Assembly (NCBI GenBank): GCA_029851415.1
Contig: CM056743.1
Coordinates: forward strand, 32,380,714 to 32,444,713
Origin: Eretmocerus hayati
Taxonomy: Eukaryota > Arthropoda > Insecta > Hymenoptera > Aphelinidae
Length of the DNA stretch: 64,000 nt
Direction of reading: 5' to 3'
The position numbers and the translations under genes were made by a program. The notes beneath the pieces were generated by a model. That model was not told the origin of the DNA and made no database searches. It saw only the letters and a list, made by a program, of their open reading frames with translations. This document shows, piece after piece, positions 1 to 64,000 of the stretch. The first letter of the stretch is position 1. The number at the start of each line of letters is the position of its first letter.

Positions 1-682
1 TCCGTGTGATTTCCATATCTTCAATCAATCATGCACCATTCCTAGGGAAGTGATCGGATCCCAATGACTAAAAACAGAGCTTGTAGCTCTTCTAAAGATT
101 TTATTTTATCTTTATTTCATTTTATTTCATATATGACCCTTTCAGGTCATCATACATTATTATTACATACGGCGCTTTCATGTTTTTTCTTTTTTCCTAC
201 AAAAATATTTAGATAATTCATAATGTAAAATTTTCAAAATGAATCATTCATATTTGATAATTTCTCATATACGAAAGACTGCTATAGGAAACTTATTTCC
301 AATAAAGGTCTTCAAATTTTTTTTAAGTTTCTTACAACTTGTCAACCCAAGTTACTGCGTTCGGGAGATGGATATTGCACACCAACTGATTCATCTAGCC
401 GCATAACGTTGCCGAGGCCCACTACCTATATCTGCTTCCTCAACTAACTCAATAAATACCGGGAAAATTTTGATCTCACATTGTTTTGACATAAAATTGA
501 CTGAACTTTCAGAATTTGAGGTCAAAATATCAATTGAAAACGATCCCGAAGAGTTATATGATCCTGTGTACAAAAAGTAAAGATCTTTCAATTGAGAGGT
601 CGTTTAATGCACAGGAAAATTCTTCGTAATACTCGTAATGTTCAAAATACATGAAGCATATTGTCGAGATCCAAATTTTTGA
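1..682. other. Unassigned AT-rich sequence
   Basis: No gene, RNA or clear repeat boundary is visible here. The short open frames lack start context, splice sites and recognisable motifs. Confidence 0.5.
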
Positions 683-848
683 GGATATTTCACTGAAAAA
701 AAAGATTCGTTGCGCCAAAGGAGAGGATCCTTTGTCACAAAGTTTACGTGTAAAACAAATGCCATGTGTTTTACACGTAAACTTTGTGACAGAGGACCGT
801 CTCCTTTGGCCCAACTAACCTCTTTTTTCAGTGTTATTTCTCCTATCT
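683..848. repeat. Hairpin-forming inverted repeat (~166 bp)
   Basis: Two arms pair around a centre near 762. The inner ~50 bp of each arm (GCCAAAGGAGA... and ...TCTCCTTTGGC, then CACAAAGTTTACGTGTAAAAC on both strands) are nearly identical. The outer part pairs with mismatches through CACTGAAAAAA / TTTTTTCAGTG. It could be a small foldback MITE. The open frames on both strands are by-products of the palindrome. Confidence 0.85.
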
Positions 849-1163
849 TGCATAGATACATATTCATCTTCCAAGAATGCCCTATTGATAAGAGATACGT
901 GAATGATTACTCACACTGATCATTCACTCTCGTCAAAACGCATCAAAAGTCAAAACTCGAAGGCCCCGGTCAATTCATTGAACTTTGCCTCTACAAGAAC
1001 TGTGAATCCGCGGTTTGCCTGGGCAAAGCATGGAATGAAGCATCCATTCAGGAGTATAGCATTCTACGTGATACTGAATTTTTGGTCCGAAAAAAACAGA
1101 TCTCAATATAATTGTGAAAGTCAATCATTTCTTCCTAGGCCCATTTTCATGGCTTCTATTCTC

Positions 1164-1502
1164 ACTTACAAGGGGAGGTCTAACCTTGCGGAACATGGAT
1201 CTTAATGAAACTCCGGTAATCATCTTGTTTTGGTGAAAAATGAAGGTATCTCCAAGGATTTAATCCCATGGGGCTCCTATCCTCAGATACAGCTATGGAG
1301 ATTAGCATTGCCAATATAGGCCCATGTTGAAAAGTCGTATATATAGATATACCAACAATGCTAATCTCTATAGCTGTATCTGAGAATATGAGGCCCATGG
1401 GATTAAACCCTTTAAGATACCTTCATTCCTCACCAAAACAAAATGATTCCCAGAGTTTCATCAAGATCCGTGTTCCACAGGGTTGGACCTCTCCTTGTTA
1501 GT
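1164..1502. mobile_element. Palindromic foldback element, family A
   Basis: The arms run inward from ACTTACAAGG (left) and end in CCTTGTTAGT (right), about 160 bp each around a centre near 1335. The same terminal sequence occurs at 50211-50415 and inverted at 51160-51312, so this is a dispersed family. No target duplication was recognised. Confidence 0.8.
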
Positions 1503-3011
1503 ATAACATGAACGAATGTAGACGCGTCAATGATTCTACTGGACGGGAGGAACCAAGTGATTCATGCAACTCCCACAAATGATGGGAGGCTAAGTAGGTC
1601 ACACTGAGAGGGTTGGACTCAGAGTTGTTAAAATATACTGCACGTGCATTATACGCGCGTGTATTACGAGTGCATTCGTGCATTTGTGTATCGTCGCTAG
1701 CACCGCCATCGGTATAAGCCTCGGTATCAACTGGGCCGGGGCAAAGCAAGGCAAGCAGTAGAACAGATTAAACTAACCTCGTGAAGGTGTCATTTTCATC
1801 TTGCGAATATTGACCGCTGCTGCAAGCTGCAGGTTTTTTGTGCAGCAGGTTATTTTGATGATTTCAGTGCTTTTGCAGAATGCACCTGATCTCGACCTCA
1901 TTGTGTTTGTTGATTAAGTATGGTCTTGATCAAAAATTTATTTCGTGGTTAGTGCTGAAATGAGATATGGACAAATGGATTCCTTTACCGCTCGTACTTC
2001 CACTCTCGTACGGAACGCTTTGACTATAGCAAATTCATACTCAGTTAACCTGACTCGCGACTATAAATACCAGTCTGAGACTGTGCCTATTGAAGTGTAA
2101 GGCACAGTAGGCATATTGGTGATTCCTTGAGTGAGTGTCCGACAATTTCGCGATTTTTTTTAATATCACCACTGCAAATCATGTGGTGGTTGGTGTGATC
2201 GAAATTTCGTCTCTTTTGTGATGGCATCTTTTTTTTGAGTCAAAACCTACAAATTTAGCTCAAACTCAGAGGTGTACTCCCTACCCAAGTGAAATGCGAG
2301 ACTGAACGAAAAAATGTCCTGTTTGATTTGATTTAAAAAGTAGCGTTTTACTCGTGGTACATGAATATACTAGCTTCGAAGGGGCTGGAAACTTTTGTGA
2401 TTCATCTCCTACATTTAAATAATACACGTACCTGATAGTCGCCCCGAACCTAAAACAAACCTGCAAGTAACGCGAGGCTTATGAAAATCAATTACTACAA
2501 CAATGTGACTTTTAGTAAGTAGAATATCTGAGTCTGATGCGACTAGGATCACATAGGGTTGCTCTAGAGTATCCAAACTATCTCAAAACCAGTCTCAAAA
2601 CCCATGATTTTACACTCCAGATATCATATGTTCAAGAATCAAAAATCGAATTTGGGCAACTGTAAGGTGCCTTGCCTATGCTTAAAGATAGGGACTCTCG
2701 TTTATTGTCCAGAATACGAGGTGTGATGCTCCAAAGTGAATCGCATGAACATTTCGGTATCCATAAGGTACTAAATCACCTGGAGGAGATTGTGTGAACA
2801 GTGTGGAGCTATTTCAAAATTTTCCAAACTCCACAGCTGAATATCGCCTGATTTCTGAGATTTGTCTATATGTTACCATCAACGTCCAAAATTCAGGCGA
2901 ACCCAGAATTGCCGGCAGCGTCTCAGGCAAAGTGAAAAATGTTGGCTTCATTCCGAACTTCGCCTAGGCAATTCTAGGATTGCCTTCTCTCGCGTAGGTA
3001 ATGCGCGGATT
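1503..3011. other. Unassigned intergenic sequence
   Basis: No coding, RNA or repeat feature can be supported in this 1.5 kb. It includes a slightly richer CpG patch around 1640-1745 and several short ORFs without splice or domain support. Confidence 0.5.
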
Positions 3012-3019
3012 GTCCGTGG

Positions 3020-3934
3020 CAGGGTTTGACAACATAACGAAATTGCGTTATCGATTTCGTTATGTTACGTTATTATGACAAAAAACGAAATTAAGAGGTA
3101 ATTTCGTTACGTTAGGATAACATAACCAAATACCGTAACGTAATGTCACTAACATAATACAATATCGTAACGAAGCTCCAATCCTTGGATTTCGTTTTGT
3201 TATTAAAAACGTTATTCTATAGTAACAAAACTCTACTTTTACGTGAATAACGTTATATGTGAATAACGTTATTAATAACGAAACGAAATTCAAGTATTGA
3301 AGTTTCGTTACGGTATTCGAGTAACGTTATTCACATTATAATTAATTTCGTTACGTTACTTCCGCGAGTAACGAAATGGAAATTGTATTTTGTTTCGTTT
3401 TTTTCCTTACGCCAAGCGATCAGGACGAACTTTTGCCCCACGAGAGACTAGGTTGGTGGGTATGACCAACTATCCGGAGATACTTTTTTCAAAATTTTCC
3501 CACGACACATAGAATCCGAGATACCGTCATTTTCAGAGAGGGTGATATTGCGTTCACTCAGAATTCATAAGCGGCAGTGAATATAATGAGAAAAATAACG
3601 TAACGAAACTCGGAAAAGAATTTCGTTATGTTATCGTAACGAAAAACATTAACGAAATGTCTTGGAAATTACGTTACTCGATTTCGTCATCAGTTTCGTT
3701 AGTTTCGAATAACGTTATCCACATGAATTTCGTTATACGTTTCGTTAATAATACCGAAACTCATAACGAAACAAAATTCAATTCATTATGATTTTAACGT
3801 TATTCTAGTAACGTAACGAATAGCATAACGAAATTCTACCCATTATTTAGCGAAACAACGAATATCATTACAGATCTCCGAGGGTTTCGTTAATAACGCA
3901 CCATAACGAAACTAGCGTTATTTGTCAAACCCTG
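3020..3934. mobile_element. Non-autonomous hAT-type element (MITE), 915 bp
   Basis: The element begins CAGGGTTTGACAA and ends TTGTCAAACCCTG, a perfect 13-bp terminal inverted repeat. It is flanked by an exact 8-bp direct duplication GTCCGTGG at 3012-3019 and 3935-3942. An 8-bp target duplication with CAGGG-type ends is the hAT signature. The body is dominated by AACGAAAT / ATTTCGTT and AACGTTAT words in both orientations, interrupted by a motif-poor segment at about 3411-3590. No transposase remains. Confidence 0.93.
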
Positions 3935-3942
3935 GTCCGTGG

Positions 3943-4289
3943 GCTTGCAGGCAGAGTTGAATAAATGGCACTGCATGCCTGTGGTCTCGAGTTTTGACTT
4001 TTGATGCGTCCTGACGAGGGTTGATGATGAGTGCGAGTAATAATCCACTGTATCTTGTATCAATAAGGAATTCTTTGATGATGAAGGATGACTATTGACT
4101 ATGTGCTGAGAATGATTCGAATGGATCTCCGATCGCATCTGATTCTGTACCTTTCGTGCTCTATACACCCTGAAGTGTCCCACGACAACTACTTCGAGTG
4201 GATGACCGATGATTGTTGCCTCAATTTGTTTCTAATGATCCAAAACAATCATCCCAATGTTTGTTTATTCATTGCAGCGTGTAGAATAC
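3943..4289. other. Unassigned sequence
   Basis: A short ORF on each strand occupies this stretch; neither shows a motif. I see nothing else. Confidence 0.45.
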
Positions 4290-4293
4290 AATT

Positions 4294-5245
4294 GAGGGGG
4301 TGAGTGGAAAAAAAAACGTAACCGCCATTATGCCCTTCTTCCGGACATCGCTTTTTTTGAGCCCCTTTATCAAGATCTACCACCCCCCGAAATCCGTTTT
4401 TCGTAAGACCCCAAAAACCGCGTGGCAGATGAAAGGGCGTAACCGCCATTACGCCCTCTTATCTGCACGATAAAAGGGTGTAAGTGCAATGATAGAATGT
4501 TAAAAGAGCGTAACTGCTATGATAAGATGTTAAAAGGGCGTAACTGCTGTGATAACATTTCAATATCAGGGCTCAATTTTTTGCTCAGCCAAACAGGATT
4601 TGGAAAAAGGGCTTAAGTACCTGACTGAAAAGATTTGAAAGGGCGTAATTACTGTGTAACAGGGCGTAAGTGAGGGCGGATCTGGAAAAAGGGCCTAATT
4701 ACCGAGGAAAAGTTTTATAAAAATCCTCCAAAGCGTGGAAACGCTTTTCCACCTAACATAACGATGAAAACATGTTATTTTACCTTCAAATTGAGTGTTT
4801 TTACCCTTCCCTAGTAAAAAAATTTTCTCGTCATTTTCACACGACTGATGGAAGCTTTTCGTGTCCATAAAACCGTGGAGCATGAATCGAACCACCCCCT
4901 AGCAATCAGATATCTTTCATAACACGACCAGGAACACTCTCAAAAAATTTGGAGACGATTGGACTTGATCGCGAGATTTAATTCCACTTATTGTGAGGAA
5001 GAAAGGCCGAAATTTGACCCTGTATTCAGAAAAAGGACGTAATCGCATATTTCGAAATTGCTGAAAAGAGCTCAAAATCAAATTTCATCCCCCGGCTCGG
5101 GTTGGGTTATTTTGAGAATGCTATCTTCTTCGAAATAAGTCAGGTCAACTCGTCCAATTATGTCTCTAGTGGATTCTATTAAGTTTTTATTGATTTTCTC
5201 AAAAAGACCGTTTTGCAGTTACGCCCTTTCTCCACCCACCCCCTC
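4294..5245. mobile_element. Motif-packed TIR element flanked by AATT, 952 bp
   Basis: The ends are GAGGGGGTGAGTGGA at the left and TCCACCCACCCCCTC at the right, an imperfect inverted repeat that continues into the motif array. AATT sits on both sides (4290-4293, 5246-5249). Because CAATTG is itself palindromic the duplication could be 4 bp or simply part of the repeat. The body carries at least eight copies of an AAGGGCGTAACTGC-like word in both orientations (for example near 4433, 4505, 4537, 4640, 5220). No transposase is visible. Confidence 0.8.
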
Positions 5246-5249
5246 AATT

Positions 5250-5964
5250 GACATCTTGATTACGAAGAACTTTGAGGTATGAGTACGAGCTTACGCTTCG
5301 TAGAAGGATCTCGATCGTGTCTACGCTCAATAGGTCATCTCACCTAGGAACGGCCCATCTAATCCCAGTAGCAATGCAACTTGGACAGTTATTTGCCAAA
5401 AAAATTTTTAACATCTCTATCAAGGCGAAAACTTTAGCCAACAAGTTGACATTTCAAGCGTCTAGTTCAAATGCTGTTTGTGAATTGAATCATCTCTCTG
5501 CAGGTGAGCGACCAGTATCACTATCATCATCAGTGTCAGTATTATGGTGGCTGTGATGGATTGCTCCTTTATAATTAACAAGGGATAAGAAGAAACGATT
5601 TGAGTCATTATTTCTCAATAGAGGCATAACTTTATGGTCTGTAATTCGAAAAATATCCATTCGACTGGAGAATATGGAAAGTGCATTTGTTGTATAGGGC
5701 TCTTCAAAGTCTACGGAAAAGTCTTGTGACAATTTTTCGAATGGTGAGTCCATGCTGAATTGTAAGGCATTATTCCAAATATTTTGAATTTTGTAATATT
5801 CTTACCGTTTATCGAACTCTATACTTCTTATTCCCAGCGCGTTAAGGTAAGTCGGAAGATTATTTAGACCACTCTCTTGGATAAGTAAACGAATATACTA
5901 GAGAAAAATTCTACAGTTTTCCGGTTGCCTTACCGATGCTGGCGATACGAAACATGTAGTATGG
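5250..5964. other. Unassigned sequence
   Basis: Short ORFs of 87-94 codons exist on both strands but overlap one another and show no recognisable domain. I see no repeat boundary. Confidence 0.45.
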
Positions 5965-7523
5965 CCCACGATCTTATATACAGGTCTGGGCACTATCTAC
6001 AGCAAAACCGTTGCGTCTCTGAGTGGTGGCTCGACAATATGGCCGCTCAGCCAGCAAGCCAGGAAGCGCTCTGATTGGTCGGCCCTGATGACGCGGTTCA
6101 TGAGATATAAAAAACACAGCACGACAGCAGTCGACGGCAACAGTCATGCGATAAATACGGAATAGGTTGATAAATCGCTTGATTTGATTTCTCCAGATGA
6201 TGAGAGCCTTATCATGCCAAGTACTGTTTATTGATTTCATCCAATGGTATAATTCAGTCAGCACACCTTAGTTGCTCATGTGGTAGAGGGTTAAAAGCCA
6301 TCGCGTGAGTCTGAATTTATCCTGGACATACAAATTATCCTTTTGAGATCCATTGCACTACATCTTTGGATGAAAAATTGCATCCACGTGAGTACTTTGT
6401 GTTTATTGGTGCTCTGTAGGGATTTGTCTGCGTCTCTTAATTCATCTACGCGACTTTAGTATTAATCGCATAACTGTTGGTGTCGACTGCTGTAATTACT
6501 AACAAACCGTGTTATTACGGCCGATTAATCAAAGCGTTTCCTGGCTGAACGGCCATATTGCCGAGCCGCGACTCACAAACGCGACAGTTGTGATGTACGG
6601 AGTGCCCGGACCTGAATATGAGTAGTTCCACGTCAATTCAACAAGGTTTTCTCCGACCATGCTTTTATCCTTCCACAGGTTTTTTTTCCCGTTTTATAGT
6701 GTTGAAAAGAGATAGTTCGAACAGTTTATGGGGCCAAAAAATTTTTTTTGCATTGCCCAGGTCTATATGAGTGGTTTTGTCATGGATCCAAGATTTGAAA
6801 CATTGCCTCGGCAATTCGCCTATAACTTTTGACCATCCTCGCCAATCGCAATTCGGCTTACGGCATTCGAAAAAGGGATCGAAAACCTATCGATTTAACA
6901 CCTGCGAAGCCTTCTAAAAGCCGTTCTAAAAGCCGTTGGCCCTTGCCATACTCAAAATAACCTTGATCCACGATGCAGTCCAAATCTTTTTTGACCCCCC
7001 CCCCGAAAAAAATTTTTATTCGATTGATATCGTTCCAACCTACACGTAAAGAAGATTCGAGTATTTCTTTTGACATATGGCTTCTCTGAAATTATTTTTG
7101 TGCGTAAAAATGTTCAAAGAAGTAGAAAATTATTTCTCATGAAGCTGGAACTCCTTGTAGAGTTCTGAATTTTTTTGTCATCGTGTTTGTCAAGTTATTT
7201 TACATCGAAAATGTATTTCCTAAGCACCATTTGAAATATTAAAAGTCGTCAAAACACTGGAAAAGCATTTTTGAATCGAATATTTGAACAGAAAATGGCC
7301 TCATCAGCATGCTCATTAGGTTTTGGGTTCGTGAAACTATTTCCAAACGTTAGCCCTCAAAATTTCCTTCAAAATGACCTATTGTGAAAGTCTATTTGAT
7401 GCACTAGGAGTGGATTTGTAGCCGCTCGAATCAAAACAGAAATGTCGAGAATGAAATCTGTGAGCCCTACGTAGCCTTCTCATAACTTCAAAGACTCTTT
7501 GGCAGCTGTGTACCACATCATTC
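5965..7523. repeat. Left arm of a 919-bp inverted repeat (interrupted)
   Basis: After removing the nested 640 bp (element plus one TA), this arm is 919 bp, exactly the length of the inverted copy at 14726-15644. It starts CCCACGATCTTATA and ends CACATCATTC. The two arms either bound one ~9.7-kb element or are two independent opposite insertions. The flanks TATGG (left) and TACGG (right) are only a weak candidate duplication. Confidence 0.85.
5979..6616. mobile_element. Nested TIR element with TA target duplication, 638 bp
   Basis: The ends are T(A/T)CAGGTC(T/C)GGGCAC on both strands, followed by about 120 bp of imperfect inverted repeat containing CAATATGGCCG. TA flanks both sides (5977-5978, 6617-6618). 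The uninterrupted inverted arm near 15625-15640 reads straight through the insertion point, so the empty site is preserved in this window. Confidence 0.85.
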
Positions 7524-8390
7524 AAGGGAATCGACTTCGGCTATAGGTTTTGCTTTCTCTAAAAAGAAAACTTTGTGTTCACCCCAACGAAAATTTGATC
7601 AAATTACATTATATTAAGTCGCGTGACGACTGTTTGGTGTCCGGAATCACTAGATTTTTTCCCCTAGATCGGTTTTAACCTAACCTGACCTGACTTTCCT
7701 CTAGAGAATAATATCCCTAGATTTATTACTAACCTGACCTGACTCAAAAGTTGCGCGCTGCCGTCTTAACTTTACCTGTCTTGATTTGTCTCCAGAGATA
7801 AATATCCCTAGATTTTACTAACCTAACCTGATAAGACCAAAAAGTTGCGCGTATTTTCCTCTAGATTTTTTTTACAATTCTATCTAGGGTCTATTTTACC
7901 AGTTTCTTTCCATCTGTTATACTTTACCTGTTCTATGGATTTTTTACCTATTTTGATTTTAGACATTTTATCACTTTGGATATTACTTATTCTATTTTAC
8001 CTGTTTCGTTTCACCTGTTTGTTTAGATTTTTTACCCCTTTCAGATGTTAAATTTTGTAAAGCTGTCAAAAGTCTGTTCGTTGTACCCTTGCCGTGTTAT
8101 CATGTTTTCGCACCAATATCCCTTTTTGATGCATCCGCTCACCTTACTCTCGTATGGTGTCGGACACAGGGATACGGGCTACTCCCATGTTTCCAAGCGT
8201 TTTGTGGGTACCGCTGTCTTTGTCTGGCTCGAATTGATGTAAGAGTTCTGTCGAAAGTCTGTCTGTTGAACCTTCGCTTCGAGCCATCGTCGAATTCGCA
8301 CCATTTTCTACATTTGCTCACCATACATAGGTATTATGATGTCGCAAGTGCAGAAAATGGATTGTTCCAACGATGGAAGCTTGGGTCCCT
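7524..8390. other. Unassigned, with AACCTGACCTGAC near-repeat
   Basis: The words AACCTGACCTGAC / AACCTAACCTGA recur at about 7678, 7733 and 7821, together with a shared AAATATCCCTAGATTT block, indicating a small decayed tandem repeat. The rest is thymine-rich on the plus strand. There is no coding support. Confidence 0.5.
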
Positions 8391-8399
8391 CTGTTTGCG

Positions 8400-9962
8400 T
8401 CCGTGGATGGAATGTGATGAATGAGAGAATGTATGATGATGATGGGAAGTGATGGATAAGAGGATGAATGATGATGATGATGATGATGATGATAATGGAA
8501 GAAGAGAAGGGAAAGAGAGGAAGAAGAAGTAGGGGAGGAAATGAGATGATATGAAAGGAGAGAATGGCATGAAATAGAAATGAGATGCAACATGCAATGA
8601 AGATGAAATAGTTTGTGATGTTTGAGATGGATGCATGATTGGAATGTTATGGATTGAATGATTGCCTCACCCTCCTACTTGGATTTGAATTCGGACACAA
8701 CCTCTGCACCCGAAGGCGGCTTACCTGCGTACAAGAATTCGCCTCCATTCATCATTCATCATTGGCGGATGTATGATGAATGATGAATGTGTGATGAGCT
8801 GGTGAGAATGTTATAGGAAAGGAGATATGATGGTGGTAAAGTGGGGGGTGGTATGAAAGATGATGAGATTTAATGAAGGTAAGATGGGATGGGTAAAGAG
8901 GAAGGAAAGGGATGAGATGTTATAGACTAATAGCATTCATGATGAATGTGATGAGGTGGTGGGAATGACGTTGAGGAGGAGATGAGATGGCGGTGAAATG
9001 AAAAATGATATGGAAAATGATCAGATTGAATGGAGGTGAGAGTGGGTGGAGGTGAAGGAAGAGATGAAGAAGATATAGACAGGAGATATAGGAAAGGAGA
9101 TGAGATCATATAAAAGGACAGAATGGAATGAAATATGAAATAGATATTTGATGTGACATGCAATGAAGATGAATTAGGCTGTGATGTATGAGATGGATAT
9201 ACGAATGTAATGTAGCGAATGAAATAATGATAAAAGAGCAGGGAAAGAGAGGAAGAAGAAGTAGGGATGGAAATGAGATGATATGAATGGAGAGAATGGT
9301 ATGAAATAGAAATAAGATGCAACGTGCAATGAAGATGTAATGAGTTGTGATGTTTAAAATGGATGCATGATTATATTAGGGATTGAATGATTGCCTCACC
9401 CTCCTAATTGGATTTGAATTCGGACACAACCTCTGCACCCGAAGGCGGCTTACCTGCGTACAAGAACTCGCCTCCAAGTAGGCGATCATTGGCGGATGTA
9501 TGATGAATGATGAATGTGTGATGAGCTGGTGAGAATGATATAGGGAAGGAGATATGATGGTGGTAAAGTGGGGGGTGGTATGAAAGATGATGGGATTTAA
9601 TGAAGGTAAGATGGGATGGGTAAAGAGGAAGGAAAGGGATGAGATGTTATAGACTAATAGCATTCATGATGAATGTGATGAGGTGGTGGGAATGACGTAG
9701 GGGAGGAGACGAGATGGCGGTGAAGTGAAAAATGATATGGAAAATGATCAGATTGAATGGAGGTGAGATTGGGTGGAGGTGAAGAAAGAGATGAAGAAGA
9801 TATAGACAGGAGATATAGGAAAGGGAATGAGATCATATGAAAGGGAAGAATGGAATGAAATATGAAATAGATATGTGATGTGACATGCAATAAAGATGAA
9901 TTAGGCTGTGATGTATGAGATGGATATACGAATGTAATGTAACGAATGAAATAATGATAAAA
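8400..9962. repeat. GATGA-rich minisatellite block with ~730-bp duplicated unit
   Basis: The plus strand is purine-rich (GATGATGA, GAAGAGG). Segments 8640-9240 and 9370-9960 are near copies about 730 bp apart. Each begins with a structured core: 8674-8756 (truncated) and 9403-9482 (80 bp, CCTACTTGG-like at one end and CCAAGTAGG at the other). The long His/Ser-rich minus-strand frames are translations of this low-complexity DNA, not genes. Confidence 0.85.
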
Positions 9963-10588
9963 GAAGTCTTCCTATAGCCATTTAATATTTTTCCGCGCAG
10001 CTCTATCAATCCTTGAGAAGTGAGACTGAAGCTTCGTAGAATTTATAAAAATTGAACTTCATGTACGAAAATAGTTACAGCGTGCATCTGTAATAATTAT
10101 GGTTGCCATTTGAACGAAATTCTTATTTTATTCAAAATCAAATATTTGTTTTGAAAAATAATACGATTCGACTATTAAAACTCCCTCCAAAGACTCTTCG
10201 GTGCAGCGAGCGTCAGCGAGCGGAGCAATTCTGCTAGTTTTTCATTAAAACCAACATATTTTTCAACAAAACTCCTTTCATCTAAAAAAGCCTTAGACCA
10301 TTCCCTTTCCTCGCCAAAATCTATCAGTTGTAGGTAACACTTTTCCCCGTAATGGCCTTCCAAATCTGCCAGCTACTCATCTTTGCACCCCTTAGTTCGT
10401 ATGTGTGTGTGTGTTGTTTTCTATCGGACACGCTTTCTTTTCTACTGTTTACTATATCAATTTTTGGTTTTCTACAAGTTGTACAGAATTCAATTTCTGA
10501 GAGGCCAGTGATTTGGCAGCTTACGGTTTCTAGTCAAATTTGATCCATGGGTCTTTTCAAGCAAAAGTGCTCAAATATCGACTTTCAA
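9963..10588. other. AT-rich sequence with a GAGCGTCAGCGAGC segment
   Basis: A segment at about 10185-10245, with AGCGAGCGTCAGCGAGCGGA followed by GCAATTCTGCTAGT, recurs at about 21735-21790, so it belongs to a dispersed repeat. A (GT)n-like tract near 10385 adjoins TTGTTTTCTATCGGAC, which is the complement of sequence near 27455-27495. No gene is supported. Confidence 0.45.
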
Positions 10589-10590
10589 TA

Positions 10591-11410
10591 AGGTCAGTGT
10601 ACCCAACTTGCCCCGATTAAGCCATTTTCTTAATAATTCTGAATAATCTCAATATTTTCCAACGTACTTTAACTCATTTTGAAGCTTGTCTCAAGACCTT
10701 TAAAATGAGCTAAGATACGTCCGATTTGGATGAAGTGGAGCCGAACTGTTTGAATTCTCCCAAAAGGTGATTTTTGAGAGTTTACAAAAGTGTGTACCCA
10801 ACTTGCCCCCATCATTTAAAACAATGTAAATCGGCGATGAAGTGAATAAAATCGCTTTGATCCGTTTTGATCACCGTGCAGCGACATTTGTAGCTTTGAG
10901 CTGGCCCAAGACATCGTTTCCGACCTATTTTGACGTGATAAACACGTTCTGAGTGGTAAAAAAAGTCATACTGCACGCCTCTTTGAGATAACCATATCCG
11001 GGCATGTTGGGTACACTCCGATGTCGGCCTTCTTGATTCTCAAACCATCTCCGTGTTTTGTACATAAAATCGCTCCAAATCAGAGTTCTGCAACCCTGAA
11101 GAGCGGATTTTGAAGGGTTTGAGACAAGGAATCGAATGCGCTGAGGTACGTCAAGATTGGTCGGATAAAAATGAATTTGCACCGGTTTTAGTGAACGTGA
11201 TTTCCTCGGTGATTTCTTAGCCGTGCAAACACGAAAAATGGAAAACTCACTTTATATCTTCTGGAGAACGCAGAAATGATCCGGGGTCGATGAAGACTAC
11301 GTATTTTCTCATATTTTAACATAACAAACGTAAAAAAAATTTGAGGGGAGGCCTAGGTGTGCCAATTCCCGAGATCGGCATATGGGGGCAAGTTGGGTAC
11401 ACTTACCTTA
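10591..11410. mobile_element. TA-flanked element, family B copy 1 (820 bp)
   Basis: The ends are AGGT(C/A)AGTGTACCCAACTT on both strands with TA on each side (10589-10590, 11411-11412). An internal copy of GTGTACCCAACTTGCCCCC lies at 10793. A second copy of the family occupies 62143-63885. The TA duplication suggests the Tc1/mariner (IS630) superfamily, but no transposase is present. Confidence 0.85.
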
Positions 11411-11439
11411 CATAAATATCTTTTTCTAACACGGTCTCA

Positions 11440-12700
11440 CCACGAATTGAGTCACCTCAACTATGATGTTTTCTGCATGATCTATCAATTGGTTAATACC
11501 GAAATTTTATTCAATCTTTACAGATCTCAACTTTTTGAAAAAATCAAAATTCTCGCCAAAAACTTCATTTGGACCCATTTTGAACCCACTCCATCCAAAT
11601 TCCGTCTCAACCAAACGAAAGATATCATCCAAAAAACCTCAGACTAGATGGCTCAAATCCCTCTAAAAAGCTTCCCCTAAAGAATAACTCAAGAAATAAT
11701 GGAATATTTTTCAATATTCATTTTTTCATCGTACCTTCCCTTATGACTCATTTATCTCGACTTGGATGACCTACACTATGATTTTGATGACGAAGTCATC
11801 TTCTCGCGCGTTGAGTTGTGCTGCGGCTAGTGGAAACGAGGCACGCTTTCGAAACGACGTACGCTTGCACGTAAGCGTTTGGGTATATCTATAGCGTGCG
11901 TGCTTATCTCATCGGCACGCCGAAAAGCTGATAGCTGTTTCTAAACAAACACGGACACACACGGATCTCACGCACATGTGGCTATCATACTTATATCTTT
12001 GATAAGAGCCTGGTGCATAAATTATCTATACGAGTGTCAGCCCTTTAGAACAAGCTGCAAAATCTTGAGAGGGACGACCAATTATTGCGATTTTTCGAGC
12101 TTTGAAGTCATTGCAAAATACAATGAGGATTGTTAAAGCCAACACGAAGCAGATAGCAGACTTTGCGAATCGTAATTCTTTGTTAATTGAATCTATTCAT
12201 CAAAGGAATAGGAAAGTTCTCATTCAATTTTAAATGTTAACGATCTGGTCATATCATAGTTACAGCCTCGCCGGAAAGTGCGCATCTGAGCCATTGGTAT
12301 TCATCTTTTCACCGAAACACTGGAATTTGAGTGCAATTCGTTACAGGATTTCTTATCTTAGAGATATTTTGAGAAATCGAGACAAAATATGGGAGGACTA
12401 ACCCGTTCACGGAGAGTCAACCTTTTGTAATTTCACTCGAGCCATAAACCGGTTTACTGTATTTTGGAAAACACGTTTGTGGGGATGAATTTTCTTCTCA
12501 CACACCAATAATGTTCTTGACAAAGTAAATCGACATGAAAGATAATCACTGGGGCTACCTTTCGAACAAAGATGAATCGGTGAAAATTGAAATTTGAAAA
12601 ATCGTAGGCCCTGTGTGCACAGTCCTCAAAATAATCGCACTATGTACGCGTTAATGTCAATAAGAAATTCTGATTGTTGATTTCTCGTCCCCAATTGCTT
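11440..12700. repeat. Diverged copy of the 328-bp repeat plus unassigned flank
   Basis: Positions 11460-11770 match the unit at 13120-13440 (TTCTGCATGATCTATC, ATTGGTTAATACCGAAATT, CCGTCTCAACCAAACGA). From about 11780 to 12700 I recognise nothing. Confidence 0.6.
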
Positions 12701-12701
12701 A

Positions 12702-12931
12702 ATACTGATGGATAATTCTTGATCTTGGAGGACTAAATGATAAAGAGTAAAATCACTCTTTTATAGATGGTGATAAGATTTTATTCTTGCAACGTTTCGT
12801 CGACTTTCTTCTGTCGACAGAAGAAAGTCGACGAAACGTTGCAAGAATAAAATCTTATCACCATCTATAAAAGAGTGTTTTTACTCTTCATCATTTAGTC
12901 CTCCAAGATCAAGAATTATCCATCAGTATCA
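12702..12931. repeat. Near-perfect 230-bp palindrome
   Basis: The centre is CTGTCGACAG at 12811-12820. The arms of about 114 bp differ at only a handful of positions, and the inner ~85 bp reads GAAGAAAGTCGACGAAACGT... outward on both strands. The words GAAGAAAGTCGACGAAAC resemble the 3' half of the hammerhead-type segment found in terminal repeats of Penelope-like retroelements, but the canonical CTGANGA reads CAGAAGA here. The remnant call is inference. Confidence 0.9.
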
Positions 12932-13059
12932 ATAAGAAATTCTCTCATTTATTCCATCTCGCCTCTAAACGAGTCGATCATGCACCTAACTTCAAAATCA
13001 ACGGAGAAATATATTTTGTTGCAGGGAAAATTACAAAAATTCGGTTGAATAGCAATTTT

Positions 13060-14460
13060 GTTCAGCAAACTTCTATGACTTCGTCATCAATCGCGCGTTC
13101 TCTGGACGCACACCATTTTTTTTCTGCATGATCTATCGATTGGTTAATACCGAAATTCCATTTGATCTCTTTAAACCTTGATATTTTGGATAAAATTGAA
13201 ATTTTCACCGAGATTGTCATTTTAATCATCCTCCACCCAATTTTATCGAAATTCTGTCTCAACCAAACGATAGATATTGGTGAGAAAAATATAGTTTAGG
13301 TCCTCCAATTCCCACTAACAAGCTTCCTCGAAAAGATAACTCAAAAAATAATAAAACATTTCTTTCGAATATTCATTCTTCTCTTTTATCTTCCTTTACA
13401 AGTAATTTACCAAACTTTCATCGACCTAAATGCACATTTCCCGAACATTATTCATCAGTTGGTTAATACGGAATTTCAGTTTAACTTGTAAATTACGATT
13501 AGAATGAAGTTTCTTTCTACAAAAACTAAAATTTGCACCAAAATCGTGATTTTACTCATTCTCAAACCAATGTTATCAAAATTCTGTCTCAACCAAACGA
13601 TACATGTTGTTGAGGAAAATATAGTTCAGATTCCCCAATTTCCGCTGACAATGTTCCTCGGAGAAATAACTCAAAAGTAATAAAACATTTGTTTTGTTTA
13701 TCCATTCTTCTACTTTATCTTCCTTTACAAATAATTCACTAAACTTTCATCTACCAAAAAGGATACGTTCCAACTATTTCTCATGAATTGGTCCATACCG
13801 AAATTTACTCGAACTGGTAAATCGTTATTAAATTGAAGTTTCTTCCCACAGAAACTGAAATTTTCACCAAAATCGTAATATTACTCATTCTCAAACCAAT
13901 TTTATCGAAATTCCGTGTCAACCAAACCATAGATATTGGTAAGGGAACCCTCTCTTAGATCACCCAAATTCTCCTATTGAGCTTTCTCAAAGAAATAACT
14001 CAAAGTATACTAATACATTTTTTCAAATATTCGTTTTCCCTCCATATCACCCTGTACAAGTAATCTACGAAACTTCCGAAGACCTAGATCCATATTCATC
14101 AAGCATTTTTCATTTATTGGTTAATACCGAATTCCAGTTGAACTGGTAAACCATGATTTAAATGAAGTTCCTCCCAAAAAACCCAAATTTTCACCGAGAA
14201 CGTCATTTTAATCATCCTCAAATCAATTTTATCGAAATTTCCTGTCAGCAAAACGATAGATATTGATAGTAAAACCCCGATTTAGATGCCCTAAATTCTC
14301 TTAAGAATCTTACTCTAAAAAATGACTCAAAATATAGTAAACCCACCCAAATCAACTTATTCAAACTCTTAATGACCTACAAAGATATATTTGTTACATT
14401 CTAAATTGATTTGTTAATATGCAATTCGATCGAACTACTCAAGCTATTCTCGTCAAGAGA
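13060..14460. repeat. Tandem array, ~328-bp unit, about four copies
   Basis: The marker AAATTCTGTCTCAACCAAAC recurs at about 13250, 13578, 13907 (variant) and 14235 (diverged), giving spacings near 328 bp. Each unit also holds ATTGGTTAATACCGAA. The array ends at 14461-14500 in a short block (ATTCTGCTAATCTCTTTTAG) that recurs inverted at 26225-26270. Confidence 0.85.
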
Positions 14461-14499
14461 AAACATTCTGCTAATCTCTTTTAGCAGCGTATTTTGTAA

Positions 14500-14697
14500 G
14501 GAAATTGACTCAGCTTTCGATTGGAAATGGTATTGAGAGCATAGAGCTGGACCCATGGGCAGGAGATCCACCATTATGAAAAAGAACCAGAACTGTTAAT
14601 TGAATATCATTCGTTAAACGTGAATCATCTGCTCATGGGTCCAGCTCTATGCTCTCAATACGATTTCCAATCAAAAGCTGTGTCAATCACCTTCCAA
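14500..14697. repeat. Hairpin-forming inverted repeat (~198 bp)
   Basis: The arms pair through GGTATTGAGAGCATAGAGCT / AGCTCTATGCTCTCAATACG and the flanking CAGCTTTCGATTGG / CCAATCAAAAGCTG. The loop lies at about 14572-14615. A fragment of the arm (CATAGAGCTGGA) recurs near 33752. Confidence 0.85.
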
Positions 14698-14725
14698 GAA
14701 ACCTATTTCCGGAGTTACCCCCGTC

Positions 14726-15644
14726 GAATGATGTGGTACACAGCTGCCAAAGAGTCTTCGAAGTTATGAGAAGGCTACGTAGGGCTCACAGATTTCATTC
14801 TTGACATTCTTGTTTTGATTCGAGTGGCTACAAATCCCCTCCTAGTGCATCAAATAAACTCTTACAATAAGTCATTTCGAGGGAAATTCTGAGGGCTAAC
14901 GTTTGAGGATAGTTTCACGAACCCAAAACCTAATGAGCATGCTGATGAGGCCATTCTCTGTTCAAAAATTCGCTCTGAAAATGCTTTTCCAGTGTTTTGA
15001 CTACTTTCAATGACTCAAATGATTCTTGGAAAATATATTTTCGATGTAAAACGACTTGGCAAACACGATGGAAATAGATTCAGAGCTCTACAAGGAGTTC
15101 CGGCTTCATGAGAAATAATTTTCTACTTTTTTGACATGTTTACGCCCAAAAATAGTTCCAGAGAAGCCATATCTCAGAAGAAATACTCCAAATCTCTTTT
15201 ACGTGTGGGTTGGAACAATATCAATAAAAAAAAAAATAAAAAAAATTTTTTTTCGGAGGGGGGAGGGTCAAAAAAGATATGGGCTACCTCGAGAATCAAG
15301 GTTATTTTGAGTCTGGCAAGGGCCAGGACGGCTTTTAGAAGGCTTTGCAGGTGTTAATCGATGGATTTTTGACCCTTTTTTCGAATGCCGTCAGCCGAAT
15401 TGCGATTGGTGAGGATGGTCAAAAGTTATATGCAAATTGCCGAGGCAATGTTTCAAATCTTGGATTCATGGAAAAACCACTCATATAGACCTGGGTAATG
15501 CAAAAAAAATTTTTGGCCCTTCAAACTGTTCTAACCATCTCTATTCAACACTATGGAATGGAGAAAAATCCTATGGAGGGATGAAAAAATGGTCGGATAA
15601 AACCTTGTTGAATTGACGTGGAATTACTCATATAAGATCGTGGG
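14726..15644. repeat. Right arm of the 919-bp inverted repeat
   Basis: This is the uninterrupted inverted copy of 5965-7523. It begins GAATGATGTGGTACACAGCT and ends ATAAGATCGTGGG, and carries the empty TA site for the element nested in the left arm. The 73-codon frame at 15136-15357 is A-rich repeat, not coding. Confidence 0.88.
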
Positions 15645-17097
15645 TACGGCTTACGGTGGCAATATCGCAGAACTCGGATCATCTGAACAAGAATGCGTTA
15701 TTACCGGAAACGAATGCATCATTCGAAAAATTGAATGTAGCATATCATAAATGTTTTTCTCCGTAGCACCCTTTCGTGTGAAATTACTCAAAAGTTTAGT
15801 GCCAACAAGCCAAGGTGAGATTACATTAGAAGATGCTTAATACTGTCTCAAAGATGAGAATGCCTTCTCGAGGAATCAAGAATACTCCGTTTCATAAATA
15901 TCATTCATGGTGTACCAAAGCAGTGAAATTTACTCATACGCAGAATCGCAAAGTTTGCGTCGTTGTGCGACGGATCAATATTTTCCAAGAACAAGAAATG
16001 AATAGTGAGAGGAATCGATCAGATACCCAACTTGTACATTGAAAGTCTTCCTTGAGTGCATATGAAACTTTTCGCAAAAAAAGTGATCAATTTCCTTAGT
16101 AATAATGGATAACCACCATGGTGTGTACACGCCAGTGATTGCGATAGATAAATATTTTGCGCTCTTTCCACAGCTTAGAAAGAATAAAGGAATATGACCC
16201 ATTGGCTCGATTCGGTCACGATTGAGTAAAATGAAATAATGTTTTCAGTACACTGTGCGTAAAAGTGTACTTTGCACACAGTTTTTCGACTTTTGCTCAC
16301 AGTTTATCGAGAAGTATAGTTTGGTACAAGTGTCTAAACTCTATTTTTCACATCTTCGTGATGATTCCGACCCTTGGCTGCGGCTCGGGCCGGAAACTCA
16401 TCATTCGGACGTGAAAATGTTTTCTACGCTTTTGTATCGAAATGTACTATTCAGATGGTGAATTAGTTGTCGCTCGGATAATTTATGTCTACGAAATCTA
16501 TCCCGTACCAGAGGGTTGAGACTTCTTGAAAGAAAAAAAAAATGGCAGCGGAGTCACGTGTATTAAGAGTGTGATCTCCGAAGCCTCATGAATGATGAAT
16601 TGAGGATCCAGCAATGATATCGAAACCATCGCCAACAAGATGAAGAGTGATCTCGACATCTGCCAAGTGCATTTGGCGTCTATGTGTTTCCTCCATAAGC
16701 TAACTGATCGTGAAAAATTCCGCGTTTTGTCAACTCGGGTACATATTCTATTATCGAGGTACACCGAGAAGTTTAATGAATCTTCCACTCTTGATTCTGT
16801 TGTATTCGCGGAAATATAGGTTATGTCAATGAGCGATAATGAGACAGAAGTGGACACTTCAAGCCCACACCACTCCCCCTCCCCGCATGTGAACATGAAG
16901 GAACTTCTCAAAACCCGTTGAGTATTTCTAGTCTTGATTGTGTGTCTGGAGCTCCGAAGTTCTTTGTCTGGACAAATCTTGAGTCTTCATATTGCCCAGA
17001 TGTAGAAAGAAGCCCTCGAGGCATTGGCTGATCATTCAGAAAGATGAGGGTCATAGATGGAGCTTACTTGGCTGTGCATCATCCAAATTCCAGTCGG
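15645..17097. other. Unassigned, with a decayed repeat and one long ORF
   Basis: A decayed copy of the family seen at 25420-25625 and 33112-33275 lies near 16360-16425 (CGACCCTTGGCTGCGGCTCG). A 137-codon minus-strand frame at 16498-16911 contains one hydrophobic stretch near 16600-16660 that could recall an OR transmembrane segment, but no splice-phase or motif support was found. Confidence 0.4.
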
Positions 17098-17922
17098 CTA
17101 GGCATCATCCAATTTCATAGATTTCAAAGCAGTAAAATAAGTTGATGAGAGTTTAATCAGCTGGAAATCCAAAAGAAGTATACATTCAATTCTTTGCAGA
17201 GGGATTGCCAGGAATGATCAGTTTTAGCTCATTTACAGTCATGAAAGATTCCATCGAAAGATTCGAGAATTTTCCAGCAGTGAGTGCACAAGGACGCATC
17301 CCTTGATGCATGACCATAGTTATGTATTTGCGTTGCTGTGGTCGGGCAAGGTACCAATTACTCGAGAACCTATGGATTTGTTTCAAACGTGATTTGTGAA
17401 TCTTGAATGAGTTAGCGAGGAGTGAGTGATATCCATAGATTTATGAGCTTACCCGCAATAAAAAACTTCCCCGCTAGAATCGATGAGCTCTTGGCCCAAC
17501 CAATGAACTAAGAAAAGCACAATATAGATTGCTGATATCAACGTTGTGAGCATGGTCTTCTCTATGAATAGCATATCTGAATTCATCACCTGAAAGAGTA
17601 AAAATGAATGTACTATTTGTTGTAATTGTCCCACCGCACAGATAGACCTCTTACAAAAAAGTAGCACATGGATAAAATGATCACACAGGCTATTTGGAGA
17701 ACAAAGCAAGTCATCGTCATTATGTCTTCCATCACATTGTACAAGCTGAACATTTAAAAAGCCAATAAGTCATCAAAAGTAGTAAAAATCATATTTTGGA
17801 TCAAGTAAGCATCATACTCAATGGTTTGGACATGCAAAGCTACCACACTTCGAACGTCATCAGATCTCACGTCACTTTGGGATGTGTGAGCCTCTTCTCC
17901 AACAATATTTTGGATCCTAAAA
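17098..17922 (-). CDS. Odorant receptor (7tm_6 family), C-terminal five exons
   Basis: This is an insect odorant receptor, a plasma-membrane ligand-gated channel subunit that works with Orco in sensory neurons. Five exons splice in consistent phase on the minus strand: 17818-17916 (acceptor TTTTAG; an alternative starts at 17922), 17655-17745, 17453-17589, 17237-17369 and 17098-17160. The introns are 72, 65, 83 and 76 bp, all GT...AG. Together they give about 173 codons ending in TAG at 17098-17100. Visible hallmarks are an intracellular VALHVQTID segment, transmembrane 5 (LQIACVIILSM), transmembrane 6 with HWLGQELIDSSGEV, then SSNWYLA, CALTAGKFSNLSMESF and the terminal TYFTALKSM. This order and the exon phases match the hymenopteran OR family. 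A full receptor has about 380-400 residues, so the 5' half is missing or unrecognised upstream. A 435-bp tandem duplication ends inside the first listed exon. The 3' half looks intact; whether the gene is functional is unknown. Confidence 0.9.
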
Positions 17923-18705
17923 CTGGTAGATGAGAGGGAATAAGTTGAGGATTATGATACATAATGACGTGGAGATCGAGCTCTGTAACTCGAATGGTTG
18001 AATCTCTGTGACGATAGTGGTCGTTATCATGGATTGGCGTTTACAGGCGCGCAGGTGCTTATCAGGGGTCGAAGACCCAAAAAGGGGGTTTTTCGCGATT
18101 GTGTGCCGACTGTTGGTCGGATCGGAAAATGGTTCAGATAAAAGTTGTAGCCTTTTCAGAAAGAAAGAGAATGAGCTTAACTAAGATGATCTAGGATTAT
18201 CAGAATAGGGAAAATCGAGATAAAAGTCACCGGCCGTATCTCAGCGGAGACGGGAAAAGATGGCAGCTGTAAAGCTACCACACTTCGAACGTCATCAGAT
18301 CTCACGTCACTTTGGGATGTGTGAGCCTCTTCTCCAACAATATTTTGGATCCTAAAACTGGTAGATGAGAGGGAATAAGTTGAGGATTATGATACATAAT
18401 GACGTGGAGATCGAGCTCTGTAACTCGAATGGTTGAATCTCTGTGACGATAGTGGTCGTTATCATGGATTGGCGTTTACAGGCGCGCAGGTGCTTATCAG
18501 GGGTCGAAGACCCAAAAAGGGGGTTTTTCGCGATTGTGTGCCGACTGTTGGTCGGATCGGAAAATGGTTCAGATAAAAGTTGTAGCCTTTTCAGAAAGAA
18601 AGAGAATGAGCTTAACTAAGATGATCTAGGATTATCAGAATAGGGAAAATCGAGATAAAAGTCACCGGCCGTATCTCAGCGGAGACGGGAAAAGATGGCA
18701 GCTGT
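17836..18705. repeat. Perfect 435-bp tandem duplication
   Basis: Units 17836-18270 and 18271-18705 appear identical base for base on reading. Both run from AAAGCTACCACACTTCGAAC to GAAAAGATGGCAGCTGT. The unit covers most of one OR exon and the intron upstream. The identity indicates a very recent event or an assembly artefact. Confidence 0.95.
18271..18357 (-). pseudogene. Duplicated, truncated OR exon
   Basis: This is the upstream copy of the OR exon at 17818-17922. It keeps the acceptor but loses the last 18 bp and the splice donor at the duplication junction, so it cannot be spliced normally. A working transcript would have to skip it and use the downstream copy. Confidence 0.8.
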
Positions 18706-19358
18706 AGCTGCATGTGCGGCGTCGGAACAATTTCAGGAATACTTGTCTCATTACAGAACAGAGATGTGTATTGGTTCTCCATCGTTGCGTGGTATTGAAT
18801 CGAATAGAAGTAGTCAAAATAGCTAAATCCTCCAGAGTACAAAATATCTCATTGGCCTTGAGAATTTGGATTATAATTCTTATTGGATCTTTCAAATCAT
18901 CAGAGGCAAAGAGATATGATAACAAAGCAAGCCTTGTTTCACAAACACTTGCGTCTGGTCAAATAAACAATTTTGAACATCACGCGTACTCATTTCGATA
19001 GCTTATTGTAGAGCACCACAGCCTCGTAACGCAAACAAACTACGACCAGGACTTTGTTTAAATGCCTCGCTGTGCGGCGAAACTCGTGTGAAATTTCGCC
19101 ATATGATTCTGTATGACACGCCGAGTGCTAAAATTCCCTCCATCTATCAATTTACAATACGATTGTACGATTTATCGATAGCCGATCTTGGATTGATTGT
19201 ATTGGATCTCAATCGATTCGTCGGGATAGCGAGATTATCGAAACTGTTGAGATTAACTTCGAAAATACACGGTGCGCCTCTGGCGAGGATGAGTTTAACG
19301 AAAATGACAAGGAAACCTGGAAAAGGGTTTTTTTTTTGTACGAATCGTCACGAATTCA
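18706..19358. other. Possible OR 5' region, unresolved
   Basis: Minus-strand frames at 18612-18842 and 18662-18925 lie where the receptor's N-terminal exons would be expected. An ATG at about 18988 opens a 33-codon frame, then stops. None shows a clear OR motif, and the frames would need a shift to join. I cannot assign them. Confidence 0.25.
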
Positions 19359-19359
19359 A

Positions 19360-20560
19360 CCTGATTCCGAGCGAGATCTGCACCCAAAGGCGGCTTACCT
19401 GCGCGCAAGAATTCACCTCCAAGTAGGTGATCATTGGCGTGTATGAATGATGTGACGAGATGGTGTGAATTGTAGAAGAATTGAATGAAAGAAGAATGTG
19501 GAAGAAGGAATGAATGGTGTTGATGTAGAGAATGGAGAATGATGATGAAAAGAAATGAGGAAGGGGGCAGGAATGAAATGAGAGTCAATGAGTTTGAGTT
19601 GAAGGACGGAGAAAATTAGTTTGAGGATGCGATGAATGAATGATTCGAATGAGGATGAAATACAATGAGCAAAAGATAGAGTGAGGAGATGAATGAAAAT
19701 GACCGCCTCACCTTCCTACTTGGTGATGAATTCAGACGCAACCTCTGCACCCGAAGGCGGCTCATCTGCGTGCAAGAATTCAATCCCAAGTAGGTGATCA
19801 TTGGTGTGTATGAATCGTGTGACGATGTAGTGTGAATGATGGAAAAATTTGACGATAGAAGAATGTAGACAAAATAATGGGTGGTGTGGAAATTGGGAAT
19901 GAGATGAAATGAGGAAGGGGAAGGAAATGAAATGAGAGTAAATGAGTTGGTGTTGATGTAGAAAATTAGTTGAAGGATTCAATGAATGAATGATTCGGAT
20001 GAGAATAAGATACAACGAGCAAGGAAAGAGTTATGTCATGAATGAGAATGACCGCCTGATCCTCCTACTTGGTGATGAATTTGGACGCAACCTCTGCACC
20101 CGAAGGCGGCTTACCTGCGTACAAGAATTCACCCCCAAGTAGGCGATCATTGGCGTGTATGGATGATGTAATGAGATGGTGTGAATGATGGGAGGATTGA
20201 GTGGAGGATGAATGTATTTGAGGAGATGGATGGTGTTGATGTAGATGATGGAGATTGGAAATAAGATGAAATGAGGAGGGGGAAGGGAATGAAATGAGAG
20301 TAAATGAGTTGGTGTTGATGTAGAAAATTAGTTGAAGGATTGAATGAATGAATGATTTGAATGAAAATGTGATGCGATGAGCAAGAAATGAGTAATGAGA
20401 TGAATGAGAATGACCACCTCACCCTCCTACTTGGTGATGAATTCAGACGCAACCTCTGCACCCGAAGGCGGCTTACCTGTGTGCAAGAGTTCACCTCCAA
20501 GTAGGCGATCATTGACGTATATGAATGATGTGATGAGATGGTAAGAATGAAACAAACATC
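19360..20560. repeat. Minisatellite block with conserved 80-bp palindromic cores
   Basis: Cores lie at about 19368-19430 (partial), 19715-19794, 20064-20143 and 20426-20505. The last three are exactly 80 bp and are spaced 349 and 362 bp. Each is bounded by CCTACTTGG and CCAAGTAGG and contains GCACCCGAAGGCGGCT. Between the cores lies ATGA-rich low-complexity DNA. The same core occurs at 8674 and 9403. Confidence 0.9.
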
Positions 20561-20590
20561 AAGAAATGGAATGAACGATGAAATGAAATA

Positions 20591-21678
20591 CCGTCAACCG
20601 GGGTTACTTTGAATACTTTCTGAAAATTTTGCTCGTAATTTCCTTGTAATTTGTACGTCTTACATTATAATGGCATTGTATCTAGATTCAATTGAAAGCT
20701 TATTGTCTTAGCTTCCGATTGCGCCGCAGTAGAGTCCAATTGGATATTGTTGACGAACGTTATGAGCATTTGAAAGGTGTTCAAAGTTAGACTCCCTAGT
20801 TGGGGTAACTTTGAACGCTAGATTGATTAAACGTAAGATCCTCAGTAACAGGCATAGTAATGCTCTGTATCCGTCATTATGTGATACATTTGCATTCAAG
20901 GAAGTATTATGCACTCATTTTGGGTTTTCTGGAGTTGGAACGGAGACTCAAACAATGAATGAGTAGTTTCAATAAATCATCTGAATTGTGATTACGATCT
21001 ACATTTGAATTGAAAAATTCACTTATACAAAGTTTTACTCGAATTCAGAAATGTTCGGTCCTCCATGTATAGTAATTCAGAGAGTCAAGTAGGGCATCTT
21101 GAAAATTTAATGATATCAACCACGAATCTCAAAATCAGGAATTATCGGAATACAAGGATTAATTTGTATGTAGAGTTAGCCCAATTTTTAAGGGACTCCG
21201 GTTCTTTGAAGCGTTCAAAGTCACCCCATTCGTCTAAAAAGCATGTATTTTCCCATTTAAGTGTTCAAAGTTACCCCGGTTTGGAGAAAAAATACACACT
21301 TTTCAGTTTTTACCCTACAAAATTGAGTCAAGGTACAGATATTCTATTGAAAGGATGGATTCTCCAAGATATTGGTAGGGGTCAATGAAATCTAGCGCCA
21401 GAGACTTGGATTCGCCCTGGAAGTGCTCAAGCGAGATCACTTCTTTGGAGCACATTTTTTTGCTCTTGAATCATGCCATCTAAAAAGTTTGTTGAAAACT
21501 CTCTTACAGCTGAGAGAGAGCCCCACACGAGTGCAAAATGTTGTACACCTATAACACTATCACGCAAATTACTTCTAGAACCCTTGCGCATTCCTACTTT
21601 GCTGATTTCGAGAATTAAAAACTTGTACCTCGAGTGTTGAAAGTTACCCCGTCTGTTCAAAGTAACCCCGGTTGAAGG
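20591..21678. mobile_element. TA-flanked element, family C (1,088 bp)
   Basis: The termini are CC(G/T)TCAACCGGGGTTACTT on both strands with TA on each side (20589-20590, 21679-21680). Internal copies of the motif (GGGTAACTTTGAAC, GTTCAAAGTTACCCCGG) occur at about 20797, 21215, 21262 and 21642. The TA duplication suggests Tc1/mariner affinity. No transposase is visible. Confidence 0.85.
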
Positions 21679-21680
21679 TA

Positions 21681-23590
21681 TGTATATTCCCAAATGTACA
21701 TATTTATGTATATCACCATGAGTTTTTGGAAACTCCCTACAAAAACTGGTAGGCGGAGCGAACGTCAGCGAGCAAAGCAATTCCGCTAGTGTTTTGCTCT
21801 AACCCACCTCTTGTAAATATTTGCAAAAAAACCGTGAAGATGCGAAGAAAACGAAGAATTGCCGAATTTCCCCCATGAGCAATATATGGGGAATTCGTAG
21901 TTTGACTTTCACACGGAACGGCGAGCGGACACGATTCCGCTCGGAATCAGGTTGGATTCGTGGCGATTTTTACGAAAACACCCCTCTTCTAATTCATTTT
22001 GTCATTTTCGTCGATCTAATCCTGGCCAGGGGTATGGAGAATTTCGGCAACTCTCCGTTTTCTTCACATCTTCGCGGTTTTCTCGCAAATATTCGGGAGA
22101 AATGAGTCATAGCATCACATGTAACGGATATTTTCCTAAAGATTTTCCAAGGACCTAAGAGATGATGTAGTTAGATTGGTCGAGAAAGGACATATCAATT
22201 TATCAGCGAGTTCTCTAAAGAATTGTCAGAGCATTCGTGAGAACGGTCCAAAAAGTTGCCTTCTGCTGCGCCGTTCCTATTCTTCGCGTGTTACGAGCTC
22301 GAACTTTCAACATCGAATACTCGGAAACAAAATGGACAGGCTCCCTGTAATTTCAGCAGAATGTCTGTTATGGATAGTTGAACCACCACACGAATTCCCA
22401 GAAGATTCTCTTGAATTTCGGAAAACCCGGAGACATACTCTAACGAGATGCTTTTGACTCTGTCAGGAGCTTTCAATTGTAACTCTGCTGATCATAGAGC
22501 GAAGCGATTGATAAATATTCTTGAAGATACTTTTGGACCGAGGATAGCGAATGATCGATATATAAAACTACTCGGTGTTCCCCGTCTAGGCTTAGAACAA
22601 AGTTTGATGCAGTATTCGCTCATTTTTTTCTGTTAGATAGAGTCTCAAGTTTACGTATCCTATTTTCCTGATCACAGACCAATTATCATACGCATGACTT
22701 TTGAAGATAAAGACGATGACTAATAGAATCTGGCTATTAAGCTAGCTCTGTGCAGGACATCTGCACCAGCCCTTCGACTTGAGCCGGCTGATTGCCTCTG
22801 AGCGATACCGCTACTCCGTAGCCAGTTAGATTGAGGCTAGTCCGGAGTCCACGCAAAACCGGGACCAGACACGCACCGGCGTACTTCGAGGTTGCAGCTG
22901 CATCCAATGATTCTGAGAGCGGTATTATTGTTTATACGCTTTTATTGATATCAAATGTGTTACTCAGATACTAGGGCACCTGTGAAATCTTATAACACGA
23001 TACCATGCAAAGTTCCATGGCATTTCATTCATTAGGAATCGAGAAAAGCTTGAAGGCAGTTTTTTGGTGGCACAGAGCGCGTCCGCGACTATTCCGATTC
23101 ATTCCTCAATGAAAAAACAGTTTTGGCCAATATCAGATACTAGGCTATCTGTGGATTGAAATTTCCCGTCGAATGAGCCCTCCCACTCCCGAAAACTCTG
23201 AATCTAGCTCGCAAAAAACTTGAACTAGTGTGAGCACCGAGCAGTATAACTTGCTCAGTGAGCCAAAGAACTACGATTTTCTGGAGATATAGAATGAATC
23301 CCCGGGTGTGGAACAACTCATTTGATGGGGAATATCATGGTGTTTCAGTTGCCGTATCTCGTTTGGGTCGGAAATGTGATGTTGAAATACTATGAGGCAA
23401 AAAAGTGGTTTATAATATCCCATCGCACATGCAGTACGATCAAAGCGCCATCTATCGGGCAAAATATCCGGATTCTCTACGGACTAGCCTTAACAACTTA
23501 TTCTAAGTCATGAACTTGACATTCACCAATTAGTATATTACTGTACTAGGCACGGAAGTTGTGGAGGGATTAGGAGTGGATTTTGTCAAC
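21681..23590. other. Unassigned sequence with a GC-rich patch
   Basis: Positions 21735-21790 share the GCGAACGTCAGCGAGC segment with about 10190. A GC-rich patch at 22740-22900 has no identifiable RNA fold or frame. The several 60-117 codon ORFs overlap on both strands and show no domain. Confidence 0.45.
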
Positions 23591-23596
23591 GCCTAC

Positions 23597-24390
23597 CTGT
23601 TGAAATGCTCAGCGAAACAGTATAAAAAGTAACTCAATTGTATTAAAATTACCCGATTTGACGGTACTTTTGTGCCTAGGCATACACTACGATATTTGTT
23701 TAACAACAGTCCCTTGTACCTGAATATACCATGCAGTTCTTTTTCGCTATTTGGTTGATCTTCCGTTGGATTTGAGTTTTTTTGCATCCATTGTTGTATT
23801 GGTGATTCAATATATCTCAAAACTACTGCATATCATCTACGTGTCTCATTACTCTCGTAATCTATACATATTTCCTTCACACCATTCCGTGAGTTATGCC
23901 CCCATATAATTGCGTCAAATTCATGCAAGTAGCTACATAATGAGATATTCACAATACACAAACAGATATCCAAGGTGGGGTGACTTTGAAACTCAGTTCC
24001 TATTGCGTTTCTCAAATGCACGCGAATTCTTTCCTTCGTACCGAAGTAATTCAAACAGTACTCATTTAAACTATTCTCAAATTGCTCACCATGTCAATGA
24101 GAAGAATCCACAAATCAACTTCATTTGCGTCAAGAAAGTGCTGAGGAGTCCTAATATAAGTCCAGCGAGCGTGAGGAATATTGCATTGAGATGCAGCAAC
24201 GGTATGAATAGGTGAGGCCCACAAATGTCATATAACTGCGGTAGTTCCAGCAATTCAACTCTTGTCGCATTGGTCAATGGGTGGAACGCATCCAAAAGAA
24301 GAACCAAAACGGATGTTCCCACCATCACGAACATCCCACTTGTGCAGATACCTGAATATCGGATTTATTGAAGAATTAGAATTGAAGGAA
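23597..24390 (-). pseudogene. Odorant receptor-like gene fragment
   Basis: An open segment from about 24386 to 24086 follows an acceptor ATATTCAG and contains a hydrophobic stretch (FVMVGTSVLVLLLD), then HPLTNATR, and a second transmembrane stretch ending in ICGFF. That order matches the transmembrane 2-3 region of hymenopteran ORs. The frame stops at 24086 and continues only after a shift into 24054-23833 (YFGTKERIRVHLRNAI). A later exon-like piece ends VILIQLSYFLYCFAEHF at 23597, before a GTAGGC donor. No terminal exon was found. A hAT element (24426-25298) lies just upstream of the acceptor, presumably in the intron. The frameshift and missing ends suggest a pseudogene. Confidence 0.5.
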
Positions 24391-24425
24391 ATACTATTCT
24401 ATGTAACGATGCCACAGAATACGCT

Positions 24426-25298
24426 TAGGGATGCCGCGAGACGAGATGAGACGAGGAATTGGGAGTTATCGTCTCGCTCTCGAAAAAATTAAAAAATTTG
24501 GTTATCGTCTCGTTATCGTCTCGTCTCGTCTCGTTATCGAGCGAAACTCTCGATGAGAGTTGTTCAATAATAATGATGTATCATTACTCCTCGGCTTCAT
24601 ATGCGCTCAATAGCCAACAAGTGATTGTAATACCACAACTCAAGTTAAAACTCAGAAATCCAAAAACTTGTTGAATCTGAAATATCTATGGGTTAAGACT
24701 GATACGTCTGAGTCCCGAAGTTGGAAGAAAGAGATAAATGAGTATTTGAGAGCTGCCAGAGCTACTGAAGGAACAACGGACATCCTTTTATCGTGGAAAG
24801 ACCACTCATACACGTATCCATCACTAAGCCGAATGGCTAGAGATATCTTGAACATACAAGCTACGTTAGTGCCAGTTGAACGCGCTTTTTCTGATGTTTC
24901 ATTGATAATGACTCATTTAAGAAATCGGCTGAGCCATGAGAGTATCAGAGCATCCTTAAGTCTAAATTCATGGATGAAATCAAATTTAAAAGCGGCCATC
25001 TATAAAGTTAATATATAGGAAAAATGAAGTGTTCTTGCTCCAAAACAAATATACCTGTCGGTTGTCAGAAAGACAATTGAACAAATATGTTATTTTGATC
25101 GAATAAATATGATGAAATATGATGAGCTACAATTTAGAGTGTTTTTTGTCGATATCTCGACGAGAGCCTCGGCGAGAACAAAAGTTCTTATCGTCTCGAG
25201 CGATAAATTACTGATACCCTCTCGCCTCGATCTCGTCTCGCCATTGCGAGACGAGATCGAGACGAGAGCGAGAAATCTCGAATATCGCGGCATCCCTA
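24426..25298 (+). mobile_element. hAT element with residual transposase domain, 873 bp
   Basis: The perfect 14-bp termini are TAGGGATGCCGCGA and TCGCGGCATCCCTA. They are flanked by an exact 8-bp duplication AATACGCT at 24418-24425 and 25299-25306, as expected for hAT. The subterminal 100-150 bp at both ends is packed with GAGACGAG / CTCGTCTC. The interior encodes only the C-terminal part of a hAT transposase, so the element is an internally deleted, non-autonomous copy. Confidence 0.95.
24668..25018 (+). pseudogene. hAT transposase C-terminal dimerisation domain fragment
   Basis: The 116-codon frame contains YPSLSRMARDILNIQAT, then PVERAFSDVSLIMTHLRNRL, and ends NSWMKSNL. This is the hallmark hAT C-terminal dimerisation motif (xLAxxxLxIxATxVPxERxFS...RNRLS). 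The catalytic DDE core and the zinc-finger N-terminus are absent, so it cannot be an active transposase. It lies wholly within the TIRs of the 24426-25298 element, and no start codon with good context is needed for a remnant. Confidence 0.92.
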
Positions 25299-25419
25299 AA
25301 TACGCTCCATGCACGAGTATGATGCTTCACGTCGATTGTGATACCTCACCCACGATCAGCGCGCTAACGAGGACGTAAAGCAATCTCAATCGTGCAGGAA
25401 GCATCACATGAGTGTGGAT

Positions 25420-25625
25420 CGTATCGCTCGTGGAACGCTCTCGCCAAAGCTGCGTATTGAATTTTCCGCAATTGTCCAATGTTTGGGTGCCTACGAAATT
25501 GCGAAAAATAACTTTCGCGTTTGATTTATTAGGTTCTTCGCTTACGAACAATTATTTCGACCCTCGCTTGTGGCTCAAGTTGGAAACGAAGCGCTCGGAA
25601 GCAAGCTACAACCTCATAAGTAGCA
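25420..25625 (-). repeat. Dispersed repeat D, copy 1, with stem-loop end
   Basis: Read on the minus strand it begins ATGAGGTTGTAGCTTGCTTC and ends in a stem-loop TTTTTCGCAATTT...AATTGCGGAAAA. Copy 2 at 33112-33275 shares about 110 bp of flank and the stem, but the loop is in the opposite orientation. Confidence 0.85.
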
Positions 25626-26219
25626 CACTCTTGGCGCCTTGGGTGTGTCCACAAATGATGCATATGCATAAATATGCAGTACGCATTGCGCACATGCACT
25701 GCACACGTGCATATGTGCAGCTAATCGAACTTGAGCAAAGATTGAAGGACTCATATCAGAGATTCTCTGATTTGAATCGATTCGTGTCTTCGCCCCGTTA
25801 CCGGCTGATCCAATGCATAATTCGACGAGTTTCGTCTGGTTTTGGCTAAAATTTGACGAATTGCAAACGCGCACATGTGCAATTCATCGAATTTCAGCAA
25901 AAACTTGACGGAACTCAGCGAGTTCTGCTTTGGATCAACCAGTAACGAAACGAAGACACAAACCGATTCATTCAGGACTTCTCTGATGTGAGCCCTTCAA
26001 TTTATGCTCAAGTTCATCGATGAACTGCAACATGTGCACGTATGCAGTGCACATGCATGCATATGCATATTCGTGGACGTACCCTTATGCATTAACTTTA
26101 CGCACTAGTACTATGGAAGAGTACTTGTCACGCGTTTCTTCACCCATCAAGTCCCACCATGGTCAGATTTCCCATTTTCTGTCAGGCGTCTGAAAAGTAA
26201 TGGAATAACCAAGTGATAC
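25626..26219. other. Unassigned, rich in ATGCAT / TGCACATG words
   Basis: Alternating CATATGCAT, GCACATGTGC and ATGCATATGC words recur at 25655-25720, 25868-25882 and 26030-26070. They look like decayed inverted repeats. The ORFs on both strands here overlap and lack motifs. Confidence 0.45.
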
Positions 26220-27250
26220 TGAGGAATACGCTGCTAAAAGAATTTAGCAGAATGCTTCCTCATCGCCATAGAAAATGTCAACTAATCTTATATTATTCAC
26301 TCAAAAATTCGAATACATTCATTTGTTACATTGATCAATTCTCCTCATGAAATCCTTGTTGAAATATTTATTCATCCAAAATATTAATATAATCAAATAA
26401 TAAACGTTATGAAATAATCAATCCACTAGATAATAAATTATTTCTCAATCATTTTCATATAATCTTACAAAATTTTCATGTTTACTAAGGATACTCTTCA
26501 TTCATACTAACATACGAATTAGGCATGAGTATTCTCAGTTGTGCATAATATTCGAATTGAAAAGGAATTAATCATGGTGATTACATTGGAAAGTGAATGA
26601 ATCGGTTTGGAGAAAATCAAGCGATTGAGTAGTTTTCTACGTTATTGCAAGAATAAATTATGGAGTGTAAATTTTAATTTGCAGTAGGTGGAACAGAGTG
26701 ATAGGAATGTAAAGGTCTTTATTATTGATTTTCGTTAACGCGGTAATCGATTGATTGATAGAGAAGTTTGGTAAACAGGTGATTATGTTAGGAGAGAAAG
26801 CAATTAGCAGTCGGTGAACGTGAAAATTGGAATGAAAATGTATCATTTGGAACGCAAAATTTCGAGATCGATTGGAGAAAATCTTTTGAGACTTCGTACG
26901 TGTATTTTGAAGACTGGGATGATGATGCCAGTGAATTTTGAACATGATCGCATGAATATTTTTTGACTTGTGAATTTTTAATGAGGAATCTAAAATTTTT
27001 CGGAAAAAAGCTAATTTCATGAATGATTTGTAATTCATTTTACTATATGGAAAAAATGTCAAGGAAGTAATTTGGATGTTTTTCGGCGTGCTGGACCGAT
27101 TGGTCGATACGGAATTTTGTTGGATTGTGATCATCAAGGTTTTATAGCCCAACGGAAAGGAGGTGTGAAAAAGCTAGAATAAAATGAGTTCCAATCGAAA
27201 TTCCGTATTAAACAACCAATTCAGCACGTCGAGAAACTCGTAAATCAACA
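26220..27250. repeat. AT-rich dispersed repeat E, copy
   Basis: It starts with ATACGCTGCTAAAAGA, a block shared with the array end at 14461-14500 (inverted) and similar to 38635-38665. It ends in an inverted pair GCGTGCTGGACCGATTGGTC at 27085 and ATTCCGTATTAAACAACCAA near 27202. The 164-codon minus-strand frame at 26658-27152 is Asn/Ile/Ser-rich and AT-driven; I do not treat it as a gene. Confidence 0.55.
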
Positions 27251-29387
27251 GCCTCAGATTTTTTGAGGAGGAAGTACAGAATATTTTTAGTTTTTAAGAT
27301 GAAAAAAAATTATAAATGAATGAAGAAAAATTCATAAGTATAAAAGTAATCATCGGGAGGCACTTAAAATCTAGCATACCCAGCTAAAGACGACTCCGGA
27401 CATGGCATAAAAAGTTCAGGACGATCGATCAAACCAGTGAGGAGTTTTGCTGAGCGATAGAAAACAACATACATACACACACAGACACGGACATAGGGCT
27501 CGAAAGACGGGGTTGTAGTAATTTTGTGAGGGATTATGACGAAAAACTGTGACCTACATTAAATATATCTTGGCGAAAGGGAGAGGACTGTACAGATTTC
27601 ATGTATTCAAGAGCTTCAATGAAGGAAAAAAAAATTTTTCCACGAAAAATTTGACGAAAATTCTCCTGGCACCAAATGAATGCTTTTTCTTTCGAGAAAG
27701 CAAAATACACTCACCTGCTATCTTCAAAGGTGTTCTACACGATGGCGTTGTTTGAAAAGTGCTCCAATGCTATTTCCCATCTTTGAATGTCAGGAAGAAA
27801 TAAGAATCGCAGCTTTTTGTGGGAGATTTTCTTTCCAAAACGATTCCTGATCTATTGAAGGGTTTTAACAGGTCTTGAAACAAGGTCACGGGTCTTCGCG
27901 TTTTCTTAACTTGAATATAACATTTCATTCGTATATCTACGACACTTCGAACCCAAGTAACGAGCGAAAAGTGCAATCGTTGTATAAATCACGTAACTTT
28001 ATCAAAGTTTCCGTAACTTCCGTTCTTCAGAGCCTAGTTTCCCGGATTCTCCCATAAAGTCATGAAACACTCAGTCGAATGAATGATGAACATGATTGCT
28101 TCAGTCCAAATGTCTTATTCGAGATTAATTTGAATCAAAATGAGACAGATGACATTCTTCCATGTTTCGCTATGGACCCTTGCTGTAATCGGGCAATACA
28201 ATCAAAATTTTCAAATCTCATACGATTGATTCGTTCATATGGTATTCCCTCAAAGATTATAAGAATACTGCATTTTCTGTGAAAATTCTCAAATATTTTC
28301 CGAGAAAGTGAGAAAAAACGAAAGATGCGAACACGCCTATACCTATGGTCATGTGGTTTATACAACGGTTGCACTTGTTTGTCCGACATCTATTCGATAG
28401 GGTTATAGACGAAGGGACCAAATTTCATCTCGAAGTGTAAGGACCCGGATCATCCCTGATCACGCTTCTGAGACCAATTGAAGCTTTTTCCATTGTGGAG
28501 TTGCTTTCAAAGTCAAATTCCTCCTAAAAAACTGAATTGTCTAACCCCAATTTGTTAATTTAGGATGAAAAACACTATTCAACCCCCCCCCCCCCTACTC
28601 CCCATATCATCTATAGACGACAAATACAGGGTTTCGATGTTCGCAGTATATTTGAGATAATTCATTATTAGCTCATTGGACAATTCTGAGGAGAATCTTG
28701 AAAGATTTTCCTCCGTGTCAATAATACATTTTAACGATCAAAAATCATTTACGTTCTTATGGATGCACGAGGAAGAATAAAAACAAAGAAAATATCGCTC
28801 AATTCTTTCGTCAATTTCTCTCTCAAAGGACCTATCAGAAGTGTTTTCATGCCCGACATTCACCGCAACATAGTTGGGAGCTGGGCTGGTTGAGCAATTT
28901 TTGACCAATACCATCTTGTAGAGTGCCCTGGTTGATGTTGAGTAAGTGTATTTCCGAGGGATCTCTTGATTCTTTTGATACGTTCTAGAATCCCAAGAAA
29001 CGACAGAAAATTTCTCCAATTCGCTGAGCTTAACGTCTTATGAATACTGTGACACTCGTAGAACTAGTTCCAGATATTATAAGTATCCTATCATGATTCC
29101 ATGCGTGAGATTCTCAGCAGAAGATTTTGCTATTAGGAATGCGGAGACATCTGTGGCATTAAATGATGCAAATGGCGATAGTCATCAGTTCAGATTCACT
29201 CATTTGTATATATTTGCATTGGAAAGTCATTCTGCTCATCCTCTCCGGGGGTTTTCATCGTGACTGAGTCATCTTCTCACGAGTTGAATCCATCTGCGGC
29301 TTTTTTGAACGACCCGATCAAAAATGAACTTCAAGTCTTGATCAAGTTTTGATCAAAGGCTTGATCAACTTTATCAAGCCTTGATCA
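27251..29387. other. Unassigned AT-rich sequence
   Basis: A block near 27455-27500 (GATAGAAAACAACATACATA) matches others at about 39390 and 40085. A poly-C tract lies at 28583-28597. Short frames such as 28738-29019 have no recognised domain. The words CTTGATCAAG recur from 29330. Confidence 0.45.
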
Positions 29388-31151
29388 AGAGAAAAACTCC
29401 TACTTGATCAAACTTGACGTTCTGACTTGAGGTTTCTAGGGAGTTATAGGGTTACTAAGAGTTGAGGAGTTCAGATTAACCTCAAATCCGAGATTATCAA
29501 ACAAAAATGCTCAGAGATACAGTCCCTCCCATAAATAATGGAACACGTAGGGTCTCACTCAAACAGCAATATCACCGATTTGATTCGTGGTAGGGGAATT
29601 CTGGAAAGAGGGTTTTGAAAAGCACAAAAAAATCTATCGATTTATGGGTTTTGATAATTTTTTACGTGCTTTTCAAGTGCCCGTACACGTGGTTGAAAAT
29701 CAGAAAAAATTTTCCTTCAATCAATCACCTACAATTTTGACGGGAGTGATCCAATCACAAAAATACTCACGGGATCTTGTAGATCGTTCAAAAATCTAAA
29801 AATTTGGTCCTCTGTAAAATTTTTGTACGACTCTTCCCGTCTGACTTACGAGCTCCGAAAGGAAACTTCGTACTAACATAGGGTGTTTATGGAGATACCG
29901 AGCCTGGCACCTGTTCAATTGTCTCTCGCTCTATTCAGGGGCAAAATCGGATTAGAAAAATATCATGGCATATGATTTCGAGGTAAAATGTTCTGATCTT
30001 TCTAAATATTTCATCAGATTTTGTCTGAGATTTGAGATAGCAACGATTTCTCGAAATTTGGTGTGAAAATTGATAAATTTCGTGTTTTGCTCCCATAGGT
30101 CACATTTGAGACAAAATCTGATGAAATATTCTAAAAGATGAGATCATTTTACGCCGAAATCATGTGTCATGATATTTTTTAAATCCAATTTTGCCCCAGA
30201 ATAGAGCGAGAGAAAATTGAACAGGTGCCAGTCTCGGTATCTCCGTAAACACCCTATGTTACTACAAAGTTTTCTTTCGGAGCTCGTAAGTCAGACGGGA
30301 AGGGTCGTACGAAAATTTTACAGAGGACCAAATTTTTAGATTTTTGACCGATCTACAAGATCCCGTGAGTATTTTTGTGATTGGATCACTCCCGTCAAAA
30401 TTGTAGGTGATTGATTGAAGGAAAATTTTTTCTGATTTTCAACCACGTGTACGGGCACTTGAAAAGCACGTAAAGAATCATTAAAACCCATAAATTGATA
30501 GATTTTTTGTGCTCTTCAAAACCTTCTTTTTAGAATTCCTGTACGACAAATCAAATCGGAGATATCGCTGTTTGAGTGAGACCCTACGTGTTCCATTATT
30601 TAGGGTAGGGACTGTATACTGCTTGCAAAGATGTGCCTAAATTACAACGAAAGCTTCTTTCCTTTGAACTCAAATTTAAGAATGAACTATAATTCACTCC
30701 TTCCACGGAATTCTTAGTTGATATTTGTTTATCTATGATCATTTTTCCCGAACGACTGCTCTAGCAATAGAAACACGTAGAATATTTACAAAGCTCGTTT
30801 TTATGAATATCAACGATCACTAAATATATTAGAGAGTAAAGGCAAGTGATTTTTGCAGTAAGCCCATCCCATCTAGGCATGGATATCCTGAAGACACCTA
30901 ACCTAAAAAATGGTCGCAGTGTGTTACTTTTTGGAGTGCTATAATAATAATAGGAGCATCCTGCGTGTTGTTGATAAGTCTGGAAAGAGCTGCAGATGAT
31001 TATAAATCTTCTGTGGCCACAGAATTGTAACAACAATACGCGGCACAGGCGCATTTTGCTTCGCGTTGTTCCGTGAACACGAGGTAAACAAACGACCAAA
31101 CATCAAGTAAACATCAAGAAAAAGGTCAAGTTTGATCAAGTAGGAGTTTTT
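29388..31151. mobile_element. Outer inverted repeat enclosing the palindromic element
   Basis: AAAACTCCTACTTGATCAAA at the left is matched by TTTGATCAAGTAGGAGTTTT at the right, about 27 bp each. The enclosed 1.7 kb includes the whole 29520-30614 element, so this is probably an older element invaded by a younger one. No duplication was recognised. Confidence 0.6.
29520..30614. mobile_element. Palindromic TA-flanked element, family F copy 1 (1,095 bp)
   Basis: The ends are CAGTCCCTCCCATAAATAAT and its complement-like ATTATTTAGGGTAGGGACTG, with TA on both sides (29518-29519, 30615-30616). The two halves are complementary over almost the full length around a centre near 30067. CAGTCCC-type ends and a TA duplication fit Tc1/mariner-type elements. 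There is no transposase. Confidence 0.9.
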
Positions 31152-31419
31152 TATTCGCTTTTATTGAACTCGGGCGCGCGGAGACAAGATTTCTTGTCGG
31201 GGAACTTCGTGTGAGCGTGTCATTGACACACTTTGGTATAGTTGTGTTGGTGTCGAGGCTCTGAATGCTCTGATGCGCGATTTAACATTGTGTAAACGCA
31301 AACGCGGCTATGTGCGCAGATTGAGGGGAGAGCATGTAGAGAACAGTAAGAACAGTAGAAAGAATCAGATGGAATCACATGGAATCAGAAATGAGCTGTC
31401 ACAGCTGTGAGCAGAGCAC
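30617..31419. other. Unassigned sequence
   Basis: Apart from the right TIR of the 29388-31151 element I see only short frames. One overlapping minus-strand pair at 30761-31139 lacks motifs. Confidence 0.45.
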
Positions 31420-32310
31420 ATATCGACGCCTCTTACGAAGATAAACACCTCTTTTCTTGTGAGTGACGAAGATTAACGTTTATTCGTTGTGAACACGAAG
31501 ATTAACGGATTCTCCTTAGGTCCACGAAAACTAACACTTACTCCTTAGGGACACGAAGATTAACACTTACTGCTCAATGGCCCATGAAACTAGCACTTAC
31601 TCCTGAACGGTATGAATATCATAACACACTTGCACACATTCTCGTCCAAAGGGACGGAGACCAAGTATTTCGTCTTAGGGACACGAAAAAAAAACACATT
31701 CTCTCTAGCGGCACAAAAATTAACGCATCGGTAGACTTCATTCATGGAGGGACGGAGACAATGAGTATTTCATCATGAGCCCACGAAAAGTAACACATTT
31801 TCCTCTACGCCACGAAGATTAACACATTCTTCTCGATGGAATGAAAAACAGCACATTCTCTTTCACGTGACGATGAACGGTAAGTGATTGTGTTAGCCTT
31901 CGTTCCGCTAAGAAGAATGTGTTACTTTTCGTGGGCTCAAGACGAATTACTTATAATCTCCGTCCCTTCAAGAATGGAGTCTACGAATGTGCTAATTTTC
32001 GTGCCGCTACTTTTCGTGGCCTTAAGACGGAATACTTATAGTCTTCGTCCCTTCGAGAAAAAAATGCGCGAATGTGTTAATCTTCGTGCAGTTTGAGGAG
32101 TAAGTGTTTGAGGAGTAAGTGTTACTCTTCGTGATTTTGAGCAGTAGGAGATGATCTTCGTGGCGCTGAGGCGTAAGTGTTGATCTTCGTAGCGTAAACA
32201 GTAAGTGTTGATCTTCGTGGCCGTAACAAAGCAAATGCTAATCTTCGGCCACCGTGTTTTTCTTCGTGGGCGTTAGCGGATGTGTTTATCTTCGTAAGAG
32301 GCGGCGATAT
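31420..32310. mobile_element. Motif-array palindromic element, family G1 (891 bp)
   Basis: The termini ATATCG(A/C)CGCCTCTTACG face each other. The left half repeats ACGAAGATTAACAC-like words about every 35-60 bp, and the right half repeats the complement GTGTTAATCTTCGT. The orientation switches near 31880. No clear target duplication is seen. All the frames here are motif translations. Confidence 0.85.
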
Positions 32311-33111
32311 ATAGTACATCAGCCGATCAGACGAAGATGCTGAGAGATCCTCGCTATCTTTCTAATTTGCACTAATAAATGATCATCAGTGATTACGGTA
32401 AAAAGCAATGCTCTCGCCCGCCGGCCTGGCCGAGCTGCCTGCTTATTGTTGCTGCACGCCGCGAAAATTACATACCCATAACCTCTACGATTCTTCACCG
32501 CGTGATGTGATGATGTTGCAGGTTGCAGCTCAGTGCAGATATTTTGTGTGATGAAGTGATTTCATTCATGTGTTCCAGCTCTAGATCTATCCTGCGATGA
32601 GTCTCATCTTCATCAATTTGTAGATGAATTTGTGAACAGTGTCAAAAGATGATTGATGGTTCTATATTTTGTCATAGCTGTGAGGAGCTAAATTCTCTAG
32701 TACGCAATCAAGTTTTGCATACAGTGGAAAAATCAAGTCATAGTTTTGATCAAGCAGTAACAGAGTGATGAATTGTATTTCATGAGACACTGCGTGTCAC
32801 TTGATTAGTAACTGCCTTCAATCTCTCTCCTAAATGTTAATTAGGTATGCCCTCGTTCAGAATCCCAGATAAGTGATGGAATAGACCACTTTTGTTGTGA
32901 ACACCAGTTGCAATAGTTCCATGCGTACGAAGTGCTTGTTTGTTTACACTCCTAAGGATGCTTTCTAGCGTTGACACATCCATTACAAAAATGTAGCAGT
33001 CATTTTCAACTAAATTCCACCACTCCAATGGTTTTTGTGTAGATGTTTAGAATTCTACAACACTAATACCAAAGTATTAGTTTTGCAGAACAAAATAGTA
33101 TACTTCGCACC
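32311..33111. other. Unassigned sequence
   Basis: No coding, RNA or repeat feature can be supported. Confidence 0.45.
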
Positions 33112-33275
33112 GAATTTATGAGGTTGTAGCTCGCTTCTGAGCGATCGGTTTTCGGCACGAGCCGGAGGCGAGGGTTGAAATGATCGCTCGGGAGCGGGGA
33201 ACCTCATGTGCGAGACGCGAAAGTTATTTTTCGCAATTTTCCGATGTTTGGGTGCCTACAAAATTGCGAAAAAGT
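33112..33275 (+). repeat. Dispersed repeat D, copy 2, loop inverted
   Basis: It begins TATGAGGTTGTAGCTCGCTT and ends in the stem TTTTTCGCAATTT...AAATTGCGAAAAA. Its loop reads CCGATGTTTGGGTGCCTAC, whereas copy 1 in the same orientation reads GTAGGCACCCAAACATTGG. Confidence 0.85.
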
Positions 33276-34540
33276 TGTTTTCGCGCACAAAACAGCTATG
33301 AATGATGCTCAAAGTCGTGATGAGGTGTCAACGAGAAGTTATGCGCTATTCCCCATCGCTGACAACAATCAGTGTATAGACTCTGATTGAATCAGCATTA
33401 ATTGCTCCTGGTTTGCTGGAATGATCAGTGCATATAAGCGTTTCTCTGGAACTTTTGCACTTTGCTGAAAATCGTTGAAAAACAAAAAATCAAAACCGCG
33501 CTCAACGCTTACCTGGGACCTTTTGCTCACATATTTGTGTAGTGTTGAGAGTTATAAATCCACTATTGAAACTTATATAGAGTAAATGGCATCGCCAAAA
33601 TCACGTTAATGAGTCGAACTGAAAGTAGTTTTTCGCCGATTTTCCAGAATTTCCTAAGCAATAATTTGGCAAGATTGTTAATTTCAACGAATGTCTCGGC
33701 CTTTTTGCAGCTTTGTAAGGTTAGGGTATCAGACCACAGTTGGTTTTATCAACATAGAGCTGGATCCACCAATGCGGGATGAGAAAAACTGAAATCTTTT
33801 TGTGAGTCACGATCTTTCTATTTCACTTCAGAACGGTCGTATTCTAGACAGAAATATCGCACCAACACGAAACTCATCGCAAAATCTCTGGAATTGCATC
33901 CACTTTAGACATGCATTCCAGAAGTTGCGCTCAGAGTCACGGCAGGACCTTGGCATAATCATCTTTGAGTTGAACGAGACATGATTGATTTATTATTCCC
34001 AATTTTCGAAGTCATACAGTTTTGCCTGAATTGGTAGCACGCTTCTGGGCCATTTATCTTCAATATTCCATCCCCCAAATGCAGCTTGAATCACCCCGAA
34101 AAGTTGCGCGGCATCACCAGAATATCCGTAAAACTGCACGAGAGTGCCAAGTATTTCCACAGGATCTTCCCCTCATTTTCTCTCTTTGAGTGAGCTAAAA
34201 TAAATCAACTCCTTCTGAATCATACAGAGGCCAAAGATATCTCATTGTTGAGTCTTGGATGATGATATTTTCACTTCGATTGGGACCAATAGATTTGATA
34301 GTTCTCTTATATCATCATCCATAGCTGTATTCCAGCAGGTGTAAAAGTTCCAGAGAAACGCCCATATACACTAGACTTCTCTCATTGATTTTGTCGGAGA
34401 AAGTGGGAATTCACATCAAGAAATTTTAGTGTGAGACTGTTGACAATAAATTCTTTCATCAGCACAAAGTTCACATACCTTTATTCATTAGATCACGATT
34501 GAGTGACTATCTGATCTATAGAACATAATTGGAAAAATGT
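33276..34540. other. Unassigned sequence
   Basis: Short frames without motifs. A fragment of the 14500-14697 hairpin arm is seen at about 33750-33765. Confidence 0.45.
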
Positions 34541-34544
34541 TCAC

Positions 34545-35710
34545 CCGGGTACTAGCACGTTGTGCCGTCTCACACGAAAAGTAGTACATTTTGGCTCAAC
34601 CACAAAAACTAACACGTTCGGCGTATACTAGTACATTTCAAAACTCACTCGAGAACTAGCACATGCTAAAAGTATTAGATTTCGGAATTCCACACGAACA
34701 TTAGTACATTCCAGAAATCAGTACACGAAGACTAGCACATCCCAAAATTCTAGGCGAAAACTATCACATTTTTGTATCTTAGACGAAGACTAACACTTTT
34801 GTTATAACAAAGAGTACCATTTGCAATAATGAGCAATTTAAGCTCAGCCAAGTCTCCAATCGTCTAAGAAGCCTCTCTAACCAATGAGGTTGATTTCTAG
34901 ATTCCCAAATACAGCTAATCCATGCGTGACATTAATCAAAAACTAGGATCCGCAGATGAGCGCACCATAATCATGACTTTAGAATTGTGCACAAGACTTT
35001 CGGTCAATTCCGTCCCCATTTTGTGCTCCTCCCCAACGCGCGTTATATCGCTTTGTCAAACACATTTTCTTCGAGTATTTTGTTGCATCAAACCAAATCT
35101 ATGCAGAAAAGAGTCTACGATTACTTGCCGAGGCGTGGGAATATTTTTGAGACAAAATGTCAATTCCGTCTCCCTCTGCGACCTCTCAAACTTGACGTAA
35201 CTTTGTCTGGCTTCAATTCTGAGATATGTGACACTAGATTATCCCCTTTCGTGTCGAAATAAGTGGAAATCAATTGCGATAAGCCACTGAAACTTGTCTG
35301 GAGCTGCAATAATTTTTTGACCCAAATGACTTCTTGTGACAATTTTGCCCCCAATAAATCACACTTTTGGCGGAATCACCTATATATAAAGACGATTCTT
35401 GTGATTCCTGATTTTCATCATCACTCTAAAAGTGCTAGTCTTCGTCTCAAATTCTCAAATGTATCACTCTTCGAGTGAAATAACCAATGTGCTAGTTTTC
35501 GTGCGGGAATTTGAAGTAGTCCACATTCCAATTTTGGGACGGAAAACCAGCACGTTCGAGTGTGTCAGTCTTCGTATCAGGGAGTTTGGAAATGTACTAT
35601 ACGCCAAACGTGTTAGTCTTCGTGTTTAAGCCGAAATTCACTACTTTTTGTGTGAGACGGCAAAACGTGCTAGTCTTCACGGAAAATGTACTAGTCTTCG
35701 TAGGGGCCGA
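34545..35710. mobile_element. Motif-array palindromic element, family G2 (~1.17 kb)
   Basis: The left portion repeats ACGAAGACTAGCACAT-like words and the right portion (35420-35705) repeats ATGTGCTAGTCTTCGT. GCCGTCTCACAC near 34565 is matched by GTGTGAGACGGC near 35652. The middle 34800-35410 is motif-poor. The motif differs from the 31420-32310 element by a few bases, so the two are sister families. The exact ends are uncertain because the left tip seems truncated. Confidence 0.8.
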
Positions 35711-36528
35711 CGTATTAATAGAAGGTGTTTTCGTAACTCAGTTTAACATTCCTTGCATTTGCAAAAGTACCGTTTCGACCCTGAATCTGAACAACTCAAT
35801 CGCTGGTCTCCGAAATGAGAGAAAAAGTGTATGTGACGAAAAAAAATCGAGCAATTAAGTCAAAAAGCTCTCGTGATGAGCAAATCTCTTTGACTTTGTC
35901 ATCAACAGCCTATTCTCGGAACGCGCCATTTTCATTTCTTTTGGTCGTGTCATATTTCACAATTAATGGATGAATAGAGAGATCATCCACAACATGGCGA
36001 TCTTTTCAGGAAAGGAGAATGGTTCATGGGAATATTCTTTGCACCTACCCACAACAGCTGCTCTTAGTACCATTCCACTGTTGACAAAGCGAGAAATGTG
36101 CTCCTTCTCTGCTCTGATAGTGATGCTTTGTAATATTCTCGCTGATTTCATGCATAATTCTTCGATCTGAAAACCATGAAACATTGGGTCATGGGCTCCC
36201 CTGTGAGTTATAGAGTTTGTCGAAGGCTGAATATTTTCAAAAGCTTGTATACTACGAGGCCTTATGATTCAAGAATGATATACAGAGAAATGGCCTTGTA
36301 CTACAAATCGTCCTTCCATCCCGTATGGCCACAGTTTTTCCTAGTACGCGGACATCTTCCTCCAGTAGAAAAATATCACTCAAAACGTCAACCATCTTGT
36401 ACAGAATCCTGGATGATCACCTTAACCAGCTAGATGATTGGATTCTCAACCAAGTTGTCTCGATTCCCCGGCAACTGAATTTTCGATTGAAAGTTTTTCC
36501 TGAGAACGCAATAAATTTTCGCAGTATA
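35711..36528. other. Unassigned sequence
   Basis: Overlapping plus- and minus-strand frames at 35963-36570 show no recognised domain. I looked for OR N-terminal features and found none convincing. Confidence 0.4.
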
Positions 36529-37250
36529 CAAACAGTATCCTTCATAAATAATGGATCATGTATGGTGTGACCAAAACAGTGATGTCTTCAAAATGCTTCG
36601 TCGTATGAGAATTCCCAGAAAGGACCTTGAAGATTACAAAAGAATCTATCGATTCTTGCGTTTCAAACATTTTTCACGTGCTCTTCAGTAGCCTTATTCA
36701 ACGTTCAAAATTTAAAAAAAGTTTCCTTCTATCAACCACCCACAACTTTGACCGGAGTGATGTGATCACAGAAATTTCTACGAGATATTGTGGATCGTTC
36801 AAGAATATACAAGTTTGCTCTCCTGTAGAATTTTTGTATGACTCTTCCCGTCGGAACCACAAGCTTCGAAAGAGAACTTTGTATTGCGTAGGTTGCTTAT
36901 GGAGATGCCGAGGTATGCTACTGTTATATCTTCCCTTGCCCTATTCTCATGCAAAACTTCATTCCAAAAATGTTACAACCCATGATCTCAATGTAAAATG
37001 ATCTCATCTTTTCGAATATGCTACCGAATTTCGTCTCAAAATTGAGGCAACACAGATCTCCTGAATATTATGGTAAAAATTGATTGATTTCATGTTTTGT
37101 ACTTTTAGGTCACATTTGAGACGAAATCTGATGGCATATTCAGGAACATGAGGTCATTTTACGTCAATTCATATGATGTGACATTTTTGTGTTGAAATTC
37201 TGCATGAGAATAGGGCAAGAGGAAATAACACAGTAGCATACCTCGCTGTT
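36529..37250. mobile_element. Decayed copy of palindromic family F
   Basis: It starts ACAGTATCCTTCATAAATAA and follows the order of the 29520-30614 element (GGAATTC-like, TCTATCGATT, CACGTGCT, GAGTGAT..GATCACA, GACTCTTCCCGTC, CTTATGGAGAT), then the mirrored half to about 37250. It is strongly diverged, with the right end lost. Confidence 0.75.
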
Positions 37251-37639
37251 TATGCAAGATCTTGTGACTTTCCTCGTCATTTTAGGTAAGTCAATCGTAT
37301 AATCGAACACGAAGAATATTGTACTCTTGTCACTCATGTTGGGAACTACCTTGTTCCTGGGCGTGTAGACTTGAGTAGGGTTACGTGGAAATACGACGAT
37401 TCCGCGTGTGGTCAACGCTTGATTTTTTAAAGACTTTCACAGCAATAGAAACCCTTAGGCGTAAGCTGGAATGGCACATAATCTCAAAGAAATGCATGAT
37501 CTGAATATGATGAGTGAGTGAAAAAAACACGATGATAGATGGACAATCGTTCGGAATCTCGGACTAATTTTTCGCTCACGGAGAATTCTTGATTTAAAAC
37601 TCCAAACTCTACTTCTTGGCCTGAACAAGGCACTTTTTT

Positions 37640-38000
37640 CTAAACCAGTACACCAATGTATTCTGGTAATCTAGCGTATTTGGTATATGTTTGAGATTAT
37701 TGGTATGAATTCCCTCATTTCAATCTGTGGAGCTTTGAGCTCCGGTTGAATACGGAGATGCATCGAAAGATTGTGATGGTAAAGGTGTTGAGACGAGGGT
37801 ATTCGGGTGAGAAGGTCATCACTCTTTCCAATATCGTCATCTCAACTTATTCACCATCAGAATCTTTTGATGCATCTCCATATTTGCCCGGAGCTCAAGG
37901 GTTCACAGATTGAGATGAAGAAATTCATCTTAATCTGTGACATACACCAGCTTACACGCTGGATTACCGGTATCGATTAGTGCACTGGTCTCAAAATGGT
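37640..38000. repeat. Palindromic element (~360 bp)
   Basis: AACCAGTACACCAAT at the left pairs with ATTAGTGCACTGGT at the right. Inner arms pair through TCAATCTGTG, TTGAGCTCCGG and GGAGATGCATC. The centre is near 37815. Confidence 0.8.
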
Positions 38001-38634
38001 TGCTCGTTTGGGTCGAGAATCAAAGTTTAGAATTTCAGATAGAAATGATCGTTTGAAAGATTGAGGAGAGTAGAATCATTGGATGATAAAATTGATGCGA
38101 AAATGTATTCGCTTCCCAGCTCTGAAAAAAGTAACTTGAAATGAAATTGATTGTTCAAAAAATATTTCTGGAATAATCATTTGTGCATTTCTTACGGAAT
38201 TACTGAATGTGTGGTTCAAGTGGACCAGAATTTCGATAAACAAATTCTTCTGCCGAGATTGTCTGCATCTTAACCATTTCAATCGCCTTCCAAATACTGT
38301 TCACTTTCGCGATTTTAACCTTTTCGTGCACGCACCTATTTCCCGTGGTAGAAAAAATTATTTCTCGATCAATTCCATCAACTCTGACGTTGAAAAGTTC
38401 TCTGACCTTCAAACAGATGGAAAAATTCATCATTATATTGTATGTTTGACCATGTCTACGTATGTGGACACCGTGGAGTCACGGGAAGAAATAATAAAAG
38501 GAATTCGACTTCACCAGTTTGATGAGTAAGAACTGGACAGCGTATAACATACTCCAATAACATCCCATTTTCATTGTCAGACTATTCCACACAGTCTCAT
38601 CCTCATTATTAATACATCATCACTATATAAATAC
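38001..38634. other. Unassigned, ORFs on both strands
   Basis: A 106-codon plus-strand frame (38209-38529) and a 77-codon minus-strand frame (38200-38433) overlap. Neither has a recognised motif. A minus-strand GTCAGA follows an exon-like AAG near 38412, which alone is not evidence of a gene. Confidence 0.35.
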
Positions 38635-40330
38635 GCTGCAAAACGTTATCTGCAGAATGCTTTCTCGTTTCCTGTTAACCGTTTAATCATTTAAAACCAT
38701 GAAATTTTGTATCGATTAAAATTTGATATTCATTCGAATTTGAATCAAATTTTTTGTCATTAACTTTTATTATCGGAAATAATTTTTTCAACTTTGTGAT
38801 AACAATCATAAACCTTATATTCATATCAATTACTCGCATGTGAATTCACTTATCACTCCAGATTCTATTATTTCCAATAAATGACTACGCATTAATTTTG
38901 TAGTGAGAGAAAATTCCAAATTGAAGTGAGAAACATTTCTGGGGTGAATTTGGATCAAAAAGTGACTCTTGAAAGCAACAGGGCCCATGGAACGAGAAAG
39001 TTGAATCACGACTCAGAATCTCCAAAAGATCTACGAATGGCCTTTGTAAGATTACAAGTATCATCATACTAGAAATTAAAAAATTACTTTTTATGAAAAA
39101 GGAAACTATGATCGAAATTTCGTATTGACTAATCTATTTAGAATGAAAAGAGATATTTTAAGTCGATCACAGAAAGGTTTATATGTTGATGATTGGATGC
39201 TGTAGCGTTTGGACAGATATGTTTCAATAATGATTCTTAATCTATTCTAATGAATTTTTCTTGATATACGGATTATAAGGAGTAAGGAGCTGACAATGAA
39301 ATGGGGACATCACTGGTACATTGAAAACAAATCCTGGAATTTTTATGGACATTGGTAGAAGGGTTTAGGAGAGATACGATGACAATGAGGAAACAACATG
39401 CATACACACGTATACATATGGACACACACAAAGTTTACTTTCAAATAATTCACTGACTGTGCTATGTAATCAGAAATGGATGTATAGGGGTACCATTTGA
39501 TAGATCTCGGCAAGTAGAATAAAGTAAATCAATGTCAGTTTAGGTGGGGATTGAGCTGGGGGGCCAAATAAGGAAGTTCAAACTTTTTTCATGAAAAAAT
39601 TTGAAGACGAAAAGTGAAATCCATATAAAAACGACTGTTTGTATCAATATGGATCGGCAGATAATCGTCAAAAATGACTGGGCCCACCGCCCAAGGGAGC
39701 TAAATAATGTGTCAAATTTTCAGAGAGATTCATACAGGCGTTGCCCAAATTTCGAGTGACATAGAACGTGAAATAGAAAAATTCAATTTGAAAAAATGGA
39801 ATTTTTTGTCAAAATTCCGTATTAACCAATCTCTTTAGAACGATCAAGGAATACTTGGACAACAATGAGTGACCATTCATATTGAGAATCGGAGGTGTTA
39901 AAACATTTGGACCAACAGGGTCTGAAAATGGTGTTGAAATTGAGGCAATCAGTTGAACGTGGGAGAGGGAGTATTGAAAGTATAGAGCTGTCAAGAGACT
40001 GGGCTCATCGCTGATCAATTTAGGACAAACCCTCAAAGTTCGAAGAAGATTGATCCAGGAGTTCAGGAGATATCGCGTGACAAATGGAAGACAACATACA
40101 GACACACATACATACGGACATAACCAATGCGTGTTTGAAAATATTTCACAGAGAGCGTTGTATTTGAGATGGGGAAAGTATAGGTGTACCATTTTATAGA
40201 TCTCGGCGAGAAGAATAAGATGGACTAACTTCCATTTGGCTATTGTTCCAATTAAGGGGTCAAAAATGGGAAATTCGGAAAATTTCTTTGCAAAAATTTC
40301 CGCACCTATACAAAACTTGGACCTAAACAA
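38635..40330. repeat. AT-rich repeat E array with ~700-bp tandem unit
   Basis: CGAAATTTCGTATTGACTAA near 39114 and AAAATTCCGTATTAACCAAT near 39810 mark two units about 695 bp apart. ATAGATCTCGGC(A/G)AG recurs at about 39500 and 40196, and a CACACA/TACATA-rich tract at 39395 and 40090. The start block near 38635 resembles that at 26225. The 173-codon minus-strand frame at 39809-40330 lies inside this repeat. Confidence 0.75.
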
Positions 40331-40883
40331 TTTCCTGGAAAGTCCTAATCATAATTGAATCCCATTATGAAACCATGACAGAGAGTACACCGAGAAAAAC
40401 TCTCCACATTCTTGTATAGAAACTCTCCATATACTCAGGACAAACTGGCTCACCCTCATTCCTCGAATGGACGGTGTACACGTATGAGGCCAAACTTCAC
40501 GAGCCTCGTAGTTTTGTATATTTCAACGTTATGCATCCCTTCTTGTGGCAATGATCTCGTGTATTTTGCTCAAGTTTCAGCTTAGAATTCGAATTTTTCA
40601 ATACAATTGATTTGCATCAAACAGGTAGTGAATATGAGCTTACCGAAGAATAAACTTCAATGAATCGTTGATTTTGGGTGAGAGGAGAGAGCCCCACAAG
40701 AATTTTTGCGATATCTTGAGAGTGGAATTTACTGGCATCACCTAAGGACGCGTCCACGTCTGTGGACAAATGTGCGAAGAGGTTAAGTCTAAGACTGGTG
40801 GATTTCATCCGTCAGCCCCGCGGAAGGGATTACCATCTTCGCTCTCCATCGGATCCCCCGCGGTTCCGATACCGACGGACCGT
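40331..40883. other. Unassigned sequence
   Basis: Nothing recognised; it borders the giant palindrome, with weak similarity to the right flank continuing to about 40862. Confidence 0.45.
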
Positions 40884-43800
40884 CGCACTATAGTCGTCAC
40901 ATTCCAACTCTGGCCAAAAATCGCTTCAAAATTTGTTTCAAGCTATCGGGATGAGCCAAACGGCATTCTCTTCGTAATCGACAGGGCTAGGAGATGTGCT
41001 CATCTGATTTTGGCTCAGACAAAGGAGGCAGGGGTGGGGGGGTGTTGAACGCGAAATGGGGTTGAAGATCGATATTTCGCCGGAATGAAACTCACGCGTG
41101 GCGAGTCAGTAGTTCTACTGCCGATCTGCAACCACTTGGAGTACCTTCTAGAGGTAGATGGCAGTATTTTAAACTCAACCCCAAGTCTGAGAATCACCGC
41201 AATCAGCTCTGAGGTCAATTCTGAGCTGAGAAGAGGTGATAAATGCTGCGAATTAGTCAATTATACTGGATTCTGAGTCGAAAATGATTCTACTGCCAAC
41301 TCTCAACTCTTTTCAAAACATTCCTCCATCGATTCTCAGAATTTTGAGTCTGGGCACAGCTCTAAGAATTGCTGTGGGGAATTTTGAGATCGGTTCAGAT
41401 TTATTTTGTGGCGGGATTGTCTCTTCAGATCTTAAGGGACATTCGAGATGGTCGATTTTGGCTCAGAATGCGATATGCTGCCAGATGAAGAAGACTTTGG
41501 GTGTATTTCTAGAGCATTAAACATAATTTTTAGCCTGGTCTCAGGTCTGGGAATTGCCGCAGAGGGATTTGAGATCAATATTCGTCCAGGAAAGGTTGTC
41601 TGGCCGCGCAGAATATTAGATAAATCGTTATTTCTAGGTGGAGAAAGAGTGTACTGCCGATCTGTAATAACTTGGGGTACTTTTTGAGAGTGGGAAACAG
41701 TATTTTAAGTTCATCCTCATGTACGGGATCCAACGCAATCAGCTCTGAGGTCGATTCTGAGCCGAGAAAAATTGACGAGCCTTGATAATTAGTTGGGAAT
41801 AGTGAATTCTGGGTCGAATCTAATCCTACTGCCGACTCAGAACCCGTTTCAACACATTCTCCCATAAATTTACAAAATTTTGAGCCAAAACACAGTTCTG
41901 AGAATTGCTGAGGGAGGATTTGAGATCGATTCTGATCTATTTTGCGGCTAAAATGTCTGTTGAGATATGGCAGTCATCCGAGAATGGTCGATTTTACCAC
42001 AGAATTCAATATGCTGCCAGGTCAGGAACATCTCGAGTGGGATCATAGAACATTTAATAGAATTTTGAGCCCAATCTCAAGTCTAGAAATTGCCGTAGAA
42101 GAATTCCAGATCGATATTCGTCAAGAAAAAGCTGCAGAACAGTGCAGATTATTCAAGAAACGGTGAGTTCTAGGTGACGAATAAATATACTGCCGATCTA
42201 CAATGACTCGGGGTACATTCTAGGGATGCGAAACAATATTTTGAGCTAAAGCTCAGGTCAGAGAGTCACCGCAATCGGTTCTGAGGCCGATTCCAGAGCG
42301 AGGAGAAGTGATGAGCGCTGCGTATTCGTCGAAAATAGTGGTTTCTAGATCGGAAACCTCTCTGCTGCTACCAGAAGGGGCGTTCTCGTGCATTTTACCA
42401 TCACTCACCAGGATTTTGAGCCCAAGCACGGCTCTGAAAATTCCCGTGGACGAGTTTGAAATCGAATTCGATCTCTTCCGAGTCCGGAAAGTCTCATTAG
42501 CACAGGTTTCGATCAAGAGTGACCGATTTCGGCTCGGATTTTGATATGCTGCCGAGTCGAACAAACTTTGATTGAATTCCTCAAGTGCAGATCAGATTTT
42601 AGAGCCTAATCCGATGTCGAGAAATTACTGCCGAGAGATTTGAAAACGATATGTGTCCAGCAAAAGCTGTTCAGTAATGCAGATTATTCAAGGAATGGTG
42701 ATTTTTCGGTGAAAAAAAATTATACTGCCGATCAAAAAAAACTTGCAGTACATGCGGAAGACGTTAGGCAATATTCCAAGCCCAACCCCGTGTCTGAGAA
42801 TCACTGCAATCAGCTCTGGGTTGAGTCTGAGCAACGAAAAAGCAATGAAAGGCGCGTATCGGTCGCGAATAATGTTTCATAAGTGGGAGACAGTCCTGCT
42901 GCCACCTCAAGAACCTGTTCCATGCATTATGCTTCAAATCCTCCGGATTTTGAGCCCAAACACGACTCTGAGAACAGCCGTGGTTGAGTTTGACATCGAT
43001 TCTGATCCGATTTCCCTGTCAGAAGCGTATCTCCAGTACCAACATGAATCAAATATAACCGATTTTAGCTCGGAAATCGATATGCTGCCGTTTCGAAAAC
43101 ACTTGGAGTGAATCTGTCCAGTATTTAGCTGAAATTTGACTTCAATCCGTAGGCCAGGAATTGCCGCAAAAAATTTTGGGAACAACATTCGTCCAGGAAA
43201 AGCTGTCGAGTAATGCAGATTATTCAAGGAATAGTGATTTCTTGGTGGAGAAAAAATATACTGCCGATCTACAAATACTTGCACTACATGCGGTAGATAA
43301 TAGGCAATATTTCAAGCCCAACCCCGTGTCTGAGAGCCACTGCAATCAGCTCTGGATTGAGTCTGAGCAAAGAAAAAGCAGTGAAAGGCGCGTATCAGTC
43401 GCGAATAATGTTTTATAAGTCGGAGACAGTCCTGCTGCCACCCCAAGAACCTATTTCATGCATTATACTTCAAATCCCCCGGATTTTGAGCCCAAACGCG
43501 ACTCTGAGAACAGCCGTGGTTGAGTTTGACATCGATTCTGATCCGGTTTCCCTGTCAGGAGCGTATCTCAAACACTGGCATGTATCTGTCCAGTATTTAG
43601 CTGGAATTTGACCTGAATCCGTAGGCCAGGAATTGCCGCAAAAAAATTTGGGAACAACATTCGTCCAGGAAAAGCTGCCGAGTAATGCAGATTATTCAAG
43701 GAATGGTGATTTCTAGGTGGAGAAGAAATATATTGCCGATCTACAAATACTTGCACTACATGCGGAAAAAGTTAGGCAATATTTCAAGCCTAACCACGTG

Positions 43801-43935
43801 TCTGAGAATCACTGCAATCAGCTCTGGATTGAGTCTGAGCAAAGGAAAAACGGTGGATGGTGCGTATCAATCTCGAATAATGGATTATAAGTCGGAGACA
43901 GTCCTACTGCCACCCCAAGAATCATTCGAATGGGC
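40884..43935. repeat. Giant palindrome, left arm (3,052 bp) of 536-bp higher-order repeats
   Basis: It starts CGCACTATAGTCGTCACATT. About 200 bp of unique terminal sequence is followed by a tandem array whose marker TACTGCCGATCT lies at 41116, 41652, 42188, 42723, 43259 and 43731 (TATTGCC variant). The spacings are 536, 536, 535, 536 and 472 bp. Within a unit the CTGCC monomer start recurs at about 175-185 bp (41118, 41293, 41478), so each unit is three ~178-bp monomers. All frames on both strands here are repeat translations. Confidence 0.95.
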
Positions 43936-46691
43936 CAGGGCAAAGCGGTTCTTCTGCCACTCCAAAACAATTTGGAATACGGTCTGGGAGCACTCAACAA
44001 AATTCCCATTCCAATTTGAAGTCTAGTCACTGTTGCACTCAGATCCACAAGAGATCTTGTGGCCTCAAAACTCGGGTTGTCTCCGTGGTGAATAAAATCA
44101 TCAAGTCATGATATAATCCTCAGAACCCTCTGATTTCTGCATACGTCTGGATGGTTTACTGTGTATCCATCGAAAAAGTTTTTGGTTTTATACTTGTGAA
44201 GGCTTGACGTTAACCCTTATTTATCCGTATTCTGGTTCAATAACACTTACGGGTCATAGTTCAACCCCAACATCGCCAAGATACAGCGGCAGATATGGGA
44301 GTTCGCAACTGATCCATATGGTTTCGAGTAGAGTCAAATCATGAAGGGGCGTATTGGTCAAATGATAAGATAGGTTCCAATGATCTTCTCGATCTCAATA
44401 CGTGTAGTACAGATGTAAAAAATAACGACAAAGACTGAGATGATCATTAAGCTATGCCTCGATTTGTATTTATTGTGTACCTATATTAATCATATCCAAA
44501 AAATATTATATTCTCACACGAATGTGTTACATAGAAAGTGAACATGTCCACAAAGAACAATATAGCAGACGAAAAAATAAGGAATCAAACAATCTTGGTA
44601 TTTCTGATCAACATACTAATCACTTGATAAGTAACCGTACAATCATTTCAGAGGAGTATGATACAAGAGATTACACAAATGACAATATCGTGATGCCGCG
44701 TTATACTTCTCTGCGATAAGATTCTCTTTTCCATGTCTATTGAGCGTTTCATCGCTTACTCTTGAATTCGGATCCTAGTATGAGCCTGAAGAGAAATGTC
44801 AAGGAACACAAAAAGTGTCCTCTAACCGACGAAATGAAGTCACTCATCCAATCACGATCAGACGTAGATATAGATGACATCGAATATGCTGACGAGAATC
44901 CAACTCATGAATTTCCATTTGTTGGTGGAGGCTCTTGCAAAGAAACTCAAAACGATGATGACACTGACTCCAACTCGGACGAAGATGTGGACAACTGGGA
45001 AGAGAACTTAGATAGCGATGATACTAGTGAAGAAGAGTTTGATGAATACATAGATTATGATTGATGACGAAAAATGCATTCTTCTACTGTACGTCTAGAC
45101 TCATTTCGTCATCAAGGCTGTGAGTTCCGAGACAGGGGCTTCTGGATTCCATTATCCCATTCATGCATATGACTCTGAATCTCAATTACTCCTAGTTCCT
45201 AATGGAAACGAGCGCGCGTGCGCGTGCGGCTCGCTTGTAACTTGGCCTGTGCAGCCTACGCTCTTATGGGATCCCTCAGGGTCGAAGGGTGTATTTCTCA
45301 CACGATTCCGTGGGCATTCGCACATACCACTATATGAGCATGGGGATATTCCTTGGGCTGTTTAATTTTTCATGTCAAAATCGATGAAATGGGGAATTAC
45401 TTCTCGTGAATCGCCTTGTAGAGCATGTGAATTTATATACATTTCTTATCAAGTAAGATGACTATCAAGTACTACGCTGAGTAAAAAATTATGGTCATAT
45501 GGCCATGCGTTTGGCCATACGACCACAATGGTAATTTTCCGGCAGACCTATACCAATTCTGTTATCGCATCAATCCAGGGAAACGTTTTGACGATCTGAT
45601 ATTACTGACAGGATGAATGGATTGAACCGAGATGTTCCAATTGCCTCAATACTCGATAGAGTCACAATCGCATGACGAGAATTTTCCCACGAAAGCTACC
45701 GACTTTTTGCTCGAAATGACACTGATGATTGGATTTTAATAATCCAAAAATTTTTTGAGAATATTTATACAGGTTGATACAATAAAAAGGTCATCCATGT
45801 GAGGTCTGACGGCAATACCACGTAACAATCAAGTCGTATTGATCGAAAGGTAATTTTATTCCCAGTATAGGTTATGTTGCAATATTATGAAATTGAGCCA
45901 AATCGTCGCACTATACGAAAATCCACCCGATACTTATCAATTTCCTCTGACTAGTACATGGAGATGAAACATTTCGACGTTCTCTTTGAACTGAAGGAAA
46001 TTTGATATTTAGAATCGGGGACGTATACAACGGAACCAACTGCCCTAACCAAATTTTCATACGGTGTTGAGTTTACCTATGACATTTTATGTGGATATAT
46101 GTTTATGTTCCAGTATATACGTACTTTGAGAGCTGATGGGGCCTCACATACAGTTGAGTCAGCTCATGTCCATAAGCTTGCACTCCTATGTACGGGCTCG
46201 GTCCCTCAATCCGCAATTCACTGATGTATTGGGACTTGAAACATATGGAAATATATCAATGAGCTGTAAAATAATGTTATTAATCACATTATTCCTTTTC
46301 GAAGCCCGAAATCCATTATGGAACATGGCCGAAGTCTCGATTTCTTGCGTAAACTTGTGTGTTTTGAACACTGATATTTTGTCGACCAAGACTTCGGCAA
46401 CCCCCACTTGATTGACATTGTTCTTCAGTTCTTTCAGGCTGAATATTTATCTTGAATCTTTCTCTGGCAATTTTCGCACCGTATTTCTAGCTTAGACATC
46501 TGCTGGACAGTCCCGGATCGAAACGTAGATGATTTTGGATGGCATGGAAAGTATTTTACATTGCTACTCATGGTTCTTCAGCGGATTTGCACCACTCAAC
46601 ATCTTTCCATCGTCCAATGTCGATCTTGTAACTCTCTACGGTGATGCTCAGAGTTGCGTTCAAGCTCGATATTTTGGGAAATTATATCAGA
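43936..46691. other. Central spacer of the giant palindrome (2.76 kb)
   Basis: This unique sequence between the arms has no CTGCC monomers. It contains a possible acidic ORF (44780-45064), a CpG-rich stretch with GAGCGCGCGTGCGCGTGC at 45210 and otherwise AT-rich DNA. No transposase, reverse transcriptase or integrase domain was recognised. Confidence 0.7.
44780..45064 (+). CDS. Possible acidic-tail ORF, unknown function
   Basis: An ATG at 44780 opens 94 codons. The first ~20 residues are basic (SLKRNVKEHKKC), followed by LTDEMKSLIQSRSDVDIDDI and a strongly acidic tail (DDDTDSNSDEDVDNWEENLD and beyond). Such composition is unlikely by chance in AT-rich DNA and recalls the acidic N-termini of some transposases (piggyBac for example) or nuclear proteins, but no catalytic domain follows. 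A preceding frame at 44522-44719 might be an upstream exon, without good splice sites. I do not recognise the protein; it may be a remnant of the element's cargo or a host exon. Confidence 0.35.
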   Translation: MSLKRNVKEHKKCPLTDEMKSLIQSRSDVDIDDIEYADENPTHEFPFVGGGSCKETQNDDDTDSNSDEDVDNWEENLDSDDTSEEEFDEYIDYD

Positions 46692-49274
46692 GCCCATTCG
46701 AATGATTCTTGAGGTGGCAGTAGGACTGTCTCCGACTTATAATCCATTATTCGAGATTGATACGCACCATCCACCGTTTTTCCTTTGCTCAGACTCATTC
46801 CAGAGCTGACTGCAGTGATTCTCAGACACGTGGTTGGGCTTGAAATATTGCCTAACGTTTTCCGCATGTAGTGCAAGTATTTGTAGATCGGCAGTATATT
46901 TTTTCTCCACCTAGAAATCACCATTCCTTGGATAATCTGCATTACTCGACAGCTTTTCCTGGACGAATGTTGTTCCCAAATTTTTTTGCGGCAATTCCTG
47001 GCCTACGAATTAAGGTCGAATTTCAGCTAAATACTGAACAGATTCACTCCAAGTGTTTTCGAAGCGGCAGCATATCGATTTTCGAGCTAGAATCGGTTAT
47101 CTCTGATTTATGCCAGTGTTTGAGATACGCTCCTGACAGGGAAATCGGATCAGAATCGATGTCAAACTCAACCACGGCTGTTCTCAGAGTCGCGTTTGGG
47201 CTCAAAATCCGGGGGGTTTGAAGTATGATGCATGAAACAGGTACTTGGGGTGGCAGCAGGACTGTTTCCGACTCATAAAACATTATTCGCGACTGATACG
47301 CGCCTTTCACTGCTTTTTCCTCGCTCAGACTCAATCCAGAGCTGATTTCAGTGATTCTCAGACACGGGGTTGGGCTTGAAATATTGCCTAATATCTTCCG
47401 CATGTACTGCAAGTTTTTTTTGATCGGCAGTATAATTTTTTTTCACCAAAAAATCACCATTCCTTAAATAATCTGCATTACTGAACAGCTTTTTCTGGAC
47501 GAATATCGTTCTCAAAACTCTCGGCAGTAATTTCTCGACATCGGATTAGGCTCTAAAATCTGATCTGCACTTGAGGAATTCAATCAGAGTTTGTTCGACT
47601 CGGCAGCATATCAAAATCCGAGCTGAAATCGGTCACTCTTGATCGAAACCTGTGCTAATGAGACTTTCCCGACTCGGAAGAGATCGAATTCGATTTCAAA
47701 CTCGTCCACGGGAATTTTCAGAGCCGTGCTTGGGCTCAAAATCCTGGTGAGTGATGGTAAAATGCACGAGAAAGCCTCTTCTGGTAGCAGCAGAGAGGTT
47801 TCCGATCTAGAAACCACTATTTTCGACGAATACGCAGCGCTTATCACTTTTCCTCGCTCTGGAATCGGCCTCAGAACCGATTGCGGTGACTCTCTGACCT
47901 GAGCTTTAGCTCAAATATTGTTTCGCATCCCTAGAATGTACCCCGAGTCATTGTAGATCGGCAATATATTCATTCGTCACCTAGAACTCACCGTTTCTTG
48001 AATAATCTGCACTGTTCTGCAGCTTTTTCTTGACGGATATCGATCTGGAATTCTTCTACGGCAATTTCTAGACTTGAGATTGGGCTCAAAATTCTATTGA
48101 ATGTTCTATGATCCCACTCGAGATGTTCCTGACCTGGCAGCATATTGAATTCTGTGGTAAAATCGACCATTCTCGGATGACTGCCATATCTCAACAGACA
48201 TTTTAGCCGCAAAATAGATCAGAATCGATCTCAAATCCTCCCTCAGCAATTTTTAGAACTGTGTTTCGGCTCAAAATTCTGTAAATTTATGGGAGAATGT
48301 GTTGAAACGGGTTCTGAGTCGGCAGTAGGATTAGATTCGACCCAGAATTCACTATTCCCGACTAATTATCAAGGCTCGTCAACTTTTCTCGGCTCAGAAT
48401 CGACCTCAGAGCTGATTGCGTTGGATCCCGTACATGAGGATGAACTTAAAATACTGTTTCCCACTCTCAAAAAGTACCCCAAGTTATTACAGATCGGCAG
48501 TACACTCTTTCTCCACCTAGAAATAACGATTTATCTAATATTCTGCGCGGCCAGACAGCCTTTTCTGGACGAATATTGATCTCAAATCCCTCTGCGGCAA
48601 TTCTCAGACCTGAGACCAGGCTAAAAATTATGTTTAATGCTCTAGGAATACACCCAAAGTCTTCTTCATCTGGCAGCATATCGCATTCTGGGCTAAAATC
48701 GACCATCTCGAATGTCCCTTAAGATCTGAAGAGACAATCCCGCCACAAAATAAATCTGAACCGATTTCAAAATTCCCCGCAGCAATTCTTAGAGCTGTGC
48801 CCAGACTCAAAATTCTGAGAATCGATGGAGGAATGTTTTGGAAAGAGTTGAGAGTTGGCAGTAGAATCATTTTCGACTCAGAATCCAGTATAATCGACTA
48901 ATTCGCAGCATTTATCACCTCTTCTCAGCTCAGAATCGACCTCAGAGCTGATTGCGGTGATTCTCAGACTTGGGGTTGAGTTTCAAATACTGCCATCTAC
49001 CTCTAGAAGGTACCCCAAGTGGTTGCGGATCGGCAGTAGAACTACTGACTCGCCACGCGTGAGTTTCATTCCGGCGAAATATCGATCTTCAACCCCATTT
49101 CGCGTTCAACACCCCCCCCCCCACCCCTGCCCCCTTTGTCTGAGACAAAATCAGATGAGCACATCTCCTAGCCCTGTCGATTACGAAGAGAATGCCGTTT
49201 GGCTCATCCCGATAGCTTGAAACAAATTTTGAAGCGATTTTTGGCCAGAGTTGGAATGTGACGACTATAGTGCG
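46692..49274. repeat. Giant palindrome, right arm (2,583 bp)
   Basis: This is the inverted counterpart of 40884-43935. The complement of the marker lies at about 46896, 47432, 47966, 48502 and 49038, spacings of 536, 534, 536 and 536 bp. It has five units against six in the left arm; the missing one corresponds to the 472-bp unit at 43259. Matching frames in the two arms give identical or nearly identical translations (for example 41942-42166 and 47988-48212), so arm identity is far higher than unit-to-unit identity. Confidence 0.95.
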
Positions 49275-50210
49275 TCGCTCGTGGCTCGGACCCTCCACGG
49301 TGCTCGTACAAGAGGAGCTCTCTCGATGCTCAATACGTTCTATCGTTCGCAACTATATCCTCCCGCCAATTCCACAATTTCCGAACAAATCCTAATATCT
49401 CTTCGTCAATCTTCATCAATAAATTTTTGCATCTTTTCACGTTTGATTCATATCCCTATCACCAATAGGTCCCGAGATAGCCAAAACTTGCATATCTCCA
49501 ATTATTATAGACTTTTTCGGAAATTTCCTACGCAAATCTACTCGCATATTTCAAGACTATCACTGGAAATTTTAGAAAAAAATTAGCATTTCTCTTCATC
49601 ACCTGGCGCTTACCCAAAGTTCAGGTACCTCCAAAATCATCATTCTTTCTGCATTTTCTTATGATCTGATAACCACTAAGGCTCCACATGTGGTGTGATT
49701 TTGATAATGGAGATTTCTTACGAGGCGCAATTACATGTTCTTCGATAATACCTTAATCACAGAATTTTGCGTTCTTTCTTTCCGGCTGTAGTTACCAAAA
49801 ATTCCCGATGTGTCAATCTTTTTTAAGCCGATAGTGGTTCAATCACTTGAAGTCTTCATTCGTTCTGAATGAATAAGAATCAACGGATGAGATGAAGATA
49901 ACCATCATGATATGGAACATTTGTTTGTCCAGGATGCGCTTTAAGTGGGTGAACTCTGTTCAGAATCTCTATGAGGGGCGATTAGTATTGTTTCGTGGGA
50001 AGACACTGTCAGCTCACGTGAAAAAGGTGAAGCATTCGCAATCTGATACAAAGTTGGCAATGATGTTCCTAAACTTCGATTGTATAAAATGCAAAACTTG
50101 TCGGAAGTTCTGAAGAAAACAGTTCGAGCTTTCATCAGAATAATAAGCACAGCACACGATCAGTTGAACATCACCCATACTACTATCTTCTGTAACGTTG
50201 TGGCTTTGTA
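49275..50210. other. Unassigned sequence
   Basis: Plus-strand frames at 49251-49586 and 49892-50113 lack recognisable domains. No repeat boundary is apparent until the family A terminus at 50211. Confidence 0.4.
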
Positions 50211-51312
50211 ACTTACAAGGGGCGGTTCAACCTTGCGGAACACGGATCTTGATCAAACTCTGGGAATCATCTTATTTTGGTGAAAAATGGAGGTATCACC
50301 AAGGGTTTGATTCAATGGGCCTGCCGTCTCGAGATGCAGCTAAGGAGGTTAGCATTGTTAGTATGTCTATACAAATATCTGTCTTCTCAACATGGGCCTA
50401 TTGCCACCGAGACTTGAGTTGGAGGGGATAGCCGACTCTACCGACGCTCGCATGGTGAGCGCCGCGCGCACTACCTGCACAAAATCACGCGGACTTTCTT
50501 GTATAAGCCAACATGAGAAGATCAAGAAATTCTCCTCTTGGTCTCCCTCTGACTGTCAGATTGCTATCAAATTTGAGGTAGTGGAAGCTCACTTGTTTCT
50601 GAATCGGATCATGTGCAGAGAAAATCTTTCCTAGACACCTTGTCGTTTACTTTTTTCGATAGAAAGTCACGGTCCGCGAGAGCGTAAACACGTATTTTTA
50701 AACAATTTTTCTGATTTTATCGAAGCGGTGCCGGGAGGTTGTGCAAGATGCATCTGCAAGAGCATTGACTCGACAATGACCATCTCAATCATGAACTCGA
50801 TCTGAGGATTAAGAATTGAGATACAGTGAGGTCTTCTACACACAAAACGCGCTCGCTGTTGACTGTCCGGTCACTGCTCGCGTCTTCTGCTAACCTGTGC
50901 GGAACCGGCGAATGTCACAACATTTATCATTAAAACACAAAATCACTCTGCCGACGGCAACCGACGGCCTACACAATGCATGCGGGACCACTTCTCGTTT
51001 CGATTTTCACAAGTTTCGACGACTCAATTGATAAAGCATGATAATATTATGAGTATTTACACACTGCCGTGTGCTAAAGCAACCGGACGAGTCCGTTCGA
51101 TTTCTCCTTAAGCCGGCTGCACCGAGGTACTGCGACTGGCTTGCAGGCGCCGTGGCAGTCTAGTCTCGGTGGCAATATGGACAATGCTAATCTCTTTAGC
51201 TGTACCTCGGAGTAGGAGGCCCATGGGACTAAATCCTCCGAGATTCCTCCATTTCCCACCTGAACAAGTTGATTCCCAAAGTTTCATCAAGATCCGTGTT
51301 CCGCAAAGTTGA
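50211..51312. mobile_element. Long-TIR element, family A copy 2 (~1.1 kb)
   Basis: The left TIR (50211-50415) begins ACTTACAAGGGGCGG and ends TTGCCACCGAGACT. The right TIR (51160-51312) is its complement, starting AGTCTCGGTGGCAA but missing the outermost ~15 bp. The core 50416-51159 is unique to this copy; the 1164-1502 element is the same family without that core. No transposase is evident. Confidence 0.85.
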
Positions 51313-52247
51313 TATATGGTGCGTATTCGCTTCGTCCACCTTCATCTGGCGGTAAAAAATCTGATTAAAAGCGCTCGCGGTGGCCAAACACGATACGAGA
51401 ACATAGGGGCCAGCGACAGGGAAGCAGCGCTTCAGTTGTGTATATATAGGTATAGTAGACTTCCCGTGTCGATGGTGTCTGCTGCTGACTACTTCTCGAA
51501 TCAACTCCGTCAATCGGCTGATCATTCTGAATAAGTTATCGTGAGATTGACGTGAGTCCATACAGATTATTGTGAGTATCGAACTCAGTGTCGGTGATCA
51601 AAGTTTACCTCTAATATTCGCCGGACACAACAAACAACAACAAACGCATGCTCGGCCATGGGCTGATTCTGGTTCGACGTCGCGGGATCATGTTGTGACA
51701 TGTTTCAAGCTCTGCTCGATACCTAAAGTGTATTATTTTCGGCGATAGAAATCGGAAAAATGTGATGAGAGTGTAAAATAGCAAAGCCTATTGCGAATGG
51801 AGCGATGTTAGTTGTATCATTTGCTGCGTTCGTGGGCCCGGTATTCTTGTGTGAGTGCATGTATGTGTAGTCGTGCATGCGCGCCCTCGTTTTCTAATGT
51901 GCGGTTCAGTCTCGAGAGGCGCCCTTAAGGGGATGTGGCTATCACCGGGGTCGGTAAAGTAGGGTACGCGTCGGATCACCGACCTCGGGTAATTCCACCG
52001 GTAGGTGGCGCTACCAGAGATCGGAACGTGAGTTGGTAACACTGACAGCGTATATAGGGCGCGTAAAATAAGACTCATAAGTCGATCTGTCACTTAGAGA
52101 TGATGGCTTCAGCAAGCTCTCATCGTGACTTTCGCCCGCAAGCGAATATAATTCCGTAATTTATTGAAGAAGAGCAGAGTATCCAAAATGCATTCTTCAA
52201 TAAGAATGGCACATTTTCAGTAATTTACCACAAGATGAGCTGAAATC
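51313..52247. other. Unassigned, moderately GC-rich, promoter-like words
   Basis: A TATATAG word at 52051 is followed by GGCGCG, and a CTCF-like site lies at about 52001-52016. The minus-strand frame at 51788-52093 has no known domain. A promoter is possible but unproven. Confidence 0.35.
52001..52016 (+). promoter_or_regulatory. Candidate insect CTCF-type motif
   Basis: CCGGTAGGTGGCGCTA closely matches the core AGGTGGCGC of Drosophila CTCF sites. A single motif match is weak evidence. It lies about 35 bp upstream of a TATATAGGG word. Confidence 0.35.
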
Positions 52248-52538
52248 CATGTCCAAAAACATGAATATATCTACCAAATTTCCAAACGAATTCAGTTCTT
52301 AGACATCAAAACGACTAAAAATCTGCATTCATGTTCACTAACATGAAACAGTGTTGATTTCATGGATCCATTGTTAGGCAAATCTAATCATGCCTAAAAA
52401 CATGATCCAAGGAAAGTGACATCACCAAGTTATTGTTTTATTCGTTGAATACTTGTATCCATGTTCACTAACATGGTACGCTCCATTGATTCCATAAAAT
52501 CATCTCCTTTCGCAGACCTGATCATGCTCAAGAACATG
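52248..52538. repeat. Five spaced CATG-N8/9-CATG palindromes
   Basis: Units start at about 52248, 52330, 52389, 52460 and 52523. The clearest form is CATGTTCACTAACATG (52330, 52460); the others vary in the middle. Spacings are 59-82 bp. Sequence between the units is not repeated. Confidence 0.7.
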
Positions 52539-52574
52539 ATACTTCCTACTCCTCTCGAGCCGCTGGGTCCTAGC

Positions 52575-54140
52575 AATGTGTTTCATGTTCTGCTCTTGTG
52601 ATCTTGTATCAGATAAAAATCCAGAACAAGTACCAGATACCCTCCATTCAAGTTTGGTAGAGCCACAGGGATTCACTCGAGGCACTTTTTCCAAGTTCTA
52701 CCTGAGAAATAGTTCCAGGTTAGTACCAAAATGGTTGGATCAGCTGCTTGGATCATTTTCTAGGGACAAATCATGTTCCCATTCATATGTTTTCATGAAG
52801 AAATAGCTGAGATACATGAATTTAGAGCTACAATTTTTTCAAAGTTTCTTACCAACTGAAATCCTGGAAAAAGATGACCTCATAATATGTCTATTTTAGT
52901 TCAACTTTTGAACAGTTTTATGAATCAGAATATGATTTCTGCCCTGGAGATGATGTGAACTGGAATGACTCTTCAATTGATGCTTTGGAATTGTATTTCC
53001 AGATAAAATCTAAGAATAGTTGCTCGAGCGAGACCTTTTAGTATCATCAACTTTGGATAAAGACTCCCTGAGAGATTATGATGGACACTCCTGGACCATT
53101 TCCAAGAGCAGGAAATGTTTCTGGTGATCTCATTATATCAGAAAGAAAAAAACAAGTGTGAGAAGATCAGCCTTACATAACCCTGATGTAAAATATCTTT
53201 TGAGATTTTTTTATACTCTGGATTGGTGGAAGTTTGTCTTCTCTCACCCTTTGAACATAATTTGGAAACTGGTGATATCCATCATCACCATCATCAAACT
53301 TCAGTAGGTCTCCATCCAAAGTTGATGACCCTCAAATGTCTCGCTCGAGGCACAATTTTCAAATTTCACCTGCAAGACTACTTCCAAACTAGAAACAGAA
53401 TAGACATTCCAGTTCAAATAATTTTCTAGGCACTGATTTTATTTCATTTCATAGAAACGAATAGAGATGGACTGAGAGAGCTGGATTTTCAGATTGGAGA
53501 GTTTCTAACCATGAAAAATTCTAGGAAAAAATAAACTCTCAATGTATCAATTTTAGTCCAATTTTCATTAAAAATCATGAAACCAAATATTCTTGACTAG
53601 AAAATAGTGTTAACTTGGATAACTCCTCAATTGATAATTTGGAACTACACTTCCAAGTGAAATCTCAAAATACTTACTCGAGCGAGGGATTTCTAGTATC
53701 ATCAAACTTGGATGAAGACTTTCTAAAGGCTCATGATGGATATCTACAGATCATATTCAAGAGCAAGGAACATTCTTGGTGATCACATTTCACAAACTAT
53801 CATAATGAGAAAAGCTAATATGAGAAGATCAGCATAGGATGAGAATCTTGATGACAAAAGTCTCCTGAGACTTTTTTACTACTCTGGATTGGTGGAAGTT
53901 GGGCTGTTCCTAGTCCTGAACATGATTTGAAATCTGGTGATGTCCATAACCAAACTTTAGGAGGTCTATATCCAAGATTGATGACACTCAAGGATGTCAC
54001 TGGAAGCACAATTTTTGAATTTTACCTGTAAGATTACTTCCAAACTAGAAACAGAATAGACATCACAATTCAGATGATTCTTCATGCACTGATATCATAC
54101 TTCATTCTATGAGAATGGTGAATCATTATCATAATAGTCA
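52575..54140. repeat. Tandem array, ~665-bp unit, about 2.4 copies
   Basis: GGATTGGTGGAAGTT marks unit starts at 53220 and 53886. ATTTCACCTGCAAGACTACT near 53365 matches ATTTTACCTGTAAGATTACT near 54019, and a diverged form lies near 52697. Each unit contains GAGCGAG words in both orientations (53020 and 53340, for example). The short frames here are repeat translations. Confidence 0.85.
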
Positions 54141-54186
54141 TTCATTTTACATGATATTAATCTTGGGTAATTGGAAAAAGTCTTAC

Positions 54187-54263
54187 CTTGAACTTATGTG
54201 TTGGTTGTCTCACGACGGATCTTCTTGGTACACCCCTGGAGGTGGTCTCCACAGGTGGGGTTG
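54187..54263 (-). pseudogene. 3' part of a putative exon split by an insertion
   Basis: On the minus strand this 77-bp piece ends AAG followed by GTAAGA, a strong splice donor. If the inserted 1,120 bp and one 9-bp duplication are removed, it joins 55393-55425 into a 110-bp open segment running from acceptor TTTTTCTAG to this donor. The encoded peptide is Pro/Thr/Arg-rich (ATPPVETTSRGVPRRS). The frame fits a further candidate exon at 55605-55710. I do not recognise the protein. Confidence 0.4.
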
Positions 54264-54272
54264 CCCCGCTAG

Positions 54273-55392
54273 ATGAGTCTGAAGTTAGCAGACAGATGGC
54301 AGACAGATAGCAGACAGATGGCTCACGCGTATTTGAGGCAACAACAGATGAGATGAAGCATGTCCATCTTTTTGTATGACGAGAAAAACCCTTCTGAGTG
54401 ACCAATACGCCCAACAGACATGTTGAATATTCATCAAACAAGATATTTGTCAATTGAACTGATCATTCCCTCTAATCAGATAGTTCGTAGTCTTCGAAGT
54501 TGTTTGACGTATTTGAATTCCCATTTATCAAAAAACGACCCGTATGAGGGTGTTATCCAGGTAATATTGATGGTGTACAATATGTAGGTATCTCTGTAAT
54601 TATGTGTGGATATGTATATACGTATGTATAGGTAGATATATGTATTTAGACATACACACATGATCACGAATTCCCTGTAACTCTGCATACATGTTCAAAA
54701 TGGTCTTTTCTGATATATATGTCGGATCCAGAGAATGGAATTGCCCCAAAATGGCGCTGCGACCCGATTATGGCCAGCAGACACTTGGGGGGCCATCGAA
54801 ATCAACACCTTAGGCCGAATCTAGAGATGTCCATTCTCAGTAACTCTGCATACATGTTCAAAATGGTCTTCTCAAACATATTCCAGGAAATGGACATGCC
54901 CTAAAATGGCGCTGCGACCCGATTATGGCCAGCAGACACTAGGGGGGCCATCGAAGTCGACACCTAAGGCCGAATGTAGAGATGTCCATTTTCTGTAACT
55001 CTGCATACATGTTCAAAATGGCCTTTTCAAACATATATGTCGGCTCCAGAGAATAGATATCCCTCAAAACCTAGTTTCGATGAGAATTCAGCTCAAAATA
55101 TCGTTTTTTCAGTCGTAAAGATCGATTTCCCCGCACAGATAAACTGAAAGGCGGGTTTCCCTCGTCGTGTAAGTGTTTCCGAACAATTCATGACAATGGA
55201 CATTTCTCCGTTTTCCATCTGAGAGCGTCGTCCTCAAGTTAGCTCATCTGTCTGCCATCTGTCTGCTGATATCGGAATTCTACAAGATGTCCATTTTTTC
55301 TTTTACAATTTCAAGTAATGGACATTGTCTATTTTTTCGATTATATGATCCTACGCGTCACTATCTCATCTGTCTGCTAACTTCAGACTCAT
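54273..55392. mobile_element. MULE/foldback-like element with 9-bp target duplication, 1,120 bp
   Basis: The terminal inverted repeats start ATGAGTCTGAAGTTAGCAGA and run about 26 bp. An exact 9-bp duplication CCCCGCTAG lies at 54264-54272 and 55393-55401. Nine-base duplications are typical of Mutator-like and some foldback elements. CAGACAGATGG words adjoin both ends, and a ~160-bp tandem repeat lies inside. There is no transposase. Confidence 0.93.
54677..55070. repeat. Tandem repeat, ~160-bp unit, 2.4 copies
   Basis: CTGCATACATGTTCAAAATG recurs at about 54682, 54846 and 55003. Each full unit also carries AAAATGGCGCTGCGACCCGA and ATTATGGCCAGCAGACAC. The array lies inside the 54273-55392 element. 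Confidence 0.9.
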
Positions 55393-55425
55393 CCCCGCTA
55401 GTGTTCTCAGAGTATCCAGGTGGAC
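55393..55425 (-). pseudogene. 5' part of the putative split exon
   Basis: These 33 bp follow the acceptor GCTTTTTCTAG on the minus strand and include the 9-bp target duplication. They continue in frame into 54263-54187 once the insertion is ignored. Confidence 0.4.
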
Positions 55426-55604
55426 CTAGAAAAAGCACACATTCAATCAGAATCATTTTAGTGTAGTACTCAATTCACCATGACTTAATCTGAGAGAGAT
55501 CCTCTCATAAACCCGAAACCCAAACCACTGCAAGTAGAGGTTTCAGACAGTGGATTTGGGTAATTTGATGTGAAATATGATCAAATAGGTATGAAAAACC
55601 TTAC

Positions 55605-55710
55605 AGAGTTGCTGGAGGCAAGGAGAATCAATGCAGATGATCAGCCCACCTACATCACCAGACCAAGTTCGTTTTTGAATCCATACCTCGTTCCTAAGTT
55701 TCCGCAATAC
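55605..55710 (-). CDS. Candidate upstream exon of the same gene
   Basis: On the minus strand acceptor CCTGGTTGCAG opens 106 bp without a stop (VLRKLRNEVWIQ...), ending CTCT before GTAAGG. Its end phase (one base over) is what the next candidate exon at 55425 needs. A possible earlier exon ends at 56033 before GTAAGT in compatible phase. Phase agreement over two junctions is suggestive, but the product is unknown and no homologue could be checked. Confidence 0.3.
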
Positions 55711-56169
55711 CTGCAACCAGGAAAATGTTGTATATAATCAAACTAGCTACATGAGAGTTAGTTCATTGAAAAGAGTACATTTTTCATAATCATTCCAGTA
55801 CAAAAAATTAAGCATTCAGTCCCAAATTAATGATACTGATAAAAAATTAATATTTGTTTACATACAGCCCATGCTAATACATGGTAAAACAGTGCCCTGC
55901 TGCGACATCCCGCAATTGATGAGTACAACTTTCCCAGGTTTCCTGTGGCAATAAACGCGTAAACCAAAGGCTTAGCGCAGGTGCTGCGGCTACTCCCAAT
56001 TGACTAGAATTGATAATTATTGAATTACTTACGATAAAAACAGCCGGATTTTGCTGGCTCCAGCAGACGGCATTCTCGCGCTCCTGGTTTGCGATTCTAG
56101 GTATGTTACGCCTTCGAGGCAATGTGAAAGCGTCCGCAAAGATTTTCCGCACCCACTAACACACCCGGA

Positions 56170-56385
56170 ACACTCAAACAGTACTCCACGACATAGCACG
56201 AGCACCAGGAAGCCGGGTAAACAACCTATTACGAGGGCTGGCGGCGGCCATTTTGAGTGCCGGTATAGCATAGTTGGCTGCTATATCATGTTTCAGTACT
56301 TGTATTAGACTTTCTTTCAATAATTAGGGTTATTAATTTTAATTTCTTGTAAACATGTACATTTCTCCAATTAGGTTAATTTATC
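56170..56385. promoter_or_regulatory. Possible bidirectional promoter
   Basis: On the minus strand AAAATGGCCGCCGCC near 56240-56254 combines an excellent start context with a YY1/Pho-type GCCATTTTG word. The frame it opens stops after 25 codons unless spliced. In the opposite direction an ATG at 56386 opens a frame ending in a consensus donor. I see no TATA box. Confidence 0.3.
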
Positions 56386-56603
56386 ATGAAATCATCCTTG
56401 GGTGCTATATACGGTGATGAGATGAGTATGGAGGGTAGTGAGAGTAGTGGCAAGAATTCGAAAGTATCGGCTGCTTCGCGCCGCAGCTTTGCCAACTGTA
56501 CCAAACATTGTGATCGCTCGGGTCGATTAGCAGACAGCCGAGATGCAACACAGATGAGCTGGTTTGCTTCTATTTTCTCTGCGAATATTCCTCACTTATG
56601 TCT
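56386..56603 (+). CDS. Candidate first coding exon, unknown product
   Basis: ATG at 56386 (context TATCATGAA) opens a frame that remains open through 73 codons and runs into TCTGTAAGTTTG, so the exon would end at 56603 before a strong GTAAGT donor. The peptide is Ser-rich (SMEGSESSGKNSKVSAASRR) and then has CTKHCDRSGR. Codon use is mixed rather than AT-driven, unlike the surrounding repeats. No downstream exon was identified and I do not recognise the protein. Confidence 0.3.
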
Positions 56604-56969
56604 GTAAGTTTGCGTGGTGATTCGTCGGGTCATCCCGCATCGAGGTGTGGTACGTACATGTAGGTCAGTGCCCCATCACGTCTGATAATACGTTTTAGAC
56701 CGAGCCTGTCCAGAGCGGCAGTGGGTCTTAGCGTGGAATTTCGAGGATGTAGGCCCAGGACGTCAGGTTTTTGACCAGACACAGGTGCGGAATGACTTGA
56801 TCCATCATCCTGTCAAGTTTCACGGCATTTGAGGCGATATTACATTACAGGTTCCTGTAGGGGGGGACAGCCACATCCCCTCAAGCAACTCGAACATAGC
56901 GAATAGTCATCATCAGTATCGATACTCCGCCGCATAGGTTATAGTTGTTACCTTGCATTCATGCAAATG

Positions 56970-58420
56970 TGTTAGTGACTACCCGTGTGAAAAAATCTCG
57001 TTTGAGACAAGTTGTGGAGAAGTTTTCTTTGGGTCAAGTTTGGGCCAAACCTAACCCATGAGACTGAGCCAAACTTGTGCCATCAGCCCCCAAGAAGGTT
57101 TTCATGTTTGGGAGAAGTTTGGCATAAATTTTAGCCTAACGTAGCACAATTTTGGTCGGTAAGCTATAGGTCCTGTTCAGGAAATTTGGGAAGCCTGTGG
57201 CTCAAGTGTGGGAGACCTCTATCGAAAGTTTGCCTTAGGTTGGGGAGAAGAAGTGCCAAGCTTTCCCCAAACAAACGCCTCGCAGCATGTACTCCACGCG
57301 GGTGCTTACGACAACCCTTGGGAACAGCTCTCGCGATGCGGCGCAAGAGCAGCTAGAGCCATGCCGTCACCGAACTTTTGCCCGCGCCGAGGTTGCTTTC
57401 TTCACCTCAAAATGTATTGAATTTTCGCCATGAATCTCTCGTGCGGAAAACTTGCACGAGTCGGAATCAGTCACTGTTGAATAATGTTACAGGTTACACT
57501 TTGACAACGTTGTTGGTTAACAACAGAAAAATCGATATCAATGGTCGTTGCCACCCGACAAGATTATCGGCGTAACCTCTTCAACAATGGCTGATGCCAA
57601 TTCGTGCAAGTTCTCCGCACGAGGAATTCATGGCAAAAATTCAATGCATTTTCACGTGAAGAGAGCAACCTCGGCGTGGGCAAAAGTTCGGTGACGGCAT
57701 GGCTCCAGCTGCTCTTGTTCAGATGAGCATCCCAGGTCTTTTTATTCAAAAAAATCTTGTAAATCTACACCGCAGTGTCTTTTTAACCTGAATCATTCCT
57801 TCATATTGAAATCTTTGAGAGTGTTTTTGTTTCTTAGAAATACCTCTCTTCGTTTACCCTCGACACGATACTTCGGAGTGAATTTGGTTTGTTGCAGGCA
57901 AGAAGCAGAGAGTTTCTTCGGCTCGACTGCATGAATAAAGCTTGCGCCGATGAGCAGCCATGGTGATTAGTCGCATGTTGTTAAACCCAGGCTTTCTGTT
58001 ATTTCCAACTCAATTTTTGCGGGCACGAATTGTGCCACATCGCGAGAGCTGCTTTCAAGGGTTGTCGAAAACACCCGCGTGAAGGACATGCTGCGAGGCG
58101 TTTGTTTGGGAAAAGCTTGGCATTTCTTCTCCCAAACCTAAGTCAAACTTTGGATAGAGGTCTCCGGCACTCGAGCTACAGAGGCTTCCCAAATTTCCTG
58201 ATCAGGCCTCATAGTTTTCTGAAACCTCAACCAAAGTTGTGCTGAGTTTGGCTAAACTTTACGCCAAGTTTCTTCCAAACATGAAAACCTTTTTGGGGGC
58301 TCATGGCACAAGTTTGGCTCAGTCTCATGGGTTAAATTTGTCCCAAACTTGAACCAAAGAAAACTTCTCCCAAACTTTTGTCCCAAACGTGATTTTTTTT
58401 TACCCGGCTAGGGACTTCAG
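56970..58420. mobile_element. Long-TIR element (~1.45 kb) with a nested palindrome
   Basis: The left TIR at about 56970-57330 and the right at 58035-58420 pair over about 360 bp (GAGAAGTTTTCTTTGG / CCAAAGAAAACTTCTC, ATGCTGCGAGGCGTTTG). Inside, 57333-57735 is a second palindrome. The ends are near CTACCCGTGTGAAAAA and its mirror; a target duplication is not resolved. Confidence 0.85.
57333..57735. repeat. Inner palindrome (~400 bp)
   Basis: GAGCAGCTAGAGCCATGCCG near 57348 pairs with CGGCATGGCTCCAGCTGCTC near 57693. The arms continue through TTTGCCC(A/G)CGCCGAGGTTGC and GTGCGGA(A/G)AACTTGCACGA. The loop is about 57490-57560. Confidence 0.88.
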
Positions 58421-59276
58421 GAGTATAATCGAAAAATACAACGATGTAGATTAGCACTTGGTAACGGAGACCTATAGCTATACAAGCAGACAAAAAACGG
58501 CCAGTTGCAATGTGACATTGATGATAGCAAGTACGAATCGGGGGCACATGGTGGAGTATTCGTAATTACATTGGGCTGGAGGTGGTTAGATTAGGCGCTG
58601 TAGTCACCGTGGATGAAGACCGTGTTCGTCTCGCTTGTGATCTGTTGTGCTGAAATATTCATTGGCCACCCCAAGTACAGCGTCTGATACATGGATCAAA
58701 TTTTTGACCTCGCTTTGCAAACGATTATGACAACCGTGGTGAAATATTTGTTATTCATTGCTACAATCGCGGTGGAGCTTCAAAATAAATTCCACCGTTA
58801 TTCTAGGCCATCTTCGAGCGAAAAAAACGTTAGCAGAGGATTTGCTAATGAAGTGGAAATTTCGTTATTCTGAAGCCAGAATTGCCCAGATTTGAGAGTT
58901 TTCCTCATAAATCTTCGAGGGCGTATAGACAATATTTTCACCCAATCTTCTCTATTCATCTCTGAGGAGACTTGTAATCGTAATCAGAGGCTCTGCAAAT
59001 CTTTCTTTTGATAGATCGTTCAAAATAGATCACACTAAGTGCGTGTAGCCTTCCCTGGGCGCCACGAGTGATGCTAAGGAGATACCTAACTTTTCAGAAG
59101 CGGAAAAGCACACAGAACAGCTCGGAAAGCACTTGGAATAGAGAAGACCAAAAAGTGCTCGATTCACGATCTTACTCGGAGTTGGGGACTCTAATGGGAG
59201 GTATCACGAACCATTTCCAATGGTAAAATTCATGGTGATCTGGAACACCAACTCTGACCACTTCTAGCCCATCGTA
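58421..59276. other. Unassigned sequence
   Basis: No gene, RNA or repeat can be supported. Confidence 0.45.
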
Positions 59277-59801
59277 TTACATAGCGTAGTATGCGGAACT
59301 CGTACCGAGGACTGTATTTCTCCCGCGGATTCGCCGCTGTCCAGCACTCAACGCATGATATATGATTCCCTCAGTAATGTTAGATAAACTATGACAACAA
59401 ACCTTGTGAGATTTTGAATACACCATTGGATAGAGTATCTGAAAGCCGACGAATAGAACCAAGAAGAGCACATGCTTCATCATTGCATCAATATCATCAT
59501 TTGGAGTCTGGTAAATATCAACAATCTGTCGAGGAAAATTCATTGAAGTAGGACCAGGAATAAATCTATTTGCTTATAATTTGAACTCACTATCGAGATG
59601 ATGAATGAAGAAACCATTAGGCATATGATGGTACATGATGTTCGTATCTTCGAGAGCGACTCAGTAGATGTCGAAAAACCTCCTGCGCTCAAGAAAAATT
59701 CGACGATTCTGTCAATTTTATCTCGGGAAACTTCTGATTGGAGCAGTTCTTGTAACCGCAACATGGCTGAGATAAGGAGCTCCTTTTGAAAATATATCAC
59801 A
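59277..59801 (-). pseudogene. Odorant receptor-like fragment, two exons
   Basis: Exon A (59591-59801) follows acceptor AATTTTCAG and is open for 70 codons, ending SCTIICLMVSSFIISI before GTGAGT. A 65-bp intron (59526-59590) leads to exon B from 59525, in phase, beginning IVDIYQTPNDDID and running through a hydrophobic segment (VLFLVLFVGFQILY) to a stop at 59277. A helix-rich cytoplasmic part (LLISAMLRLQELL), transmembrane 5, a phase-0 intron and transmembrane 6 follow the order and phases of the OR gene at 17098-17922. The expected tryptophan-tyrosine block and terminal exons were not found, so this may be a truncated gene or pseudogene. Confidence 0.45.
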
Positions 59802-62142
59802 CTGAAAATTGACGTATCATCTTCAACTTGGTTACAATCAACATTATGGACTAATATAGACTCTTATTTTGGACTAAATCATTCTTCGATGAATTCATAT
59901 AAGTTCAATGGACATAATTTTAGACTGGCCAGACTCTACAACAAGGCTCCAGGAGCCGTTGCTGAGCAAGGCAAAAAGTTTCCGAATTCTTTATCCTTTT
60001 CGATCGCTTAAGAGGGTTTCCACGGAACTTTGAACTTTTGTGTTACTGCAGTGTTCCAGGAGTATTTTGAACTATTCGAAGTGCGCAGGAGCGGCATTTT
60101 ATAGTATTTGGCATCATTCAATATGGACTACATTCTTTTTTGTTGAAACGATTCCTGATTTGTCAATAGCAGACCGCAAAAGATGATTTTTGGGTAGTTA
60201 ACAAACGTACCAACGCGACTTTTTGAATTGATAAGGCGGTATCTAAAACACCTATGCCTTAACTACTTCGGTGGAATGATATATCCATCTACTAATCTCA
60301 TATTTTGAAAAAATCTTTGATTCAGAGGTGTGCGCTGATTTGGCTATGATATTAGCTCTCATTTATCGATGTAACCGAGTTTTGTGGGAAAACTTTCTCT
60401 GGCTATTGTTGACGAAAATGATGAAATACCTTGTGCGAAACGGAGAATTTAGCAATGAGTTTCCGAAGTTAAAAAAGATACGAATCGAATCCCGTTTGGT
60501 TTGTGAGTGTGCGTTGATCCGGACAAATTTTATAAAGCTTCAAAGCTCATAAAATTATCGCGCCACTGACTTTGAAAATGGTCATTTTTTGATGTCATAC
60601 TCAGGAGACGCGAAGCACAGGGTTGGGTCATTGTGCTCTTTTTTCTTTATCACAAAAAGGATATAACCGCACTGTTTTGAGTTGCAATTGTCGACCGGTA
60701 TTTCTGTGAGAAGCTAAGGAGAAACATTTGAATCTCAATGGTAAGCTAAATAAGCCTCTAAATGTGATGGTGTATCGATTTTCTTGATTTTTACATAGTA
60801 TACGGCTGAAATATGAACAAAATAACACCACAGAGTATTCTAGAAATTGAAATGAGACTCATAGCTCTTGACTCGATTTTGGAAATTTACATCGAATTTC
60901 GGAGAAATCAATGATGAAATTCATCTTAAAGTCAAGTCAGGCAAAATATAATCCGCATCGATCGTCTAGACAATGTTTTGAATCGAATCTATTAGATTGA
61001 AGTTGATTCACGAATGTTTCAAGTGTGAAATTCTGTACATGTCGTTCTGAACCAGATACCTCGGCTTGGAAGAGAGTGGCATCACGTTCTTCACATGTTT
61101 TCGAGGTCTGAGAATCACATGAAACCCATTTGAAACGTGTGCAATGAGAAAATTTTTTTTTTATTCCAGAGGGTCAATGGTTAGAAGTTCCATGGAAACC
61201 CTCTTAAGTATTTTTCCACGATAGTGCTCTGCAAGGTATGTTTCTGGTATGATCTTATCCTCCTCTTTTTAGTAAGATGAGCCTGATAATCAACAAGTTC
61301 ACTTACACTTCATAGAATTATGCATGAAATCGATTCAAATGTCATGACGGAAAGCAAATATTGTCACTTCTGACGCAAAAAACACTTTCCGTTGATCTCC
61401 CAATGAACTTCCAAATGGAAGCGTAATTTTCTTCGTCGGCAGTGACGATATCAAGAGGAACACGGATCTCCTAAAGTAGGTTCTCACATGTAACGTTGAA
61501 AACCCTCGAGACGAGATTTGCTCGTGTTCGTAGAAACTTGTGAGATGATTCTCGAACTAGGATGGAAATCGCTGCTTGAGCCATTTCTGAGATATCCAGT
61601 GAACCTCTGCTGCTTCGTCTCGAAGGGAAGAATTGTTTTTGGTATAGTGAATTTCGTGCTCAATTTTTTATTCAAGTCGATATCTTTCACGATAAATCTA
61701 CTTCCCCCTGAATGAAACTCATATTATCTTCTCCAAGAAGCCGAAATTTATCGATTGTAGGTAACACTATTAGTCCCTAGCCTCCTCAACCCGTGAGTAC
61801 GGAAGACTGACGGGGCCACTCTCTTGCAGAGAAAGAGAGAGAGTGTGTAGTTAACGCTACTCTTTAGGTGAGCGAGTAAGATAACATACGAGGAAATTCG
61901 ATTTTTTGTAATTTGAAGAACCCTTGGGGGAACCATAGAGCAGAAATCAAATGACCTCAGCCCTTGACACATAAACGAAGGGATCAATAATTGGAGTTTA
62001 TTCTCCTCGAAAATAATGCCGGGACATACATGATCGGCACAAAGATATTCAAAATATACGCGAATAAAAATACTCTCAACCGCTTAAACTCGGACAGAAA
62101 AAGTTATGAACGTGATTGAACTATTGGTAATTTTTATAGGTA
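59802..62142. other. Unassigned, with a 1.2-kb-spaced inverted pair
   Basis: TTAAGAGGGTTTCCACGGAA near 60010 is matched inverted by TTCCATGGAAACCCTCTTAA near 61188, a pair of about 27 bp bounding 1.2 kb that could be an old TIR element. A GA-rich microsatellite lies at 61825-61842. The 60-80 codon frames show no domain. Confidence 0.45.
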
Positions 62143-63885
62143 CGGTAAGTGTACCTAACTTGCTTCCACTGAACTATTTTCTCAACAACAAACAAATCAA
62201 CTTAAATCAGCGTTGAAGTGCATGAAACCATTTTATAATCGTGCGACCCCATTTGAAGCTTTGCATCGGTCCAAAATACTATCTCCGACCCATTTTGACC
62301 TGATGAATACGTTCTGAGTGATGAAAAAAAGTAAAATTGCGAACCTTTTCGAGATAGCAGTATGGGGTATGTTTTGTACACTCCGATGTTAAATCTCTCG
62401 TTTTACGAATCATATTCGTGTTATGTAGTCCGGGCGCTGGAGGGGTCTGAGTAAAAAGATCGTGTTCCAGAAGGTTTGAAGGTGTATTATTATGTATTTT
62501 GAGGCGCTGAATCGAATGCACGAGGTCACTAGCCCGAAAACCTCGGCGTTCTTTTGATATTAACAATTTTTCGTGCAAAATTATGGTTTTTTGCAAAAAA
62601 CTCGGAAAATATGCATTTTTACGGAAAATTTGTAGAGACTAAAGTTGCAGAACGCAAAATTACCTATAAAAGAAGGTCCTCACAAATTTCCCGGAAAACC
62701 CAAGCTTGGGGCAGGAAATGCGCGAAAACCGTTCCACGCGTTTAGTATGGGCTTATATGTGGCAGCTGATGCAGTGCTACTAAACTCGCTGCCAATTTGA
62801 CAGTTGTCAGTTTAGGGCTAGGCAACCAAGTGGATCGTGAAGAGGATGAAATTTCCTTCAAAATGGTTTAGGTCGTATTTCGCTAAGAACGAAGCCCTTC
62901 GAGCGTGGCTCAAAAGAAAGGGAAATAAGTGTGTCAAAACCCTATTCCCGCAGCAAAACTGCCGGCGCGCGGCGATACGAGAGCGACCGAGTCGCAGCGC
63001 TACAACACAATTTTAGCCTCAGAATCTGTACTTTTTATATTCCTCTCGCTCCATAGCCGAAGATGTTTGAGTTCAGCGGAATCAGGCCTGCACTATTTTG
63101 AAGAAAATTTCACCGTCTTCACGATTCACTTGGTCGCCTAGCCCTAAACTGACAACTGTCAAATTGGCAGCGAGTTTAGTAGCGCTGCATCAGCTGCCCC
63201 ATATAAGCCCATGTTAGACGCGCGGAACGGTTTTCGCGCATTTCCCGCCCCAGGCTTGGGTTTTCCGGGAAATTTGTAAGGACTTTTTTTGTAGAAAATT
63301 TTGCGTTCTACAACTTTAGTCTCTACAAATTTTCCGTAAAAATGCATATTTTCCGAGTTTTTTGCAAAAAAATCATAATTTTGCGCTGAAAATTGTTGAT
63401 AACAAAAGAACGCCGGGGTTTTCGGGCTGGCGACCTCGTGCATTCGATTCAGCGCCTCAAAATATATGAAAATACACCTTCAAACCTTCTGGAACACGAT
63501 CTTTTTACACAGACCCCCCCCCCCCCCCCAGCGCCCGGACTAATGCACAGTATCTCCACATGCGAGTTTTGCAACTCTCACAAAAGAATTTTGAAGGTCT
63601 TGAGACAAGGAATCACATGCACTGCGAAACGTTAATTGGCCAAACTAAATAAACTTGATACCAATTTTACTGAACGCAATTTGCTCGGCGATCTCTTGGC
63701 TCAGAAACACGAAAAATGGAAAAATCACCTCGAATCTTCTAGGAAATACACAAACGATCCAGGGTCGATCTAAAACACTTCGTTTAGTTCTATCTCAACA
63801 TAACGGATGTAAATAAAACTCGCGAAGGTCAGTGAGTGCCAATTCCTAAGATCGGCATATGGGGGCAAGTTGGGTGCACTTGCTT
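62143..63885. mobile_element. TA-flanked element, family B copy 2, interrupted
   Basis: The left end CGGTAAGTGTACCTAACTTG and the right end CAAGTTGGGTGCACTTGCTT match the 10591-11410 element, with TA on both sides (62141-62142, 63886-63887). About 630 bp remain when the nested 1,113-bp element is removed, so this copy also lacks about 200 bp relative to copy 1. Confidence 0.82.
62428..63540. mobile_element. Nested palindromic element with TA duplication, 1,113 bp
   Basis: The ends are GTCCGGGCGCTGG and CCAGCGCCCGGAC with TA on each side (62426-62427, 63541-63542). The arms of about 440 bp are close to identical; one has a 17-base poly-C tract where the other has GGGG. The central ~230 bp is unique. 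Copy 1 of the host element supplies the aligned, uninterrupted site near 11055. Confidence 0.92.
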
Positions 63886-64000
63886 TATGTATACAAACAG
63901 GAAAAACCACTGGTCTTATCATATTCATCACCTATCCTGTCCAAAGTAGATCAGTTTAGAGTAGTTTTATTTGCATATATTTCGAAGAAGAATCGTATCG

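Follow-up and report, generated by a model that had tools for sequence, protein, structure and literature searches.

Structure and limits of the element

The DNA analysed here, a 64,000-nucleotide stretch of the Eretmocerus hayati genome (hereafter the window; C3:32380714-32444713, the genome comprising 692 Mb in 17 contigs), contains a giant palindrome with arms built of tandem repeats, and the question is whether this structure is an inverted satellite, an error of assembly or a mobile element, and, in the last case, which transposase moves it. Our analysis leaves little doubt that the palindrome is a mobile foldback element: it has long inverted repeats with tandem repeats around a middle part, dispersed copies, precise ends and target site duplications (TSDs). 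More specifically, we consider it quite likely that the locus holds one member of a foldback-type DNA transposon family that is young, dispersed and apparently non-autonomous, and for this family we infer a Transib/RAG-type transposase acting in trans.

Positions 40878-43449 of the window pair with 46706-49280 at 95.7% identity over 2576 columns. The outer blocks (41032-42241 and 47913-49122) as well as the outermost ones (40878-41042 and 49116-49280) are 98% complementary, and the inner ends of the arms (43570-43935 and 46692-47058) pair at 95.1%. The giant palindrome described in the earlier note is therefore real, its limits as an element lying 2 bp inside each of the ends given there, and the middle, which had been put at about 2.76 kb, could be measured exactly (Table 1).

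Table 1. Features of the element in the window (positions counted from the first nucleotide of the window)
Feature	Position	Strand	Remarks
Whole foldback-type element	40886..49272	.	8387 bp
Target site duplication, left	40881..40885	+	CGTCG
Target site duplication, right	49273..49277	+	CGTCG
Left arm, terminal inverted repeat	40886..43935	+	3050 bp, including an additional 472-bp unit
Right arm, terminal inverted repeat	46692..49272	-	2581 bp
Terminus, left	40886..40905	+	CACTATAGTCGTCACATTCC; 130 exact genome matches
Terminus, right	49253..49272	-	same as left terminus, inverted
Array with 536-bp period, left	41116..43935	+	three monomers of ~178 bp
Array with 536-bp period, right	46692..49038	-	similarity on to 46638, degenerate to about 46406
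Spacer separating the arms	43936..46691	+	2756 bp; long matches to other copies 95-98% identical
Acidic ORF	44780..45064	+	94 aa in the window

Copies across the genome and the insertion signature

The dispersed family, for which the earlier note had proposed a search, was found. The terminal 20-mer has 67 forward and 63 reverse exact matches in the genome (its reversed control has 0), and, among the 100 matches listed, these form at least 36 convergent pairs spaced 4.0-22.6 kb apart (13 below 7.1 kb, 19 of 7.1-9.7 kb and 4 larger), leave 28 termini unpaired and include no divergent neighbours within 30 kb of each other (0/35). A 617-bp piece of the arm gave at least 82 matches (from the best 40 of 575 candidates scored); 40 of the 82 listed are arms at 96-100% identity, the window's own two included, and the remaining 42 are weaker, array-type matches at 68-75%. 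The spacer, used as a query, gave at least 51 matches (best 40 of 587 candidates scored), and those listed comprise long ones at 95-98% (the window itself at 100%) and short 69-bp pieces at 91-99%. Ten full-length spacers diverge by 1.37% from their majority sequence.

We examined 27 copies, namely the window, 20 from the best arm matches, four short-class copies and two further ones represented by their middle parts; several of them are partial, and the sample, being drawn from the best matches, is biased toward young copies. Both ends were present in 21 of them: the window, 16 of the 20 from the best arm matches and the four short ones; L017, L019, L023 and L025, with a single end in the retrieved piece, were set aside.

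Two candidates for the autonomous form were considered and rejected. As to the 6-kb size class, L029-L032 (four of the 13 copies below 7.1 kb) proved to be internally deleted or rearranged; the longest stop-to-stop frame in these 5.4-6.7 kb copies is 166 aa, and within the element of the window it is 133 aa. As to the 22.6-kb copy, its coding part belongs to a nested element of ~13 kb, which was inserted independently and is flanked by a 7- or 9-bp duplication of its own. This nested element has long terminal inverted repeats (TIRs) and ORFs that look MULE-like by eye.

The TSD is a perfect 5-bp repeat in 19 of the 21 two-ended copies and has one mismatch in the other two, its consensus being CGNCG (C in 19, G in 19, mixed, C in 21 and G in 19 copies at the five successive positions). 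One copy (L028) is inserted in another tandem repeat, where the neighbouring unit represents a paralogous empty site, the repeat units being 77-80% alike to the flanks. Its left flank aligns to this unit up to CGACA and its right flank from CGACA; since both flanks meet at CGACA of one unit, the 5 bp are present once in the empty site. The suggestion of a foldback-like structure is thus borne out by the inverted ends, the 5-bp duplications, the dispersed copies and one empty site.

The putative transposase

No transposase gene was found among the copies examined. A search with the Pfam RAG1 model (PF12940) returned no match at E <= 0.001, though this search is weak, as control genomes gave none either. 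The footprint of the element is suggestive: its ends start with the heptamer-like CACTATAG and its duplications are GC-rich and 5 bp long, which together point to a transposase of the Transib/RAG type. For elements of this type, GC-biased 5-bp TSDs and ends beginning with CAC are reported (PMC8289069, PMC7204232); a TSD of 5 bp is given for Transib (PMC4411706), and for hopper and transib2 of Drosophila it is also 5 bp, with the motif CCANTGG (PMC3276498). The heptamer of our element, CACTATA, is one base apart from the CACTATG of ProtoRAG; ProtoRAG favours G at position 7 (PMC8289069), and the A at this position in our element speaks against the assignment. On the strength of this footprint, the Transib/RAG-type assignment is probable. 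The element departs from Transib, ProtoRAG and RAG-like transposons in that no RAG1-like gene was seen and in that the window's arms, about 2.6 and 3.1 kb long, carry tandem arrays.

A foldback element of another superfamily (Mutator, as in Rehavkus; P, as in Galileo; CACTA; or an undescribed one) is a rather unlikely alternative. The terminus starts with CACTA, and one copy harbours the MULE-like nested element mentioned above; the latter, however, was inserted separately. CACTA elements have TSDs of 2-3 bp and the range in Mutator is about 8-11 bp, both of which disagree with the 5 bp observed here. Most foldbacks are thought to be of the Mutator superfamily, with known exceptions (PMC4079207), and Galileo is of the P type (PMC4168063), but Tetris has TSDs of 8-10 bp (PMC4079207) and Galileo of 7-8 bp (PMC4168063), again at variance with the duplications of our element. 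Ginger2/TDD was also considered and rejected, as its ends are TGTNR (PMC2836005), unlike those found here.

The array and the centromere satellite question

The 536-bp period and the three monomers per unit, reported in the earlier note, held on alignment in both arms. Within the period the monomers measure 175, 185 and 176 bp. In the left arm, monomers from the same position in the unit are 57-71% alike (84-90% for the three inner first-position ones), those from different positions only 37-57%, which means that the three-monomer order is real. Neighbouring 536-bp units are 71-72% alike, far below the similarity of the two arms (95.7% overall, 98% in the outer parts), as had been noticed before. 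In the monomer tree, left monomers that have a right counterpart group with it or inside its subgroup. The array continues in degenerate form into the spacer at its right end (score 63 against a best of 40 in 100 shuffles), and at the left end the likeness to the array is marginal (38 against a shuffle best of 37). The possibility that the array monomers are duplicated terminal binding sites was rejected, the outermost 100 bp being no closer to the array than shuffled sequences are.

The link to centromere satellites, raised in the earlier note, is not supported. Since the units are so divergent, the array is not a homogenised higher-order repeat of the centromere type. An array 20-mer has 280 exact matches in the genome (control 0), that is 2.15 per terminus, and 18 retrieved elements contain 78 copies of it and 33 of the terminal 20-mer, a ratio of 2.36; as these ratios are close, there is no sign of a free satellite among exact matches, which diverged arrays would escape. 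Capture and subsequent inversion of a centromeric or pericentromeric satellite is accordingly very improbable, in spite of the multi-monomer periodicity and of the location of 44 of the 53 C1-C3 loci, among the matches listed, within the middle 40% of the chromosomes: with 280 array 20-mers to 130 termini there is no sign of large free arrays of the exact sequence, and even neighbouring units are only 71-72% alike. The locus of the window falls outside this zone (19% of C3). As far as exact matches tell, a complex tandem array is thus carried by a transposon without visibly turning into a free satellite.

As for a false inverted duplicate produced by the assembly, near-identical inverted arms are indeed a classic trap, but this explanation has next to no chance of being right, because many loci show the same layout, with flanks that are unrelated (only 1/32 matches other loci) and with site-specific 5-bp duplications, and, moreover, the two arms in the window diverge by 2-4% and contain different numbers of units.

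Exchange of sequence between the arms

The array is present in both arms of all 21 two-ended copies and is therefore older than the spread of the copies seen. For the arms themselves we compared the outer 1000 bp in 16 copies, excluding L022 (with an interrupted end), one-ended copies and the short class. The two arms of a copy are on average 98.07% identical, versus 97.3-97.5% between copies, and in the arm tree, which has no support values, they are sisters in 11 of the 16 copies and not in the other five. Private variants common to both arms of one copy and absent from all other arms number 26, whereas pairing arms of different copies (40 shuffles) yields a mean of 0.475 and a maximum of 2; variants private to a single arm number 116 in the A arm and 93 in the B arm.

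In three of the 27 copies the same end of the spacer stands beside both arms. In L032 spacer positions 1-399 adjoin both arms, leaving a loop of about 165 bp; in L031 both arms run into the opposite end of the spacer; and the copy at C3:60477106, of which only the middle was retrieved, contains spacer positions 378-808 and, later, 809-435 inverted. Together with the 26 shared private variants, these duplications imply that the arms are copied from each other. Sequence passes between the arms, yet most differences are arm-specific; homogenisation is partial, given the modest excess of within-copy identity and the five non-sister pairs. The earlier alternative, either an array built first and then duplicated in inverted orientation or arms being homogenised, is thus supported in both its parts.

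These observations could be brought together as follows. A Transib/RAG-type transposase, acting in trans, would cut at the CAC ends and insert the element, duplicating 5 bp of the target. After excision or breakage, one arm may template the repair of the other, as the arms can fold back; such repair would keep the arms alike and at times drag spacer sequence into an arm, and unequal pairing in its course would change the number of units. It seems somewhat more probable than otherwise that we are dealing with a foldback lineage driven by such a transposase, in which copying from arm to arm maintains the likeness of the multi-monomer, satellite-like arms and these arms can recruit spacer sequence.

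Comparison with known foldback elements

Foldbacks with tandem-repeat ends are already known, Tetris and Galileo being examples. Tetris of Drosophila virilis resembles our element in its long TIRs, which consist of an outer flanking domain and tandem repeats of ~220 bp that vary in number, and in being non-autonomous, with a non-coding middle and no transposase found (PMC4079207). It differs in several respects (PMC4079207): three structurally complete copies are described, whereas we examined 21 with both ends; its monomer is simple, against the three-monomer unit here; its repeats also build kb-size satellite arrays, of which exact matches gave none here; and its repeat and flanking domain share a 37-bp stretch, to which nothing similar was seen. 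In Galileo of Drosophila, tandem repeats and recruited internal sequence lengthen the TIRs and the target motif is likewise palindromic, although its consensus is GTATTAC, versus CGNCG here (PMC4168063). In the same source, recruitment of internal sequence into TIRs is termed so far unique to Galileo (PMC4168063).

Among the papers listed in searches of the open-licence PMC literature, none describes a foldback with a footprint of the Transib type; PMC9659126, in which both terms appear, names Transib in a reference only. Tandem-repeat-ended foldbacks have been described mainly from the Mutator and P lineages. If our assignment is true, a family with the Transib/RAG footprint shows foldback architecture arising independently of the transposase, and the superfamily to which V(D)J recombination is related has evolved the foldback shape as well. 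The copies are many, young and well assembled, and these replicates allow arm-to-arm copying, changes of unit number and recruitment of unique sequence to be counted.

One more feature of the element is the acidic ORF of the spacer. Considered as a known domain, it was rejected, having no match in Pfam or PDB at E <= 1. In the 20 spacers compared, a 99-aa frame is open in 11 (one of them without ATG), truncated in two and without an anchor in six; the window's copy has 15 bp missing, in frame.

A nested element in a foldback copy

The 22.6-kb copy of the foldback family, whose termini form the largest convergent pair among the matches listed, harbors a nested element of about 13 kb (Table). 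Its inverted ends consist of two blocks, about 1.7 kb in total, with arm-to-arm identities of 93 and 97%, and contain a ~142-bp tandem array; the element is flanked by a 7- or 9-bp duplication (TCTATAT / TCTATATGG). Judged by eye, its ORFs look FLYWCH/MULE-like; a comparison of four frames with Pfam gave nothing above the cut-off. We presume a resemblance to Rehavkus. This is a second kind of transposon with long TIRs and an array in the E. hayati genome.

Among the matches listed, the foldback termini (terminal 20-mers) at C3:91218490, 91226572 and 91234657 all lie on one strand with a spacing of 8.08 kb, and are perhaps a tandem triplication of one foldback copy.

The acidic ORF of the foldback spacer is 99 aa long in 11 of the 20 spacers examined, one of these 11 lacking an ATG.

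Other repeats in the window

Tandem arrays lie between the members of the inverted pair, which spans 9.0 kb; for this pair, as for both short elements, the candidate duplications are of 4 bp only.

Table. Features of the nested element and of the window (L033, L034: sequence pieces of the 22.6-kb foldback copy)
Feature	Position	Details
Nested element, ~13 kb	L033:309 to L034:3416, C3	within 22.6-kb foldback copy
Acidic ORF	44780-45064	94 aa; foldback spacer
hAT transposase dimerisation domain fragment	24614-25015	PF05699 (Pfam), E 2.3e-15
Tandem duplication, near-perfect	17833-18706	435-bp unit, 99.8-100%
Inverted pair	6616-7550 + 14699-15633	86% over 950 columns
Short element, long inverted ends	62426-63542	ends ~460 bp, 89%
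Short element, long inverted ends	56990-58398	ends ~360 bp, 85%
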